From: Hydrogenophaga sp. | GTDB lineage: Bacteria > Pseudomonadota > Gammaproteobacteria > Burkholderiales > Burkholderiaceae_C | Direction: 5' to 3' | Length of the DNA: 64,000 nt | Assembly: GCA_011391495.1 (NCBI GenBank) | Contig: JAABQK010000004.1 | Location: 1 to 64,000, forward strand | Shown here: positions 1 to 64,000 of the stretch, one piece after another | Numbering within the stretch: the stretch's first letter is position 1 | Layout of the letters: each line of letters opens with the position of its first letter | Notes under the pieces: generated by a model | Told to the model about the DNA's origin: nothing | Databases searched by the model: none | Seen by the model: only the letters and a program-made list of their open reading frames with translations | Position numbers and translations under genes: made by a program

Positions 1-2634
1 TGATGGGTCCGCTGGTGGCGCCCTCGGTGGCGGCCAGCGCGTCCACCCAGTCCAGCGGCAGGCCACGCAGCCGCCCCTTGGTCTGCAGTGTGCCGGCCTG
101 CCAGGCCAGGCTGTCCCAGGTCAGTGTGGCCGGGCGGCTGGTCAGCGCTGGCGCAGAACGGCCAGTGGTGCCGGTGGGAGCGGCCGCCGCGGAGGCGCGC
201 GGGAGCATGCGCAGGCTGGGCTGCACCTCGACCTGCCCCGGTCCCGCTGTCACGTCGGGGCCGGCCGCCGTGGCGCGCCAGCCCAGCGACAGCGGGCCGG
301 TGTTGTGCAGCGACCAGTCCACCACGCGGTCGGGCCGGGACGCATCGCTGGCCAGCAGGCGCAGGGTGTTCAGCGCCAGCTGGCTGGCCGGTGCGTTGGG
401 TGCACTGGCGCTGCCGGGCAAGGGCCAGGCGTTGCGCAGTTGCCCGTTGGCGTCAAGCACGGCGCGCCAAGGCCCCTGGGCCACTTCGCCCTGCAGCTGC
501 AGCGCCAGAACGGCCAGGCTGCCGCCAGTCTGCAGGTGCAGGTTCCGCACCGACCAGGCGGCGTTCGATGGCGGGTTGGACGGGGTGCTGGCCGCTGTGC
601 CGGGGGGCGCGGTCGTGGTCGGGTCGTGGTCGCCGGGCTGCCTGGTCCGGTGCGTTCCGCTGCGCCGCGAAGCGGTGCGACCAACCGGTCCAGGCGCGGG
701 ATGTCCAGCGTGGCCTTCAGTTGCAGCGGCACCCGCCGCGCCGGCGTGCTGGATGCCGGTGGTGCCGGGTAGCCGAGTTCGGCCAGGCCACCCTGCCACT
801 GGGCGGACAGCCGGGCCTGACCGGCCAGCAACAGGTCGCGCAGCGCGGGCTGTTGCTGCATCCACGTGGCGATCGGTGGCCCCACCAGCGGCTGGCGCTG
901 CAGGCCGCGCAACCAGCCGAGCAGCAGCCCGGCTTCTTCCACTTGCAGCGCCAGCTCGCCCCGGCCATCGGCGTGAGCCAGCGTGCCGTCGAAGCTGCCC
1001 CGGGCGCCCGGCAGCATCAACGTGACGCTGCCCGCGAAGGTCGACGCGGTGGCGTCCACCCGGCCCTGACCCGCGAGCCGGGCCTGCACGGCGTCGAGCA
1101 CGGCGCTGCTGAAGGTCAGCACGCCGCCCGGGCTGCCCGCCGGGGCGGGGACCCACTGGCCTTTCAGCGCCAGCTCGCGCAGCCGCAAGCCCTGCTGGGC
1201 ACGGGTGGCGGGCTGGCTGGCCGACGGCAGGATGCGCGCGTCCAGATCGATCGCTGCGGTGGAGGTGCCGCTGGTGGGTGCGGTGCGGGCGCTCAGCCTG
1301 GCATCCAGCGCAGCCGGGGCCAGCGTGCTCCAGAGCAGTGCCGGGTTCACCCCGGAGGCCTTGAGCTGTCCTTGCCAGCGCGCGGGCTCGCTGGCGCTGG
1401 CGGGCTGGAACTCGCCCGTGGCGTCGATCTGGCCACGGCCGGCTTTGGCCGACAGGCGCGGCAGCAGCCAGCGCGCGCCACGTTGTTCCAGATCGGCCTG
1501 CAGACTCTGCAACGGCAGGCGCTGCTGGTCCCAGGGGCCGCTGGCCGCGTTGCTCAGGTTCACCTCGGCGATCCAGGCACCGCCCGCGGGCAGCGCGCGC
1601 AGTGTGCCGGTGAGCAGGGTGCCTGGCGCCTGCGGCCAGAGCGTCGCCAGGTCCAGACGGTGCGCGGTGGCGTCCACGCTCAGCAGCGGGTGCGGTGCCC
1701 AGGGCATCACGCGGGCGGTGGCGGCCAGCGTCGGGGTGCCGGTGGACGACGCAGCACCCGGCCGCACATCGGCCGTCACGTCCAGCGTGGCACTGGCACC
1801 GGCAAGCGTGCCGGTGCCGCTGGCCGTCGCCTGCAGCGTCAGGCTCTGCCCGTCGGGGACCGTGGCCAGCACCTCGCCCTCGGCGTTCATCAGCAGCGGC
1901 ATGGGGGCCTGGGCGCCCATCGTGGCCTGCAGCCGGTAGCGACCCTGTGCGAACCGCAGCGAATCCAGCGTGAGCTGGTGCGCGTCGGCCACGGCGGGCC
2001 GGTTTCCGAGCGTGGTCAGCAGTTCTGCGCTGGCCGGCCCGTAACGGTAATGGCCTTTGATGTCACCCAGTGCGAGCCGGTTCGGACCTTCCAGCGAGAA
2101 GCTGCCCACCGACCAGGCCACCGACACCGGCAAGGGCAGGGTGAACGACTGCAGCACCTCGGACGGCTTGGGCTCGCGACCGTCGCGCACCTCCAGCCGT
2201 TCGATGCTCACCTCCTGCAGCTGTACGCCACGTCCGCGCAGCAGGTCGGTCCACAGGCTCGCGTTCCAGCGCAGCCGCACACCATGCGCCTGAACGTTCA
2301 GGCCGTTGAACGACCACTGCAGGCGTGCGATGCGCCCGCCCTCGCGCAGGCTGCCTTCGGCGCCCTCGCTGTCCAGCAGGCCGAAGGTGTTGGCGCGGTC
2401 CTTCAGCCAGGCCTGCGCCCAGCCCAGTGTCTGGCCCATCGAGCCTGGCGTGCCGGCCCACAGCCACAGGGCGAGCACCGCCGCCAGCAGCATCGCCAGC
2501 AGAGCACCGGGCAGCCAGAGGCCGAGCCAGCCGATGCTTCGCAAGGTGCGCGCGGCGGCGCGCCCCAGCCGCTGCAGCGCACTGGCACGGGGTGTCGGGG
2601 TGGGGGCGGCAGACGCCAGGGCGGGCGGGTCCAT
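1..2634 (-). pseudogene. tamB: tamB, translocation and assembly module subunit, frameshifted and cut by window edge
   Basis: TamB is the inner-membrane-anchored, periplasm-spanning partner of TamA in outer-membrane protein insertion and lipid transport. The N-terminus shows one membrane segment (about residues 36-62), then long beta-rich AsmA/TamB-type sequence. The first frame runs from the ATG at 2634 and stops at 370, but from about position 632 onward its translation turns into low-complexity, proline/arginine-rich nonsense. Sensible TamB-like protein continues in another minus-strand frame from about 600 to position 2. The break coincides with an 11-bp tandem duplication at 611-632; removing one copy joins the two frames exactly. 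The start lies 3 bp after the tamA stop, so the two are co-transcribed. The C-terminal DUF490 domain lies beyond the window. Whether the gene is dead, phase-variable or a sequencing artefact cannot be told from here. Confidence 0.85.
611..632. repeat. Perfect 11-bp tandem duplication inside tamB
   Basis: Positions 611-621 and 622-632 both read GGTCGTGGTCG. Eleven is not a multiple of three, so the extra copy shifts the tamB frame. Taking one copy out gives a continuous minus-strand frame across the junction. A run of six G follows on the left (602-607) and is a second candidate slippage site, but the duplication alone accounts for the shift. Confidence 0.9.
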
Positions 2635-2637
2635 GGC

Positions 2638-4662
2638 TCAGAAGGTGAAGCCGACGTTGAAGTGCAGGCGCAGCGCCTTGGGCTCCAGGCCGTAGGCCAG
2701 GTCCAGCTGCAGCGGACCCACCGGGCTGTTGTAGCGCACGCCTGCGCCCACGCCCCAGCTCGCCCGCAGGTCGCCCGGCCGGTCCGCCACGGCGCCGCCG
2801 TCGAGGAAAACCACGCTTTCCCAGGGGCTGCGCACGCCGTCGCGCCAGATCGGGCGCTGCCATTCCACGCTGGCGACCGCGAGGTAGCGCCCGGCCAGCA
2901 CGCTGCCGTCTGTCTGCAGCACGCCGATGTCCCGCAGGCCGTAGCCACGCACGGTGGTGTCGCCCCCGGTCAGGAACAACTGGGTCTGCGGGATCGGTGC
3001 GTCTTCCCGGGCCCAGACCGCACCCCCCTGGAGCCTCAGCGCGAGCCGGCCTGCCGAGCGCGTGTCGGTCTCGGTGGGTCGGGCCACGCCCAGTGGCACG
3101 GCTGGCGTGTCTGCGCTGCCCATGCCAGCGGTGGACGGGCGCACCCCGAGCGGCCAGTACGACAGCCAGCGCAGCTGGGTACGCGCAAATGGGCGCCGCA
3201 CGCTGCCCAGCGTGGTGCCGCCGCCCAGCTCCACGCCAAGGCCATGGCCTGACTCGGGAAAGGGCATGCTGTCGAAGCGGCGGCGGGTCCAGGCGTAGTT
3301 GGCGCTGAGCGAAGCATCCGCGCCGCCGGGCTCCAGCAGCTTCAGCACGGAGTTGACCACCTCGGCCCGGTCGTACTGCAGGAAGACGCTGCGGTCCAGG
3401 TCGGTGCTGTCCTGCGACCGACCGGCGCGCAGCCGGGTGCTGGTGGTGGTCACGAAGTTGTCGATCTGGCGCGCCAGCTGGGCGGAGCCGATCCAGCGCC
3501 AGCCTTTCTCGTCCACCGGAGCGCTCCAGTCCGTCACCAGCACCTGGTCGGTGCGTTCCAGCTGAAGCTTGCTGGCTGCCCGCCAGCCGATGCCCGGCAC
3601 GCGGTGGTGCGTGTGTTCCAGCGACAGGCGCGCACCGCTGTCGGTGCTGCCACCCACGCCGAGCACGAGCTTTTGCTGTTTGCTCTCGCGCAGCTGCACC
3701 ACCACCGGCGCGCTGGACTGGCCGCCCGTCGGGTCGACAAAAACGTACACCGAGTCGTAGTAGCCGGTCTCGGCGATGCGCTGCTGGGCATCCTGCAACT
3801 GGGCCAGGTTGTAGTCGCTGCCCGGGGTGACGCCCGAGAGTCGCAACAGGCGTTCGACCGTGACCGGGTCGTAGCGCTCGGCACCCTCCACCCGCACCTC
3901 GCCCATGTGCAGCGGCACACCCGAATCCAGCTCGACGCTCAGGCGCACGCTGTGGTCGACCGGGTCGATGTCGGCCAGGCTGTTGTGGATGCGGCCAGCC
4001 GGATAGCGCTGCGCGGTGAGCGTGCGCAGCGCCGCGGTCTTGGCACGGTCCCAGTCGGCCTGCGTGAAGCTCTGGCCCGGTGCCAGCGTCCAGCCGCTGG
4101 TGATCTCTTCACGTTGCGCGGCGGCTTGCGGGTTGTCGGCGATGTCACCGCGAAAGTACAGGTCGGCCGATGCCACGCGGGTGATGGGGCCGGGCTCGAC
4201 CCGGATTCGCACCGTGCCGAGCGGTGTGGTGCCGGTGGCCACCGGTTCGCCGATTTCGATTTTCGGCGAGAAGTGGCCCAGGGTGCCGAGCAGGTCCCCC
4301 AGGTTGTCGGGTGCCCTGGCCAGCAGCCGCGCCAGTTCGCTGGCGTCGAGGTCGCGCAGCGTGCGAAAGCGCATCAGCTCCATGTGGCGCAGCAGGAACT
4401 CGCGCAGGTCTTCGCTGGCTTCGAGCTCGACGTCGAAGCGAGGCGGAGCCGGCGCCCGCGTGCGCGCACTGCGGCTGGCCGACGAGGGGGCGAGCGCGTC
4501 CACGGCGGCTTCGGTGGCAGCGGATTCGGTGCGGGCGGCAGGGACCGAGGGTGCGGGCGCGGGTTCGGGCGTCTGGGCCAGTGTCCAGACGGGCAGGAGA
4601 CAGACACCCAGCCCCAGCAGCCACCGGACCCAGACCGCACGGCGCAGGGAGGGAAGGTTCAT
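2638..4662 (-). CDS. tamA: TamA, outer-membrane BamA-family assembly protein
   Basis: TamA is the outer-membrane half of the translocation and assembly module that helps fold autotransporters and other barrel proteins. The 674-residue product has a signal peptide (about residues 1-29, cleaved near TLA-Q), an acidic/alanine-rich linker, POTRA-like repeats over roughly residues 75-330, and a C-terminal Omp85 beta-barrel ending in phenylalanine, as expected for an outer-membrane barrel. Length is slightly above the E. coli protein because of the linker. It starts 7 bp after the VWA gene stop and ends 3 bp before tamB, so it sits in a tight minus-strand operon. Unlike tamB it is intact. Confidence 0.92.
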   Translation of the reverse strand: MNLPSLRRAVWVRWLLGLGVCLLPVWTLAQTPEPAPAPSVPAARTESAATEAAVDALAPSSASRSARTRAPAPPRFDVELEASEDLREFLLRHMELMRFRTLRDLDASELARLLARAPDNLGDLLGTLGHFSPKIEIGEPVATGTTPLGTVRIRVEPGPITRVASADLYFRGDIADNPQAAAQREEITSGWTLAPGQSFTQADWDRAKTAALRTLTAQRYPAGRIHNSLADIDPVDHSVRLSVELDSGVPLHMGEVRVEGAERYDPVTVERLLRLSGVTPGSDYNLAQLQDAQQRIAETGYYDSVYVFVDPTGGQSSAPVVVQLRESKQQKLVLGVGGSTDSGARLSLEHTHHRVPGIGWRAASKLQLERTDQVLVTDWSAPVDEKGWRWIGSAQLARQIDNFVTTTSTRLRAGRSQDSTDLDRSVFLQYDRAEVVNSVLKLLEPGGADASLSANYAWTRRRFDSMPFPESGHGLGVELGGGTTLGSVRRPFARTQLRWLSYWPLGVRPSTAGMGSADTPAVPLGVARPTETDTRSAGRLALRLQGGAVWAREDAPIPQTQLFLTGGDTTVRGYGLRDIGVLQTDGSVLAGRYLAVASVEWQRPIWRDGVRSPWESVVFLDGGAVADRPGDLRASWGVGAGVRYNSPVGPLQLDLAYGLEPKALRLHFNVGFTF

Positions 4663-4669
4663 GCGGTGT

Positions 4670-5857
4670 TTATTTCGACAACAGCCTCATTGTCTCTTCC
4701 AGGCCTTTCAAGGTCAGCGGGTACATGCGCTGGCCCATCAGCTGCTGGATGACGCTGATGCTCTGTCGATACTGCCACACGCCCTGGGGTTCCGGGTTGA
4801 TCCAGGCGAACTTCGGGAAAGCGTGTGTCAGGCGCTGCAGCCACTCGGCGCCGGCCTCCTCGTTGTTGTATTCCACGCTGCCGCCGGGCTGCAGTATTTC
4901 GTAGGGGCTCATGGTCGCGTCGCCCACGAAGATGAGTTTGTAGTCCTTGTTGTACTTGCGGATGATGTCCCAGGTCGGGAATTTTTCGGCGTAGCGGCGG
5001 CGGTTGTTCTTCCACATGAAGTCGTAGACGCAGTTGTGGAAGTAATAGAACTCCAGGTGCTTGAACTCGCTTTTGACGGCGGAGAACAGCTCCTCGACGC
5101 GCTGGATGTGATCGTCCATCGTGCCGCCCACGTCCATGAGCAGCAGCACCTTCACGTTGTTGTGCCGCTCCGGGATCATCTTGATGTCCAGCCAGCCGGC
5201 GTTGGCGGCGGTGGCGCGGATGGTGTCGGGCAGGTCCAGCTCGAAGTCGTTGCCCTCGCGCGCGAACTTGCGCAGGCGGCGCAGCGCCACCTTGATGTTG
5301 CGGGTACCGAGTTCCTGCGTGTCGTCGTAATCGCGGTAGGCGCGCTGGTCCCAGACCTTCACGGCACTCTTGTTGCCGCCCTTGCCACCGATGCGGATGC
5401 CCTGCGGGTTGGATCCGCCATGGCCGAACGGGGAGGTGCCGCCGGTGCCGATCCACTTGCTGCCGCCTTCGTGGCGTTCCTTCTGCTCTTCGAGCCGCTT
5501 TTTCAGCGTCTCCATCAACTCGTCCCAGTCCATCCTGGGCGCGTTCGCCTTCTGCTCGTCGGACAGGATGCGCTCCAGCTCCTGGCGCAGCCAGTCCGCC
5601 GGGATGGGTTTGGTGAAGTCCGCGATCATCTCCACCCCCTTGAAGTAGGCGGCGAAGGCGCGGTCGAACTTGTCGTAGTGCTTCTCGTCCTTCACCAGCG
5701 CGGTGCGGCTCAGGTAGTAGAAGTCGTCCATGGAGCACGCGTCCGGGTTGCGCGGTCCCACCACGTCGGCCTGCAGGGCTTCGAGCAGCGTGAGGAATTC
5801 CTTGACCGAGACCGGCAATTTGGCCGCGCGCAGGGTGTAGAAGAAATCGATCAGCAT
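4670..5857 (-). CDS. VWA-domain (CoxE-like) protein, partner of MoxR ATPase
   Basis: A 395-residue protein of the CoxE/VWA family found beside MoxR AAA ATPases, thought to act as the substrate or metal-coordinating adaptor of a MoxR-VWA chaperone pair. The first 110 residues are helical; a glycine-rich linker occupies about 130-162; the C-terminal half is a von Willebrand A fold with a MIDAS-like DVGGT at 242-246 (DxGxT instead of DxSxS). No signal peptide or membrane segment is seen, so it should be cytoplasmic. The start has a good GGGAG ribosome site. It follows the GNAT gene by 15 bp and precedes tamA by 7 bp. Its substrate is unknown. Confidence 0.85.
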   Translation of the reverse strand: MLIDFFYTLRAAKLPVSVKEFLTLLEALQADVVGPRNPDACSMDDFYYLSRTALVKDEKHYDKFDRAFAAYFKGVEMIADFTKPIPADWLRQELERILSDEQKANAPRMDWDELMETLKKRLEEQKERHEGGSKWIGTGGTSPFGHGGSNPQGIRIGGKGGNKSAVKVWDQRAYRDYDDTQELGTRNIKVALRRLRKFAREGNDFELDLPDTIRATAANAGWLDIKMIPERHNNVKVLLLMDVGGTMDDHIQRVEELFSAVKSEFKHLEFYYFHNCVYDFMWKNNRRRYAEKFPTWDIIRKYNKDYKLIFVGDATMSPYEILQPGGSVEYNNEEAGAEWLQRLTHAFPKFAWINPEPQGVWQYRQSISVIQQLMGQRMYPLTLKGLEETMRLLSK

Positions 5858-5872
5858 GGCGTTCTCCCTGGC

Positions 5873-6466
5873 TCAGGCGTGCCGGTCCAGCAGGTACAGC
5901 AACTGGGCTTTCGCCTCGGGCCACTCTCCCGCCCGCATGCTGTACATGACGGTGTCGCGGATCGTGCCGTCGCGCCGCAGCGCGTGGCCACGGACCACGC
6001 CGTCCTTCTTTGCGCCCAGCCGCTCAATGGCCTTCTGCGAAGCGAAGTTGTAGTTGTCGGTGCGCCAGCCCACCACGTGGCAGCCCAGTGTGTCGAAGGC
6101 GTGGCCCATCATGAGCAGCTTGCAGGTGGTGTTCACGTGCGTGCGCTGCACGCTGCGGGCGTACCAGGTCCAACCGATCTCGACGCGCTTCACCGCGGGC
6201 AGGATGTCGTGGTAGCTGGTGCTGCCGAGCACGCGGCCGCTGGCTTCGTCGGTCACGGCGAAGGCGAAACGGTGGCCTTCGGCGCGCATCTGCAGGGCGG
6301 CTTCGATGTAGGCGCGGGTCTGGTCCGGCTCGGGCACCGAGGTCACGCGGAGCTTCCAGAGCTCGCCGTCGGCCGCGGCGTCACGCAGGCCGCCCTCGTG
6401 CTCCAGACCCAGCGGCACCAGACGCACGCCCCGGTCACCCAGGGTCGCAGGCGTGACGAAGCCCAT
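5873..6466 (-). CDS. GNAT-family N-acetyltransferase (RimJ/RimL type)
   Basis: A 197-residue GNAT acetyltransferase of the RimJ/RimL-like group, which transfers acetyl from acetyl-CoA to protein N-termini or small amines. Seen: the N-terminal LVPLGLEHEGGL-type motif, TDEASGRVLGSTSY in the central sheet, the IGWTWYARSVQRTHVN segment around the CoA-binding loop, and a C-terminal AIERLGAKKDGVVR that is typical of the family. I prefer the ATG at 6466 because GGAGG lies just upstream; an in-frame GTG at 6484 would overlap the moxR stop. It lies between the MoxR and VWA genes. The substrate cannot be read from sequence. Confidence 0.85.
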   Translation of the reverse strand: MGFVTPATLGDRGVRLVPLGLEHEGGLRDAAADGELWKLRVTSVPEPDQTRAYIEAALQMRAEGHRFAFAVTDEASGRVLGSTSYHDILPAVKRVEIGWTWYARSVQRTHVNTTCKLLMMGHAFDTLGCHVVGWRTDNYNFASQKAIERLGAKKDGVVRGHALRRDGTIRDTVMYSMRAGEWPEAKAQLLYLLDRHA

Positions 6467-6480
6467 GCACGCCTCCTGGC

Positions 6481-7323
6481 TCACCGGTTCCGCTGGTTCA
6501 TGAACACCAGCTTCTCGAACAGCGTGGTGTCCTGCTCGTTCTTCAGCAGCGCACCCACCAGTGGCGGAACGCTCACCTTGCTGTCGGCGCTCTGCAGCGC
6601 TTCGAGCGGAATGTCTTCGGCCATCAGCAGCTTGAGCCAGTCCAGCAGCTCGCTGGTGCTGGGTTTCTTCTTCAGCCCGGGCAGGTTGCGCACGTCGTAG
6701 AAGGTCTTCATCGCCGCGGTGAGCAATTCCTTCTTGAGATCGGGGAAGTGCACATCCACGATGCGCTGCATGGTCTCGGCTTCCGGAAACTTGATGTAGT
6801 GGAAGAAGCAGCGGCGCAGGAAGGCGTCGGGCAGTTCCTTTTCGTTGTTCGAGGTGATGAAGACCAGCGGGCGGTGCCTGGCACGCACCAGTTCGCGCGT
6901 TTCATAGCAGTAGAACTCCATGCGGTCGAGTTCGCGCAGCAGGTCGTTGGGAAACTCGATGTCGGCCTTGTCGATTTCGTCGATCAGCAGCGCCACCGGC
7001 TGGTCGGCGTTGAAGGCCTGCCACAGCACGCCCTTGACGATGTAGTTGTGGATGTCCTTGACCTTTTCGTCACCGAGCTGGCTGTCGCGCAGCCGCGACA
7101 CGGCGTCGTATTCGTAGAGACCCTGCTGCGCCTTGGTCGTGCTCTTGATATGCCACTGCAGCAAGGGCAGCTTCAGCGCCTGGGCCACTTCCTCGGCCAG
7201 CATGGTCTTGCCGGTGCCGGGCTCGCCCTTCACGAGCAGGGGGCGCTTGAGTGTGATGGCCGCGTTGACGGCCAGCATCAGGTCCTGGGTGGCGACGTAG
7301 TTCTCGGAACCTTGGAATTTCAT
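6481..7323 (-). CDS. MoxR-family AAA+ ATPase
   Basis: A 280-residue MoxR-type AAA+ ATPase, a family that works with VWA proteins as maturation chaperones for enzyme complexes. Walker A is GEPGTGKT at 33-40, Walker B is LLIDEID at 112-118, followed by a sensor-1 region ending in ITSNNEKELPDAFLRRC with an arginine finger. The start at 7323 (MKFQGSENY) matches the family's usual N-terminus; an upstream in-frame ATG at 7431 would place 36 low-quality residues in front and overlap the FNR-type box. It heads the minus-strand run moxR, GNAT, VWA, tamA, tamB. Confidence 0.9.
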   Translation of the reverse strand: MKFQGSENYVATQDLMLAVNAAITLKRPLLVKGEPGTGKTMLAEEVAQALKLPLLQWHIKSTTKAQQGLYEYDAVSRLRDSQLGDEKVKDIHNYIVKGVLWQAFNADQPVALLIDEIDKADIEFPNDLLRELDRMEFYCYETRELVRARHRPLVFITSNNEKELPDAFLRRCFFHYIKFPEAETMQRIVDVHFPDLKKELLTAAMKTFYDVRNLPGLKKKPSTSELLDWLKLLMAEDIPLEALQSADSKVSVPPLVGALLKNEQDTTLFEKLVFMNQRNR

Positions 7324-7417
7324 GGCATGGACTTGGGTTGGGGCGGAGGCCCGGCTGGGTCGGGGATCAGGGTAATCAATAAGCCGGCGGTGATACTCGA
7401 GTCTATATAATTGACCG

Positions 7418-7431
7418 TTGATTTTTATCAA
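7418..7431. promoter_or_regulatory. FNR/Anr-type box TTGATTTTTATCAA
   Basis: Exact match to the FNR consensus TTGAT-N4-ATCAA, in the 133-bp divergent space between the MoxR gene and the cytochrome c gene. The centre is about 33 bp before the cytochrome ATG and about 101 bp before the moxR ATG. The first spacing is too short for class II activation of the cytochrome gene and suits repression; the second would allow activation of moxR. Which gene is controlled is inference. Confidence 0.75.
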
Positions 7432-7456
7432 TCGTCCATCTCATTGTGCTTGCAAA

Positions 7457-8125
7457 ATGAACCATCTGTTGCCCATGATCGCCCGTACTCTTGTCGCCGC
7501 AGCGACGCTCACCGCGGCCGCACTGTCCGCCCATGCGCAGGGCGTCACGGGTGACGCACTGGCGGGCCAGAAGAAGGCCGAAATGTGCATCGGCTGCCAC
7601 GGCATCCCGGGCTACCAGAACAGCTTTCCCGAAATCCACAAGGTGCCCATGATCTCGGGCCAGTCGGACAAGTACATCGTCTCTGCCCTCACCGCCTACC
7701 AGAAGGGCGAGCGCAAGCACCCCTCGATGCGCGGCATTGCCGGCTCGCTCTCCCAGCAGGACATGGCCGACCTGGGTGCCTTCTACGCTGCACAAGGCGG
7801 CAAGACCGCTGCCGAAGCACCCAAGGCCGCCAGCGCCGCCGCGGCCGCCCTGATCGAGAAAGGTGCCTGCGCCTCCTGCCATGGCGCCAATTTCAGCAAG
7901 CCGATCGACCCGAGCTACCCCAAGATCGGTGGTCAGCACGCCGACTACCTGTTCGTGGCGCTCAAGGCTTACACGGTCGAAGGCAACAACGTCGTGGGTC
8001 GCGGCAACCCCATCATGGCCGGCATTGCCAAGCAGTTCAAACCGGCCGAAATGCGCGAGATCGCCAAGTACCTGGCCTCGGTGGAAGGTGAACTCCAGAC
8101 GGTGCCGCAATCGCGCTTCCGCTGA
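7457..8125 (+). CDS. Di-haem cytochrome c (cytochrome c4 type)
   Basis: A 222-residue periplasmic electron carrier. A signal peptide ends near AHA (residue 27). Two CXXCH haem sites are visible, CIGCH at 44-48 and CASCH at 138-142, each followed by a cytochrome c fold with a likely axial methionine (MRGIAG in the first domain, MAGIAKQF in the second). Two tandem domains of about 100 residues match cytochrome c4, which passes electrons to terminal oxidases. The ATG at 7457 is chosen because the signal peptide starts there. It is transcribed alone and followed by a strong terminator. The FNR-type box just upstream suggests oxygen control. Confidence 0.9.
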   Translation: MNHLLPMIARTLVAAATLTAAALSAHAQGVTGDALAGQKKAEMCIGCHGIPGYQNSFPEIHKVPMISGQSDKYIVSALTAYQKGERKHPSMRGIAGSLSQQDMADLGAFYAAQGGKTAAEAPKAASAAAAALIEKGACASCHGANFSKPIDPSYPKIGGQHADYLFVALKAYTVEGNNVVGRGNPIMAGIAKQFKPAEMREIAKYLASVEGELQTVPQSRFR

Positions 8126-8144
8126 GCTGCGCCGCGTGCCCTTG

Positions 8145-8171
8145 AAAAAGCCGCTCATCGAGCGGCTTTTT
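8145..8171. terminator. Bidirectional intrinsic terminator
   Basis: An inverted repeat AAAAAGCCGCTC / GAGCGGCTTTTT with a 3-nt loop lies between the convergent cytochrome c gene and the DUF1841 gene. It has a T-run on each strand, so it can end both transcripts. Confidence 0.9.
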
Positions 8172-8175
8172 GCTT

Positions 8176-8610
8176 TCAGTCTTTCGTGGCCCGCTGGCGC
8201 ACCTGTTCAATATAGGCTTGGCCGTCGGGCGGGCGCCCGGCACGCTGGCTTTCCCAGAGCATGCGGCCGAGGCACTCCATCACCTCATGGTGCGCGGCGT
8301 GCAGGTCGCCACGGCGCGCAGCCAGCAGCTCCACCGCCTGGCGGATGCCGGGCGGCTGGTCGATGCTGCACTGTTCGCTGATGGACAGGTGCATCGACAG
8401 GTGCAGGAACGGGTTCTCGGTACCCCCGGACGGATCGTTCATGCGGGCCAGCGCCGCGTCCACATCGGCCAGCTCGGCGTGGAATTCGGGGTGCTCGGTC
8501 ACCCATTGGCCCGCCAGCGTCTCGATGGCTTCCATCGGCTCCTGGCCCAGGCGCTTGGCGTGCACCGCACAGAAAAAGCGCCGCACATCGGCTTGTGAAG
8601 GATTGAACAT
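8176..8610 (-). CDS. DUF1841 family protein
   Basis: A 144-residue soluble protein of the DUF1841 family, common in beta- and gammaproteobacteria and of unknown function. Recognisable features are the N-terminal MFNPSQADVRRFF, a central NPFLHLSMHLSI with conserved histidines, and a C-terminal HEVMECLGRMLWESQR. No signal peptide or membrane segment is seen. The start at 8610 is chosen on the family N-terminus; an ATG three codons upstream (8619) is possible. It is divergent from the thiolase gene, 78 bp apart. Confidence 0.8.
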   Translation of the reverse strand: MFNPSQADVRRFFCAVHAKRLGQEPMEAIETLAGQWVTEHPEFHAELADVDAALARMNDPSGGTENPFLHLSMHLSISEQCSIDQPPGIRQAVELLAARRGDLHAAHHEVMECLGRMLWESQRAGRPPDGQAYIEQVRQRATKD

Positions 8611-8688
8611 GGATGCCATTGTCCCGCAGGCAACGAAGACCCCCGGCGGGCTTGGGTACAGTAACGCCACAATTTCTGGAGACAAGTC

Positions 8689-9891
8689 ATGAAACAGGCC
8701 TTCATCTGCGATGCCATCCGCACCCCCTTTGGCCGCTATGGCGGCGCACTCTCCAGTGTGCGAGCCGACGATCTCGGCGCGATCCCGCTCAAGGCGCTGA
8801 TGGCACGCAACCCGGCTGTCGACTGGGAAGCCATCACCGACGTGCTGTTCGGCTGCGCCAACCAGGCCGGTGAGGACAACCGCAACGTCGCCCGCATGAG
8901 CAGCCTGCTCGCTGGCCTGCCGCTGGGCGTGCCCGGCGGCACCATCAACCGCCTGTGCGGGTCGGGCATGGATGCTGTCGGCACAGCAGCGCGGGCCATC
9001 AAAGCCGGCGAAGCCGGTCTGATGATCGCCGGCGGCGTGGAAAGCATGAGCCGCGCACCCTTCGTCATGCCCAAAGCCGAATCTGCGTTCAGCCGCGCCA
9101 ACGCCGTCTACGACACCACCATCGGCTGGCGCTTCGTCAACAAGCTGATGAAGGAGCGGTACGGAGTGGATTCCATGCCCGAGACGGCGGAGAACGTGGC
9201 GACGGACTTCAAGATCGAGCGCGAAGCGCAGGATCGCATGGCCCTGGCCAGCCAGATGAAGGCCGTGGCGGCACAGCGAGCAGGCCACCTGGCGCGGGAA
9301 ATCTGCCCGGTGAGCATCCTGCCGAAGAAGGGGGACGCCATCGTGGTGGACACCGACGAACACCCGCGCGAGACCAGCCTGGAAGCGCTGGCCAGACTCA
9401 AGGGCGTGGTGCGGCCGGACGGTACCGTGACCGCCGGTAACGCCAGCGGCGTGAACGATGGCGCCTGTGCCCTGCTGCTGGCCGATGAGGCCACGGCCGC
9501 GAAGAACGGCCTGACCCCCAAGGCACGCATCGTCGGCATGGCCACGGCCGGTGTGGCGCCGCGCATCATGGGCATCGGCCCGGCGCCGGCCACACAGAAG
9601 GTGCTGTCGCTCACCGGCCTGACGCTCGAACAGCTGGACGTGATCGAACTCAATGAAGCATTTGCCGCACAAGGGCTGGCCGTGCTGCGCACGCTGGGTC
9701 TGAAGGACGACGATGAGCGTGTCAACGCGTGGGGCGGCGCGATAGCCCTGGGTCATCCGCTCGGAGCCAGTGGTGCGCGCCTGACCACCACGGCGGTGAA
9801 CCGCCTGCATGCCACCGGCGGACGCTACGCGTTGTGCACCATGTGCATCGGGGTGGGGCAGGGCATTGCGCTCATCATCGAGCGCGTCTGA
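8689..9891 (+). CDS. pcaF: Acetyl-CoA acyltransferase, 3-oxoadipyl-CoA thiolase type
   Basis: A 400-residue thiolase. It is closest in style to PcaF/PaaJ, which cleaves 3-oxoadipyl-CoA to succinyl-CoA and acetyl-CoA at the end of the beta-ketoadipate or phenylacetate route. Seen: the nucleophile C90 in NRLCGSG, the NEAFAAQ motif, GGAIALGHPLGASGAR with the catalytic histidine, and CTMCIGVGQG with the second catalytic cysteine near the C-terminus. Length is typical. No other aromatic-pathway gene adjoins it, so the exact substrate is uncertain; a general beta-ketothiolase is the alternative. An AATTTCTGGAGAC ribosome site precedes the ATG. Confidence 0.85.
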   Translation: MKQAFICDAIRTPFGRYGGALSSVRADDLGAIPLKALMARNPAVDWEAITDVLFGCANQAGEDNRNVARMSSLLAGLPLGVPGGTINRLCGSGMDAVGTAARAIKAGEAGLMIAGGVESMSRAPFVMPKAESAFSRANAVYDTTIGWRFVNKLMKERYGVDSMPETAENVATDFKIEREAQDRMALASQMKAVAAQRAGHLAREICPVSILPKKGDAIVVDTDEHPRETSLEALARLKGVVRPDGTVTAGNASGVNDGACALLLADEATAAKNGLTPKARIVGMATAGVAPRIMGIGPAPATQKVLSLTGLTLEQLDVIELNEAFAAQGLAVLRTLGLKDDDERVNAWGGAIALGHPLGASGARLTTTAVNRLHATGGRYALCTMCIGVGQGIALIIERV

Positions 9892-9944
9892 GGGTCGACG
9901 TCACGGGAGGGCCGCGAGCCGCGCAGCGGCGGGACATGGGGGCC

Positions 9945-10583
9945 TCATGTCCTCCAGGCTGGCAGCTGCCAGTTGCGCCACAAGGCCAGGCCCCGCAGTC
10001 CGGCCGTGACGGTCACGCAGGCGATCAGCGCCAGCCACCCAGGTGCGTCGGCCTGCCACAAGCCCACATAGACCCAGCCGCCCGCAAATGCGCACACGGC
10101 ATACGGCCGGTGATCGTGAAACGCTGTCGGGATTTCATTGCACACCACGTCGCGCAGCACGCCACCGAACACGCCGGTGATCAGGCCCATGAGCACGGCC
10201 ACCAGCGCCGGCAGTTCCAGCAGCAGGGCCTGATGGACCCCGGTGGCGGTGAACAGGCCCAGTCCCATTGCGTCGGGCCACTGGATGGCTTTCTCGGTCA
10301 GGTCAAAATGGCGGTGGCGCAGAAAGAGCATGGCCAGCACGCACAGCGCCAGCACCCCCCACAACATCTCCACATGACGCACCCAGAAAAAGGGCCGCTG
10401 GTCCAGCAGCAGGTCGCGCAGCGTGCCGCCGCCAAACGCGGTGAGAAAGCCCACCACGCAGACCCCCACCGCATCCAGCCGCTTGCGGGCGGCTTCCATG
10501 ATGCCGGCCAGGGCGAACGCGGCGGTAGCAGCCAGCTCCACCAGCAGGCGCAGGGTTTCGCCCCAGAATTGAACGTTTTGCAT
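9945..10583 (-). CDS. TRIC-family (UPF0126) membrane protein
   Basis: A 212-residue integral membrane protein with about seven hydrophobic segments. It has an internal duplication, each half carrying a GGGTLRD or GGVLRD signature (about residues 51-57 and 140-145), typical of prokaryotic trimeric intracellular cation channels (UPF0126, YadS/YicG). It is predicted to conduct monovalent cations across the inner membrane; transport of small organic molecules has also been suggested for relatives. It is divergent from the TSUP gene with only 29 bp between starts, so the promoters must overlap. Confidence 0.85.
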   Translation of the reverse strand: MQNVQFWGETLRLLVELAATAAFALAGIMEAARKRLDAVGVCVVGFLTAFGGGTLRDLLLDQRPFFWVRHVEMLWGVLALCVLAMLFLRHRHFDLTEKAIQWPDAMGLGLFTATGVHQALLLELPALVAVLMGLITGVFGGVLRDVVCNEIPTAFHDHRPYAVCAFAGGWVYVGLWQADAPGWLALIACVTVTAGLRGLALWRNWQLPAWRT

Positions 10584-10612
10584 CGAGCCGATTGTCGCTT
10601 GCCGGTGATGTC

Positions 10613-11362
10613 ATGACCCTGATCACCGATCCGTATTTCTATGCCGTGGCGATCCCTGCGGTGTTGTTGCTGGGGGTGAGCAAGAGCGGGTTTGGCGCCG
10701 GCTTTGGTTCGCTGGCGGTGCCGATGATGGCGCTGGCGGTCAGCGTGCCGCAAGCGGCGGCCATCCTGATGCCGGTGCTGCTCGTCATGGATCTGCTGGG
10801 CATGGCGGCGTTTCGCAAAAACGTGGACCGCAGCCTGCTGCGGTTTCTGCTGCCTTTTGGCCTGCTGGGCATCGGGGTCGGGGCGTTCCTGTTCAAGGTG
10901 CTGGATCCGCGTGTGGTGGCGGGCATCGTCGGCGCATTCACCCTGCTCTTTCTGGCGCAGCGGCTACTCTTTCCGCCGCGACCCGACAGCTCGCCGCCGC
11001 CGACATGGCTTGGTGCCCTGCTGACCGCCACGTCAGGGTTCACCAGCTTCATCGCCCACGCCGGTGGTCCGCCGATCAACGCCTATGTGATCCCGCTCCG
11101 GCTGTCGCCACTGCTGTTCACGGGCACCCTGGCGTTTTTCTTTTTCTTCATCAACATGGCGAAGTGGATTCCTTATGCCTGGCTGGGCCTGCTGGATGGA
11201 CGCAACATGCTGACCTCGCTGGCGCTGCTGCCGTTTGCACCCGTTGGTGTCTGGGTGGGGGTTCGCATTGCGCACCGCATCAACCCGGTCCTGTTTTACC
11301 GGCTGATCTATACCGGCATGTTCCTCACGGGCGTCAAGCTGCTGTGGGATGCCTGGCGCTGA
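10613..11362 (+). CDS. TSUP-family sulfite/organosulfonate exporter (TauE/SafE)
   Basis: A 249-residue membrane protein with about eight helices. It shows the TauE/SafE signature GVSKSGFGAGFGSL near residues 20-34 and a second half-motif TSGFTSFIAHAGGPPINAY around 140-160. The family exports sulfite, sulfonates or related C2 compounds; the substrate here is not evident. I place the start at the ATG 10613; a TTG seven codons upstream is also open. Confidence 0.85.
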   Translation: MTLITDPYFYAVAIPAVLLLGVSKSGFGAGFGSLAVPMMALAVSVPQAAAILMPVLLVMDLLGMAAFRKNVDRSLLRFLLPFGLLGIGVGAFLFKVLDPRVVAGIVGAFTLLFLAQRLLFPPRPDSSPPPTWLGALLTATSGFTSFIAHAGGPPINAYVIPLRLSPLLFTGTLAFFFFFINMAKWIPYAWLGLLDGRNMLTSLALLPFAPVGVWVGVRIAHRINPVLFYRLIYTGMFLTGVKLLWDAWR

Positions 11363-11413
11363 TGGACTGCCGATACCATAGGGCATGTTTTTCCAGTCAG
11401 CGAGGAGCTCGAT

Positions 11414-12031
11414 ATGCCGGTGGTGGTGGTTGCGAATCCCAAGGGCGGCGTGGGCAAGTCCACGCTCTCGACCAACGTGGCCGGGTATTTCGCCAGCCAG
11501 GGCCATGCGGTCATGCTGGGCGATGCCGATCGTCAGCAGTCGTCTGCGCTCTGGCTCAAACTGCGGCCCGCGGCAGCCCGTCCGATCCAGACCTGGGACG
11601 TGTCCCATGACCTGATCGCCCGTCCGCCGCGAGACACCACCCATGTGGTGCTGGACACACCCGCAGGCCTGCATGGCTGGCGTTTCAAGGATGTGCTCAA
11701 GCTGGCTGACAAAGTGCTGGTGCCCCTGCAGCCCAGCATTTTTGACATCTACGCCACCCGCGCCTTTCTCGACGAGCTGGCCGAGTCGCGGCACGCCGAG
11801 AAGCTGCAGATCGGCCTGGTGGGCATGCGCGTGGACGCACGCACCATCGCGGCCGACAAGCTGCACGAGTTTGTGGGCGGCCTGGGTCTGCCGGTGCTGG
11901 GCTACCTGCGTGACACGCAAAACTACATCCACCTCGCCGCGCGTGGTCTCACCCTGTTCGATGTGGCACCCAGCCGGGTCGAGAAGGACCTGCAGCAGTG
12001 GCAGGCGATCTGCCACTGGCTGGACAGCTGA
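11414..12031 (+). CDS. Orphan ParA-family ATPase
   Basis: A 205-residue deviant-Walker ATPase of the ParA/MinD superfamily. The signature KGGVGKST is at residues 10-17, and TPAGLH is the Walker B-like region (DTPAG). No parB or plasmid gene is next to it, so it is an orphan; short ParA proteins of this kind position cargo or chemoreceptor complexes in some bacteria. It follows the TSUP gene by 51 bp on the same strand. Its cargo is unknown. Confidence 0.85.
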   Translation: MPVVVVANPKGGVGKSTLSTNVAGYFASQGHAVMLGDADRQQSSALWLKLRPAAARPIQTWDVSHDLIARPPRDTTHVVLDTPAGLHGWRFKDVLKLADKVLVPLQPSIFDIYATRAFLDELAESRHAEKLQIGLVGMRVDARTIAADKLHEFVGGLGLPVLGYLRDTQNYIHLAARGLTLFDVAPSRVEKDLQQWQAICHWLDS

Positions 12032-12108
12032 AGGCATTGCATGGCCGATGGTCCGCATGTCGCGGTGCCGACATGCCATGGCCGAGCCTCTCGCTAGAGT
12101 CGGATGGC

Positions 12109-12564
12109 ATGAAAACCTTTGAAAATCTGGCCGAACTGGCCGCGTGCGTGGGCCAGGAGGTGGCTGTGAGCGACTGGCTCACCATCACCCAGGAACAGGT
12201 CGACCGCTTTGCCGAAGCCACGGGCGACCGGCAGTGGATTCACGTTGATGTGGAGAAGGCGCGCTCGGGGCCCTTCGGTGCGCCGATCGCTCACGGCTTT
12301 CTCACCCTGTCTCTGCTGCCGGTGTTCTTTGAATCCTCGTTCGAGATCCGACAGTCGCGCATGGGGGTGAACTACGGGCTCAACAAGGTGCGCTTCACGG
12401 CGCCTGTGCCCGTGGGCAGCCGCTTGCGTGCCCGCATGACGTTGCTGGCAGCCGATCCCATCGAACACGACGGACTGCAGACCACGTGGTCGGTTCTGGT
12501 GGAGCGGGAGGGCGCTGCCAAGCCCGTGTGCGTCGCCGAATCGCTGGTCAGGCAGTATCCCTGA
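12109..12564 (+). CDS. MaoC-family hydratase/dehydratase
   Basis: A 151-residue single hot-dog-fold MaoC-like protein, acting on (R)-3-hydroxyacyl-CoA/enoyl-CoA thioesters. The R-hydratase signature is clear around residues 30-64: ITQEQVDRFAEATGDRQWIHVD followed by GAPIAHGFLTLSL, with the catalytic aspartate/histidine pair (DRQWIH). Length is typical of PhaJ-like or MaoC single-domain proteins. It starts 77 bp after parA and ends at a hairpin. It could feed polyhydroxyalkanoate or beta-oxidation metabolism; the pathway is inferred. Confidence 0.85.
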   Translation: MKTFENLAELAACVGQEVAVSDWLTITQEQVDRFAEATGDRQWIHVDVEKARSGPFGAPIAHGFLTLSLLPVFFESSFEIRQSRMGVNYGLNKVRFTAPVPVGSRLRARMTLLAADPIEHDGLQTTWSVLVEREGAAKPVCVAESLVRQYP

Positions 12565-12570
12565 CGGCAA

Positions 12571-12590
12571 CCCGGGGCCGGAACCCCGGG
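12571..12590. terminator. GC-rich hairpin between convergent genes
   Basis: The inverted repeat CCCGGGG / CCCCGGG with a 6-nt loop starts 7 bp after the MaoC stop and 5 bp before the convergent small gene's stop. There is no long T-run, so termination efficiency is uncertain. Confidence 0.5.
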
Positions 12591-12594
12591 TCTC

Positions 12595-12888
12595 TCACTT
12601 GATGCGGATCAGCTGCTTGGGCTCGAGCCAGCCCTCGAACGAGGCCATCAGGTTGTTGATGCGCTCTGCGGCAACGGTCTGGTTGTGGCGCTGGGAGATC
12701 ATCTGATAGGCATCGTTGCGCAATAGCCAGAGCTCCTGAGGTGTCTGCGCATGGGTGATCTTGTTGCGCAGACGTTGCGACGGAAGGCTCTCGCAATCGT
12801 CGATACAGGCCAGCATGGCACTTCGGATGCACACGAGCTCTTTCAGGCTGGCTGTCTTCCTCGCGTGGGCACGCGGTTTAACCCGCAT
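12595..12888 (-). CDS. Hypothetical small basic protein
   Basis: A 97-residue (from ATG 12888) soluble protein that I do not recognise. It is basic at the N-terminus (MRVKPRAHARKTASLK), then helical, with a SLPSQRLRNKITHAQTPQELWLLRND segment and a C-terminal ASFEGWLEPKQLIRIK. A TTG at 12918 with a GGAG six bases upstream would add ten residues and may be the true start. The frame is open further up to 13086, but that part reads like intergenic DNA with A-rich runs. Neighbours give no functional clue. Confidence 0.55.
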   Translation of the reverse strand: MRVKPRAHARKTASLKELVCIRSAMLACIDDCESLPSQRLRNKITHAQTPQELWLLRNDAYQMISQRHNQTVAAERINNLMASFEGWLEPKQLIRIK

Positions 12889-13066
12889 CCCGATTAGGCG
12901 GGCGATGGTGGCAATCAAGGGGATCTCCAGGCAGCCGGATAGGCCGCTTCTATGTATGTGCTGGCCGAAGCTTGTGACGGGCAGCGAGCGAAAAAAGTAA
13001 AAAAAATTATGCGTTGTGGCACCGGGAATTTTTGGAGTGGGCGCACCAGTTGCAAGGTGAAATCTT

Positions 13067-13540
13067 TCACGCCAGCGTGGTTGCAAAACCCTGCTGACGC
13101 CAAGCCTCGAAAACGGTGACCGCCACCGCGTTGGAGAGGTTCAGGCTTCGTTGGCCGGGAATCATGGGCAGGCGAAGGCATTGGGGGCCGGGGAAGCAGT
13201 CACGCACCCCGGGCGACAGGCCTTGGGTTTCGGAGCCAAATACCAACCAGTCACCTGGCAGGAATGCGGTGTCGAACAGGTTGCGACTGCCACGCGTTGT
13301 CAGGGCAAACAGGCGCTGCAGGTCGGGTTTTTCGGTCTGTAGAAACCGGGGCCAGTCGGCATGGCGTCGCACATCGGCGTACTCGTGGTAGTCCAGCCCG
13401 GCTCTGCGCATCTGCTTGTCGTCCATCGAAAACCCGAGGGGTTCGATCAGGTGCAGCGTACAGCCCGTATTGGCGCTGAGACGGATCACGTTCCCGGTGT
13501 TGGGCGGTATCTCGGGCGCAACGAGAACGATGTGGAACAT
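13067..13540 (-). CDS. trmL: tRNA (cytidine(34)-2'-O)-methyltransferase TrmL
   Basis: A 157-residue SPOUT methyltransferase that 2'-O-methylates the wobble base of tRNA-Leu isoacceptors. The sequence has the family N-terminus MFHIVLVAPEIPPNTGNVIRL, the middle LVFGSETQGLS and the C-terminal knot motif RLPMIPGQRSLNLSNAVAVTVFE that binds SAM. Length is standard. A tRNA-Leu(CAA), a known substrate type for TrmL, lies in the same window at 29731-29815, but is not linked. Confidence 0.92.
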   Translation of the reverse strand: MFHIVLVAPEIPPNTGNVIRLSANTGCTLHLIEPLGFSMDDKQMRRAGLDYHEYADVRRHADWPRFLQTEKPDLQRLFALTTRGSRNLFDTAFLPGDWLVFGSETQGLSPGVRDCFPGPQCLRLPMIPGQRSLNLSNAVAVTVFEAWRQQGFATTLA

Positions 13541-13777
13541 GGTGCAGGGTGAGGCTCCGGAGTGGCAACCAGATGAACAATTGAGCGTGCCAGTGGACTG
13601 GCTTTTTCGCTCTCCCTGCCGGACGCGATGATACCGTTTGCATGCGTGGTTCCAGGCGCTCTTTCGCTTCTATTCCGTCTGCAGACCCACGGCATGCAGC
13701 CCCTGCACAACAGTGGGCTTCGATAAGCCGCTGCCACAGCCGTCAACAAGTTCTGCGATCGCCAGAGACACGGGACT

Positions 13778-14506
13778 TCAATGCGGAGGCGTGCGGGCAA
13801 ACACCAGGGCTGTCACGACTGCTGCACCCCCCTGCAGCAGCGCCTGGGCCGCGGCTTGCAGCGTGGATCCGGTGGTGGTCACGTCGTCGACCAGCAGGAC
13901 TCTGGATTGGGACAGGCGCGCTGCCGGATGAACGATGAACACCCCCTGCAGGTTGCGCATGCGCTGCTCCCGCGGAAGGCTGTGCTGATCCGGCGCATCC
14001 CCGATGCGGAGCAGGGCGTCGGCCAGTCCGGGGGGCGGGACAGATCCAGCGGCAGCTGACTGCCGGCGCAAGTCCTTCACCAGTTCCCAGGCCTGGTTGT
14101 AGCCCCGGCTGGCGAGACGAGCCGGGGTCAGTGGGACTGGAACCATGACATGGCATTGCTCCATCAGCGCCACGGTTTGTGGCACACCGAGCATCAGTTC
14201 CGCCATCGGTCCGGACCAGCCTGGCTCGCCGCGGAACTTGAATCGGGCGATCACGCTGTCCCAAGGGTATTCGTAGTCCACTGCGGCCACGCAGTGCTGC
14301 ACGGCAGAAGGGGTGGCACGGGTCTGGCATGTTCCGCACAGCCCATGATGGTCATGATCCAGACGGGCGGCGCAACCGGTGCATCTCGGCTGCAGGGGTG
14401 CAAAGCGCTGTGTGCAGACCGGGCACAAGGGTTGGGCTGGCCAGCGCCCGCACACCTGGCAGGTGCCCGACAGGTGCCGGGAGAGCTGGGTCAATGCCTT
14501 GAACAT
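13778..14506 (-). CDS. comF: ComF-family phosphoribosyltransferase-like protein
   Basis: A 242-residue ComF-like protein. The N-terminus has a double zinc-ribbon (CQVCGRWPAQPLCPVC and CTGCAARLDHDHHGLCGTC), the middle PVPLTPARLASRGYNQA, and the C-terminus the phosphoribosyltransferase motif VLLVDDVTTTGST. ComF proteins take part in DNA uptake during transformation in Gram-positives; in Proteobacteria the role is less clear. It is divergent from the BioC-like gene, as is common in Comamonadaceae. The 237-bp stretch between its stop and trmL shows nothing recognisable. Confidence 0.88.
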   Translation of the reverse strand: MFKALTQLSRHLSGTCQVCGRWPAQPLCPVCTQRFAPLQPRCTGCAARLDHDHHGLCGTCQTRATPSAVQHCVAAVDYEYPWDSVIARFKFRGEPGWSGPMAELMLGVPQTVALMEQCHVMVPVPLTPARLASRGYNQAWELVKDLRRQSAAAGSVPPPGLADALLRIGDAPDQHSLPREQRMRNLQGVFIVHPAARLSQSRVLLVDDVTTTGSTLQAAAQALLQGGAAVVTALVFARTPPH

Positions 14507-14608
14507 GTGGCCAATATACTGGCCGGGGTCCCTGATTGGGTGGGCTTGACAGACCTGTCACCGCGCACCGATCCAGTCCTGGCATCGCTCCATTCCCACG
14601 TATCGCCC

Positions 14609-15517
14609 TTGAAAACCGCTCCCGAATCTGAAGCCCCCGTTCCCGGACTGGATCCGATGGCCGTCCGGCACTGGCGTGAACTGCCCCGCATCCAGAGCCC
14701 TTGGTTACACGAGGAGGTGGCGTCGCGCATGGCCGAGCGCCTGCACTGGTTTCGCGACAAGCCGCTCAGCTGGTTGCATTGGGAGCCGTTGATGGGGGGC
14801 TTGCAGGCGCACCGCCAGTTGCGCGGCCTGCTGCCCGAATCCGCTTGTTTCATCGCTGCGCAACAGCTCACGCAAGCCCTGCAAGCCACGCATGAGCCCC
14901 CGCAGCGTTCGTGGAACCCCTTGCAGTGGGTGCGCGGCAAGATGGCTCTGGTCGCGCGCGAGGACACGCGTGTGGACATGCTCTGGGCCAACATGGCGTT
15001 GCACCTGGAGCCGCGCCCGCTCGCCCTGCTGCAGCGTTGGCACGGGCAAATCGCGACCAACGGCTTTCTGATGTTTTCCTGCCTTGGCCCGGATACGGTG
15101 CGCGAGTTGCGCGCGGTCTATGCCCAAGCGGGTTGGCCTGCACCTGCCCATACGTTCACCGACATGCACGACTGGGGGGACATGCTGGTGCAGAGTGGAT
15201 TTGCCGAGCCCGTGATGGACATGGAGCGCATCATGCTTTCGTACAGCAGTGCCCAGGCGCTGCTCAACGATCTGCGTGAACTCGGCCGCAACCTGAGTCT
15301 TGACCGCTTTCCTGCTGCGCGGTCCCGTGCCTGGCATGAGCAGTTGCGTCGAGCCATCGAGTCGGGTTTTCCGCGCACGGCCGATGGGCGACTGCTGTTG
15401 ACGGTGGAGGTGATTTACGGCCACGCCTTCAAGCCAGCTCCTCGGGTCCCGGTTAGCGCCACGTCTTCGCTGTCGGTTGACGACATGCGAGCCATGCTGC
15501 GGTCTGGCCGGCAGTGA
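14609..15517 (+). CDS. BioC-like methyltransferase-related protein without a recognisable SAM loop
   Basis: About 302 residues if started at the TTG 14609; an ATG at 14657 is the other choice. The C-terminal half looks like malonyl-ACP methyltransferase BioC: ANMALHLEPRPLALLQRWHGQIATNGFLMFSCLGPDTVREL, then the HTFTDMHDWGDMLVQSGFAEPVMDME segment. The expected glycine-rich SAM motif (of the VLDxGCGxG type) is missing; its place is taken by SWLHWEPLMGGLQAHRQLR. It is therefore either a non-catalytic relative or binds SAM unusually. No biotin genes are near. Divergent from comF; a TTGACA at 14547 could be a promoter element. Confidence 0.7.
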   Translation: MKTAPESEAPVPGLDPMAVRHWRELPRIQSPWLHEEVASRMAERLHWFRDKPLSWLHWEPLMGGLQAHRQLRGLLPESACFIAAQQLTQALQATHEPPQRSWNPLQWVRGKMALVAREDTRVDMLWANMALHLEPRPLALLQRWHGQIATNGFLMFSCLGPDTVRELRAVYAQAGWPAPAHTFTDMHDWGDMLVQSGFAEPVMDMERIMLSYSSAQALLNDLRELGRNLSLDRFPAARSRAWHEQLRRAIESGFPRTADGRLLLTVEVIYGHAFKPAPRVPVSATSSLSVDDMRAMLRSGRQ

Positions 15518-15622
15518 ACCAGGCTGGCAGCCTCTCTCCCTCCGCGGGCGGGAGTCATCGCTTCGTATTCCCGCCGGATGTGCTGTCCTTTTGAGGAAAG
15601 TGCCTCGCCTCGGCCGCTACAA

Positions 15623-15636
15623 TTGACATAAATCAA
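15623..15636. promoter_or_regulatory. FNR-type box TTGACATAAATCAA
   Basis: TTGAC-N4-ATCAA differs from the FNR consensus by one base in the left half-site and is accepted by FixK/Anr-type regulators. It lies in the 189-bp gap before the DUF2244 gene, with its centre about 77 bp before the ATG, a spacing compatible with activation. It shares the ATAA spacer with the box in front of coxB. Confidence 0.55.
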
Positions 15637-15706
15637 GGCTTCAAGGCGCCTGTCTGCTGTGCGTCTGCAACGATCCTTGGATCAATGGGTGTCCGACTGG
15701 CGGTGA

Positions 15707-16189
15707 ATGGTGTCTCAGACTGGCAACAACTTCCGATTGGCGACGGCTTCTTCCGATGGTCTGCGGTGGACTCTGCGGAGGAATTGCTCTGTCACGCCGG
15801 CACAACTCGCCATCAGCTTTGCCCTGTTGAGCGGCGTGTCGATGACGGTGGCAGTGTTCTTCTGGTTCCAAGGGGCGCTGTTGGTGTTGCCTTTTGCAGC
15901 CTTGGAATTGGCCGTGCTGGCGGCTTCATTCGTCGTGTACGCGCGCCACGCAACCGACGGTGAGCGCATCACGGTGCGGGGCGGGGAGCTTTTGGTGGAG
16001 TTTGAATCTGCGGGCAGTACGCGGCGTTGTGCCTTCGCGCGGGACTGGGTGCGAATCGAACCCAGTTCGGGGATCGGTTTGATTGAGGTCTGCGGGGGAG
16101 GGCAATCGGTGCAGGTGGGGCGGTATCTGAGAGCCGACCTTCGACCTGTACTGGCCAGAGAGATCCGGCAGGCCTTGCGTACGGGTTGA
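15707..16189 (+). CDS. DUF2244 membrane protein at head of cox locus
   Basis: A 160-residue protein of the DUF2244 family. It has two adjacent hydrophobic segments (about residues 36-78) flanked by a soluble C-terminal part with conserved RITVRGGELLVEF and DWVRIEPSSG. Genes of this family often precede cytochrome c oxidase genes in beta- and alphaproteobacteria. The role is unknown; oxidase assembly or regulation is a guess from context. The start at 15707 is tentative because its ribosome site is weak. coxB follows after 98 bp. Confidence 0.75.
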   Translation: MVSQTGNNFRLATASSDGLRWTLRRNCSVTPAQLAISFALLSGVSMTVAVFFWFQGALLVLPFAALELAVLAASFVVYARHATDGERITVRGGELLVEFESAGSTRRCAFARDWVRIEPSSGIGLIEVCGGGQSVQVGRYLRADLRPVLAREIRQALRTG

Positions 16190-16251
16190 AGGGGTACGGG
16201 GTTGGGTATTCCCTGAGTGGGCGGCCCAGTGAAAATTTGTTCTAATCGGCA

Positions 16252-16265
16252 TTGATATAAATCAA
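16252..16265. promoter_or_regulatory. FNR/Anr-type box TTGATATAAATCAA before coxB
   Basis: A perfect TTGAT-N4-ATCAA palindrome whose centre is about 30 bp upstream of the coxB GTG. That is too close to the start codon for standard FNR activation, so a bound regulator would more likely block transcription of the aerobic oxidase at low oxygen. The regulator itself was not found in the window; the Crp-family protein at 60147-60923 lacks FNR cysteines. Confidence 0.75.
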
Positions 16266-16287
16266 TACTTATATTTGAGGCGCAAAA

Positions 16288-17499
16288 GTGAGTAAGACAA
16301 AGAAATTGGGTGATTCCCTGCGAAACCGGCTGGCAGTTCTCCGTGTCTCGGCCGCCTCTCTGGTCTTGGGAGCAGGTGTTTTGGCGGCGGGAGCTGCACA
16401 TGCCGTCAACGATCTGCCCGGTGGCCCTGCGGTCAACCAGCTCAACTTTGCGCCGGCGGTGACCAAGATCGCCGAAGAACAGCACTGGCTGCACTGGTTC
16501 ATGATGGCCATCTGTGCGGTCATCTTCGTGGTGGTGTTCGGAGTGATGTTCTATTCCATCCTGAAGCACCGCAAGTCCGTTGGGCACAAGTCCCAGGAAC
16601 TGCCTGAACCCATCTGGGTGGAGTTGGGCTGGACCATCGTTCCCCTGCTGATCGTGATCGGCATGGCGCTTCCGGCGACCAAGGTTCTGGTGGCCCAGAA
16701 GGACACCACCAACAGCGACCTGACCATCAAGGCCACAGGCATGCAGTGGAAGTGGGGCTACGATTACATCAAGGGCGAGGGTGAGGGCATCGGCTTCCTC
16801 TCCACCCTCGACACCGCCCATAGGGAAATGTCCAGCAGCGGCAATCCGCCTCCCACCGATGACTACCTGCTCAAGGTGGACAACCCTCTGGTGGTGCCTG
16901 TGGGCAAGAAGGTCCGGATCATCACCACCGCAAACGACGTGATCCACGCCTTCATGGTGCCGGCCTTTGGCATCAAGCAGGATGCGATTCCCGGTTTCGT
17001 GCGCGATACCTGGTTCCGTGCCGAAAAGACTGGCGATTTCTACGGCCAGTGTGCCGAGCTCTGCGGCAAAGAACACGCCTACATGCCGATTCACGTGAAA
17101 GTGGTGACGGCAGAGGAATACACCGCATGGGTCGGTCAGAAACAGAAAGCCATGGCCGCCGCTGCCGATGACCCGAGCAAGGTCTGGACGCTGGCCGACC
17201 TGGTCAAGCGCGGGGAATCCGTGTACGCCGCCAACTGCGCCGCCTGCCACCAGGCCAACGGCAAGGGTGCTGGTCCGATCAAGCCACTGGATGGCTCAGC
17301 CATCGTGACCGGTGCTGACCATTCCCCGATGATCAATGTGATGCTCAACGGTGTCGTTGGCCCCGCGGCCGCCATGCCGTCATGGAAACAGCTGTCGGAC
17401 ACCGAGCTGGCGGCGGTCATGACCTACGCCAAGAACAGCTGGTCCAACAAGACGGAGCAGATCGTGCAGCCCGCCGACGTGGTGGCCGCGCGCAAGTGA
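16288..17499 (+). CDS. coxB: Cytochrome c oxidase subunit II with fused cytochrome c
   Basis: CuA-carrying subunit of an aa3-type cytochrome c oxidase that receives electrons from cytochrome c. The 403-residue product starts at a GTG, has a signal sequence (cleaved near AHA, about residue 42), two membrane helices, and a CuA domain with C255, C259 and H263 in the CAELCGKEH motif. It has a C-terminal cytochrome c domain with CAACH at 317-321. The fused haem domain makes it a caa3-like subunit, longer than the 250-300 residues of plain subunit II. First gene of the coxB, coxA, small protein, ctaG, DUF2970, coxC run. An FNR-type box overlaps its promoter region. Confidence 0.95.
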   Translation: MSKTKKLGDSLRNRLAVLRVSAASLVLGAGVLAAGAAHAVNDLPGGPAVNQLNFAPAVTKIAEEQHWLHWFMMAICAVIFVVVFGVMFYSILKHRKSVGHKSQELPEPIWVELGWTIVPLLIVIGMALPATKVLVAQKDTTNSDLTIKATGMQWKWGYDYIKGEGEGIGFLSTLDTAHREMSSSGNPPPTDDYLLKVDNPLVVPVGKKVRIITTANDVIHAFMVPAFGIKQDAIPGFVRDTWFRAEKTGDFYGQCAELCGKEHAYMPIHVKVVTAEEYTAWVGQKQKAMAAAADDPSKVWTLADLVKRGESVYAANCAACHQANGKGAGPIKPLDGSAIVTGADHSPMINVMLNGVVGPAAAMPSWKQLSDTELAAVMTYAKNSWSNKTEQIVQPADVVAARK

Positions 17500-17539
17500 G
17501 CCGGGTACAGATAATTATTGAAGTTCAAAGGAATCGATC

Positions 17540-19159
17540 ATGAGTGCAGTTCTCGACCCGCATGACGCTCACGCGCACGACCACGATCACCATGCCCCGA
17601 CGGGCTGGCGTCGCTGGGTCTACGCGACCAACCACAAGGACATCGGCACGCTGTACCTGCTGTTTGCCTTCACCATGCTCATGGTCGGCGGCGTGCTGGC
17701 CCTGCTGATCCGTGCCGAGCTGTTTCAGCCCGGCCTGCAGCTCGTGAATCCGGGGCTGTTCAACCAGTTGACCACCATGCACGGCCTGATCATGGTGTTC
17801 GGCGCCATCATGCCGGCGTTCGTGGGTTTCGCGAACTGGATGATCCCGCTGCAGATCGGTGCGTCCGACATGGCTTTCGCCCGCATGAACAATTTCAGCT
17901 TCTGGCTGATGATTCCTGCGGCCATTATGCTGGTGGCCTCGTTCTTCATGCCCGGCGGCGCCCCCGCTGCTGGCTGGACGCTGTACGCTCCTCTGACCCT
18001 GCAGATGGGTCCCTCGATGGACGCAGGCATCTTCGCCATGCACATCCTGGGCGCGTCTTCGATCATGGGTTCGATCAACATCATCGTCACCATCCTGAAC
18101 ATGCGCGCGCCCGGCATGACGCTGATGAAGATGCCCATGTTCTGCTGGACCTGGCTCATCACCGCCTACCTGCTGATCGCCGTGATGCCCGTGCTGGCCG
18201 GCGCCATCACCATGACGCTGACCGACCGCCACTTCGGCACCAGCTTTTTCAACCCTGCCGGCGGCGGTGACCCGGTGATGTACCAGCACATCTTCTGGTT
18301 CTTCGGCCACCCCGAGGTGTACATCATGATCCTGCCGGCTTTCGGCATCGTGAGCCAGGTCGTGCCCGCCTTTGCGCGCAAGAAGCTGTTCGGCTACGCC
18401 TCCATGGTGTACGCCACCGGCTCCATCGCCATCCTGTCCTTCGTCGTGTGGGCGCACCACATGTTCACCACCGGCATGCCGGTGACTGGCCAGCTGTTCT
18501 TCATGTATTCCACCATGTTGATTGCCGTGCCCACGGGCGTGAAGATCTTCAACTGGATCGCCACCATGTGGAAGGGTTCGATGACCTTCGAGACTCCGAT
18601 GATGTGGGCCGTCGGCTTCATCTTTGTGTTCACCATCGGGGGCTTCACCGGTCTGATCCTGTCGGTCGCTCCGATCGACATCCAGATGCAGGACACCTAC
18701 TACGTGGTGGCGCACTTCCACTATGTGCTGGTGGCCGGGTCGCTGTTCGCCATGTTCGCCGGTATCTACTACTGGTTGCCCAAGTGGACAGGTGTGATGT
18801 ACAGCGAAACCCGCGGCAAGATCCACTTCTGGTGGTCGATGATCTCTTTCAACATCACCTTCTTCCCGATGCACTTCCTGGGTCTGGCCGGCATGCCCCG
18901 CCGTTATGCCGACTATCCGATGCAGTTTGCCGACTTCAACGCCATTGCCTCGGTGGGTGGTTTTGCCTTCGGTATTGCTCAGGTCTATTTCTTCCTGGCT
19001 GTGGTTGTGCCCGCCATGCGTGGTCAGGGCGCCAAGGCGCCGCAGAAGCCCTGGGACGGCGCAGAGGGTCTGGAATGGGAAGTGCCTTCACCGGCGCCCT
19101 TCCACACCTTTGAAAATCCCCCCAAGCTGGATGCCACCGCCACCAAAGTGATCGGTTGA
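17540..19159 (+). CDS. coxA: Cytochrome c oxidase subunit I
   Basis: The 539-residue catalytic subunit holding haem a, haem a3 and CuB. About twelve membrane helices are visible. Key motifs are TTMHGLIMVF near the low-spin haem ligand, FWFFGHPEVYIMILPAFG with the CuB histidine and its cross-linked tyrosine, VWAHHMFTTG with the further CuB histidines, and VVAHFHYVLVAGS with the haem ligands. The N-terminus has a histidine/aspartate-rich stretch (DPHDAHAHDHDHH), common in this family. It follows coxB by 40 bp. Confidence 0.97.
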   Translation: MSAVLDPHDAHAHDHDHHAPTGWRRWVYATNHKDIGTLYLLFAFTMLMVGGVLALLIRAELFQPGLQLVNPGLFNQLTTMHGLIMVFGAIMPAFVGFANWMIPLQIGASDMAFARMNNFSFWLMIPAAIMLVASFFMPGGAPAAGWTLYAPLTLQMGPSMDAGIFAMHILGASSIMGSINIIVTILNMRAPGMTLMKMPMFCWTWLITAYLLIAVMPVLAGAITMTLTDRHFGTSFFNPAGGGDPVMYQHIFWFFGHPEVYIMILPAFGIVSQVVPAFARKKLFGYASMVYATGSIAILSFVVWAHHMFTTGMPVTGQLFFMYSTMLIAVPTGVKIFNWIATMWKGSMTFETPMMWAVGFIFVFTIGGFTGLILSVAPIDIQMQDTYYVVAHFHYVLVAGSLFAMFAGIYYWLPKWTGVMYSETRGKIHFWWSMISFNITFFPMHFLGLAGMPRRYADYPMQFADFNAIASVGGFAFGIAQVYFFLAVVVPAMRGQGAKAPQKPWDGAEGLEWEVPSPAPFHTFENPPKLDATATKVIG

Positions 19160-19181
19160 TCCTCCACCACCGGCCTGCCAC

Positions 19182-19292
19182 ATGACGCCCGAACAAAAGA
19201 AAAACAACCTGCGCCTGGGGCTGATCCTCGCGTCGGTGGCCTTGGTCTTTTTCATCGGCTTTGTCGGCAAGCTGGTGCTGCTGGGCGGCTGA
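19182..19292 (+). CDS. Cytochrome oxidase small assembly protein (36 residues)
   Basis: A very small open frame between coxA and ctaG, starting MTPEQKKNNLRLGLIL and consisting almost wholly of one membrane helix (residues about 11-33). Such miniature proteins sit at this position in many Burkholderiales and are annotated as cytochrome oxidase small assembly proteins. It begins 22 bp after coxA. The function is inferred from position. Confidence 0.75.
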   Translation: MTPEQKKNNLRLGLILASVALVFFIGFVGKLVLLGG

Positions 19293-19323
19293 AGCCCTTC
19301 CACACCAGACCGGAGCATACCCA

Positions 19324-19941
19324 GTGGGATTGCGGAATCAGAATTTCAAGATGGTGGGCAAGCTCGGTGTGGTGGCGCTGGGCATGTTTGCCTTCGGTTA
19401 TGCGCTGGTGCCCATCTACAATGCCATCTGCGAGGCGACGGGCATCAACGTGCTGGCTTTGGCGGAGCGCGAAGTACCGGGTGCCCGTCCCACGGTACCA
19501 GCCAACACGCAGGTGGACCGCAGCCGCACCATCACGGTGGAGTTCGACGTGAACACGCGCGGGCCCTGGCACTTCAAGCCGGCTGTGCGCTCGATGGAGG
19601 TGCATCCTGGCGAACTCAATACCGTGCTGTACGAGTTCCAGAATATCCAGAACCGCACCATGGCTGCACAGGCCATACCCAGCTACGCGCCCAAGCAGTC
19701 AGCGGCGCACTTCAACAAGCTGGAGTGTTTCTGTTTCACGCAGTACACGTTGCAGCCGGGCGAAAAGAAGGAGTGGCCGGTCGCTTTCGTGATCGATCCC
19801 CGGCTGCCCAAAGACGTCACCACGATCACGCTGTCCTATACCTTCTTCGAGGTGGGTGGCAAGGTGCCGGCAGCGCCCGAAGGGCCAGGTTCGCAAGCGA
19901 CCAGTTCATCGTTCTTCAAGCTGCCGACGGGGGCCGTATGA
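19324..19941 (+). CDS. ctaG: Cytochrome c oxidase assembly protein CtaG (Cox11)
   Basis: Cox11/CtaG delivers copper to CuB of subunit I. The 205-residue product has an N-terminal membrane anchor (about residues 10-30) and a periplasmic Ig-like copper domain with the CFCFTQYTLQPGE motif, in which the paired cysteines bind copper. I choose the GTG at 19324, which gives the family N-terminus VGLRNQNFKMVGKL; upstream in-frame sequence belongs to the small protein gene. Its last codon overlaps the next gene by the usual ATGA. Confidence 0.93.
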   Translation: MGLRNQNFKMVGKLGVVALGMFAFGYALVPIYNAICEATGINVLALAEREVPGARPTVPANTQVDRSRTITVEFDVNTRGPWHFKPAVRSMEVHPGELNTVLYEFQNIQNRTMAAQAIPSYAPKQSAAHFNKLECFCFTQYTLQPGEKKEWPVAFVIDPRLPKDVTTITLSYTFFEVGGKVPAAPEGPGSQATSSSFFKLPTGAV

Positions 19942-20144
19942 CCGAACCCGTGCACTTGCGCAAAGGCTCCCTCAGCGGGACGGTCAAGGCGGTACTCTGG
20001 GGGTTTCTGGGTGTTCGACGCAATGCCGATTACCAGAGCGACGTGGCCAAACTCAATCCCATTCACATCATGGTGGTGGGCGTGGTGATGGCGCTGCTGT
20101 TTGTTGTCACATTGATCTTGTTGGTGAACTGGGTCGTTTCCTGA
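19938..20144 (+). CDS. DUF2970 family small membrane protein
   Basis: A 68-residue protein with a C-terminal membrane helix (about residues 44-67) and the conserved AVLWGFLGVRRNADYQSD segment of DUF2970. The family is almost always found between ctaG and coxC in Betaproteobacteria, so a role in oxidase assembly or stability is likely but unproven. Translationally coupled to ctaG by a 4-base overlap. Confidence 0.8.
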   Translation: MTEPVHLRKGSLSGTVKAVLWGFLGVRRNADYQSDVAKLNPIHIMVVGVVMALLFVVTLILLVNWVVS

Positions 20145-20214
20145 TCCGGGTTCCCGATTTCTCGGTTTTTATTTTTCAGCTATTCATACAAGCGTTCAGC
20201 AATTAGGAGTGAGC

Positions 20215-21096
20215 ATGTCAGCAGCAACACACGGCACGACGCCTTATTACTTTGTTCCCGGACCTTCCCGTCACCCTGTGATGGCGGCCATCGGCCTGTT
20301 TTTCGTGATTCTGGGGGCGGGGCAGTGGATCAACGGTGCCGGCTGGGGCGCGTACTCGCTGGCATTTGGTCTGGCTTTCTGGTCGATCGTGCTGTTCCAG
20401 TGGTTCCGCGAGGCGGTCGCCGAGAGCGAGGGCGGCATGTACGGACGCAAGATCGACCTGTCTTACCGCTGGAGCATGAGCTGGTTCATCTTTTCGGAGG
20501 TCATGTTCTTCGGCGCCTTCTTCACGGCCCTGTGGTGGGCCCGCACGCACTCGGTGCCTGCGCTGGGCAACATTGAAAACGCCCTCATCTGGCCAGACTT
20601 CACGGCCGTGTGGCCGAGTCTGCAGGCCGGTGCCACCGGGTCACCCGCCGGCATCGTGGAACCGTTCCAGACCATGGGGCCGTTCTGGTTGCCCACCATC
20701 AACACCGCCTTGCTGTTGACGTCGGGCGTGACCCTGACGATCGCCCACCATGCCTTGCAGGCGGGCAACCGTGGCAAGACGATCGCTTTCATGTGGATGA
20801 CGGTGCTGCTGGGAATCGTGTTCCTGTTCGTGCAGGGCTATGAATATGCGCACGCCTACAGCGCGTACAACCTGAAGCTCACGTCCGGCATCTTTGGTTC
20901 GACGTTCTTCTTGCTGACCGGTTTTCACGGGTTTCACGTGTTTGTCGGCATGCTGATGCTGTTGTTCATCACCTTGCGCCTGCAAAAAGGCCATTTCACC
21001 GCCCAGCGCCACTTCGGGTTCGAAGGCGCCGCCTGGTACTGGCACTTCGTGGACGTGGTCTGGTTGGGTCTCTACATCCTCGTTTACTGGATGTGA
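20215..21096 (+). CDS. coxC: Cytochrome c oxidase subunit III
   Basis: The 293-residue third core subunit of the aa3 oxidase, with seven membrane helices. Family motifs include the N-terminal HGTTPYYFVPGPSRHPVMAA, ISYRWSMSWFIFSEVMFFGAFF-like sequence near residue 85 (here SYRWSMSWFIFSEVMFFG), FHGFHVFVGMLML, and the C-terminal AAWYWHFVDVVWLGLYILVYW. The ATG at 20215 has AGGAG five bases upstream; a GTG two codons earlier is less likely. Transcription ends at the 44-bp palindrome downstream. Confidence 0.95.
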   Translation: MSAATHGTTPYYFVPGPSRHPVMAAIGLFFVILGAGQWINGAGWGAYSLAFGLAFWSIVLFQWFREAVAESEGGMYGRKIDLSYRWSMSWFIFSEVMFFGAFFTALWWARTHSVPALGNIENALIWPDFTAVWPSLQAGATGSPAGIVEPFQTMGPFWLPTINTALLLTSGVTLTIAHHALQAGNRGKTIAFMWMTVLLGIVFLFVQGYEYAHAYSAYNLKLTSGIFGSTFFLLTGFHGFHVFVGMLMLLFITLRLQKGHFTAQRHFGFEGAAWYWHFVDVVWLGLYILVYWM

Positions 21097-21126
21097 AGCC
21101 TTGGAGGGTGCCCAGGCGGCACCTCC

Positions 21127-21170
21127 TCAGTCAATAAAAAAGCGCCTGCAGGCGCTTTTTTATTGACTGA
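21127..21170. terminator. 44-bp perfect palindrome, bidirectional terminator
   Basis: A perfect inverted repeat with 22-bp arms: TCAGTCAATAAAAAAGCGCC then TG|CA at the centre and the exact reverse complement after it. It carries a GC core flanked by A- and T-runs on both sides, so it can stop coxC from the left and the twin-membrane-protein gene from the right. The symmetry continues well beyond the terminator core. Confidence 0.9.
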
Positions 21171-21186
21171 GCCGTTCCGTCCAGTT

Positions 21187-21429
21187 TCAGGGTCGCATGG
21201 GCAGGCCGGTGGGTTGAATCCACCCCATCCAGTAACTGAGCAAGACCACCAGAAACAGCAAAATGGAAAATCCCACCCGGAACGCAAGGGCGCGGGCCAT
21301 GTGGTTCTTGCGCGGCGCTTCAGCTGTGTCGCCGGCTGGGTCGCTGTTGCCACCACGCATCATGAAAATCAGTGCAGCCGCGAAGCTCCCGATGATGGCC
21401 ACGAAGGCGAGGATGACAAGGTATTTCAT
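21187..21429 (-). CDS. Twin transmembrane protein (DUF2909)
   Basis: An 80-residue protein with two membrane helices (about 2-24 and 51-71) joined by a short polar loop. It matches the small DUF2909 twin-membrane proteins that lie between coxC and surf1 in Betaproteobacteria, on the opposite strand as here. Function unknown; association with oxidase assembly is by position. Its start is 45 bp from the divergent surf1 start. Confidence 0.8.
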   Translation of the reverse strand: MKYLVILAFVAIIGSFAAALIFMMRGGNSDPAGDTAEAPRKNHMARALAFRVGFSILLFLVVLLSYWMGWIQPTGLPMRP

Positions 21430-21474
21430 GTGCTCAATTATCTGTTTCTTTGTGATAGGCCCGGGGCAGTGGAC

Positions 21475-22215
21475 ATGAGAAGCCGTTCGCTGCGCTTCTG
21501 GATCGTCACGGCAGCCACCATTTTCACGATGGCGGTGACGGCGTCGCTCGGCGTCTGGCAGCTCGGCCGTGCGGCGCACAAGCAGGCATTGCAGGAGCAG
21601 ATCACTCAGAGCGGGCAGCTTCCTGCCTGGACCGGGCGCGACCTGCTGCAGGCGCCCGATCTGGAGTCGGCTCTGCATCGCCCGGTCACCTTGTCCGGAC
21701 ACTGGGTTCAGGGCGCCAGTGTGTTCCTCGACAACCGCCAGATGAATGGCCGTGTGGGCTTTTTCCTCCTCACACCGCTGCGCATCGAAGGCAGCGAACG
21801 GGCCGTGCTGGTTCAGCGCGGCTGGGTCCCGCGCGATTTCACCGACCGCAGCCGCGTACCGGCGATCGACACACCTGAGCACGAGGTGCACATAGAAGGC
21901 CGCTTGGCCCCGTCACCGGGCAAGCTTTACCAGCTGGGTCCGGCGGGCACCGGACCGATCCGGCAAAATGTGGACATTCCGGGGCTGTCCCAGGAATGGG
22001 GCATCCCCCTGCTGGTGGTCTCCGTTGTCCAGACCGGTGAAGCAAGCGACGGTTTGCAGCGGGACTGGCCACGTGTCACGGCCGATGTGTACAAGCACCA
22101 CGGGTATGCCTTCCAGTGGTTTGGCCTGTGTGCCCTGGCAGGTGTTCTGTATGTCTGGTTCCAGTTTATTTCCCCCCGCCGAAAGCACCCAATCCATGGC
22201 TCAGAAGCCCGATGA
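21475..22215 (+). CDS. SURF1-family oxidase assembly protein
   Basis: A 246-residue SURF1 homologue, which helps insert haem a into subunit I. It has an N-terminal membrane helix (about 8-28) ending in LGVWQLGRAAHK, the family VFLDNRQMNGRVGFFLLTPL and VLVQRGWVPRD motifs in the periplasmic domain, and a C-terminal helix within HHGYAFQWFGLCALAGVLYV. Both the two-helix topology and length fit. The 3' end overlaps the following gene by 20 bp. Confidence 0.9.
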   Translation: MRSRSLRFWIVTAATIFTMAVTASLGVWQLGRAAHKQALQEQITQSGQLPAWTGRDLLQAPDLESALHRPVTLSGHWVQGASVFLDNRQMNGRVGFFLLTPLRIEGSERAVLVQRGWVPRDFTDRSRVPAIDTPEHEVHIEGRLAPSPGKLYQLGPAGTGPIRQNVDIPGLSQEWGIPLLVVSVVQTGEASDGLQRDWPRVTADVYKHHGYAFQWFGLCALAGVLYVWFQFISPRRKHPIHGSEAR

Positions 22216-22897
22216 ACCGCTGATGCTGACCGTCCACAGTCTGCCCCAGCTCGACCAGTCCAGCGCGAGCTCGGCCGCGAGCACCCGTGCCGGGCGTTGG
22301 AAGATGCTCGCCTTGCTGCTCGTGAGTGCCGCGCCTGTGATCGCCTCCTATTTCACCTACTACGTGATCCGTCCGGAAGGCCGTCGCAACTACGGAGAGC
22401 TGATCGATCCACAGCGGCCACTTCCCGCGCTGACCGGGACCAACGCAAACGGTGAAGTCCTGCCACTGACCCGACTGAAGGACCAGTGGCTGCTGATCAG
22501 CGTGGCCGACAGTGCCTGCCCCGAGGCCTGCCAGCAGCACCTGTATCTGCAGCGCCAGCTGCGCGAGACGCTGGGCAAGGAGAAGGATCGGCTGGACTGG
22601 GTCTGGCTGCGCACGGGTGATGCTGCGTTGTCCGAGCCGCTGCGTCAGGCCACGGAGGCGGCGCAGGTGCTGCGTGTCGATCCTCAGCAGCTGGCGACGT
22701 GGCTGGAGCCGGCACGCGGCCAGCGCCTGGAGGATCACCTGTACCTCGTGGACCCGCTGGGCAACTGGATGATGCGTTTCCCGGCCGACCTCGATCCCAA
22801 ACAGGCCAAACGCGATCTGGACCGGCTGCTGCGCGCGTCAGCCTTCTGGGACAAAGCTGGCCGTCCATCCGATCTGGCTCCCGCAGAGGCCCGCTGA
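22196..22897 (+). CDS. Sco-like thioredoxin-fold protein of the oxidase locus
   Basis: A 233-residue protein with one N-terminal membrane helix (about 36-56) and a periplasmic thioredoxin-like domain. A CXXXC pair (C108, C112 in ADSACPEACQQ) and the later DHLYLVDPLGNWMMRF, with a histidine in the place of the Sco copper ligand, make it a divergent Sco1/SenC relative. It lies between surf1 and ctaA, overlapping surf1 by 20 bp. A classical Sco protein is encoded four genes on, so this one may have a separate task such as reducing the CuA cysteines. An alternative ATG at 22223 would shorten it by nine residues. Confidence 0.75.
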   Translation: MAQKPDEPLMLTVHSLPQLDQSSASSAASTRAGRWKMLALLLVSAAPVIASYFTYYVIRPEGRRNYGELIDPQRPLPALTGTNANGEVLPLTRLKDQWLLISVADSACPEACQQHLYLQRQLRETLGKEKDRLDWVWLRTGDAALSEPLRQATEAAQVLRVDPQQLATWLEPARGQRLEDHLYLVDPLGNWMMRFPADLDPKQAKRDLDRLLRASAFWDKAGRPSDLAPAEAR

Positions 22898-22910
22898 ACC
22901 CAGGTTACCG

Positions 22911-24062
22911 ATGCAAGCACAACCCCTTTACGACCTGGCACCCGTGGCCCGCCTGATGCTACTGGGCGTGGTGATCGCGCTCGGGCCGCTGGCCTGGGTC
23001 TGGTTGCGCAACCGCCGTGCTTTGCCGGCGCAGCGCCTGCGCACCCTCACCCTGATCACCCTCTTTCTCACCTTCGATCTGGTGCTCTTCGGTGCTTTCA
23101 CCCGATTGACCGACTCCGGACTGGGCTGCCCCGACTGGCCCGGCTGCTACGGCAGTGTGAGCCCGGTGGGTGCAAGCGCCTCCATTGCCGCCGCACAAGA
23201 ATCGATGCCGACCGGCCCCGTCACGTTCTCCAAGGCCTGGATCGAGATGATCCACCGTTACCTCGCCACCGCGGTCGGCGTTCTGATCCTGGTGCTGGCC
23301 AGCGTCAGCTGGCTGGAGCGCAGGCGCCTGAGCGTGTCACCGTGGTGGCCGTTCGTGACACTGCTGTGGGTCTGCCTGCAGGGTGCTTTCGGCGCCCTCA
23401 CAGTCACCATGAAACTGTTTCCTGCGATCGTGACGATGCATCTGCTGGGGGGCCTGGTGTTGCTCGCCCTGCTGCGCGCACAGGCGGTGGCCTACACACA
23501 GGCCGAACCCTCCGGTCCCGGGCCCGTTCCGCTGCACAGTGCCACGCGCCTGGGCCTGGGCCTGGTCTACGCACTGCTGTGGATTCAGATCGCGCTGGGA
23601 GGATGGGTGAGCACCAACTATGCGGTGCTCGCCTGCAGCGACTTTCCCACCTGCCAGGGCAGCTGGTGGCCTGCGATGGATCTTCGTCAGGGCTTCACCC
23701 TCTGGCGCGAACTCGGCATGTCCCACTCGGGTGAAGCGATTTCATTTGCTGCACTCACCGCCATCCACTACGTGCACCGTCTCAGTGCCTACGTGGTGCT
23801 GGCCGCGCTGGGCTGGCTCGCCTGGCGTTTGTGGAGTGTGCCGGACATGCGCGCGACAGCCCGAGCATTGCTGGCTCTGGCCGGGTGGCAGTTCGCCAGC
23901 GGTCTGACCAACGTGGTGTTCGACTGGCCCTTGCTGGCGGCCGTGGGTCACACCGGCGGGGCGGCCGCACTGGTGATCGTCCTGACCGGGGCCGTCTTTG
24001 CCAGCAGAACCTACGACTCGATGAGCACGTCCCAATTCAACATTTCCCGATTGACCCGATGA
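22911..24062 (+). CDS. ctaA: Haem A synthase CtaA (Cox15)
   Basis: Cox15/CtaA oxidises the methyl group of haem O to form haem A. The 383-residue protein has about eight membrane helices in two similar halves. Seen: [22 protein letters not shown] after the first helix, [16 protein letters not shown] with a haem-ligand histidine, [11 protein letters not shown], the second-half [34 protein letters not shown] and [11 protein letters not shown]. It overlaps ctaB by the ATGA at its stop. Confidence 0.93.
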
Positions 24063-24967
24063 GCACCGCGCCCACCCCCACGGCAGCTGCCGTCTCGGCC
24101 CCGATCTGGCGGCAGTTCCATGCGCTGACCAAGCCACGCGTGATCCAGCTCATCGTGTTCTGTGCGCTCATTGGCATGGTCCTGGCGGTGCCCGGGGTGC
24201 CCAGCTGGGCGCAGGTGAAGCTGGCTGCCATCGCATCACTGGGCATCTGGCTGGTGGCGGGTGCCGCGGCGGCGTTCAACTGTGTGGTGGAGCAGCAGAT
24301 CGACGCCAAGATGCGGCGCACCGCCTGGCGCCCCACCGCCAAGGGCGAGCTCTCCAATGTCCAGACGCTGAGCTTTTCGGCCGTGCTGTGCGGCGCAGGT
24401 TCCGCGATCCTGTATTTCTGGGTCAACCCGCTGACCATGTGGCTGACCTTTGCCACCTTCGTCGGTTACGCCGTGATCTACACCGTCATCCTCAAGCCGC
24501 TCACCCCGCAGAACATCGTGATCGGCGGCGCCTCCGGCGCCATGCCGCCGGTGCTGGGGTGGGCCGCCATGACCGGGGTGGTCGCACCCGAAGCGCTGAT
24601 CCTGTTCCTGATCATCTTCCTCTGGACACCCCCGCATTTCTGGGCGCTGGCGCTCTACCGCGTGGAGGACTACCGCAAGTCGGGCCTGCCCATGCTGCCC
24701 GTGACCCACGGCTCGGAGTTCACGCGTCTGCAGATCCTGCTCTACACCTTCGTGCTGTTCGCCGCCTGCCTGATGCCCTTCATCATGCGCATGAGTGGCT
24801 GGTTTTACCTCGTCGCTGCGGTGATCCTGAGCATCGGTTTCTGCGCCTACGCCTTCGTGTTGTGGCGCGACTACTCTGACGCGCTGGCCCGCAAGACCTT
24901 CCGTTTTTCGCTGATCCATCTCTCGCTGCTGTTTGCAGCGCTGCTGATCGACCACTACCTCGTCTGA
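24059..24967 (+). CDS. ctaB: Protohaem IX farnesyltransferase CtaB (haem O synthase)
   Basis: CtaB adds the farnesyl tail to haem B, giving haem O, the substrate of CtaA. The 302-residue UbiA-family membrane protein has about eight to nine helices. The prenyl-diphosphate binding site is seen in [19 protein letters not shown] (the DxxMxR motif), and the second aspartate region in [23 protein letters not shown]. It starts within the ctaA stop and is followed by sco after 20 bp, so the haem A genes form one transcript with the assembly genes. Confidence 0.95.
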
Positions 24968-24987
24968 CCCTTTTACCGAGACCGCCC

Positions 24988-25617
24988 ATGTCCCGCAGCT
25001 TTTCAAAACCCTGTACCCGTCGGACTGTGCTGGTCGCGGGTGGATTGGCCGGCCTGCTGGCACTGGCCGGATGTTCGGAGAAGTCCGGCGGGCAGGACGC
25101 AGGAGGTTTCTCCGGCATCGACATCACCGGTGCCGACTACGCCACCGGTTTCTCCCTGAAGGACCACGAGGGCCAGCTCCGCACCCTCGCTGACTTCAAG
25201 GGCAAGGTGGTGGTCATCTTTTTCGGCTTCACCCAGTGCCCGGACGTCTGCCCCACCTCCTTGGGCGAGCTGGCCCAGGCCAAGAAGCTGCTGGGTGCCG
25301 ACGGAGAGCGGCTGCAGGGTCTGTTCATCAGCATCGACCCCGAGCGGGACACGCCCGAGGTGATGCAGCAGTACATGGCCAGCTTCGACCCCAGTTTCCT
25401 GGCCCTCTACACGGAACCCGACGCTCTGCCCGCCCTGGCCAAGAGCTTCAAGGTCTATTACAAAAAGGTGGCCGGCAGCACGCCCACCAGTTACACCATG
25501 GACCACTCGGCTGGCAGCTATGTGTACGACCCCCAGGGTCGTGTGCGGCTGTACCACCGCTATGGCAGCGGAGCACAGGCGCTGGCGGGCGATGTCAAAA
25601 AACTGCTGTCGGAGTGA
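24988..25617 (+). CDS. Sco1/SenC copper chaperone lipoprotein
   Basis: A 209-residue Sco protein that delivers copper to the CuA site of subunit II. The N-terminus is a twin-arginine-containing signal with a lipobox LAGC at C29, so the mature protein is probably a lipoprotein. The copper site is C84 and C88 in CPDVCPTS plus H173 in MDHSAGSY. The thioredoxin fold and length are standard. Last gene of the run; a 36-bp palindrome follows. Confidence 0.92.
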   Translation: MSRSFSKPCTRRTVLVAGGLAGLLALAGCSEKSGGQDAGGFSGIDITGADYATGFSLKDHEGQLRTLADFKGKVVVIFFGFTQCPDVCPTSLGELAQAKKLLGADGERLQGLFISIDPERDTPEVMQQYMASFDPSFLALYTEPDALPALAKSFKVYYKKVAGSTPTSYTMDHSAGSYVYDPQGRVRLYHRYGSGAQALAGDVKKLLSE

Positions 25618-25643
25618 GCACGCCTGTCTTGCCACAGCGACTC

Positions 25644-25679
25644 CATGAACAACGGCGCCCGAGGGCGCCGTTGTTCATG
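25644..25679. terminator. 36-bp palindrome after sco
   Basis: Arms of 17 bp (CATGAACAACGGCGCCC and its exact reverse complement) around a 2-nt centre. The GC-rich core with TTGTT after it makes a likely terminator for the sco transcript. The remaining 220 bp up to 25900 contain nothing I recognise. Confidence 0.75.
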
Positions 25680-25900
25680 CAGGCTGTGCTCCAACCGCCA
25701 GATGGCCGGCGCCGCCGCGATCACCCGATCCGTGGTTGAGCTTGCCGGGGTTGGCCTTCGTGCACTTCAGCAGATCGGCCAGTGGCGATGCCCTGCGCCA
25801 TTCCGATCACCGGCAGGGCTCACGCACAGGCGACCGGGACGGCGCGCAGCTACGGGCGACTGTGGTTCAGCAGGTGGGGTGTGTCCGGGGCCAGCAAGGG

Positions 25901-26932
25901 TCAGGATTTGTCCGCTGCACTGGTGAATGAGTCGGCAAAAAACGCTTCGGGCGGGAGGCCTGCCTGCGCGGTGTACTGCTGGCGAGCCGATTCCACCACG
26001 ATGGGCGCGCCGCACGCATAGACCTGGTGACCCGACAGGTCGGGGAAGTCATCCAGCACCGCCTGGTGGACAAAACCCGTGCGTCCGGTCCAGCCGTCCT
26101 CGGGCAGGGCATCCGAGATCACCGGCACATAGGTCAGGTTGGGCATGGCCGCCGCCTGGGTCAGCAACCACTGGTGCTGGTACAGGTCGGCCGGGCGCCT
26201 GCCTCCCCAGTACAGCGTCGTCGGGCGCGTGATGCCCTGGAACTGCATGTACTCCAGGATCGCCTTGATGGGCGCAAAACCGGTGCCCGAGGCCAGCAGG
26301 ATGATGGGCTTGTCGCTGTCTTCGCGGAGATAGAAGCTGCCGTAGGGCCCTTCGATGCGCAGGATGTCCTTTTCCTTCATGGTGCCGAACACCTGGTCGG
26401 TGAACTTGCCGCCCGGCATGTGGCGCAGGTGCAGCTCCATCTGCGGCTGGCCCACCTGGGTGTGCGGCGCATTCGCCATCGAGTAGCTGCGGCGGTCGCC
26501 GTCGCGCAGCAGGAACTCGATGTACTGGCCCGCGTGGTACCGGAAGGTGTCGCTTGCGGGCAATTGCAGCCGCATCACCATGACATCGGGCGAGACGCGC
26601 TCCAGGGTGCTCACACGCACCGGCATCTTCTTGATCGAGAAGGCGCCAGCCTCGGTGACCTGGCGCGATTCGAGCACTACGTCGGTCTGTGCGACACCGC
26701 AGCAGGTGAGCACGTAGCCGGCTGCTTCTTCTTCTGCGCTCAGTGCCTTGGCCTGGTGCGGACCATGCATCACGCTGCCGCTGAGCAGCTTGCACTTGCA
26801 GGAGCCGCAGGCGCCGTCCTTGCAACCATACGGCAGACCGATGCCCTGGCGGATGCCTGCGGCAAGGATGGCTTCTTCGGGCTCGGCGCTGAAGCTGCGC
26901 CCACTGGGCTCGACGGTGATGGTGAATGTCAT
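25901..26932 (-). CDS. 2Fe-2S/FAD oxidoreductase (CDP-6-deoxy-delta-3,4-glucoseen reductase-like)
   Basis: A 343-residue NAD(P)H-dependent reductase built from an N-terminal plant-type 2Fe-2S ferredoxin domain, an FAD domain and an NAD-binding domain. The cluster ligands are C37, C42, C45 and a cysteine at 77 or 78. The FAD motif is RRSYSMANAP and the NAD site is ILLASGTGFAPIKAIL. Proteins of this layout are commonly labelled CDP-6-deoxy-glucoseen reductase, but in Comamonadaceae no deoxysugar genes lie near and the likely job is feeding electrons to an oxygenase or another acceptor. It stands alone, divergent from the epimerase gene. Confidence 0.82.
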   Translation of the reverse strand: MTFTITVEPSGRSFSAEPEEAILAAGIRQGIGLPYGCKDGACGSCKCKLLSGSVMHGPHQAKALSAEEEAAGYVLTCCGVAQTDVVLESRQVTEAGAFSIKKMPVRVSTLERVSPDVMVMRLQLPASDTFRYHAGQYIEFLLRDGDRRSYSMANAPHTQVGQPQMELHLRHMPGGKFTDQVFGTMKEKDILRIEGPYGSFYLREDSDKPIILLASGTGFAPIKAILEYMQFQGITRPTTLYWGGRRPADLYQHQWLLTQAAAMPNLTYVPVISDALPEDGWTGRTGFVHQAVLDDFPDLSGHQVYACGAPIVVESARQQYTAQAGLPPEAFFADSFTSAADKS

Positions 26933-27017
26933 ACTGGCAGTCTGGTTGGGGCGCGGCGCTAAAAGGCTGCGCCACGCTGCAAAAGCAATCGACAATTGTC
27001 TCAAATTCGGAACTGGC

Positions 27018-27938
27018 ATGAGCCTCATTGGCGCTTTGCCCGCACGCTTCCGGCGTGAACGGGTCCTGATCATCGGCTGTGGCGACGTGGGGCAGCGGGT
27101 TGCCCGCGTGCTGGGGGGGGGGCGGCGCGTGCGCTTGCTGGCCCTGACGTCCACGCCCGGGCGCGGTGCGGCGCTGCGCGCCCAGGGCATCACCCCGCTG
27201 CAGGGGAATCTCGACGACGCGCGCAGCCTGCGCCGCCTCGCGGGCTTGGCCACGCGCGTGCTGCATCTGGCACCACCGCCCTCGGGTGAACTGGCCGACT
27301 GGCGGCTCGACCCACGCACCCGGGCACTGGTGCGTGCCCTGGCGCAGCGCTCGCTGCCGACCACGCTGGTCTACGGTTCCACCAGCGGCGTCTACGGTGA
27401 CCGCCAGGGGCAGTGGGTCAGCGAGGCCACACCTGCAAAGCCCAGCACTCCGCGTGCCTGGCGCCGCGTTGACGCCGAGGCTGCCGTGCACTGGCTTGGC
27501 CGGGCGACCGGTGTGCGCACCAGCGTGCTGCGCATTCCCGGCATTTACGCGCCTGACCGTGAGGGCGGCACGCCGCACGAACGCCTCAAGCGCGGCACAC
27601 CGGTGCTGCGGGCCGAGGACGATGTCTACACAAACCACATCCACGCCGACGACCTGGCACGCGCCTGCGTGCTGGCGCTGTGGCGCGCCCGCTCGCAGCG
27701 CAACGTCAACGTGGTGGACGACACGCAACTCAAGATGGGCGACTATTTCGATCTGGCCGCCGACCTGTACGGCCTGCCGCGCCCGCCACGCATGGCCCGC
27801 GATGCGGCCGGCGACCAGTTACCCCTGATGCTGCTGAGCTTCATGAGCGAGTCGCGCCGGCTGCACAACCAGCGCATGAAGGCCGAGCTTGGCCTGCGTC
27901 TGCGCTACCCCACGGTGGCCGAGGGCCTGCGGGTTTGA
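27018..27938 (+). CDS. NAD-dependent epimerase/dehydratase family protein (YeeZ-like)
   Basis: A 306-residue extended short-chain dehydrogenase. The nucleotide site is VLIIGCGDVGQRVARVL near residues 16-32 (GxGxxG form); the region STSGVYGDRQGQWVSE carries the family's serine and tyrosine; VYTNHIHADDLARAC is typical of the C-terminal half. It resembles the YeeZ group of NAD(P)-binding sugar-nucleotide-epimerase-like proteins. Substrate unknown. A run of eight G lies in the coding sequence around 27114-27121 and could be a slippage site, though the frame is intact. Confidence 0.8.
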   Translation: MSLIGALPARFRRERVLIIGCGDVGQRVARVLGGGRRVRLLALTSTPGRGAALRAQGITPLQGNLDDARSLRRLAGLATRVLHLAPPPSGELADWRLDPRTRALVRALAQRSLPTTLVYGSTSGVYGDRQGQWVSEATPAKPSTPRAWRRVDAEAAVHWLGRATGVRTSVLRIPGIYAPDREGGTPHERLKRGTPVLRAEDDVYTNHIHADDLARACVLALWRARSQRNVNVVDDTQLKMGDYFDLAADLYGLPRPPRMARDAAGDQLPLMLLSFMSESRRLHNQRMKAELGLRLRYPTVAEGLRV

Positions 27939-27945
27939 CGTTCGA

Positions 27946-28917
27946 TCAGCCCGGCCCCGAGGTGACGACCAGCGCTGCGGCGTGCAGCAGGTACACCGCC
28001 ACCAGCACGCGGCCCGCGGTCTTGCCCAAGTGGGTCGGACGGCGTTCGTCCCGGCCCAGCAGATAGAGCCCGAGCGCCAGCGCGGCCATCACGGGCAGGT
28101 CGCGCCACAGCACGGCGGTCTCCACGTCCAGCGGCTCGATCAGGCCCGCCAGTCCGGCCACGGCCAGGGTGTTGAACAGGCCGGCGCCCAGCACATGGCC
28201 GAGCGCGATGTCGTCTTCGCCCTTGCGCGCCGCGGCCACGCAGGTGGCCAGGCTGGGCAGGGTGGTGCCCAGCGCCACCACGGCAAAGCCCAGAGTCAGG
28301 TCGCTCACCCCGAGGCCGTGCGCCACGTCCACTGCGCCCCACACCAGCAGCGCCGCGCCGCCCGCGAGTGTCAGCAAAGCCAGCAGCACCCGGCGCAGCG
28401 CGTGGCCGGGCGTCAGGGGGTGCGCCTGCAGCTCGTGCTCGGTTTCCTGGGCCAGTTCGTCGGGCTCGCTGCGGCGCGACTGCCGCCACGACCAGACCAG
28501 CAGCGCCACGAAGCCGGCCAGCAGCAGCGCAGCGTCCAGCCGAGAGAGCACACCGTCCCACACCAGGCCCGCGGTGAGCACGATCGCCGCCAGCAGCAGC
28601 GGCAGTTCGCGGTGCAGCACCGGCGAGCGCGCGGCGATCGGCGCCACCAGCACCGTCACACCCAGCACCAGCGACATGTTCACGATGTTTGCACCCCAGG
28701 CGCTGCCCAGCGCCAGCGCCGGGTGGCCCTGCCAGGCCGCGGTCACCGCCACCGCGAGCTCGGCCGACGACGAACCGAAGCCCACCACCACCAGACCCAC
28801 CAGCAGCGGCGAAAGCCCCGCGCGGGTCGTCAGCGCCGCCGCGCCCTCGACCAGCCGTTCGGCCGCCCACACCAGCAGGATCAGGCCGGTCAGCAGGGCC
28901 GGGATGGAGAGCAGCAT
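27946..28917 (-). CDS. CaCA-family calcium/sodium antiporter (YrbG-like)
   Basis: A 323-residue inner-membrane cation exchanger with about ten helices in two inverted halves. The first alpha-repeat shows LLVGLVVVGFGSSSAELAV then GSAWGANIVNMSLVLG; the second shows LTLGFAVVALGTTLPSLATC then GHVLGAGLFNTLAVAG. In standard YrbG proteins these loops read GNVxGSNxxN, so both second loops (GSAWGAN and GHVLGAG) are changed, and ion selectivity may differ. Convergent with the epimerase gene (7 bp apart) and divergent from the muramidase gene. Confidence 0.85.
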   Translation of the reverse strand: MLLSIPALLTGLILLVWAAERLVEGAAALTTRAGLSPLLVGLVVVGFGSSSAELAVAVTAAWQGHPALALGSAWGANIVNMSLVLGVTVLVAPIAARSPVLHRELPLLLAAIVLTAGLVWDGVLSRLDAALLLAGFVALLVWSWRQSRRSEPDELAQETEHELQAHPLTPGHALRRVLLALLTLAGGAALLVWGAVDVAHGLGVSDLTLGFAVVALGTTLPSLATCVAAARKGEDDIALGHVLGAGLFNTLAVAGLAGLIEPLDVETAVLWRDLPVMAALALGLYLLGRDERRPTHLGKTAGRVLVAVYLLHAAALVVTSGPG

Positions 28918-28989
28918 GGAGCAGGGTTCACAGCTTGTTGGACAATGGCTTCATTGTGTCAGCACCGCGCTGGCCGATCAGCCTGCCGC

Positions 28990-29727
28990 ATGCCCGCCAC
29001 ACTGCCACCGCTCGCCGAAGCACCCGTCGCCTGGTCCCGATTCTGGGGCTCGCCTTGGCGTGCCCGGGTCGGGCTTCCCTTGCTGGCCGTGCTGGCGATG
29101 CTGCTGCTGCTCTGGCTCTGGCGGCCCTGGCTGCTGTTGCCCGGCACACAGCCACTGGTGATGGCCGGGGGCGACCCTTACCTGCGCGCACTGATGCGCA
29201 CCATCTCGGCCAGCGAGTCCAATGTGCTGCGCCCCTACCACGTGGTCTACGGCGGCGAATACGTGGGCACGCTGGACCGTCACCCGAACCGCTGCGAATC
29301 CATCGGCCAGGGTCCCAACCGCGGCAACTGCTCCACCGCCGCCGGGCGCTACCAGTTGCTCTACAGCACCTGGCTGGAGCTGGCCGCGCGCCACCATCCC
29401 CAGAGAACCGGCGATGCGCTGGACGCGGTGAGCCTGAGTTTTGCGCCGGTCTACCAGGACACGGTGGTGCACGCCTGGTTGTCGGAGCCGCGCTGGGGCA
29501 ACCTCTCGGCCCAGCTGCGCCAGGGCCGCATCCAGCCCGTGCTGCGGCGCCTCTCGGGCACCTGGACCAGCCTGGGCTACGGCATCGAAAACAACAGCAT
29601 GAGCCGCGAACTGCCGCGCGTGTACCAGCGCCTGCTGAAAGAAGAACTGGCCAGCGCCGATGGGGCGCAGGACTCGCCCGACGTGGACAAACAAAAAGGC
29701 CGCACAGCGAAAACTGTGCGGCCTTGA
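28990..29727 (+). CDS. Membrane-anchored muramidase-like glycoside hydrolase (GH104/lysozyme-like)
   Basis: A 245-residue protein with an N-terminal hydrophobic anchor (about residues 28-52) followed by a periplasmic lysozyme-like domain. The likely catalytic glutamate is in TISASESNV; HVVYGGEYVGTLDRHPN and CSTAAGRYQLLYSTW match the GH104/phage-type muramidase pattern. It would act on peptidoglycan. The C-terminal tail (KGRTAKTVRP) is encoded by DNA that also forms the terminator hairpin of the neighbouring tRNA gene on the other strand. No other phage gene is near. Start chosen at ATG 28990, just ahead of the anchor. Confidence 0.75.
   Translation: MPATLPPLAEAPVAWSRFWGSPWRARVGLPLLAVLAMLLLLWLWRPWLLLPGTQPLVMAGGDPYLRALMRTISASESNVLRPYHVVYGGEYVGTLDRHPNRCESIGQGPNRGNCSTAAGRYQLLYSTWLELAARHHPQRTGDALDAVSLSFAPVYQDTVVHAWLSEPRWGNLSAQLRQGRIQPVLRRLSGTWTSLGYGIENNSMSRELPRVYQRLLKEELASADGAQDSPDVDKQKGRTAKTVRP
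29693..29725 (-). terminator. Terminator of tRNA-Leu, overlapping the muramidase 3' end
   Basis: The inverted repeat AAGGCCGCACAG / CTGTGCGGCCTT with a 6-nt loop is followed on the minus strand by a T-run. It lies 5 bp downstream of the tRNA gene, and inside the last codons of the convergent muramidase gene. Confidence 0.85.
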
Positions 29728-29730
29728 GTG

Positions 29731-29815
29731 TGGTGCCCGGGGCCGGAATCGAACCGGCACGCCTTGCGGCGGGGGATTTTGAGTCCCCTGCGTCTACCAA
29801 TTTCACCACCCGGGC
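29731..29815 (-). tRNA. tRNA-Leu (anticodon CAA)
   Basis: On the minus strand this is an 85-nt tRNA with acceptor stem GCCCGGG/CCCGGGC, D-arm TGGTGAAATTGGTAGACGC, anticodon loop CTCAAAA (anticodon CAA), a long leucine-type variable arm, T-loop GGTTCGATTCC and an encoded CCA end. It reads UUG codons. It is followed by its own terminator. Confidence 0.95.
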
Positions 29816-29855
29816 AGGAATCTGGGGGGATCGAAATTATGGCACAGTGCTGCTG

Positions 29856-30758
29856 ATGAACTACCCGACGATTGAAGATGCCATCGGACAGACGCCACTG
29901 GTCGCGCTTCAGCGCATCGGTGCTGAAGGCAACCGGATGCGTGGCAACGTGGTCCTGGGCAAACTCGAAGGCAACAACCCCGCCGGCTCGGTCAAAGACC
30001 GGCCGGCGCTGTCCATGATCCGGCGTGCCGAAGAACGCGGCGACATCCGGCCAGGCGACACGCTGATCGAAGCGACGTCGGGCAATACCGGCATCGCGCT
30101 GGCCATGGCCGCGGCCATCAAGGGCTACCGCATGGTGCTGATCATGCCGGAGGACCTCTCCATCGAACGCGCGCAGACCATGAAGGCATTCGGTGCCGAG
30201 CTCATCCTCACGCCCAAGAGCGGCGGCATGGAGTCGGCGCGCGATCTGGCCGAACGCATGCAGGCCGAGGGCAAGGGTCGTGTGCTCGACCAGTTCGCCA
30301 ACGCCGACAACCCGCGCATCCACTACGAGACCACCGGCCCCGAGCTGTGGGCTCAGACCGACGGACGCATCACGCATTTCGTGAGCGCCATGGGTACCAC
30401 CGGCACCATCACGGGCGTCTCCCGCTTCCTGAAGGAGAAGAATCCGGCGGTGCGCATCGTGGGGGCCCAGCCCACCGAGGGTTCGCGCATCCCCGGGATC
30501 CGGAAATGGCCCACCGAGTACCTGCCCAAGATCTACGACCCCAGCCACGTGGACGAACTGGTGTACGTGAGCCAGGCGGACGCGGAAGACATGTGCCGTC
30601 GGCTGGCGCGCGAAGAAGGCATCTTTGCCGGCATCTCGGCGGCGGGTGCCTGCTGGGTGGCTCAGCAGCTGGCCCAGCAGGTGGAAAACGCCACCATCGC
30701 TTTCATCGTCTGCGACCGGGGTGACCGCTACCTGTCCACCGGCGTTTTTCCCGCCTGA
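29856..30758 (+). CDS. cysM: Cysteine synthase B (CysM)
   Basis: A 300-residue PLP enzyme making L-cysteine from O-acetylserine and sulfide or thiosulfate. The PLP lysine is K47 in NPAGSVKDRP, the substrate loop is EATSGNTGIALA, and the phosphate-binding glycine loop is GTTGTITG. The shorter length and the GGMESARDLA and RIPGIRKWPTEYLP stretches fit CysM better than CysK. The ATG at 29856 matches the family start. The stop shares a base with the Nudix start (TGATG), so the two are coupled. Confidence 0.92.
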   Translation: MNYPTIEDAIGQTPLVALQRIGAEGNRMRGNVVLGKLEGNNPAGSVKDRPALSMIRRAEERGDIRPGDTLIEATSGNTGIALAMAAAIKGYRMVLIMPEDLSIERAQTMKAFGAELILTPKSGGMESARDLAERMQAEGKGRVLDQFANADNPRIHYETTGPELWAQTDGRITHFVSAMGTTGTITGVSRFLKEKNPAVRIVGAQPTEGSRIPGIRKWPTEYLPKIYDPSHVDELVYVSQADAEDMCRRLAREEGIFAGISAAGACWVAQQLAQQVENATIAFIVCDRGDRYLSTGVFPA

Positions 30759-31336
30759 TGGTTGCCGCCCCCCTCCTGGCGACCGGCTTCCGTTACTGCC
30801 CCGCCTGCGCCACGGCACTCGCGCTGCTGAGCGAAGCGGAGGATGGCGGTGCCAAGGAGCGCTTGCGCTGTCCGGCCTGCGGCTTCACGCACTGGAACAA
30901 CCCCACGCCGGTGCTGGCTGCCGTCGTGGAACTGGATGGCCGGGTCCTGCTGGCGCGCAACGCGGCGTGGCAAACCCGCATGTTCGGACTCATCACCGGT
31001 TTCATGGAAGCTGGCGAAACGCCGGAAGAAGGCATTCGCCGGGAAATCGCCGAAGAAACCAGCCTGGAGGTCAGCGCACTGCGTCTCCTGGGCGTGCACG
31101 CGTTTCAGCGCATGAACCAGGTGCTCATCACCTACCACGCGGTGGCCCATGGCACGGTCAAGCTGTCGCCCGAACTCGTTGAATACAAACTGCTGGCGCC
31201 CGGGCAAGTGAAATGCTGGCCCGCCGGCACCGGGCTGGCGTTGGCCGACTGGCTGCGCAGCCGCGGTGTCGAACCCGTGTTCATGGACATGCCGGCGCCC
31301 GAACCAGAGCCTGGGCCGGATGGACGCACCACCTGA
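30758..31336 (+). CDS. Nudix hydrolase with zinc ribbon
   Basis: A 192-residue Nudix hydrolase. A zinc ribbon is formed by C14/C17 and C38/C41, and the Nudix box runs from G81 (GFMEAGETPEEGIRREIAEE), with E87, R95-E96 and E99-E100 in place. This layout is that of the NudC-like group, cleaving nucleoside-diphosphate-linked substrates such as NADH or ADP-ribose, but the protein is shorter than NudC and lacks its N-terminal domain. Coupled to cysM by the TGATG overlap. Confidence 0.87.
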   Translation: MVAAPLLATGFRYCPACATALALLSEAEDGGAKERLRCPACGFTHWNNPTPVLAAVVELDGRVLLARNAAWQTRMFGLITGFMEAGETPEEGIRREIAEETSLEVSALRLLGVHAFQRMNQVLITYHAVAHGTVKLSPELVEYKLLAPGQVKCWPAGTGLALADWLRSRGVEPVFMDMPAPEPEPGPDGRTT

Positions 31337-31432
31337 GTGGCCGTGTTCGTTCTGTCGGTGACAGCAGGCCGCCCTTGCGTCCGTATCCGGGGTGGTCGGG
31401 CGGCTTAGAATCGTGCAAATTGAGGACCACCC

Positions 31433-31660
31433 ATGAACGCAGACAAAGAACTCGATGCCCGCGGCCTGAACTGCCCCTTGCCCATTCTGAAGGCGAAGAA
31501 GGCGCTGGCCGACATGCTCAGTGGACAGACCCTGCGCGTGATTTCGTCCGATGCAGGCTCGGTGCGTGATTTCCAGGCCTTTGCCAAGCAGACCGGCAAT
31601 GTGCTGGTGGAGCAGCAGACGGTGGGGGACGAGTTTTTCACGATCCTCAAGCGCCGCTGA
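31433..31660 (+). CDS. TusA-family sulfurtransferase
   Basis: A 75-residue TusA/SirA-like protein that carries sulfur as a persulfide. The active cysteine is C14 in LNCPLPILKAKKAL; the remainder gives the two-layered fold with SDAGSVRDFQAFAKQTG. It could act in tRNA thiolation, molybdenum cofactor or general sulfur relay. It sits downstream of cysM and the Nudix gene (96 bp gap), so a sulfur-metabolism context is plausible. Ribosome site is AGGACC before the ATG. Confidence 0.88.
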   Translation: MNADKELDARGLNCPLPILKAKKALADMLSGQTLRVISSDAGSVRDFQAFAKQTGNVLVEQQTVGDEFFTILKRR

Positions 31661-31712
31661 GCGAACGGCGATCACCGCTGCCTGACCCGCCCTACCTGGA
31701 GCCCTGTCAGAC

Positions 31713-32753
31713 ATGGAAGTCCTGCTGGTCGATCCCTTGGTGCCCGAGGCGCTGGCCTGGCTGCAGGAGCGGCACGACGTGAGCTTCCGGCCTGAATGGG
31801 GCGATGACCCGATCGAGCTGCGCAAGAACACCTACAAAACCCGCGCCCTCGTGCTGCCGCCCCACGTGGTGGTGTCCAAAGAGTTCCTCGATTTTTCGCC
31901 CAAGCTGCAGCTGATTGCGCGGATGCAGATCTCCAGCGACAACACCGATCTGGACGCCTGTGCCCGGCGCCAGGTGCGTGTGGTGCAGGCCCGCAGCGCC
32001 ACGGTGCGCTCGAACGCCGAATACCTGCTCTATGGCCTGCTCATGCTCTACCGCCGCGGCATGGTCAGCGCGCTGCTCGGGCGCAAGATTTCACAGGTGC
32101 GCATGGGTCGCGAACTGGCCGGCAGCACCGTGGGCCTGCTTGGTCTGGCACCGGTGGCCCACACGCTGGCGCCCATGCTCAAGGGCTTGGGCGTGCGGCT
32201 GCTGGGCTATGACCCGGCCGTGCACCACGCGGCCCCCATCTGGGACAAGCTGGGTGTGGAACCGGTCACCGCGCAGGACCTGCTGGCACGCTCGGACGCG
32301 GTGTCCCTGCAGGTGGTCTACGCCTCGCGCTTTCGGGGCTGGATCAACGAACGGCTGCTCAACCACTGCAAACCGGGTCAGCTCTGGGTCGGTGTGAGCC
32401 GCAGTGCGCTGTTCGACCCCGAAGCGCTTGCGCTGGCCTTGTGTGACGGGCGCATCGACGCCTGCCTGCTCGATGGCGCAAACCCCAGCTTCGCCGCCGA
32501 GGGCACACCCCTGCACCGGGTGCCCAACCTGCACCTCACGCCGCGCCTGGGCTCGCACACCCGAGAGGCCAAGCTGCGGGCCAGCTGGTATGTGGCGCAC
32601 CGCATCCACGAAACGCTGTCGCCCACGGCGGCTCGTGAAGAAGGCAGGCACAGCGATTTCTCCGTGCTCGACAGCCTCGACTTCCCGGATCAGGAAGACC
32701 CACAGGCCATTTCCCCCTCGCAGTGGGGCTCGCTCGCGCTGCACAAGCGCTGA
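31713..32753 (+). CDS. 2-hydroxyacid-dehydrogenase-like protein, probably not catalytic
   Basis: A 346-residue protein with the overall shape of D-3-phosphoglycerate/2-hydroxyacid dehydrogenases: ARMQISSDNTDLDACARRQVRV, NAEYLLYGLLMLYRR, AGSTVGLLGLAPVAHTL, and the C-terminal LHLTPRLGSHTREAKLR. Several key residues are changed. The GxGxxG of the NAD site reads GLAPVA, the NxxRG arginine loop reads VGVSRSALF, and the usual catalytic histidine in HxxG is displaced (TPRLGSHT). It is therefore likely a non-catalytic paralogue or uses another chemistry. Convergent with valS. Confidence 0.7.
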   Translation: MEVLLVDPLVPEALAWLQERHDVSFRPEWGDDPIELRKNTYKTRALVLPPHVVVSKEFLDFSPKLQLIARMQISSDNTDLDACARRQVRVVQARSATVRSNAEYLLYGLLMLYRRGMVSALLGRKISQVRMGRELAGSTVGLLGLAPVAHTLAPMLKGLGVRLLGYDPAVHHAAPIWDKLGVEPVTAQDLLARSDAVSLQVVYASRFRGWINERLLNHCKPGQLWVGVSRSALFDPEALALALCDGRIDACLLDGANPSFAAEGTPLHRVPNLHLTPRLGSHTREAKLRASWYVAHRIHETLSPTAAREEGRHSDFSVLDSLDFPDQEDPQAISPSQWGSLALHKR

Positions 32754-32759
32754 AGCTGC

Positions 32760-32775
32760 TGCGCCTTGCGGCGCA
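32760..32775. terminator. Short hairpin between convergent genes
   Basis: TGCGCC TTGC GGCGCA between the dehydrogenase-like gene and the valS stop. It has no T-run, so it is a weak candidate. Confidence 0.4.
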
Positions 32776-32787
32776 TGCCCCGCTTGA

Positions 32788-35688
32788 TCAGAGCCGTGCG
32801 AGTTGCTCGCGCAACTTGGCCAGGGTGGCGGTGAAGTCGGCGACCCGCTTCTTTTCCTGATCGATCACCGCGGGCGGCGCCTTGGCGACGAAGGCCTCGT
32901 TGGACAGCTTGGCCGTTGCCTTGGTGATCTCGCCTTCCAGGCGGGTGGCTTCCTTGCCCAGCCGCAGCTTCTCGGCCACCAGGTCGATTTCCATGAACAG
33001 GCACAGGCGGGCCTCGCCCACCACCGCCACCGGTGCGGCCTGGGCGGCCGCGGCCCAGCCGGCCTCGTCCTCGAACACCTTGACCTCACTCAGCTTGGCC
33101 AGCGCCTGCAACACGGGGCCGGCGGCCTGCATGAAGGCGGTGTCGCCCAGCACATAGAGTGGCAGGCGCGTGGCCGGCGACACATTCATCTCGCCGCGCA
33201 GCGTGCGGCAGGCATCCACCAGGCTCTTGAGCCTGGCCACATGGGCTTCGGCCTCGGCGTTGATGCGGTCGGGCTGGCTGACCGGATAGGCCGCCACGCT
33301 CACCGACTCGCCACCTCGGCCGGCCACGGGTGCGACCTTCTGCCACAGCTCTTCGGTGATGAACGGAATGACCGGGTGCGCCAGGCGCAGGATGGTCTCC
33401 AGCGTGCGGATCAGCGTGCGGCGCGTGGCACGTTGCTGCGCCTCGTTGCCGGTGTTGATCTGCACCTTGGCGATCTCTAGGTACCAGTCGCAGAACTCGT
33501 TCCAGACAAAGTCGTAGACGGTGTTGGCCACGTTGTCCAGGCGGTACTCGGCAAAGCCCTGTGCCACCTCGGCCTCCACGCGCTGCAGCTTGGAGACGAT
33601 CCAGCGGTCGGCCTGCGAGAAACTCAGGTAGCCGTGCGCCTTGCCGCCTACGGTGCAGTCGGCTTTGGTGTGCTCCATCAGGCCGCAGTCCTGGCCTTCG
33701 CAGTTCATCAGCGTGAAGCGCGTGGCGTTCCAGAGCTTGTTGCAGAAGTTGCGGTAGCCCTCGCAGCGCTTGGAATCGAAGTTGATGCTGCGACCCAGCG
33801 AGGCGAGTGCGGCGAAGGTGAAGCGCAGCGCATCGGCGCCGTAGGCGGGGATGCCCTCGGGGAATTCCTTTTCCGTGTTCTTGCGCACCTTGGGCGCGGT
33901 TTCGGGCTTGCGCAGACCGGTGGTGCGCTTGTCCAGCAGGGGTGCCAGCTCAATGCCGTCGATCAGGTCCACCGGGTCGAGCACGTTGCCTTCGGACTTG
34001 CTCATCTTATGACCCTGCGCGTCGCGCACCAGACCGTGGATGTAGACGTGCCTGAACGGCACGCGGCCGGTGAAGTGCGTCGTCATCATGATCATCCGGG
34101 CCACCCAGAAGAAGATGATGTCGTAGCCCGTCACCAGCACGGTGCTGGGCAGGTAAAGGTTGTAGTCGTCGGTGGCCTTGTCACCTTGTTCGGGCCAGCC
34201 CATGGTGCTGAAGGGGACGAGGGCAGACGAATACCAGGTGTCGAGCACGTCTTCATCACGCGTCAGGATCTTGCCGGCACCGGCCTGGGCCTGTGCTTCT
34301 TCCAGGGTGCGCGCCACATACACCTGACCCTGCTCGTCGTACCAGGCCGGGATCTGGTGGCCCCACCAGAGCTGGCGGCTGATGCACCAGTCCTGGATGT
34401 TGTTCATCCACTGGTTGTAGGTGTTGACCCAGTTCTCAGGCACGAACTTCACCTCGCCCGACTGCACGGCGGCGATGGCCTTGTCGGCGATCGAGGTGCC
34501 GCTGGTGTTGCGTTCATTGCCCTGGGACTGCATGGCGACGAACCACTGGTCGGTGAGCATGGGCTCGATCACCTGGCCGGTGCGCGCGCAGCGCGGCACC
34601 ATGAGCTTGTGCTTCTTGGTCTCGACCAGCAGGCCGGCGGCCTCCAGGTCGGCCACCACGGCCTTGCGCGCCACGAAGCGGTCCAGGCCGCGGTACTGCT
34701 CGGGCGCGTTGTGATTGATGGTGGCGTTGAGCGCCAGCACGCCGATGATCGGCAACTGGTGGCGCTGGCCCACCGCGTAGTCGTTGGCATCGTGCGCAGG
34801 GGTGACCTTGACCACGCCGGTCCCGAACGCGCGGTCCACGTAGGCGTCGGCGATCACCGGGATCTCGCGCTCGCACAGCGGCAGCTTCACGTACTGGCCG
34901 ATCAGCGCGCTGTAGCGCTCGTCCTCCGGGTGCACCATCACCGCCACGTCACCCAGCAGGGTTTCGGGGCGCGTCGTGGCCACGGTGAGGTGGCCCGATC
35001 CGTTGACCAGCGGGTAGGCGATGTGCCAGAGGAAGCCGTCTTCCTCTTCGCTTTCCACCTCCAGATCGGACACGGCCGACATCAGCACCGGGTCCCAGTT
35101 GACCAGGCGCTTGCCCCGGTAGATCAGGCCCTGCTGGTAGAGCTGCACGAAGGTCTCGGTGACGACCTTGCTCAGCTTCTCGTCCATGGTGAAGTATTCG
35201 CGGCTCCAGTCCACGGAATCGCCCATGCGGCGCATCTGCGTGGTGATGGTGTTGCCGCTCTGCTCTTTCCACTCCCAGACCCTGGCGACGAAGTTCTTGC
35301 GTGCCTCGGCAGGGGTGGGACCCATGTCGTGCCGGCTGATGCCTTGGGCCTGCAACTGACGCTCCACCACGATCTGGGTGGCGATGCCGGCGTGGTCGGT
35401 GCCCGGCACCCAGACCGTGTTGGCGCCGCTCATGCGGTGGTAGCGCGTGAGCGAGTCCATGATGGTCTGGTTGAACGCGTGGCCCATGTGCAGCGTGCCG
35501 GTCACGTTCGGCGGCGGCAGCTGGATGGCGAACGCCGGTGCGCCTTGCTTCGGGGCACCGGTGCCACGGAAGCCTGCCACGCCGTAGCCGCGCTGCTCCC
35601 ATTCGGGACCCCAGTGCGCCTCCAGCGCAGCGGGCTCGAAGGATTTGGACAGGGAGAGCAGGCCGGGTTGATGCAGGGCGTCGGTCAT
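32788..35688 (-). CDS. valS: Valyl-tRNA synthetase
   Basis: The 966-residue class I synthetase charging tRNA-Val. The HIGH signature appears as [16 protein letters not shown] near residue 58-73, the KMSKS loop as [14 protein letters not shown], an editing (CP1) domain lies between them, and a C-terminal coiled coil is rich in K/E/R ([17 protein letters not shown]). Length matches bacterial ValRS. Single gene, on the minus strand. A long open frame opposite (33634-35793) is an antisense effect of GC-rich codon use. Confidence 0.97.
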
Positions 35689-35789
35689 GGGGTGGGCGCA
35701 GAAAGTGAAACGGCACCCCGCAGGATGCCGTCAGGAAGAGCGGGGAGGAATCCAGCGATTTTATTCGACGCCCGCGCCCATGCCCGCTC

Positions 35790-35975
35790 CTAGGGCAGCT
35801 GTCGCGCGGCGTCGATGCATTCCTTGAGCACGCGAGCGTCACCCACCTGATTGGCCAGCAGCAGGATCAGCCGGGCGTTGAACAGTTCGGCCTGCTCGCG
35901 GTTCAGACCCTCATGGGCATCGAGCAGCTGTTCATAGAAGGCGTCGGCATCCTGGAAATGGGCGTTCTGTTTCAT
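35790..35975 (-). CDS. DUF2783 family protein
   Basis: A 61-residue soluble protein of the DUF2783 family with the typical DADAFYEQLLDAHEGLNREQAELFNARLILLLANQVGD-like pattern (only part quoted: HEGLNREQAELFNARLIL). The family follows FAD-dependent aromatic hydroxylases and is thought to assist them. It overlaps the monooxygenase stop by 4 bp (ATGA), showing tight coupling. Function unknown. Confidence 0.8.
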   Translation of the reverse strand: MKQNAHFQDADAFYEQLLDAHEGLNREQAELFNARLILLLANQVGDARVLKECIDAARQLP

Positions 35976-37708
35976 GCGGCTTCTCCACGCAGTCCGAGGG
36001 ATCGTTCGATGGCCGACACCAGCTGTCCGTTGACCGACTCGCCGGTGGCGGCGAGATAGCCGTCCGGGCGCACCAGGGCCCAGGCATGGCCGAACACATG
36101 GCAGGCGCCTTGCAGATGGCCCTGCGGGTCGCGCACGTGTTCCTGCGCCTGGGCCACGGCCTCGGGGCCCAGCACCTGCACGCTGCGCACCGGTGCGTCC
36201 AGACACAGGCGGCGCAGGCGCTGCAGTGCTGCCGGCGACAGATCACCGAAGACCAGAACCAGCAGGTCGCCTGCAGCCCAGTCGAGCAGGTCGTTGATGC
36301 AGCCGCGGGTGCCATCGGCCCAGGCAAATCGCACGTTCTGCACCGACTGGCCGGCCGCACTGCCCGGCGCGTAGGTGCAGGCGCTGGAGTGGCTGTAAGG
36401 GTTGGCCACCGCCATGCGGCCGGTGTTGATGAGGCTTCGCGCAAAGGGGTACTGTTTCGCCAGCCCGATGGCCGCCTGACGGAACAGGCGCTCGGTACCG
36501 TCGGCCGGGCGCAGGAAGCGTGCGGTGCGGTTGGTCACGCACACGTTTTGCTGCGCGGCTTCGAGACGCTCGTCGTTGTAGCTGTCGAGCAGCAGCGGGT
36601 CGGCCTTGCCCTTGAGCACCGCAGCGAGCTTCCAGGCCAGGTTGTCGGCATCGGCCACGCCCGTGTTGCCGCCTCGTGCGCCGAACGGACTCACCACCTT
36701 GGCCGAGTCGCCCATCAGGAACACACGGCCGTGGCGCAGGGCGTGCACGCATTCGCTGCGGTAAGCGTAGGGGCCGACCCAGACGATTTCCACTTCCACG
36801 TCGGAGCCGAACTGGCGCGCCAGTCGCTCGCGCACCACGTCTTCGCGGCTGACCTCCTCCGGATCGGCGTTCGGGGCCATCTGGTAGTCCAGCCGCCACA
36901 CCCCGTCGGCCATCAGGTGTTGCCAGACCGCGCGGCCCTCGTTGAATGGGGCTTCGATCCAGGTGTGCCGCTCCACCGGCGGGTGTTTGGAAAAGCGCAC
37001 GTCGGCGATGCACCAGCGGTCGTCACCCCGCCGGGAATCGAACGGCACCTGCAGCCACTGGCGCAACGGGCTGTGCGATCCGGTGGCATCGATCACGTGC
37101 TCGGCTTCGATCTGGTAACGGCCCGCCGGGGTTTCGACGCTGAGCGTCGCAAACTCGGCGTTCTGCTCGAACGCCACCAGCCGGTTCTGCCAGCGCAGCT
37201 CCACACCGCCGAGTTCCCGGATGCGCTCGACCAGAAAGCCTTCGATGTAGAACTGCTGGATGTTGATGAACGGTGGTTGTCGAGACAGATGAAAGCTGCC
37301 CTGCTGGCGCAGATCAAAACTGTAGACCTCATCGGTGCCGGCAAAGGTGCGACCCACGCTCCACTGAACGCCCTTGGCCTCGATGCGTGGGTAAATGCCC
37401 AGACGTTCGAAGATTTCGAGCGATTTCTGCGTGTAGCAGATCCCGCGCGAAGAAGCACCCTTCACCCCCACCGTGTTGTCTTCGTCGATCAGCAGCGCGC
37501 GCACACCCAGACGGGCCAGTGAACAGGCCAGTGTGAGGCCGGTGATGCCGGCGCCGACGATCACGACCGGGTGCCGCACGGTCGGGCCGCCCTGCAGTTC
37601 GGGCGGCGGCAGAAACGGGTATTCGGGCAGGTCGTAGCCCGAGCCACCGGTGAATTCGTAGCCATTGGTGTGGGTGGTCGCGGCGTAGGTGCTGGCGGTG
37701 CCGTTCAT
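35972..37708 (-). CDS. FAD-binding monooxygenase (MhpA/PheA-like aromatic hydroxylase)
   Basis: A 578-residue flavoprotein hydroxylase. The N-terminal dinucleotide motif is VGAGITGLTLACSLARLG (about residues 51-68), and the second FAD motif is GRVFLMGDSAKVVSPFGARGGNTGVADADNLAWKL. The closest families are 3-(3-hydroxyphenyl)propionate and resorcinol-type hydroxylases, acting on a phenolic substrate with NAD(P)H. The SAK in place of SAH and the GGNTG loop differ slightly from textbook members. No ring-cleavage gene is adjacent, so the substrate is unknown. Two palindromes in the upstream region are candidate operators. Confidence 0.85.
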   Translation of the reverse strand: MNGTASTYAATTHTNGYEFTGGSGYDLPEYPFLPPPELQGGPTVRHPVVIVGAGITGLTLACSLARLGVRALLIDEDNTVGVKGASSRGICYTQKSLEIFERLGIYPRIEAKGVQWSVGRTFAGTDEVYSFDLRQQGSFHLSRQPPFINIQQFYIEGFLVERIRELGGVELRWQNRLVAFEQNAEFATLSVETPAGRYQIEAEHVIDATGSHSPLRQWLQVPFDSRRGDDRWCIADVRFSKHPPVERHTWIEAPFNEGRAVWQHLMADGVWRLDYQMAPNADPEEVSREDVVRERLARQFGSDVEVEIVWVGPYAYRSECVHALRHGRVFLMGDSAKVVSPFGARGGNTGVADADNLAWKLAAVLKGKADPLLLDSYNDERLEAAQQNVCVTNRTARFLRPADGTERLFRQAAIGLAKQYPFARSLINTGRMAVANPYSHSSACTYAPGSAAGQSVQNVRFAWADGTRGCINDLLDWAAGDLLVLVFGDLSPAALQRLRRLCLDAPVRSVQVLGPEAVAQAQEHVRDPQGHLQGACHVFGHAWALVRPDGYLAATGESVNGQLVSAIERSLGLRGEAA

Positions 37709-37741
37709 GTTGTTCTCCTGTCTCGGTTCGGAGCCCGGATC

Positions 37742-37753
37742 GCCAGATCTGGC
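37742..37753. promoter_or_regulatory. Candidate operator palindrome GCCAGATCTGGC
   Basis: A perfect 12-bp palindrome whose near edge is 34 bp upstream of the monooxygenase ATG. Its position suits a repressor or regulator site. No regulator gene is next to it. Confidence 0.4.
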
Positions 37754-37805
37754 CGGGCGTTCGCTGGAGGCGCTATTGCGGTGTCAGTTTGAGGGTTTCC
37801 GCAGG

Positions 37806-37819
37806 CACTGTCGACAGTG
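37806..37819. promoter_or_regulatory. Candidate operator palindrome CACTGTCGACAGTG
   Basis: A perfect 14-bp palindrome in the divergent region, about 98 bp upstream of the monooxygenase ATG and 176 bp upstream of the rubrerythrin ATG. It resembles sites used by MarR/GntR-type regulators in size and symmetry; the regulator is not known. Confidence 0.4.
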
Positions 37820-37994
37820 TTGCGAATTGTTATCAGCACCATGAAATCAATAGCTGCAAACAATATGACACATAGCCCAGAACAATTAGACGATCGCCAC
37901 AAAAGGAGCGTATGGTTTCAGAGTCCCTCCGGGCCGGGTCTGTTCTGAGTTGGCCTGAAGGGCGTTTCTTCAACCCACGTATAGGAGATACCCC

Positions 37995-38417
37995 ATGCCC
38001 GCATTGAAAGGCTCGAAGACCGAGCAATGCCTGAAGGACGCCTTTGCCGGCGAATCGCAGGCCAACCGCCGCTACCTGTACTTCGCAAACAAGGCCGACG
38101 TGGAAGGCCAGAACGACGTGGCAGCGCTGTTCCGTTCGACCGCCGAAGGCGAGACCGGTCACGCGCACGGCCACCTGGAATTCCTGGAGCAGTCCGGCGA
38201 TCCGGCCACCGGTCTGCCGATCGGTTCGACCCGCAACAACCTGGCGTCGGCCGTGGCTGGAGAAACCCACGAGTACACCGACATGTACCCTGGCATGGCC
38301 AAGACCGCCCGTGAAGAAGGTTTCGACGAAGTCGCTGACTGGTTCGAGACCCTGGCCAAGGCAGAGCGTTCGCACGCCAACCGCTACCAGAAGGCCCTCA
38401 ACGAGCTGGTCGACTGA
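37995..38417 (+). CDS. Rubrerythrin-family ferritin-like di-iron protein
   Basis: A 140-residue rubrerythrin-like protein consisting of the four-helix ferritin-like domain only; the rubredoxin tail of classical rubrerythrin is absent. Di-iron ligands are visible in [41 protein letters not shown] and [14 protein letters not shown] (the ExxH pairs). It would reduce hydrogen peroxide using electrons from a partner. Two hairpins separate it from the Fe-S protein gene, so it may be made at a higher level than the genes behind it. Confidence 0.9.
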
Positions 38418-38430
38418 TCCAGCTGGTTCT

Positions 38431-38455
38431 GCTGCGCCGCTAGGCGCAGCTTTTT
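38431..38455 (+). terminator. Intrinsic terminator after rubrerythrin
   Basis: Hairpin GCTGCGCC GCTA GGCGCAGC followed directly by TTTTT. It may act as a partial terminator, because a second hairpin and the Fe-S gene follow on the same strand. Confidence 0.85.
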
Positions 38456-38486
38456 GTGGAAAAGGCTCCGCAGGAGCCTTTTCCAC
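38456..38486. terminator. Second hairpin, 14-bp stem
   Basis: GTGGAAAAGGCTCC, a 3-nt loop GCA, then the exact complement GGAGCCTTTTCCAC. It directly abuts the first terminator, 39 bp before the Fe-S protein start. It may protect the downstream transcript or help terminate. Confidence 0.7.
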
Positions 38487-38525
38487 AGATCAGAGACCCA
38501 ACCCGCCCAAGACGAGGACAACAAC

Positions 38526-39875
38526 ATGGCCACAGAAGGCAACCTGGAAGCCCCCACCCGGCATCCGCTGGACTGGAAGAATCCCGATTTCTACAACGAA
38601 GAAAAATGCTTCGACGAGCTCGAGCGCATTTTCGACATCTGCCATGGATGCCGCCGTTGTGTGAGCCTGTGCGGTTCCTTCCCCACCCTGTTCGATCTGG
38701 TCGACGAGAGCAAGACCATGGAGGTCGATGGCGTTGACAAGAAGGACTACTGGAAGGTGGTGGACCAGTGCTACATGTGCGACCTGTGCTACATGACCAA
38801 GTGCCCGTACACGCCGCCGCACGAGTGGAACCTGGACTTCCCGCACACCATGCTGCGCGCCAAGGCCATCAAGTTCCGTAAGGGTGAAGTCGGCGCGGCC
38901 GAGAAATTCCTGGCTTCCACCGACATGCACGGCCAGTTTGCCGGCATCCCGATCGTGGTGCAGGTGGCCAATGCGGTCACCCACACCAAGGCCGCCCGCA
39001 GCGTGATGGAAAGCGTGGCCGGTGTCGACAAGGACGCCTGGCTGCCCGACCTGGCCAGCAAAAAATTCCGCTCCGGGACGCCCGAGGCCACCTCGAGCCA
39101 GGTGGTGGATGGCGAGAAGACACCCGGCAAGGTCGCGATCTTTGCGACCTGCTACATCAACTACAACGAACCCGGCATCGGCCTGGACCTGCTCAGGATC
39201 CTGAACCACAACGACATCCCGTACGTGATCGTGGAAAAGGAAAAGTGCTGCGGCATGCCCAAGCTCGAACTTGGCGATCTCGAGTCGGTGCAGGCTAGCA
39301 AGGAAGCCAACATCCCGGTGCTGGCCAGGTACGCGAAGGACGGCTACGCCATCCTGGCCGCCGTGCCGAGCTGTGCGCTGATGTTCAAGCAGGAGATCCC
39401 GCTCATGTTCCCGGACGACAAGGACACCCAGCTTGTCAAAGAGCACATGTGGGACCCGTTCGAGTACTTCATGGCCCGCAAGCGCGACGGACTGTTGAAG
39501 ACGGAGTTCCCGCAGAAGCTGGGCAATGTGAGTTACCAGATCCCTTGTCATGGCCGGGTGCAGAACATCGGCAGGAAGACCGAGGAAATGCTCAAGATGA
39601 TCCCGGACACCACCATCAACACCATCGAGCGGTGCTCCGGCCACGCGGGCACCTTTGGCGTGAAGAAGGCCTACCACCAGACTGCCATGAAGATCGGCAA
39701 GCCGGTGTTCAAGGCCATGGCCAACATGAAGGACGGCAGCAAGCCCGACTACATCAGCTCGGATTGCCCGCTGGGCGGACACCACATCGCACAGGGCTTT
39801 GAAGTCAACGGCCTCGGTGCGCCCGAGCTGCAGCACCCGCTGAGCCTCGTCGCGAAAGCCTACGGGTTGAAATGA
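38526..39875 (+). CDS. (Fe-S)-binding protein, heterodisulfide reductase/GlpC-like
   Basis: A 449-residue soluble protein with two 4Fe-4S motifs near the N-terminus, CHGCRRCVSLC (about residues 39-49) and CYMCDLCYMTKC (about 83-94), then a cysteine-rich-domain half with KEKCCGMPKLELGD, IPCHGRVQNIG and RCSGHAGTFG. This is the layout of GlpC/HdrD-like subunits that pass electrons or reduce disulfides. Lying between rubrerythrin and DUF3501 it is a candidate electron donor to rubrerythrin, which lacks its own rubredoxin domain; this is inference. No quinone-binding membrane subunit is seen. Confidence 0.85.
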   Translation: MATEGNLEAPTRHPLDWKNPDFYNEEKCFDELERIFDICHGCRRCVSLCGSFPTLFDLVDESKTMEVDGVDKKDYWKVVDQCYMCDLCYMTKCPYTPPHEWNLDFPHTMLRAKAIKFRKGEVGAAEKFLASTDMHGQFAGIPIVVQVANAVTHTKAARSVMESVAGVDKDAWLPDLASKKFRSGTPEATSSQVVDGEKTPGKVAIFATCYINYNEPGIGLDLLRILNHNDIPYVIVEKEKCCGMPKLELGDLESVQASKEANIPVLARYAKDGYAILAAVPSCALMFKQEIPLMFPDDKDTQLVKEHMWDPFEYFMARKRDGLLKTEFPQKLGNVSYQIPCHGRVQNIGRKTEEMLKMIPDTTINTIERCSGHAGTFGVKKAYHQTAMKIGKPVFKAMANMKDGSKPDYISSDCPLGGHHIAQGFEVNGLGAPELQHPLSLVAKAYGLK

Positions 39876-39877
39876 TC

Positions 39878-39952
39878 ACCCCCACGCTCCACCGCTGCGC
39901 GGGCCGCTGCCCCCCGAGGGGGCGCATCTTGCCTTGGGGCGGCGCGGCGGCA
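39878..39952. repeat. Intergenic repeat of Comamonadaceae type
   Basis: The 97-bp gap between the Fe-S and DUF3501 genes holds a CCCCCACGCTCC segment, an inverted CCCCC-GA-GGGGG core (39911-39922) and a CTTGGGGCGGCGCGGCGG tail. From memory, sequences of this pattern recur between genes in many Comamonadaceae genomes; only one copy is in this window, so the claim needs a genome search. Confidence 0.5.
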
Positions 39953-39972
39953 AAACCGTAAGGAAACACACC

Positions 39973-40563
39973 ATGCAACTCACCGGACACATCACCCCTG
40001 ACAGCCTCATGAGCCTGGAGGCCTACAGCAAGTGGCGCAAGGCGCACAAGCCCGAGATCATTGCGCACCGCAAGCTGCGCAGCGTGCAGCTGGGGGAACA
40101 CATCAACCTGCAGTTCGAGAGCGAGATGACCATCCGATACCAGATCCAGGAGATGCTGCGCATCGAGAAGATCTTCGAGGAAGAAGGCATCCAGCAGGAG
40201 ATCGAAGCCTACGCGCCACTGGTGCCGGATGGCGCCAACTGGAAGGCCACCATGATGATCGAGTACACCGACATCAACGAACGCAAACGCGAACTGGCCC
40301 GCCTGATCGGCGTGGAAGACCGCATGTTCGTCGAGGTGGAGGGCCATGCCCGCGTCTATGCCATTGCCGACGAGGACCTGGACCGCGAGAACGACGAGAA
40401 GACCTCGGCGGTGCACTTCGTGCGCTTCGAATTCACGCCCGCCATGTGTGCAGCCATCCAGGCGGGCGCAGCGGTCAAGCTGGGATGCGACCACACCCAT
40501 TACCCGGCGCACACGCAGATCGCCATGGAAACCCTGGCCAGCCTGGCGGGTGACCTGAAATAG
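39973..40563 (+). CDS. DUF3501 family protein
   Basis: A 196-residue soluble protein of the DUF3501 family. Conserved parts are LRSVQLGEHINLQFESEM, IRYQIQEMLRIEKIF and ERKRELARLIGVEDRMFV; the C-terminus has HFVRFEFTP and a CDHTHYPA with potential metal ligands. The family is almost always next to rubrerythrin and the Fe-S protein in Proteobacteria, so it is likely a third part of the same redox system. Function unknown. Start set at ATG 39973 after AAGGAAAC. Confidence 0.85.
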   Translation: MQLTGHITPDSLMSLEAYSKWRKAHKPEIIAHRKLRSVQLGEHINLQFESEMTIRYQIQEMLRIEKIFEEEGIQQEIEAYAPLVPDGANWKATMMIEYTDINERKRELARLIGVEDRMFVEVEGHARVYAIADEDLDRENDEKTSAVHFVRFEFTPAMCAAIQAGAAVKLGCDHTHYPAHTQIAMETLASLAGDLK

Positions 40564-40584
40564 GCCGGCCATTGGCGATAATCC

Positions 40585-40608
40585 GGGCTTCTGCGGAAGC
40601 CCTTTTTT
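40585..40608 (+). terminator. Intrinsic terminator after DUF3501
   Basis: GGGCTTC, loop TGCG, GAAGCCC followed by seven T. It closes the rubrerythrin/Fe-S/DUF3501 cluster 22 bp after the stop codon. Confidence 0.9.
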
Positions 40609-40641
40609 TGTTCCCGCCGCAGCCCTTGCGCGCTCTACACC

Positions 40642-41418
40642 ATGCTGTTCCTCATCTCTCCCGCCAAGGCGCTCGACTACGAGACACCCGCGCACGTCAA
40701 GGCCCACACGCAGCCCCTCTTCGTCAGGCAGGCGAGCGAACTCATCGAGGTGCTGCAGGACCAGTCGCCGCAGCAGGTCGCCGAACTCATGAGCCTGTCC
40801 GATCAGCTCTCAGGCCTCAACGTCGCGCGCTACCAGGCCTGGGTGCCGAAGTTCACCGCGAAAAATTCCAAGCAGGCGGTACTGGCCTTTGACGGTGATG
40901 TGTACGGCGGGCTGGACGCCAGCACCCTGGGCGAACCCGAGCTGGACTGGTTGCAGCAGCACCTGTGCATCCTCAGTGGCCTGTACGGCGTGTTGCGCCC
41001 GCTGGACTGGATGCAGCCCTACCGGCTGGAGATGGGCACGCGCCTGGTCACGCCCAAGGGCAAGAACCTCTACCAGTTCTGGGGCAGCCAGATTGCCAGT
41101 TACCTGAACGAGCGCGCTGCGGCCGACCTGAGCCCGGTCGTGGTCAACCTGGCCAGCGAGGAGTACTTCAAGGCGGTGGACCGCAAGGTGCTCAAGCCGC
41201 GGGTCGTCACCTGTGTGTTTGAAGAGCGCAAGGCCGACGGTTACAAGATCATCAGTTTCATGGCCAAGCGCGCGCGCGGCCTGATGGTGCGCTACGCCGT
41301 CCAGCACCGCTTGACCACGCCCGAACAGCTCAAGGCCTTTGATCTGGAGGGTTACCGATTCGTCCCCGCAGCGTCCGATACCGACCGGCTGGTGTTCCGC
41401 CGCGAACAGAAGGCCTGA
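40642..41418 (+). CDS. yaaA: Peroxide stress protein YaaA
   Basis: A 258-residue YaaA/DUF328 protein, which in E. coli lowers free iron and limits oxidative damage during hydrogen peroxide stress. Family signatures are MLFLISPAKALDYETP, the FDGDVYGGLDA segment, ILSGLYGVLRPLDWMQPYRLEMG-like core (here GLYGVLRPLDWMQPYRLEMG) and VVNLASEEYFKAV near the C-terminus. It follows the rubrerythrin cluster in the same direction but behind a terminator, and makes the neighbourhood look like a peroxide-defence region. Confidence 0.93.
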   Translation: MLFLISPAKALDYETPAHVKAHTQPLFVRQASELIEVLQDQSPQQVAELMSLSDQLSGLNVARYQAWVPKFTAKNSKQAVLAFDGDVYGGLDASTLGEPELDWLQQHLCILSGLYGVLRPLDWMQPYRLEMGTRLVTPKGKNLYQFWGSQIASYLNERAAADLSPVVVNLASEEYFKAVDRKVLKPRVVTCVFEERKADGYKIISFMAKRARGLMVRYAVQHRLTTPEQLKAFDLEGYRFVPAASDTDRLVFRREQKA

Positions 41419-41447
41419 AACCCCGTACCGAGCCCGCTGGAGCCGCC

Positions 41448-42320
41448 ATGAGCCAGACCATCACCCCGGAATTGCGTCGCTGGATCGTCGAGCAGGCCGT
41501 CGCAGGGCATACGCCCGAATCGGTGCTGGAGGCCATGATGAAGGCGGGCTGGACCGAACAGGTTGCAACCGCTGCGCTGGAGAACACCCTCGAGCAGCAC
41601 CTGCGCGAGCGAGCAGTCGTGCCCAGCGCTGCTGCGGTCCGGACGGCGTCGCCCGGCGTCGGTGCGCGGGTGCCCGATCTGGATCTGAGCCGGTCACCGC
41701 GCCAGGTGGATGCAGGCGACCGCCAGGTGGACGTGCTGATCTCGCTGGCGCAGCCCCGGGTGGTGGTGCTGGGCAATCTGCTGAGCGCCGAGGAGTGCGA
41801 CGCCCTGATCGCAGCGGCGCAGCCGCGCATGGCGCGCTCGCTCACGGTGCAGACGCAGACCGGGGGCGAAGAGGTCAACCCCGACCGCACCAGCAGCGGC
41901 ATGTTTTTCAACCGCGGTGAAAGCGAGCTGATCCGTCGTGTCGAGGCGCGCATTGCACGGCTGGTGAACTGGCCGCTGGAGAACGGCGAGGGCATGCAGG
42001 TGCTGCACTACCGGCCCGGCGCCGAATACAAGCCGCACTACGACTATTTCGACCCCGATGAGCCCGGCACGCCCACCATCCTCCAGCGCGGTGGCCAGCG
42101 CGTGGGCACGGTCGTCATGTACCTCAACGAGCCTGCGTGCGGTGGCGGAACCACGTTTCCCGACATCGGCCTCGAGGTGGCCCCGAAGCGTGGCAATGCC
42201 GTGTTTTTCAGTTACGACCGGCCAAGTCCCGCCACCCGGACGCTGCACGGGGGCGCGCCGGTGATCGAGGGCGACAAGTGGGTGGCCACCAAGTGGCTGC
42301 GCGAGCGCGAGTTCGCATGA
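41448..42320 (+). CDS. 2OG-Fe(II) oxygenase, prolyl 4-hydroxylase type
   Basis: A 290-residue non-haem iron dioxygenase. The C-terminal P4H fold has iron ligands H197, D199 (KPHYDYFD) and H267 (RTLHGG), and the 2-oxoglutarate lysine K277 (GDKWVATKW). The first 50 residues form a small helical domain (TPELRRWIVEQAVAGHTPES) that may bind a protein partner, then a spacer. The substrate protein is unknown. It follows yaaA by 29 bp and probably shares its transcript. Confidence 0.88.
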   Translation: MSQTITPELRRWIVEQAVAGHTPESVLEAMMKAGWTEQVATAALENTLEQHLRERAVVPSAAAVRTASPGVGARVPDLDLSRSPRQVDAGDRQVDVLISLAQPRVVVLGNLLSAEECDALIAAAQPRMARSLTVQTQTGGEEVNPDRTSSGMFFNRGESELIRRVEARIARLVNWPLENGEGMQVLHYRPGAEYKPHYDYFDPDEPGTPTILQRGGQRVGTVVMYLNEPACGGGTTFPDIGLEVAPKRGNAVFFSYDRPSPATRTLHGGAPVIEGDKWVATKWLREREFA

Positions 42321-42417
42321 ACGCGCTGGCCCGTCGCTGCAGCAGCCCCATCCGTGCCGGTGTTCGCTGGCTGCCGGCCCGGGCAGCGCGGGCCGACCAT
42401 CGGCCAACGAAGGTGTC

Positions 42418-43305
42418 ATGAAAATTTCCAGCAACGGCCTGCGGTTCGAAGTCGAGACGGCGGGCGACGACCAGGCCCCCGCCGTGCTGCTCACCATGGG
42501 CCTGGGCATGCAGCTCACGGCCTGGCCCGACAGCCTGCTGCAGGCGCTGGTGCAGGCGGGCTACCGCGTGATCCGCTACGACAACCGCGACATCGGCCTG
42601 TCCTCCCATCTCGACCAGCTGGGCGTGCCGCACCTGTTCTGGCAGTTCATCAAGTCGCGCCTGGGTCTGCGCCTGCGATCGGCCTACACCTTGCAGGACA
42701 TGGCACAGGATGCGCTCGGCATCCTGGATGGGCTCGGCGTGCAGCGCGCCCATGTCCTGGGGGTGTCCATGGGCGGCATGATTTCGCAGCGCATCGCGGC
42801 CAGCGCGCCCGGGCGGGTGCTCAGCCTGACCAGCGTCATGAGCTCCAGCGGTGCGCCTGGCCTGCCGGGGCCGCGCCCCGACGTGGCGCGCGCCATGATG
42901 AACCGGCCGAAAAGCCGTGTGCCCGATGAAGTCGTGGACCACACGCTGGAGATCTTCCGCCTCATCGGCAGTCCGTTCTATCCGCAGGACATGCCGGCCT
43001 TCCGCCAGCACCTGCTCGACGGCGTGGCCCGCAGCTACCACCCCGAAGGTGTGGTGCGCCAGTTGCTCGCCATCATGACCGACACCCGCCGCCACACCCT
43101 GCTGCCGTGCATCACCGCGCCGGCGCTCGTGATCCATGGCTCGTCCGATCCGCTGGTGCCCCTGGCCTGCGGGCAGGACACCGCAGCCCGCATTCCGGGG
43201 GCGCGCTTCGAGGCCATCGAGGGCATGGGCCACGACTGGCCGCCCGGCGTGGCACAACGCCTGGCCGAACTCACCCTTCCCCATCTGGAGGCATCGCACG
43301 CATGA
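42418..43305 (+). CDS. Alpha/beta hydrolase
   Basis: A 295-residue alpha/beta hydrolase. The nucleophile elbow is GVSMGG with S117, the oxyanion/first-strand region is [13 protein letters not shown], and a C-terminal [15 protein letters not shown] and GMGHDWPP give the acid and the catalytic histidine. It resembles esterases related to the 3-oxoadipate enol-lactonase/aclacinomycin methylesterase group. Substrate unknown. Its TGA overlaps the queF ATG (ATGA). Confidence 0.85.
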
Positions 43306-44153
43306 GCGCCCACACACCCGAACAGTCCCAGCTCGGCAAGGCCTCGGCCTACATCGACCAGTACGATGCATCGCTGCTGTTTCCGCTGCCGCGCGAAACC
43401 AAGCGGCGCGAGATCGGCATCGCCGGCCACATTCCGTTTCTCGGTGCCGATCTCTGGACCGCTTTCGAGCTGAGCTGGCTCAACCCGAAAGGCAAACCGC
43501 TGGTGGCGCTGGCGCACATCACCATTCCATGCGAGAGCACCCACATCGTCGAGAGCAAGTCGTTCAAGCTCTACCTCAACAGCTTCAACAACACGCGCTT
43601 CGCGAGCGCCGACGAGGTGCGCGAGCGCATCAAGGCCGACATCAGCGGCGCCATCTGGCACGGCGACGCGGTCATGGCCAGCGCGGGCGTGAAGCTGCTG
43701 CTGCCCGAGGCTTTTGACCGTGAGGTGGTGCATGAACTGGAGGGCCTGTCCATCGACCGGCTCGACGTGGAATGCACGGCTTACCAGCCCGCACCCGAGC
43801 TGCTGAGTGCGGTTTTCAACGAACAGCCGGTCACCGAAGTCCTCAGCAGCCAGCTGCTCAAGAGCAACTGCCTCGTGACCGGCCAGCCCGACTGGGGCAG
43901 CGTGCAGATCGCCTACAGCGGCCCGCAGATCGACCAGGCGGGCCTGCTGCAGTACATCGTGAGTTTTCGCAACCACAACGAATTCCACGAGCAGTGTGTC
44001 GAGCGCATCTACATGGACATCATGGCGCGCTGCAAGCCCACCAAGCTGGCGGTCTATGCGCGCTACACGCGCCGCGGCGGGCTGGACATCAACCCCTGGC
44101 GCAGCAGCCACCCGCAGCAGCCACCGGCCAACGTGCGCACCGCGCGGCAGTGA
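43302..44153 (+). CDS. queF: NADPH-dependent 7-cyano-7-deazaguanine reductase QueF
   Basis: QueF reduces preQ0 to preQ1 in queuosine biosynthesis. The 283-residue product is the long type. The catalytic cysteine is C190 ([17 protein letters not shown]), and the family [17 protein letters not shown] motif is at about 84-100. [15 protein letters not shown] lies towards the C-terminus. No other queuosine gene is adjacent. Coupled to the hydrolase gene by a 4-base overlap. Confidence 0.95.
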
Positions 44154-44162
44154 GGCCGGCGG

Positions 44163-45224
44163 TCAGGCAGCTCGCTGGAAACCTTCGAGCAGGTTCACCG
44201 CGTTCACACCCACCGCGTCCACCGCATACCCGCCTTCGAAGGTGAACACCGTGGGCAGGCCGGCGCTGGCCAGCGCTTCGCCCACGGCGAAGTAGTCGGC
44301 GGTCTGCAGCGTGAAGCCCGAGATCGGGTCGCCCTCGAAGGTGTCCAGTCCCATCGGCACCACCAGCGCGTCGGCCCTGAACGCGGCCACCGCCTCCAGC
44401 GCGCGCCCCAGCGCCCCGCGCCAGGTGGCGAAGTCCGTGCCGCGCGGCAGCGGCAGGTTCAGGTTGAAACCCTCGCCCGCGCCGGCACCGCGCTCGTCCG
44501 CATGGCCGAGGAAGAACGGGTACTCGGTGGCCGGGTCGCCGTGGATCGAGACCGTGAGCACGTCCGCGCGCTCATAGAAGACCGTCTGCGTGCCGTTGCC
44601 GTGGTGGTAGTCCACGTCCAGCACCGCCACGCGTTGTTTTCCTCCGTCGCGCAAGGCCTGCGCGGCGATGGCGGCGTTGTTCAGAAAGCAGTAGCCGCCA
44701 AAGAAGTCCGGCCCTGCGTGGTGACCGGGCGGGCGCGTGAGGGCAAACGCACAGCGTGCACCGCCCAGCACCGCGCGCGCCGCCGCCAGCCCGCAGGCCG
44801 CGCCGCTGCGCGCCGCGGCCCAGGTGCCCGCCATCAGCGGCGAGCCCGAGTCGAATGAAAACAGGCCGAGCCGCGCCGCGAAGTTCTGCGGCATCACTTC
44901 GGTGCGGAAGGCATGGCGGTTGCCGAGCGGCCAGACCGACGGCAGGGCGTCGCGTTGCGCATTCGCCGGGTCCAGCGCCACCCACTCGTCCCACGCGCCG
45001 GCCAGGAACCGGGTGTAGCGCGGGGCGTGCACGCGGGCGATCGCGGCGTCCAGTGCAGCGGCATCCAGCGCGGGCGTCTCCAGCGAGCCCAGCGGCCGGC
45101 GTTGCAGTTCGGTCAGCACGAAGTCCAGGCGGGCCGGCACCTCGTGGCAAGGCACCAGACGGCCGCGGAACATCTCCTGCTGCCCCTGGTGCAGGGCGTG
45201 GTGGGGGTTGTGGAAGGTCTTCAT
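44163..45224 (-). CDS. Histone-deacetylase-family (acetylpolyamine amidohydrolase-like) hydrolase
   Basis: A 353-residue zinc-dependent arginase/deacetylase-fold enzyme. Seen: ALTRPPGHHAGPDFFGGYCFLNNAAIAA with the tandem histidines, and VAVLDVDYHHGNGTQTVFY with the zinc aspartate and histidine, VVPMGLDTFEGDP and TFEGGY near the C-terminus. Bacterial members remove acetyl from polyamines or small amides. The start at 45224 (MKTFHNPHHALHQG) fits the family; upstream extension is non-coding in look. Convergent with queF, divergent from tspO. Confidence 0.9.
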   Translation of the reverse strand: MKTFHNPHHALHQGQQEMFRGRLVPCHEVPARLDFVLTELQRRPLGSLETPALDAAALDAAIARVHAPRYTRFLAGAWDEWVALDPANAQRDALPSVWPLGNRHAFRTEVMPQNFAARLGLFSFDSGSPLMAGTWAAARSGAACGLAAARAVLGGARCAFALTRPPGHHAGPDFFGGYCFLNNAAIAAQALRDGGKQRVAVLDVDYHHGNGTQTVFYERADVLTVSIHGDPATEYPFFLGHADERGAGAGEGFNLNLPLPRGTDFATWRGALGRALEAVAAFRADALVVPMGLDTFEGDPISGFTLQTADYFAVGEALASAGLPTVFTFEGGYAVDAVGVNAVNLLEGFQRAA

Positions 45225-45386
45225 GCGGCGCAGTGTCGCATGGGACCCCCCTTGGCGCCTGGGTCCCCTGGGCCGGGGAATGAACGGTTCCGGCACCGTC
45301 AACCGCCGCGAAGCCCGCTACGATGCGATGCACACCCGACGGTGGGCACCCGCCGCGCATCCGCGTCCAGACCCGAGCACTTTCAC

Positions 45387-45899
45387 ATGACGATCCAGCA
45401 CACTTCGCGCACCCGCACCCAGCAACTCATCGGCCTGGCCGGCTTGATGGCTCTGTGTTTTGTCACCGCTGCGGCGGGCGCGGTCGCGTCCGCCAACGCC
45501 AAGACCTTCTACAGCGGGCTGGTGCAACCGGCGTGGGCGCCGCCTGGCTGGCTGTTCGGCCCGGTGTGGACCACCCTTTTCACCATGATGGCCATCGCCG
45601 CCTGGCTGGTCTGGCGCGCGCCGGCCGAGCCGACGGCCCGGCGCTGGGCGCTCGGCCTGTTCGTGGTGCAGCTCGCTGCCAACGCCCTGTGGAGCTGGCT
45701 GTTCTTTGCCTGGCAGCAAGGCGGCTGGGCTTTCGCCGAAGTGATCGTGTTCTGGGTGCTGATCGCGCTCACCTGCGCCGCGTTCTGGCGCATCCGGCCG
45801 CTGGCCGGTTTCTTGCTGCTGCCCTACCTGGCCTGGGTGGCGTTTGCGTCCTACCTCAACTGGGTGCTGTGGCAAGCGAATCCGGCGATCCTGGGTTGA
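45387..45899 (+). CDS. tspO: TspO/MBR family protein
   Basis: A 170-residue membrane protein with five helices, rich in tryptophan, homologous to the bacterial tryptophan-rich sensory protein and the mitochondrial translocator protein. Family motifs are YSGLVQPAWAPPGWLFGPVWT and NALWSWLFFAWQQGGWAF. It binds porphyrins and in Rhodobacter represses photosynthesis genes in response to oxygen. The 64-bp gap to the phosphofructokinase gene suggests co-transcription. Confidence 0.92.
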   Translation: MTIQHTSRTRTQQLIGLAGLMALCFVTAAAGAVASANAKTFYSGLVQPAWAPPGWLFGPVWTTLFTMMAIAAWLVWRAPAEPTARRWALGLFVVQLAANALWSWLFFAWQQGGWAFAEVIVFWVLIALTCAAFWRIRPLAGFLLLPYLAWVAFASYLNWVLWQANPAILG

Positions 45900-45963
45900 A
45901 TCCCTTTTCCTGCGTTCTGCCTTCAGCCAACCCGATTCCTTTCAACCTTCGAAGGACCACCCC

Positions 45964-47181
45964 ATGTCATCCGGAAAAATCCTCGTCGCCCAGGGCGGCG
46001 GCCCCACCGCCGTGATCAACCAGTCGCTGGTGGGCGTGGCGCTGGAGGCGCGGCGTTTCCAGAACGTGAAGCTGGTCTACGGTGCGCGCCACGGCGTGCG
46101 CGGCATCGTGGACGAAAATTTCGTGGACCTCACGCAGGAGACCAGCCACAACCTGGAGGCCGTGGCGCGCACGCCGGCTTCGGCGCTGGGTTCCACGCGC
46201 GACAAGCCGGACCTGAAGTACTGCCAGGAAATCTTCAAGGTGCTCAAGGCGCATGAGATCGAGCACTTCTTCTACATCGGTGGCAACGACTCGTCGGACA
46301 CGGTTCGCATCGTGAGCGAAGAGGCGCGCAAGGCGGGCTACCCGCTGCGTTCGGTCCACATCCCGAAGACGATCGACAACGACCTGGTGGGCAACGACCA
46401 CACACCGGGCTTCCCGTCGGCAGCACGCTTCGTGGCCCAGGCCTTTGCCGGCGCGAACCTCGACAACGCGTCACTGCCCGGCGTGTACGTGGGCGTGGTG
46501 ATGGGGCGGCACGCGGGCTTCCTCACGGCCGCGTCCGCCCTGGGCAAGAAGTTTCCGGACGATGGCCCGCACCTGATCTATGTGCCCGAGCGCGTGTTCG
46601 AGATCCCGAAGTTCCTGGCCGACGTGAAGGCCATGTATGAACGCCACGGCCGTTGCGTGATCGCGGTGAGCGAGGGCATCCACGACGCGTCGGGCCAGCC
46701 GATCATCACCCAGCTCGCCAAGGATGTGGAGAAGGACGCGCACGGCAACGTGCAGCTCTCGGGCACCGGCGCGCTGGCCGACCTGCTGTGCGAAGAGATC
46801 AAGGCCAAGCTGGGCATCAAGCGCGTGCGCGGCGACACCTTCGGCTACCTGCAGCGCAGTTTCATCGGCTGTGTGTCGGACGTGGACCAGCGCGAGGCGC
46901 GCGAGGTGGGCGAGAAGGCGGTGCAGTTCGCCATGTGGGGCAGCGTGGACGGCTCGGTGGCGATCAAGCGCACCGGCTTTTATTCGGCCGACTACGAGCT
47001 GCTGCCGCTGGAGGCGGTGGCCGGCAAGACGCGCACCATGGAAGACGAGTTCATCACCGCCAGCGGCACCGACGTGACCGACGCCTTCCGACTCTACCTG
47101 CGCCCGCTGCTGGGCTCGGACATGCCCGACGCCTACCGCCTGCGTTACAACCCGGTGGCCAAGGTGCTGAAGCGCTCCTGA
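45964..47181 (+). CDS. 6-phosphofructokinase (probably PPi-linked group)
   Basis: A 405-residue PFK-A family enzyme phosphorylating fructose 6-phosphate. The nucleotide/phosphate loop GGGPTAVINQS is at 11-21, the donor-site motif is GGNDS at 106-110, and the substrate motif IPKTIDND at 133-140. D109 takes the place occupied by glycine in ATP-dependent enzymes, which points to pyrophosphate use, while N108 replaces the usual metal aspartate. The donor should be treated as unproven. AGGACC ribosome site. Confidence 0.87.
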   Translation: MSSGKILVAQGGGPTAVINQSLVGVALEARRFQNVKLVYGARHGVRGIVDENFVDLTQETSHNLEAVARTPASALGSTRDKPDLKYCQEIFKVLKAHEIEHFFYIGGNDSSDTVRIVSEEARKAGYPLRSVHIPKTIDNDLVGNDHTPGFPSAARFVAQAFAGANLDNASLPGVYVGVVMGRHAGFLTAASALGKKFPDDGPHLIYVPERVFEIPKFLADVKAMYERHGRCVIAVSEGIHDASGQPIITQLAKDVEKDAHGNVQLSGTGALADLLCEEIKAKLGIKRVRGDTFGYLQRSFIGCVSDVDQREAREVGEKAVQFAMWGSVDGSVAIKRTGFYSADYELLPLEAVAGKTRTMEDEFITASGTDVTDAFRLYLRPLLGSDMPDAYRLRYNPVAKVLKRS

Positions 47182-47329
47182 GCCTGAGGGCTTCAGGCTG
47201 GCCTCAGTCGTGAAGACCACGATGGCCTGGCCGGCATTGGAAAACGCGCTTGCGGCGCGGTCATCACGCTGCTAGCCTGAATGCTGGTCCGAGCCATGCG
47301 GGCGCCTCAGGCTCGGTGCGTGAAAACCC

Positions 47330-47343
47330 CTTTTCTAGAAAAG
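47330..47343. promoter_or_regulatory. 14-bp palindrome CTTTTCTAGAAAAG
   Basis: A perfect palindrome ending 10 bp before the GTG start of the CBS gene. It could be an operator, or act on the leader RNA around the ribosome site, which is itself weak. The rest of the 172-bp gap holds a small hairpin (AGCCTGA/TCAGGCT, 47181-47199) just after the phosphofructokinase stop. Confidence 0.4.
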
Positions 47344-47353
47344 CGAGCGTACC

Positions 47354-47938
47354 GTGAACACCCTGAGCACTTTCCGTTTCCCGGAAGGCACCTGCATCGC
47401 ACAGGCCCAGCCGCCCTCGGGCGTGCCTGTGACGCTGGAGTCGCCCGGCCGCGCCGTGATGACCGACCTGACCCATGTGCGCGCGGCAACCATCGCGCCC
47501 GACATGCCGCTGGCGCAGGCGCGCCAGACCATGATCCACCAGGGCGTGCGCCTGCTCTTCGTGGTGAGCGAGATGCCCTGTGTGGACGGGCTCATCACCT
47601 CGACCGACCTCGAAGGCGAGCGGCCGATGCAGGTGTTGAACCAGCGCGGCGCGAAGTACGAAGACCTGATCGTGGCCGATGTGATGTCGCCCCTGGCCTC
47701 GCTGGACGCGATCGACCTGGAAGAGCTGGCCCATGCCAATGTGGCCAAGGTGGTGGCCACGCTCAAGCAGCTGGGCCGCCGCCACATGCTGGTGGTGCAG
47801 AAGGCCGGCGGCGGCCACGGCCCGCGGGTGCGCGGCGTGATCTCGCAAACGCAGATCGAGCGCCAGCTCGGCCAGTCCATCGACGTGGTGGAGCTCGCGG
47901 GCAATTTCGCCGAGATCAGCGTGTCGCTGGCCGGCTGA
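47354..47938 (+). CDS. CBS-domain protein
   Basis: A 194-residue protein made of a pair of CBS motifs, the energy-sensing modules that bind adenine nucleotides. The first is around residues 40-95 (TIAPDMPLAQARQTMIHQGVRLLFV then GLITSTDL) and the second around 112-178 (VMSPLASLDAIDLEEL, RRHMLVVQKAGG, GVISQTQIERQ). No catalytic domain is present, so it is a stand-alone sensor or partner. The GTG start is accepted because no better start exists. No clear partner is next to it. Confidence 0.8.
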   Translation: MNTLSTFRFPEGTCIAQAQPPSGVPVTLESPGRAVMTDLTHVRAATIAPDMPLAQARQTMIHQGVRLLFVVSEMPCVDGLITSTDLEGERPMQVLNQRGAKYEDLIVADVMSPLASLDAIDLEELAHANVAKVVATLKQLGRRHMLVVQKAGGGHGPRVRGVISQTQIERQLGQSIDVVELAGNFAEISVSLAG

Positions 47939-48025
47939 GCCTGCGCACGGGTGGGGCGGGCGGCCGGTGCCGCGCTGCGGACCGGTAGACTCGCCCCTGC
48001 CGCTCTGTCCAGTCGCCCGCCCACG

Positions 48026-48406
48026 ATGTTGAAATCCACCCCGATCCTGTTCGCCCTCGCACTGGCCGCCACCGCCGGCCATGCCGCTGACAACTGCGAC
48101 GCCTTGCGGGCGAAGATCGAGGCGCAGATCGCCGGCACGGGGGTGACGGGATTCACCCTCACCACGGTGGACGTTGCGGCTGACGTGCCCGGCAAGGTGG
48201 TGGGCACCTGCGGCCTCGGTGCGAAGAAGATCGTTTATGCCCGGAGCAGCGGACCGGCCGCGCGCCCGGCGGCACCCACCACGCTGGCACCCGCGCAAGC
48301 GGCGCTGCCCAGACCCAGGAGCGCGAGGAAGACCACCCGGGATGCAGACATCCTGACCGAGTGCAGGGACGGCACCGTGTCGATGGGTGGCAACTGCAAA
48401 AACTGA
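48026..48406 (+). CDS. DUF1161 small periplasmic protein
   Basis: A 126-residue secreted protein. The signal peptide ends near GHAADNC (residue 20), the mature part has the DUF1161 pattern NCDALRAKIEAQIAGTGVTGF, with cysteines at about 23, 62, 114 and 124 that may form disulfides. A proline/alanine-rich stretch separates the domain from a short C-terminal CRDGTVSMGGNCKN. Function unknown. Convergent with the crotonase gene (10 bp apart). Confidence 0.75.
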   Translation: MLKSTPILFALALAATAGHAADNCDALRAKIEAQIAGTGVTGFTLTTVDVAADVPGKVVGTCGLGAKKIVYARSSGPAARPAAPTTLAPAQAALPRPRSARKTTRDADILTECRDGTVSMGGNCKN

Positions 48407-48416
48407 CCGGGCGCGT

Positions 48417-49262
48417 TCAGCCCAGTTCTTTGAAGCTTTGCAGCGCCGAGAGCGGCGTGAAGCTTCCGGCGCGTTTCTCTTTCATGGCGGCGATGGACTC
48501 GCGCACATGCTGGTTGCTCCAGATCGCGCCCTGCAGCCAGCCCATCTGGCGCAGGCTGTCTTCGACCGAATGGTCGCGCGCGTAGGTGATGGCCTGTTTG
48601 GTTCCCCAGATCGCAACCGGCGGCTTGCTGGCGATCTCTTTCGCGCATTGCATGGCGGCGGCGAGCATGGCCTCGGGCGTGTCGAACACCTCGTTCACCA
48701 GCCCGTAGGCCAGGGCCCTTTGCGCCGGCAGGCGGCGGCCGGTGTAGGCCATTTCCTTCACCACGGCGAACGGGATCAGCTTCGGCAGGCGCTGCAGCGT
48801 GCCCACGTCGGCCACCATGCCGATGTTGATTTCCTGGATGCAGAAGAAGGCGTCGGCCGTGGCGTAGCGGATGCAGCCGGCCGTGACCATGTCCACCGCG
48901 CCGCCGATGCAGCCACCCTGGATGGCGAAAATCACTGGGATGCGCAGGTTTTCGATCTTCGTGAACGTGGCCTGCATGTCGGTGAGCAGATCGAAGATGG
49001 CGGCGCGGCCTTCCGGGCTCTGGTCGTCCATGGTGATCGCGCCGGCAAAGGTCTCCAGCGCCATGCCGGCGCTGAAGTGTTTGCCGGTGCTGCTGATGAC
49101 CAGTACGCGCGTCTGGCCTTCGGTGTGGAGCTTCGTCAGCACCTCGTCCAGCTCGCACCAGAAGGTGGGGTGCATGGTGTTGAGCGTGTCGGGCCGGCTG
49201 AGCACCAGGTGCGCCACGTGGTCGGTTGATGAAAGGGTGAAACAGGGGCTTGATTGACTCAT
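48417..49262 (-). CDS. Crotonase-family protein, dienoyl-CoA isomerase type
   Basis: A 281-residue enoyl-CoA hydratase/isomerase superfamily member. The pattern GGCIGGAVDMVTAGCIRYA followed by EINIGMVADVGTLQRLPK carries the three acidic residues (D in GGAVDM, E in EINIG, D in ADVGT) that are diagnostic for delta(3,5)-delta(2,4)-dienoyl-CoA isomerase, which helps degrade unsaturated fatty acids. General enoyl-CoA hydratase is less likely. It is a single gene, divergent from the DUF11 surface protein. Confidence 0.82.
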   Translation of the reverse strand: MSQSSPCFTLSSTDHVAHLVLSRPDTLNTMHPTFWCELDEVLTKLHTEGQTRVLVISSTGKHFSAGMALETFAGAITMDDQSPEGRAAIFDLLTDMQATFTKIENLRIPVIFAIQGGCIGGAVDMVTAGCIRYATADAFFCIQEINIGMVADVGTLQRLPKLIPFAVVKEMAYTGRRLPAQRALAYGLVNEVFDTPEAMLAAAMQCAKEIASKPPVAIWGTKQAITYARDHSVEDSLRQMGWLQGAIWSNQHVRESIAAMKEKRAGSFTPLSALQSFKELG

Positions 49263-49314
49263 GGCGGCGGGTGGCCTCGGTTAAGGTTGTCTTGGGAGTT
49301 TTTTCATTTTCGCC

Positions 49315-51732
49315 ATGCCGCCTTTGCCTGTTCTGTCCCGCCTGCGTCACCTGCCAGGGTGCCGGTCTGCCCTGGCCCTGTGGTGGTTGCTGGCGAGGTG
49401 GACACTGGGCCTGCTGGCCCTCGTGTTGCTGGCGGCCGGCGGGCCGGCGCTGGCCGAAGGCAGCCGGGAGATGTCGCAGTCGGGTGGCTATCGCGCGTTC
49501 CTGGAGTGGAAGAACTTCACGACCACTGGAACGGACTACGTGCGTCGCACGCTGCTGCATGCCTATGCGGCCGCGGGAGAGTCGATTGACCTGGGGTCGA
49601 GCGCCAAGGCGATCGGCTCGGGCAACATCAACTGGATCGCACCCGACGGCACGACCGGCAATGCGATCACGCGCTGCCCGACGGCGACCACCGGCCGCAT
49701 CCAGACCCGCGCCCAGGAGGCCCTGGGGCCGAGCACGCTCTATGGCGGCGGTTACACCCCCTGTACGGTCACGGTCGGTGCGGGCCAGTCGGGCATCTGG
49801 ACCTTCGAGTTCGTCTCGCCGGTTCCCACCGACAACGGGGGTGTTTCGCAATTGCTGGCGACCGACAGCTGGACTGAAGACGCCACCAAGGCCTACGTGA
49901 CTGCCTGGGACATCACCGTGCGTTCGGGCAGCACCGAACGCAAGGGCCGTGTCTTCACCAACCTGTACAGCGGCAACGTGAACGGGCCGACGGCGGAGTT
50001 CTCCAGCGTCTTCTACGTGCTCACGGTGGACGGCTACCGCTATTCGGTAGACCCGAACACGATGCAGCCCTATGGCTTTCATTTCTTTGCCAACAACAAG
50101 GGCATCCGCCAGGCCGATGGCAGCCCGAGCTACCAGAGCGGCCCTATTGGCTCGTTGACCAGCGTGCAGCACCCGATGGCCGCCGACGACAGCACCAACA
50201 AGACCCACAAGCTGTTCGTGAACCCGCCCGACAGCGCCATGCCGTCCAGCGCCACCGGGGCCTTTCCCACGAACTACACCAGCACCGGCGCCTGGAGCTA
50301 CAGCCTGCGCAGCAGCTGGCTGTATTCCAGCCCCCAGCCGCCCACCGCGAGCGGCTTCCAGTTCGTCGGGCTGGAAGGAACGCCGAACGCCATGGGCCGC
50401 TACCCCATGGGGGGCTTCTTCCGGTTCACGGTGGGGCAGGCCGGCAACTACAACGTGACCATCGACGTGAACGGCGACGGCGTGTTCGGCAATGGCAACG
50501 ACCGGTCGCTGTCTGGCGCGGTCACCGTTGGGAGCAACAACATTTACTGGGACGGCCTCGATGGCGACGGGGTGGCCGTGCCCGCCACCAGCACCACGCT
50601 CGGTTTGAACACCTCGGTGGTGCTGGGCAACGGCGAGGTGCACTTTCCCTATTTCGACGTGGAGCAGAACCCCACCGGCCTGTCGGTGATCCGCCTCAAT
50701 GGCGGTGGGGCACCCGATGCCCGCATCTTCTGGAGCGATACGTCTCTGGGCGGAACGGCCTCGCTCGGGGGCGCCAGCTCTTCGCCCACGGGCGCCCACA
50801 GCTGGAGCACGAACTTCGGCAACGACCGGCTGATCGACACCTGGGCCATGGCGACACCGGAGGCGGCGCTCTACACCACCGCCGTTGCCATCCGCGAAGC
50901 CGACCTGCGCATGGTGTCCAAGACGCCGTCCAGCCCCGGCGCGCTGCAGGGCAGCAGCGTGACCTGGACGCTGGTCATCAACAACCTAGGACCCAGCCCC
51001 GTGAGCGATGTGGTGCTCATCGACCGTTTTCCTGCGGAGCTGACGGCGCTGGCCGTTTCGACCTGCAGCGTGGCCGGTGGCGGCAGCTGCGGCAGTGCAG
51101 GCTTCGCAGGCAGCACCTTCACGCAGACCCTGAGCCTGAGCGCGGGGGCCACGGCCACCCTGGTCATCACGAGCAGCGCGTCGGCCTACGGAACGCTGAC
51201 AAGCCCCCTCGCCATCACCAACACGGCGGGCATCCAGCGATCCGCCGACGTGAAAGATCCCGACGCCTTCACACCGGCACCGGCTGTGCCGACTTCGACC
51301 ATCACCGGGCCGGTGTCAACCCTGGCGGGCATCGAGACTCAGTGCACCAGCGCGGGCGTGCCCGGCTGCAACAACCTGATCTCGGCCGGCCTCACGATCA
51401 CGCCCACGGTCAACCTCACGGTCACGAAGTCCGACGGCATGGGGACCGTCACCACGGGCGACACCGTCACCTACACCATCACGGTCGCCAACACAGGGCC
51501 AGGATCCGCCAGCGGCGCCGTGCTGACGGACGCGCCTGGCGCGGGTCTCAACTGCACGGCCGTGGCCTGCACCGCCGCCAGTGGCGGTGGCGTGTGCCCG
51601 CCCGCAGGCGCAGGGGCAGGCCAGTTGAGCCTGGCCAACCTGCTGGGCCCGGGTGTCACCCTGCCTGCGCTGCCAGCCGGTTCATCGCTGGTCCTGACCG
51701 TGGACTGCGCAGTCACGGCCAGCGGTAGCTGA
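49315..51732 (+). CDS. DUF11-domain surface protein, apparently C-terminally shortened
   Basis: An 805-residue exported protein. After an unusually long N-terminal leader (hydrophobic core about 22-44, cleavage likely after ALA near 47) comes a large domain of about 470 residues, rich in G/S/T/N, containing a VDVNGDGVFGNGNDRSL calcium-loop-like segment. Two DUF11-type Ig-like repeats follow (about residues 540-630 and 700-800, the second starting NLTVTKSDGMGTVTTGDT). Such proteins usually continue with more repeats and end in a sorting signal (for example IPTL-CTERM), none of which is present; the protein stops in TVDCAVTASGS only 6 bp before the dinB stop. It may have lost its 3' end. Its ligand is unknown. 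Confidence 0.75.
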   Translation: MPPLPVLSRLRHLPGCRSALALWWLLARWTLGLLALVLLAAGGPALAEGSREMSQSGGYRAFLEWKNFTTTGTDYVRRTLLHAYAAAGESIDLGSSAKAIGSGNINWIAPDGTTGNAITRCPTATTGRIQTRAQEALGPSTLYGGGYTPCTVTVGAGQSGIWTFEFVSPVPTDNGGVSQLLATDSWTEDATKAYVTAWDITVRSGSTERKGRVFTNLYSGNVNGPTAEFSSVFYVLTVDGYRYSVDPNTMQPYGFHFFANNKGIRQADGSPSYQSGPIGSLTSVQHPMAADDSTNKTHKLFVNPPDSAMPSSATGAFPTNYTSTGAWSYSLRSSWLYSSPQPPTASGFQFVGLEGTPNAMGRYPMGGFFRFTVGQAGNYNVTIDVNGDGVFGNGNDRSLSGAVTVGSNNIYWDGLDGDGVAVPATSTTLGLNTSVVLGNGEVHFPYFDVEQNPTGLSVIRLNGGGAPDARIFWSDTSLGGTASLGGASSSPTGAHSWSTNFGNDRLIDTWAMATPEAALYTTAVAIREADLRMVSKTPSSPGALQGSSVTWTLVINNLGPSPVSDVVLIDRFPAELTALAVSTCSVAGGGSCGSAGFAGSTFTQTLSLSAGATATLVITSSASAYGTLTSPLAITNTAGIQRSADVKDPDAFTPAPAVPTSTITGPVSTLAGIETQCTSAGVPGCNNLISAGLTITPTVNLTVTKSDGMGTVTTGDTVTYTITVANTGPGSASGAVLTDAPGAGLNCTAVACTAASGGGVCPPAGAGAGQLSLANLLGPGVTLPALPAGSSLVLTVDCAVTASGS

Positions 51733-51738
51733 ACGGTC

Positions 51739-52998
51739 CTAGAACAGCTGGTCCATCAGCGGCACCACCGGCGCCGGCTGGGTGGACGAAGCCAGCGCAG
51801 CGGCCTCGTCGGCCCTGAGCAGCGAGCCCACCCGCACCCCCAGCAGGCGGATGCGGCGCGACAGGTCCACGCGCTTGAGGCACAGGCCGGCGTGGCGGCG
51901 GATGGCGGTGGCCTCGGCGGTGAAGTGGTCGATCGTCACGTCGCGCGTCACGCTCTGGAAGTTGTCGTAGCGCAGCTTGATGCCGATCGTCTTGCCCGCG
52001 TAGCCCTTGCGCTGCAGGTCGGCCGCCACCTGCTCGCACAGCGTGGTGAACACGGCGCCGAGCTCGGCGCGGTCGCGCACCGCGTGCAGGTCACGTTCGA
52101 AGGTGGTTTCACGGCTCATGCTCACCGGCTCGCTCTCGGTTACCACCGGACGGTCGTCGCGCCCCCAGCTCACCTCGTGCAGCCAGTGGCCGTAGCTCCT
52201 GCCAAAGGTCTCGATCAGCCAGACCGGGTCGCGCTGCGCGAGTTCGCCGATGGTGTGGATGCCGTGGCTTTTCAATTTTTCGTCCGCCTTGGGGCCCACG
52301 CCGTTGATCTTGCGGCAGGGCAGCGGCCAGATCTTGCTCTGCAGATCCTCGGGCCAGACGATGCTGATGCCGTTGGGCTTGTTGAACTCGCTCGCCATCT
52401 TGGCGATGAGCTTGTTCGGCGCCACGCCGATGGAGCAGGTGATGCCGGTGGCCTGGAAGATGCTTTTCTGGATGAGCCGCGCCAGCACGCGCCCGCCCTC
52501 GCGCTGGCCGCCGGGCACGTGGGTGAAGTCGATGTAGACCTCGTCCACGCCGCGGTCCTCCATCACCGGCGCGATCTCCAGGATGGTGCTCTTGAACAGG
52601 CGCGAAATGCGGCGCACCTCGTCGAAGTCCACCGGCAGCAGGATCGCCTGCGGGCACAGCTTGGCCGCCTTCATGAGCCCCATGGCCGAGCCCACGCCGA
52701 ACTGGCGCGCGGCGTAGGTGGCGGTGGTGATGACGCCGCGCCCGGTGTAGCTGGCCAGGCGGGGAAAGAAATCGAGCGGGATGCGGCTGAGGTCGCCGTC
52801 GGACCAGTCGCGCTCCGGGTAGACCTCGCGCAGGCGGGCGAGCACGTCGTCTTCGCGGCGTCGCCCGCCGCCAATCACCACCGGCAGGCCCTTGAGCTGC
52901 GGGTAACGCAGCAGCTCCACCGACGCGAAAAACGCGTCCATGTCCAAGTGCGCAATGCGCCGGGGCAGGGGCGTGGAAGGGGAGGCGTCCGTTGTCAC
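51739..52998 (-). CDS. dinB: DNA polymerase IV (DinB)
   Basis: A 419-residue Y-family translesion polymerase. The catalytic start is HLDMDAFFASVELLRYP; the second acidic motif is RGVDEVYIDFT, followed by ITCSIGVAPNKLIAKMASEFNKP; the helix-hairpin-helix region is CRKINGVGPKADEKLKSHGI. The C-terminal little-finger domain ends in MDQLF, a typical beta-clamp binding motif. Length is slightly above the E. coli protein. It is a single gene, divergent from the SIMPL gene. Confidence 0.95.
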   Translation of the reverse strand: MTTDASPSTPLPRRIAHLDMDAFFASVELLRYPQLKGLPVVIGGGRRREDDVLARLREVYPERDWSDGDLSRIPLDFFPRLASYTGRGVITTATYAARQFGVGSAMGLMKAAKLCPQAILLPVDFDEVRRISRLFKSTILEIAPVMEDRGVDEVYIDFTHVPGGQREGGRVLARLIQKSIFQATGITCSIGVAPNKLIAKMASEFNKPNGISIVWPEDLQSKIWPLPCRKINGVGPKADEKLKSHGIHTIGELAQRDPVWLIETFGRSYGHWLHEVSWGRDDRPVVTESEPVSMSRETTFERDLHAVRDRAELGAVFTTLCEQVAADLQRKGYAGKTIGIKLRYDNFQSVTRDVTIDHFTAEATAIRRHAGLCLKRVDLSRRIRLLGVRVGSLLRADEAAALASSTQPAPVVPLMDQLF

Positions 52999-53093
52999 GC
53001 CGCAAGCATAGCGCTGCGCCGCGCGGCGCTCAGCCGGTCTAAGATGGCTGCCGCGCTGGCGCTGTCGTGCCGCCCTTCACCAGGAGTCCCTGC

Positions 53094-53819
53094 ATGAACA
53101 CACTGACCCGTCTGCTCACCGCCTTGCTGGTCGCCGCCGGCATCGCTGTCGCCGGTTTTGCCGTCAGCCAGGGCCTGGAGCGTTTCCGCATGTCGGACCG
53201 CTCGGTCACCGTCAAGGGGCTGGCCGAGAAGGACGTGGAGAGCGACTTCGCCATCTGGACGCTGAGCTTTCGTCGCGCCGGCAGCGAATTCGCCAGCGTG
53301 CAGCAGGCGCTGGCTGCTGACCGCGACAAGGTGCTGGCTTTCCTGAAGGCACGCAGCTTCACCGAGGCCGAGGTGGAGCCCCGGCCGCTGCAGGTGCAGG
53401 ACCTGTTTGCGCGCGAATACGCGCAGAACAACCAGCCCTTCCGCTTCAATGGCACCGGCCAGGTGCTGGTGAAGTCGAACCGGGTGGCCGACGTGGAGAA
53501 GGCCGCACTCGCGCTCGATCCGCTCATCCAGGCGGGTGTGCAGCTGGGGGGCGAAAACGAAGGAGGCCGCAGCGGGCCGCGCTACCAGCTGCGCGGCTTC
53601 AACGACATCAAGGCCCCGCTGCTGGCCGAAGCCACACGCAACGCCCGCGAGCAGGCCGACAAGTTCGCGGCCGAAGCGGGTGCGCAGCTCGGCCCGCTGA
53701 AAAACGCCAACCAGGGCGTGATCCGCATCACCGGCGATGACGGCAACGACTTCGACGACGGGAGCTCACGCACCAAGCGGCTGCGGGTGGTGAGCACGTT
53801 CGAATACGAGCTGCGCTGA
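53094..53819 (+). CDS. SIMPL-domain periplasmic protein
   Basis: A 241-residue protein with an N-terminal signal or anchor (about residues 8-28) and a SIMPL/DUF541 domain, the family of the E. coli oxidative-stress protein YggE and Brucella BP26. Seen: DRSVTVKGLAEKDVESDFAIW, QDLFAREYAQNNQPFRFNGTGQV and NAREQADKFAAEAGAQLGPLKNANQG. Members form oligomeric rings in the periplasm. An AGGAG site precedes the ATG. Confidence 0.85.
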   Translation: MNTLTRLLTALLVAAGIAVAGFAVSQGLERFRMSDRSVTVKGLAEKDVESDFAIWTLSFRRAGSEFASVQQALAADRDKVLAFLKARSFTEAEVEPRPLQVQDLFAREYAQNNQPFRFNGTGQVLVKSNRVADVEKAALALDPLIQAGVQLGGENEGGRSGPRYQLRGFNDIKAPLLAEATRNAREQADKFAAEAGAQLGPLKNANQGVIRITGDDGNDFDDGSSRTKRLRVVSTFEYELR

Positions 53820-53842
53820 GCCAGGCGCCCGGGCCGGCGGCC

Positions 53843-54382
53843 TCAGATCGATTTCTGCACCAGCCAGCCCTTGAACAGCCAGGGCAGGCTGGGCCCGGCG
53901 CCGGCGGGCACACCGCCCTTACTCTCCGCGCTGATGGCCAGCGAGGTGACCCCCTTGAGGGCTTCTTCGGTCACCGGCATCTGCAGCGTCCTGTATTTGC
54001 TCTCGATGACACCGAGCGAACGGGGTGCCGCATCGCCCGCAATGGCCCAGACCTGCATGCTGTCTTCGCGGCCTTCTTTCACGTCGTTCAGGCGCTGCAG
54101 CAGCAACACCTGGTCTTTGGACGTGTAGGTGGCCAGCATCGCGGGCAGCTGCTTGTCGTCCAGCAACACCGCGACCTGGGTGATCTGCGGCTGCTCGATC
54201 AGCCTGGTCTGCGCGTGCTGGATCTGCGCCTGCAGCTGCGTCATCATGCTGCTGCTGGCGGCCCAGCCCACCAGCAGCACCAACAGGAGGAAGACGGCCA
54301 GCGCGCGCCACCAGGGGCTGACGCGGCGCGAGGCGGCCGTGGACGCCGGGCTGGTGCTGGCAGGAGAGGTGGAGTCGGTCAT
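53843..54382 (-). CDS. Anti-sigma-K-like (RskA C-terminal) membrane protein without a sigma-binding domain
   Basis: A 179-residue protein with one membrane helix (about residues 26-45) after a short serine/threonine-rich N-terminus, and a periplasmic domain with the RskA C-terminal pattern QVWAIAGDAAPRSLGVIES and TSLAISAESKGGVPAGA. The usual cytoplasmic zinc-binding anti-sigma domain is missing and no sigma factor gene is adjacent. It lies 7 bp behind lldD and should share its transcript. Function unknown. Confidence 0.75.
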   Translation of the reverse strand: MTDSTSPASTSPASTAASRRVSPWWRALAVFLLLVLLVGWAASSSMMTQLQAQIQHAQTRLIEQPQITQVAVLLDDKQLPAMLATYTSKDQVLLLQRLNDVKEGREDSMQVWAIAGDAAPRSLGVIESKYRTLQMPVTEEALKGVTSLAISAESKGGVPAGAGPSLPWLFKGWLVQKSI

Positions 54383-54389
54383 GGGTGCA

Positions 54390-55541
54390 TCAGGTGGGGA
54401 AGGTGCCGGGCAGCAGTATGCCCTTGTCCACCGTCTCGATGTTCGTGTGGCCGCAGAAGGCCATGGTCACGTCCAGCTCCTTGTGGATGATCTGCAGCGC
54501 CTTCAGGACGCCTTCTTCGCCCAGGGCACCCAGGCCGTAGACCATGGCGCGGCCGATCATGGTGCCGCGTGCGCCCAGCGCCCAGGCCTTCAGGACGTCC
54601 TGCCCGCTGCGGATGCCGCCGTCCATCCAGACCTCGATCTGGTCGCCCACCGCCGCCACGATGGCGGGCAAGGCTTCGATGCTGCTGGGCGCGCCGTCGA
54701 GCTGGCGGCCGCCGTGGTTGCTCACCACCAGGGCATCGGCGCCGCTGGCCACCGCCAGCTTCGCGTCTTCCACGTCCATGATGCCCTTGAGGATGAGCTT
54801 GCCGCCCCACTGCTGCTTCACCCAGGCCACGTCTTCCCAGTTCAGCGTCGGGTCGAACTGCTCGTTGGTCCAGGACGCCAGCGAACTCATGTCGCTCACG
54901 CCCTTCACGTGGCCCACCAGATTGCGGAAGGTGTGGCGGCGCGTGCCCATCATGCCCAGCACCCAGCGCGGCTTGCTGGCGATGTTGACGATGTTGCCCA
55001 GCGAAGGGATCACCGACGCGCGCATCTTGTTCTTCAGATCCTTGTGGCGCTGGCCGATCACCTGCAGGTCCAGCGTCAGCACCAGCGCGCTGCACTTGGC
55101 CACCTTGCAGCGCTGAATCATGCGGGCCATGGCCTCGCGGTCGCGCATCATGTAGAGCTGGAACCAGAACGGCGCGGTGGTGTGCTCGGCCACGTCCTCG
55201 ATCGAGCAGATGCTCATGGTGGACAGCGTGAACGGGATGCCGAACTTTTCGCACGCCTTGGCCGCCTTGATCTCGCCGTCGGCGCTCTGCATGCCGGTCA
55301 GGCCCACGGGCGCGACGCACACCGGCATCTTCACGGCCTGCCCCACCATCGTCGTCGCGGTGCTGCGGTTTTCCATGTTGACCGCCACCCGCTGGCGCAG
55401 CTTGATCTTCTGGAAGTCGTCGCTGTTGGCGCGGTAGGTGCTCTCGGTCCAGGAGCCGGAATCGGCGTAGTCGTAGAACATGCGCGGCACGCGTTTCTTG
55501 GCCAGTACGCGCAGGTCTTCGATGGTGGTGATCACGGTCAT
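54390..55541 (-). CDS. lldD: FMN-dependent alpha-hydroxy-acid (L-lactate) dehydrogenase
   Basis: A 383-residue FMN enzyme oxidising L-lactate, or a related 2-hydroxyacid, to the ketoacid at the membrane. Seen: DYADSGSWTESTYRAN at the N-terminus, PVCVAPVGLTGMQ, the GGKLILKGIMDVEDAKLA FMN lysine segment, and the catalytic histidine and arginine in VVSNHGGRQLDGAPSS; WMDGGIRSGQDVLKAWALGA gives the phosphate site. Lactate is the likeliest substrate, but glycolate- or mandelate-type members look similar. Followed by the anti-sigma-like gene. Confidence 0.88.
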   Translation of the reverse strand: MTVITTIEDLRVLAKKRVPRMFYDYADSGSWTESTYRANSDDFQKIKLRQRVAVNMENRSTATTMVGQAVKMPVCVAPVGLTGMQSADGEIKAAKACEKFGIPFTLSTMSICSIEDVAEHTTAPFWFQLYMMRDREAMARMIQRCKVAKCSALVLTLDLQVIGQRHKDLKNKMRASVIPSLGNIVNIASKPRWVLGMMGTRRHTFRNLVGHVKGVSDMSSLASWTNEQFDPTLNWEDVAWVKQQWGGKLILKGIMDVEDAKLAVASGADALVVSNHGGRQLDGAPSSIEALPAIVAAVGDQIEVWMDGGIRSGQDVLKAWALGARGTMIGRAMVYGLGALGEEGVLKALQIIHKELDVTMAFCGHTNIETVDKGILLPGTFPT

Positions 55542-55668
55542 GGGGCTTGTCTCCGGGGGGTGTTGTGGGGCGAACTGCCCGCGATGTTAGCGAGGCGCCC
55601 CGGAAATGGCTTGTGAAAGCGGGACAGCGCGGTTTGAAATTTTTGGTGAACCCGCGCAGACCGGTCCG

Positions 55669-57246
55669 TCAATCCGGTGCCGGCAGGCCATGCGCGCGTT
55701 CTTCAGGTGTCAGCGGCTCCAGCCAGCCGAGCTGCTGCTCCAGCACCGCCAGCGTGGCTTCCGAAGCGTCGACCCCGCGTGCCCGCCGCTCGCTGATGCG
55801 CTGGCGCAGCACGGCCACCGGGGCCTCGCAGGCGAGGATGTGGAACGGCAGGCCCGCGCCCTGTGCCAGCGCGGCGAAACCGTCGCGCTCGGCCGTGCGC
55901 AGAAAGGCCGCATCCACCAGCACCGTCCAGCCGTCGGCGAGCAGCAGGCGTGCGCGATCCAGCAGCGAGGCGTAGGTGTCGCCGTGCGCCTGCGGGCTGT
56001 AGAGCCCGGTGTTCAGGCCCGAACCGCTGGACGCGAGCGCGCTCAGGCCGTGCAGGCGCTTGCGCTCCACGTCGGAGCGCAAGCGGATCGCGCGTCCGCT
56101 GGTCTCGGCGGCCAGCCAGCGGCTGGAGGCCCAGGTCTTGCCGCTGCCCGAGAGGCCGTGGGTGATGAGCAGCCGCGGCGCGGGCGGGTGGGCGATGTCG
56201 TGCGCCAGCGCCAGGTAGCGCCGTGCTTCGGCCAGGCTCGCGTCGGCTTCGGGCGAAGCACCCGCGCCACCCAGCTGCCCCAGGCGGATCGCCGCCACCT
56301 TGGCGCGCACCCCGGCGCGGTAGCTGGCGAAAAAGGCCCACACCGTTGGCGCCGACACATCGCCGCTGGCATCGAGCCAGGCGCTCAGCAGCGCGTTCGC
56401 CAGTCCGGGGCGGGCGTGGTTCAGCAGGTCCATCCAGGCAAAGGCCATGTCGTTGGCCACGTCGATCCAGCGCAGATCGTCGTTGAATTCGATCGCGTCG
56501 AAGGGCAGCACTTCATCCTCGATCAGCACCAGGTTGGCCAGGTGCAGATCGCCATGCCCCTCGCGCACGCGGCCCTTCTGGCGCCGCCGTGCCAGCAGCG
56601 GTTCGATGGCGTTGAAGCGCTGCTCGGTCCAGTCGCTCAGCTCGCGCACCCGGGCGGCATCGGCGGGGTCGGTCAAGGCCGTGCGCAGGGTGTTGAAGTT
56701 GTCGCGCGGCCAGCGCATGGCCGCGGCCGGGTGCCCCCAGGGCTGGCCAGCGCCAGCCACGGCGGCCCGGGCCTGAAACGCCGCCATGCGCCGCGCCAGC
56801 CCGGCCAGGAGCTCGGGCGCCAGCGCACCGCGCTCGCACAGGTGGTCCAGCCGGGCGGCTTCGTCGAAGCGGCGCATCTGCACCGCGTATTCAATGGCCT
56901 GCCCCGCGTCGGCCGCGCCCGCTTCGCCCCAGCGCGGCTGCGCCGGCGTGCCCACGATGGGCAGCACGCCCAGGTACAGCTGGGTGGCGGGCCGGTCAAG
57001 GTTCTGGAAGCGCCGGTTCACGCGGATCTCGGTTTCGCAAGCCTGGCGGCGCAGGGCGAGGGTACTGAAATCCATGAAGGGAAAGCGCACCGGCTTCTTG
57101 ATCTTGTAGGCAAAGTCGCCCGCCAGCAGCACCCAGGCACCGTGCGTTTCCATCAGCTCCACCCGCTCCACCGGCTGCGGCTGCACGCCGGCATAACGCG
57201 CCGGCTCCAGCAGGGCGGTGATCAGGGGCGGCAGCGCATCGTTCAT
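55669..57246 (-). CDS. Kinase-like/AAA ATPase fusion protein
   Basis: A 525-residue protein of two parts. The N-terminal half (about 1-320) is an aminoglycoside-phosphotransferase-like kinase fold: AYKIKKPVRFPFMDFS holds the ATP lysine, GHGDLHLANLVL the catalytic loop and FDAIEFNDDLRWIDVAND the metal region. The C-terminal half (about 345-525) is a P-loop nucleotide kinase-like domain with GLSGSGKTW (Walker A). The start at 57246 (MNDALPPL) follows family practice; the frame is open upstream but not coding in look. Function unknown; such fusions occur in many Proteobacteria. Confidence 0.8.
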   Translation of the reverse strand: MNDALPPLITALLEPARYAGVQPQPVERVELMETHGAWVLLAGDFAYKIKKPVRFPFMDFSTLALRRQACETEIRVNRRFQNLDRPATQLYLGVLPIVGTPAQPRWGEAGAADAGQAIEYAVQMRRFDEAARLDHLCERGALAPELLAGLARRMAAFQARAAVAGAGQPWGHPAAAMRWPRDNFNTLRTALTDPADAARVRELSDWTEQRFNAIEPLLARRRQKGRVREGHGDLHLANLVLIEDEVLPFDAIEFNDDLRWIDVANDMAFAWMDLLNHARPGLANALLSAWLDASGDVSAPTVWAFFASYRAGVRAKVAAIRLGQLGGAGASPEADASLAEARRYLALAHDIAHPPAPRLLITHGLSGSGKTWASSRWLAAETSGRAIRLRSDVERKRLHGLSALASSGSGLNTGLYSPQAHGDTYASLLDRARLLLADGWTVLVDAAFLRTAERDGFAALAQGAGLPFHILACEAPVAVLRQRISERRARGVDASEATLAVLEQQLGWLEPLTPEERAHGLPAPD

Positions 57247-57352
57247 GCCGGTCAATGTAAGCCGGCACACCCTCTGGCAGCCTGACACGCGCCAGCGCCG
57301 CCGGCCCGAACGGTGAAAATGACCCCCCAAACGACACTCGGAGACAGCCCCC

Positions 57353-58879
57353 ATGAACCTCGCCCACCTGCTCGAACGCGCAGCGCTGCAAGACCAGGTG
57401 CGGCCTGCCATCTTCAGCGGCACCCGGTGCGTGGCCACCCACGGCGAATGGGCGGCGCGTGCTGCGCGAGTGGGCGCTCACCTGCTTGCTGCCGGCTTGT
57501 TGCCCGGCGATCGGGTGCTGCTCTTCATGCGCAACCACCCGCGCTATCTGGAGCTCATGTTCGGCGCCTGGTGGGCCGGGCTGGTGGTGGTGCCGGTCAA
57601 CGCCAAGCTGCACCTGAAGGAAGTGCAGTGGATCGTGGCCAACTCGGAAGCGCGCTGGGCGTTTGTGACGAACGATGTGGCGCCCGATACCGATGCGCTC
57701 ACGGGCCTGGGCGGCGTGATGGACGCCGAATCCGCCGCCTGCACCGCGTGGCTGGAAGAAGGAGGCGCCGGCCTGCCTGCCATCACCGAACGCGCGCCCA
57801 CCGACACCGCCTGGCTGTTCTACACCAGCGGCACCACCGGCCGCCCCAAGGGCGTGATGATCACGCACCGCAATCTGCTGACCATGGGGCTGACCTATTT
57901 CAACGACGTGGACCACGTCGATGCGCAAGACGCCATCGCCTACGCCGCGCCCATGTCGCACGGCGCCGGCCTCTACGCCATCCCGCACCTCATAGCCGGC
58001 GCGCGCCACGTGGTGCCCGCCTCGGGCGGCTTCGACGCAGCCGAGCTGTTCGCGCTCGGCCGCACCCTCGGCCCGCTGTCGCTGTTTGCCGCGCCGACCA
58101 TCGTCAAACGCATCGTGGACGAAGCCGAGGCGCAAGGCCTCACGCCGCAGCAGTGCGGCGAAAGCTTCAAGACCATCGTCTACGGCGGTGCGCCCATGTA
58201 CGCAGCAGACATCCAGCGCGCCCTGCGCGTCATGGGCCCGCGTTTCGTGCAGATCTACGGCCAGGGCGAAAGCCCCATGGTCGGCACCGCGCTCAGCCGT
58301 GCGCACCTGGCCGACGCCAGCCACCCGCGCCACGCCGAGCGCATCGCCTCCGTGGGCGTGGCGCAAACCCCCGTGCGCATCCGCGTCGCCGGGCCAGGCG
58401 GCGAGCCGCTGCCGCCGGGCGAGGTGGGCGAAGTGCTGATCCAGGGCGACAGCGTCATGGCCGGCTACTGGCGCAATACCGAAGCCACCGCCGCCGCCAT
58501 CCGGGACGGCTGGCTCTGGACCGGCGACATGGGCGCGCTGGACGCCGACGGCTTCCTGACCCTCAAGGACCGCAGCAAGGACCTCATCATCAGCGGCGGC
58601 AGCAACATCTACCCGCGCGAGGTGGAAGAGGTGCTGCTCACCGCGCCCGGCGTGAATGAGGTGGCCGTGGTCGGCGCGCCCGACCCCGAGTGGGGCGAAA
58701 TAGTGGTGGCCTTCGTGGTGCCGCAGCCCGGTGCGGCGCTGGATTCAAAAATCCTCGACGCCTTCTGCCTGGACCAGATCGCGCGCTTCAAGCGGCCCAA
58801 ACGCTACGAGATCGTGGACGCGCTGCCGAAGAACAATTACGGCAAGGTGTTGAAGACGGTGTTGCGGGAGCGGGTCTAG
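57353..58879 (+). CDS. Acyl-CoA synthetase (AMP-dependent ligase)
   Basis: A 508-residue ANL-superfamily acid-CoA ligase activating a carboxylic acid through an acyl-adenylate. The P-loop is [13 protein letters not shown], the adenylate motif is YGQGESPM, the hinge is [21 protein letters not shown], and the catalytic lysine is in [10 protein letters not shown] near the C-terminus. The substrate (short/medium fatty acid or aromatic acid) cannot be told. Divergent from the kinase/ATPase gene; the SDR gene is convergent. Confidence 0.87.
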
Positions 58880-58994
58880 AGACAGGCTTGCCATCGCGTT
58901 CGTTCCTGCGCCCATTGAGCGCTCCAGCGATCAAACAGAACTGGGAGAACTGGGGAGTGACTTGAAAGGTGCTTGAGCCAGTCTGGCTTCTCAC

Positions 58995-59744
58995 TTACTG
59001 AGCGGTGTAGCCCCCATCGATGGCGTGTACGCTGCCGGTGATGAAGCCGGCGCGGTCGCTCAGCAGGTAGGCGACCAGGTCAGCGACTTCTTCGCGCGTG
59101 GCCAGGCGCTGCATGGGATGAGCGCTGGCCATCCAGTCGGTGACCTGCTGGCCCGATTCGAGTATGCGCGGGGTGGCCACGTAGCCAGGGGCGACGGCGC
59201 ACACCCGAATGCCGGATGTCGCCAGTTCGAGTGCAGCTGACCGGGTCAGTCCGATGACGGCGTGTTTGGCGGTGGTGTATGCGGCCATGCCGGGCAGACC
59301 GACCATGCCGTTGGCAGAAGACAGGTTGACGATGGCCCCGCCGCCGTGGGCGAGCATGGCCGGCACTTCGTATTTCATCGAGATGAAGACGCCGGTGATG
59401 TCGGTGTCAATGACTTCGCGCCAAGCGTCCAGGTCGAGATCTTGAAGTGGCGTGCCGGCGGGCCCCGTGATGCCCGCGTTGTTCACCGCCAGATCCAGCC
59501 GCCCAAAGCGCTGCACTGTGCGCTGCACGGCGGTGGCAATGGCTGCAGGGTCGCGGACGTCGGCTTCAATGGCGAGGGTGCGCCCGCCTGCGGGATCGAT
59601 GCGTGCGCAGACATCTTCAATCGGCGCGAGATGGCGGCTGACCAGGGCCACGCTGGCGCCCCCCTTGAAGAGGCGCTCTGAAATCGACTCACCGTTGCCG
59701 GTGCCTGCGCCGGTGACCAGCGCAACTTTTCCTGCAAATTCCAT
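58995..59744 (-). CDS. Short-chain dehydrogenase/reductase
   Basis: A 249-residue classical SDR oxidoreductase. The cofactor motif is VTGAGTGNGESI (TGxxxGxG form, residues 10-21), the NNAG motif is present, the serine of the triad is in VNLSSANGM, and the tyrosine and lysine are in AAYTTAKHAV (YxxxK). The C-terminal YLLSDRAGFITGSVHAIDGGYTAQ is typical. Substrate unknown. The start at 59744 has a strong GGAGGA ribosome site, so the long upstream extension of the frame is rejected. Confidence 0.88.
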   Translation of the reverse strand: MEFAGKVALVTGAGTGNGESISERLFKGGASVALVSRHLAPIEDVCARIDPAGGRTLAIEADVRDPAAIATAVQRTVQRFGRLDLAVNNAGITGPAGTPLQDLDLDAWREVIDTDITGVFISMKYEVPAMLAHGGGAIVNLSSANGMVGLPGMAAYTTAKHAVIGLTRSAALELATSGIRVCAVAPGYVATPRILESGQQVTDWMASAHPMQRLATREEVADLVAYLLSDRAGFITGSVHAIDGGYTAQ

Positions 59745-59920
59745 GATCTGTTCCTCCGGAGTGGCGTGGGTGATACCTGTCTGACGTCGGACCCCGTGTG
59801 CTCGACCGCCGATCTTCTGCCAGATCCTGACACAGGCTGGCAGCGGGCCCGTCGGAACTGGGTGCCAAGCTTGGGGGTTTAGCACCTTACGCTTTGGTCG
59901 CGATGGCCGGGGATGTTGTT

Positions 59921-60111
59921 TCATGTTCGCTCAAGTGCCGTCGTCAGACACCGCCTGAACGGATCGGCCCGGCAATCCGCAAATGGCCCGCATTCCACCA
60001 ACCCGAACCTCGGATAGACCGCGATCGCCGGTTCAATGGCTTGCGCGCTGCCGGTTGCCAGGCTCACCCGCTCGAAGCCGCGCTGGCGCGCATGGACTTG
60101 CGTTCGCCGTG
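59921..60111 (-). pseudogene. Remnant of a GNAT acetyltransferase gene
   Basis: The gap between the SDR and Crp-family genes (59745-60146) holds no intact gene. On the minus strand, 59921-60097 reads ARQRGFERVSLATGSAQAIE, then VYPRFGLVECGPFADCRADP and a stop, which looks like the C-terminal third of a GNAT acetyltransferase. Just upstream, in another frame, 60091-60108 reads GERKSM, matching the family's GEIKSM before the CoA loop. The piece between them (the RGxGxA loop) is missing. The likely reading is a decayed gene with a deletion and frameshift. Nothing is seen in 59745-59920. Confidence 0.55.
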
Positions 60112-60146
60112 CCCGCCCTGGGCACAGTGCCGGGCACCGGCCGGCG

Positions 60147-60923
60147 CTACGCCGTGGGGAGCGTCACCGTCGGTATGGTGCTGGCGTCCTTGATCACCTG
60201 GCGCTGCGGCATGTAGTTCAGCAGCGCGTCAGTTTCCTTCTTGACCACGGCATAACACTCGCAGCTCAGGGATTCGAGCTTGGGACGGTCCAGCACCTTG
60301 ATCAGTCCACGCTTGTACGAAATCGCCCCCAGCTGTTGCAGCTTCAAAGCCGCCTGGGTCACGCCCTCGCGGCGCACGCCGAGCATGTTGGCGATGAATT
60401 CCTGCGTCATGGTCAGCTGGTTGCCCGACAGGCGGTCCATGGACAGCAGCAGCCAGCGGCAGAGCTGCTGGTCGATGCTGTGGTGGCGGTTGCACACGGC
60501 GGTCTGCGCGACCTGTGTGATCAGGGCCTGCGTGTAACGCAGCATCAGTATCAGCAACTCGCCGTGGCGCTTGAATTCATCCTTCACGCGCGGTCGGGGC
60601 AGGCGGTAGGCATGGCCGGCGCTCTGCACCATCGACCGGCTGGGCGTGCTCTCGCCGCCCATGAACAAGGTGATGCCCAGCAGGCCCTCGTTGCCCACCA
60701 CGAGGATCGCGGTGGACGCGCCGTTTTCCATCACGTACTGCAGCGAGATGATGGCGTCGGTGGGGAAGTAGACGTGGCGCATGGGGCGCCCCGATTCGTA
60801 CATGAGTGCGCGCAGCGGCAGCTCGACCAGTTCCAGGTAGGGGAACAGCCGGTCCTGGACTTCCGGTGACAAGGCGGCCAGCAGATGGTTCTGCCGGGGG
60901 TGAGGCGCGGGTTTGGTGGACAT
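60147..60923 (-). CDS. Crp/Fnr-family transcriptional regulator
   Basis: A 258-residue regulator with a cyclic-nucleotide-binding-type beta-roll (about residues 15-140) and a C-terminal winged helix-turn-helix (TMTQEFIANMLGVRREGVTQAAL, quoted in part as FIANMLGVRREGVTQAAL). It lacks the N-terminal cysteine cluster of FNR, so it is not an oxygen sensor of that type, and the cAMP-binding arginine pattern is also not evident. The ligand is unknown. It is followed upstream by the GNAT remnant and lies next to a haemerythrin gene on the same strand. Confidence 0.85.
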   Translation of the reverse strand: MSTKPAPHPRQNHLLAALSPEVQDRLFPYLELVELPLRALMYESGRPMRHVYFPTDAIISLQYVMENGASTAILVVGNEGLLGITLFMGGESTPSRSMVQSAGHAYRLPRPRVKDEFKRHGELLILMLRYTQALITQVAQTAVCNRHHSIDQQLCRWLLLSMDRLSGNQLTMTQEFIANMLGVRREGVTQAALKLQQLGAISYKRGLIKVLDRPKLESLSCECYAVVKKETDALLNYMPQRQVIKDASTIPTVTLPTA

Positions 60924-61005
60924 GTCGATGTACAGGGGGCTGGATGTTGGGTGGTTCAGTCCCGCATGACAGGTCGTCAGGCCGCTGGCGTGGCCATGGG
61001 CCTGT

Positions 61006-61509
61006 TCAGCTGCAGCTCACGCTGCCGCAGCCGCTCATGGTGGCGGGGCGCACCTTCTCCGGGTCGGCCAGGGTTTCGGTGCGGGTGTCGAAGCCCACCT
61101 CTTTCAGGTGCAGCGCCAGGCCGGCGTCCATGCTGGCGGTGTGCTGCGGGAACCATTCCACCAGCGCCTCGGCCAGGCGCGTGATGATCTCGGGGTCCTC
61201 CTTCTCGTAGTGGGGAATCACCGCGTGCAGGGTCTCCAGGATGGTGGCGTGGTGCGAGGCGTGGCAGTTGTCGGCGGTGAAGCCGGTGGCGAGCATCCAG
61301 CGCTCCTCCTGGGCGAAGTGGGCCACGGTGTGTTCGACGAACTGGCGGTACAGCGGCAGCTGTTCGCTCTGCGGCGTGGCGAGCAGCTGGGTCAGCATGG
61401 TCACGAACTCTTCGTGGGTTTCGTCCATGCGGGCGTCGCCCACGCTGAGGGTGGGCGACCAGTTCAGGCCGGTGCTGGCGGAGGCTTCGGGGGCGGCGGT
61501 GGTGTTCAT
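61006..61509 (-). CDS. Haemerythrin-domain oxygen-binding protein
   Basis: A 167-residue bacteriohaemerythrin with a four-helix bundle and a di-iron site. Ligands are visible in DETHEEFV, HTVAHFAQEERWM, CHASHHATI and PQHTASMD. It may store, sense or supply oxygen. A flexible N-terminal tail and a C-terminal SGCGSVSCS with cysteines extend beyond the usual bundle. It lies upstream of the Crp-family gene on the minus strand, 82 bp apart, and may be co-transcribed with it. Confidence 0.88.
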   Translation of the reverse strand: MNTTAAPEASASTGLNWSPTLSVGDARMDETHEEFVTMLTQLLATPQSEQLPLYRQFVEHTVAHFAQEERWMLATGFTADNCHASHHATILETLHAVIPHYEKEDPEIITRLAEALVEWFPQHTASMDAGLALHLKEVGFDTRTETLADPEKVRPATMSGCGSVSCS

Positions 61510-61594
61510 GTTGCGCGACTCTAGGGGTGGCGGGGGCGGTCGGTCTTGACGCGGATCAACTCTCTGCAGGGTCGGCCGGCCGAGCCGGCTTCGC

Positions 61595-63046
61595 TCAGGC
61601 CAGGCGACTTCGGTGGCGCGCGATCTGGCCCAGCACCTGGGCCGGCGCGGTGCCACCCAGGGTGTTGCGGGCGTTCAGGCTGCCGCGAAGGCTCAGACAT
61701 TCGTAGACGTCCTTTTCGATGCTGGCGTTGAAGCCCTGCAGCACGGCCAGCGGCAGCTCGGACAGGTCGCAGGCGTGGCTGGTGGCGGCCTTCACGGCGT
61801 GCGCCACGGTTTCGTGGGCATCGCGGAAGGGCAGGCCCTTTTTCACCAGGTAGTCGGCCAGGTCGGTGGCGGTGGCGTAGCCCTTCTTGGCCGCTTCTTC
61901 CATGGCGATGGCATTGACGGTGATGCCGCCTTCTTTTTGCCCGGTGGCCGGGTTGGGTTGGCCACCCACCATTTCGGCAAAGATGCGCAGCGTGTCTTTC
62001 AGGGTGTCCACGGTGTCGAACAGCGGTTCCTTGTCTTCCTGGTTGTCCTTGTTGTAGGCCAGCGGCTGGCCCTTCATCAGGGTGATCAGGCCCATCAGGT
62101 GGCCGACCACGCGGCCGGTCTTGCCGCGGGCGAGTTCGGGCACGTCCGGATTTTTCTTCTGCGGCATGATGGAACTGCCAGTGGTGAAGCGGTCGGCTAT
62201 TCGCACGAAGCCGAAGTTCTGGCTCATCCACAGGATCAGCTCTTCGCTGAAGCGGCTGATGTGCACCATGCACAGGCTGGCGGCGGCGGTGAATTCGATC
62301 GCGAAATCGCGGTCGCTCACGCCGTCCAGGCTGTTCTGGCAGACCTGCGCCACGCCCTGGTCATCGACCATGCCCAGCGTGCGGGCGACGCGTTCGCGGT
62401 TCAGCGGGTAGGTGGTGCCGGCCAGGGCCGCCGAGCCCAGCGGCAGGCGGTTGGTGCGGCGGCGCACGTCGGCCAGACGCTCGGCGTCGCGGCTGAACAT
62501 TTCCACATAGGCCAGCAGGTGGTGAGCAAAGCTCACCGGCTGCGCCACCTGCAGGTGGGTGAAGCCCGGCATGATGACTTCGACGTTTTTCTCGGCCACA
62601 TCCACCAGCGCGGTCTGCAGCTCTTTCAGCAGTTCGGAGATCAGGTCGATCTCGCCGCGCAGCCACAGGCGCACGTCGGTGGCGACCTGGTCGTTGCGGC
62701 TGCGGCCCGTGTGCAGGCGCTTGCCGGCGTCGCCCACCAGCTGGGTCAGACGCGCCTCGATGTTCAGGTGCACGTCTTCCAGGTCGAGCTTCCATTCGAA
62801 CGTGCCGGCCTCGATTTCGCTGCGGATCTGCGCCATGCCGCGCTGGATGTCGGCCAGGTCGCCGGCGCCGATGATGTTCTGCGCGGCCAGCATCTCGGCG
62901 TGGGCCAGGCTGCCGGTGATGTCGGCCAGCCAGAGGCGCTTGTCGAAGAACACGCTGGCGGTGTAGCGCTTGACCAGCTCGCTCATGGGCTCCGAAAACA
63001 GGGCGGACCAGGCTTCGGATTTTTTGTCGAGTTGGTTGGAGGACAT
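61595..63046 (-). CDS. argH: Argininosuccinate lyase
   Basis: Last step of arginine biosynthesis: argininosuccinate to arginine and fumarate. The 483-residue protein has the fumarase-superfamily signature [16 protein letters not shown], the active-site [12 protein letters not shown], and [17 protein letters not shown]. Length is a little above the standard 460 because of the first 15 residues. Divergent from the AlgZ-like kinase gene; this argH/kinase junction is conserved in Burkholderiales. Confidence 0.96.
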
Positions 63047-63186
63047 GGTGGGGGCAGGGGCTGGATGGGACAGGTGGGCGGGTGTGCCACGGGCATGGAC
63101 GGCCTGCAGGGTGAAAACGTTGGTCTGTGCCCACGTTTTTCTTGACGGAGCCTGCCCGAAGACCGGCCCCGGCCTATAGTGCAGCC

Positions 63187-64000
63187 ATGAGAGATTCCCG
63201 AATTTTATCGAGCTTCCAGGACCTCCATCCTGGCGCGGGCACGCTCCCGCTGTCGCAGATGCCGGAACTCGTGCGCAGCCGCGAGCTGGTGTTCGACACC
63301 TGCAAGGTCGGCGTGGTGATGCGGGCCGTGCTGTTCGTGCAGGCCGTGGTCGCGGTCGCTGCCCTCTTTGGCGCGCAGAGCTGGTGGACCTGGATCACCC
63401 AGATGGCCATGTTCACCGGGGCCGCCGTGCCTGCCACCCTGGTGTGGTTGCTGGCCGTGTGCGCGCTCAAACAGGTGCTCGGCCGGATGCCGATGCCGGC
63501 GCAATGGGCCGCGGGCAGCGTTCTCGGTGCGCTGGCGGCGCTCTATGGCTGTGGCCTGCTCGCGTGGATGGGGCTGGTGAACCCCGCCCCCTGGCTGGCC
63601 AGCGCGGCCGCCGGTGCGCTGGTGGCCGCGGTGCTGGTGGCTGCACTGGTCTGGCGGGCCAAGGCGCGCGCGCCAGCGGGTACCACGGCCCAGCTGGCCG
63701 AGCTGCAGGCGCGCATCCGGCCCCACTTCCTGTTCAACACCCTGAACACGGCGATTGCCCTGGTGCGCGAGGAACCAGCAAAGGCCGAAAACCTGCTGGA
63801 AGACCTGAGCGAACTTTTCCGCCATGCGCTGGCGGACACCAAGGAAGCGGTGCCGTTGTGGCAGGAACTGGAGCTGGCCGAGCACTACCTGGCGATCGAG
63901 CAGATCCGTTTTGGCGAGCGCCTGAAGGTGGAATGGAGCGTGGACGAGGCGGCCTCGAAGGCCAGGCTGCCGCCGCTGATCCTGCAGCCGCTGGTGGAGA
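63187..64000 (+). CDS. AlgZ/LytS-type sensor histidine kinase, 5' part
   Basis: The first 271 residues of a membrane histidine kinase. About four hydrophobic segments (about residues 40-155) are followed by the His_kinase domain, with the phospho-acceptor histidine in [19 protein letters not shown] and the downstream [20 protein letters not shown]. This is the LytS/AlgZ class that signals to LytTR response regulators. The ATPase domain lies beyond the window. By analogy with related genomes the next genes should be a LytTR regulator and hemC. Confidence 0.88.

Follow-up and report, generated by a model that had tools for sequence, protein, structure and literature searches.

A frame change in a variable linker of tamB, beside an 11-bp tandem repeat, in a Hydrogenophaga draft assembly: very probably a one-off event rather than a reversible switch

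The tamB gene of a Hydrogenophaga draft genome is interrupted at the very beginning of the stretch of DNA analysed here (64,000 bases, hereafter the window), with two exact, adjacent copies of an 11-bp sequence close to the interruption. The locus thus raises the question of whether the repeat broke the gene and of whether the broken form is a reversible on/off switch, a fresh loss-of-function mutation or a product of assembly, the three readings offered by a first-pass annotation of this DNA. The evidence described below argues strongly for a one-off frame-changing event, be it a loss-of-function allele or a local consensus error, and not for a reversible switch.

The window comprises bases 1-64000 of contig C44 (146,462 bases), window base 1 being contig base 1, in a draft assembly of 68 contigs and 3.23 Mb that is 86.31% complete. 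On the minus strand, tamA (2638-4662), which encodes Omp85 and POTRA domains, lies directly upstream of tamB. The 5' part of tamB (691-2634, minus strand) matches residues 66-676 of the TamB protein of H. taeniospiralis (1427 aa) at 61%, and the next part (2-556, minus strand), which is in a different frame and is cut by the contig end, matches residues 684-858 of the same protein at 53%. Both parts therefore show ordered homology along the protein, and the tamA partner adjoins them, as expected of a TamB gene. As assembled, the first tamB frame begins at 2634 and reaches its stop codon at 372-370, giving an open frame of 754 aa (370-2634, minus strand) in which about 650 TamB residues are followed by nonsense. 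The C-terminal TamB domain (PF04357) found no match in the strain's own draft, and the 3' part of the gene (the last ~570 codons) was not found on any other contig of it. Since PF04357 spans residues 1081-1426 in the H. taeniospiralis protein and window coverage stops at residue 858, the domain would fall past the contig end, and its lack is best ascribed to an assembly gap and not to absence from the organism. As a separate observation, contigs of the drafts G012, G013, G184, G193 and G196 (loci L007, L014 and L139-L142) also appear to end within tamB.

The annotated break in the minus-strand frame, with resumption in another frame, was borne out by homology, the 5' half and the next half matching TamB in different frames. 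Each half is free of stop codons in its own frame apart from this single change, so that a real loss, if it is one, would be recent. The two conserved stretches are separated by a non-conserved linker that contains the frame change and whose homology bounds are about 557-690 (minus strand), the query for the 5' part having been trimmed at 691 once an earlier alignment had shown where the match ended. Between the same anchors the linker measures 134 nt here and 21 nt in H. taeniospiralis (locus L039), whose TamB, complete with PF04357, is matched in order by both window parts within one 1427-aa frame, whereas the present gene is split over two frames and its 3' end is missing from the draft; linker length varies widely in other relatives. 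The proposal that the repeat itself breaks tamB holds to the extent that the frame is interrupted at or near the tract, but homology places the change only within ~557-690 and the codon model places it slightly upstream of the repeat. That deletion of one copy would restore an open frame is weak evidence, since both tamB frames are free of stops across 373-2062.

The exact 11-bp tandem is present as annotated, with GGTCGTGGTCG at 611-621 and again at 622-632. The unit has no further occurrence in the window, two copies of it were obtained in 0 of 100 shuffles, and the only match of the tract's 22-mer in the strain's own draft, with up to 3 mismatches allowed, is itself. The stretch 611-632 was also scored as a period-6 array (3.8 units, 88% matches, 11% indels), and its 22 bases may equally be read as a run of GGTCGT with one unit short. 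A gain of 11 bp and the loss of one base from a hexamer run lead to identical letters and to a frame shift of the same sense, so that two readings fit the tract equally, the exact 11-bp duplication being one of them. The preferred explanation is that a single frame-changing length change would have arisen in the variable, GC-rich linker between the two conserved stretches. The repeated GGTCG(T) tract at 611-632 is the likeliest site of this change, and reasonably probable as such: slippage there would have duplicated 11 bp or removed one base from the hexamer run. In two other genomes, perfect hexamer arrays of 23-24 nt lie within tamB, at L026 (6870-6892; identical in L006 and L123) and L063 (7854-7877), and threonine runs occur at the tamB linker in L057, L075 and L093.

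The background rate of such repeats was estimated by a scan for perfect adjacent repeats with units of 8-40 nt. Non-triplet perfect repeats of at least 10 nt numbered three in 144 kb of the contig, at 611 (11 nt), 44100 (13 nt) and 143728 (10 nt), and none in relatives' loci (280 kb), whose 15 non-triplet repeats all have 8-nt units. This scarcity favours the repeat as the breaking site; its presence would be a notable coincidence if it were innocent. The 13-bp tandem (44100-44125) lies in queF (Pfam QueF), at the 3' end of the gene. It was considered as a sign that the genome is gathering duplications and rejected, as all four relatives inspected (from 12 loci fetched) agree with it in length at this site; the queF tandem is accordingly not a recent duplication, and exactness alone is no proof of a fresh event. 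The 10-bp tandem, of CGGTGTGTGG, lies beyond the window at contig C44 143728-143747. Over 144 kb of the contig, six-frame gene modelling that allowed for frame switches returned 133 complete models in addition to the truncated tamB. It called three switches, two of which (22168 and 136901) were judged by eye to be ordinary overlaps of adjacent genes, leaving only tamB. These overlaps are longer than usual; the first (window 22168-22212) presumably joins a SURF1-like gene to the next gene, and the second (contig C44 136866-136939) is taken to be imuA/imuB-like.

The comparison was made with relatives more distant than the sister strains that the first-pass annotation had proposed as a check. 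Both TamB halves were matched in 58 of 98 relative loci (the best 80 of 132 matches of one scan and 18 from another), and in all 58 of these the halves lie in a single open frame, with none broken between them; the 58 loci represent 51 distinct sequences, seven pairs being one sequence fetched twice. In the remaining 40 loci only the 5' part was matched, because of divergence or contig ends, and these are uninformative on the frame. Of 66 other congeners, 53 yielded a match to the p2 region of TamB, as did 43 of the 44 that reach at least 90% completeness with no more than 5% contamination. By TamB, the nearest named relatives belong to Hydrogenophaga, the best being H. taeniospiralis at 61% among the best 80 of 132 loci. 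A first named scan for a genome of the same species confirmed 0 of 27 stretches, an aligned second scan came no closer than that 61% among the same loci, and among 67 congeneric genomes, this one counted, the best p2 match stood at 58%. The relatives compared are distant, so a tract or switch peculiar to the species would be missed.

The position of the change within the linker bears on whether the repeat caused it. With ten neighbouring genes as its training set, a codon model placed the change point at 648, with 634-654 within 3 nats, and a retrained model (40,682 codons) placed it at 647. The best point inside the repeat lies 3.84 nats below the optimum, a deficit reached in controls with a known duplication at 9 of 1140 random sites (spread over 19 genes) and at none of 1679 sites in linkers (21 loci), the trials within a gene not being independent. 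The description of the frame as sound up to the repeat is doubtful in this light, as the codon scores over 636-690 add up to -2.97 in the first frame and +2.86 in the third, and to -7.0 in the frame that resumes. Within the limited resolution of the model, the preferred interval 634-654 falls in an imperfect hairpin (640-695; arms 640-651 and 684-695, 12 nt, 92% complementary), outside the repeat. These figures suggest that a change elsewhere in the linker, for instance an enlargement by the hairpin segment 640-695, might have broken the gene, the repeat then being incidental and read in the second frame. The poor fit of codons 636-690 to the first frame agrees with this, as does a linker 113 nt longer than that of H. 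taeniospiralis, an excess to which the second copy contributes 11 nt; the short H. taeniospiralis linker is without the hairpin. We nevertheless regard such a change as rather unlikely, since a long non-triplet perfect repeat would then stand in the same 134 nt by chance, and since the resolution of the codon model is limited: with permissive switching, a three-frame model gave the third frame ~0.6 over 648-672 and preferred a wrong frame at 744-760, where the homology is clear. The hairpin, too, is not exceptional, 7 of 200 shuffles folding as stably as 600-705 (z -2.14). As a repeated element it was rejected, its next-best match in the draft being at chance level (E 0.0855 over 22 bases), and a comparison of window 1-3000 with Rfam (E up to 1) found nothing. 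A recoding event, in which ribosomal or polymerase slippage at a site such as the six-base G run at 603-608 would yield full-length TamB, could draw on the position of that run two bases from the repeat and on a second frame that is open from the run to the contig end, but it appears the most improbable of the explanations considered: the codon model rates a switch of frame at 603-608 as 13.0 nats below its optimum, and the 58 of 58 open loci leave no split frame for relatives to conserve.

Whether the tract is real in the cell divides the remaining explanations. A genuine loss-of-function allele of tamB has, in our judgement, about an even chance. A local consensus or assembly error, by which a GC-rich, hairpin-forming repetitive stretch ~0.6 kb from the contig end was misread and the real tamB is intact, is a serious contender that falls somewhat short of that. 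It is favoured by the contig end at window base 1 and the missing remainder of tamB, by the adjacency of hairpin and repeats, and by retention of the p2 region in nearly all congeners of good quality. Against it, the distance of 611 bases from the end exceeds the usual short read, and the two other switch calls look like gene overlaps, which implies that the assembly is not generally poor; general assembly noise is unsupported within 144 kb of the 146-kb contig. Should the error prove to be the truth, the case would caution against calling a switch from an exact tandem repeat that lies close to the end of a draft contig.

For the switch, in which gain or loss of one 11-bp copy would toggle TamB, precedents can be named in other bacteria. 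Pneumococcal capsule phase variation is attributed to tandem duplications that are likewise short and lie in open frames (Waite et al. 2001, 2003, as cited in PMC4022640), and the phasome table of PMC5953494 lists a CCGCC(3) repeat in the Neisseria tamB gene NMB2135, again a short repeat in tamB with a unit that is not a multiple of 3. The pneumococcal duplications are reversible, however, whereas the present draft yielded no second form of the tamB tract, and PMC4022640 gives an expected reversion of at most ~1e-5 where the insertion does not exceed 9 bp. The Neisseria repeat differs from the Hydrogenophaga tract in unit, copy number and organism, and its entry in PMC5953494 carries the evidence label 'None'. 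Furthermore, the tract consists of two copies only; among 59 other congeners, 24 have matches with 3 mismatches and nothing closer, and a reversed control was at least as frequent. A tract kept or varying in length among relatives, as at a contingency locus, was thus not seen in these 59 congeners, and the 58 two-half loci are all open. Of the three readings first offered, fresh loss and assembly error survive, while the switch is very improbable. Correspondingly, there is hardly any likelihood that a tamB switch toggles TamAB-dependent outer-membrane assembly or lipid supply in free-living Hydrogenophaga, with YhdP bearing the load in the off state. A search of open-licence papers found no tamB switch with direct evidence, and in the unlikely event that this were one, it would have, as far as is known, no directly supported predecessor in that gene.

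The consequences of a genuine loss may be sketched from the gene as read. Its product would consist of ~650 TamB residues followed by nonsense and would be without the C-terminal half that bears the TamB domain (PF04357). In the E. coli TamAB structure, according to PMC12800296, the C-terminal part of TamB binds TamA, and PMC8593681 describes the defects of E. coli tamB single mutants as only mild. The present genome retains YhdP as an open frame of 1405 aa (E 1.6e-231). By analogy, loss of TamB would be tolerable here with YhdP remaining and, if real, would add to the instances of an AsmA-like lipid-bridge protein being lost with a paralogue retained.
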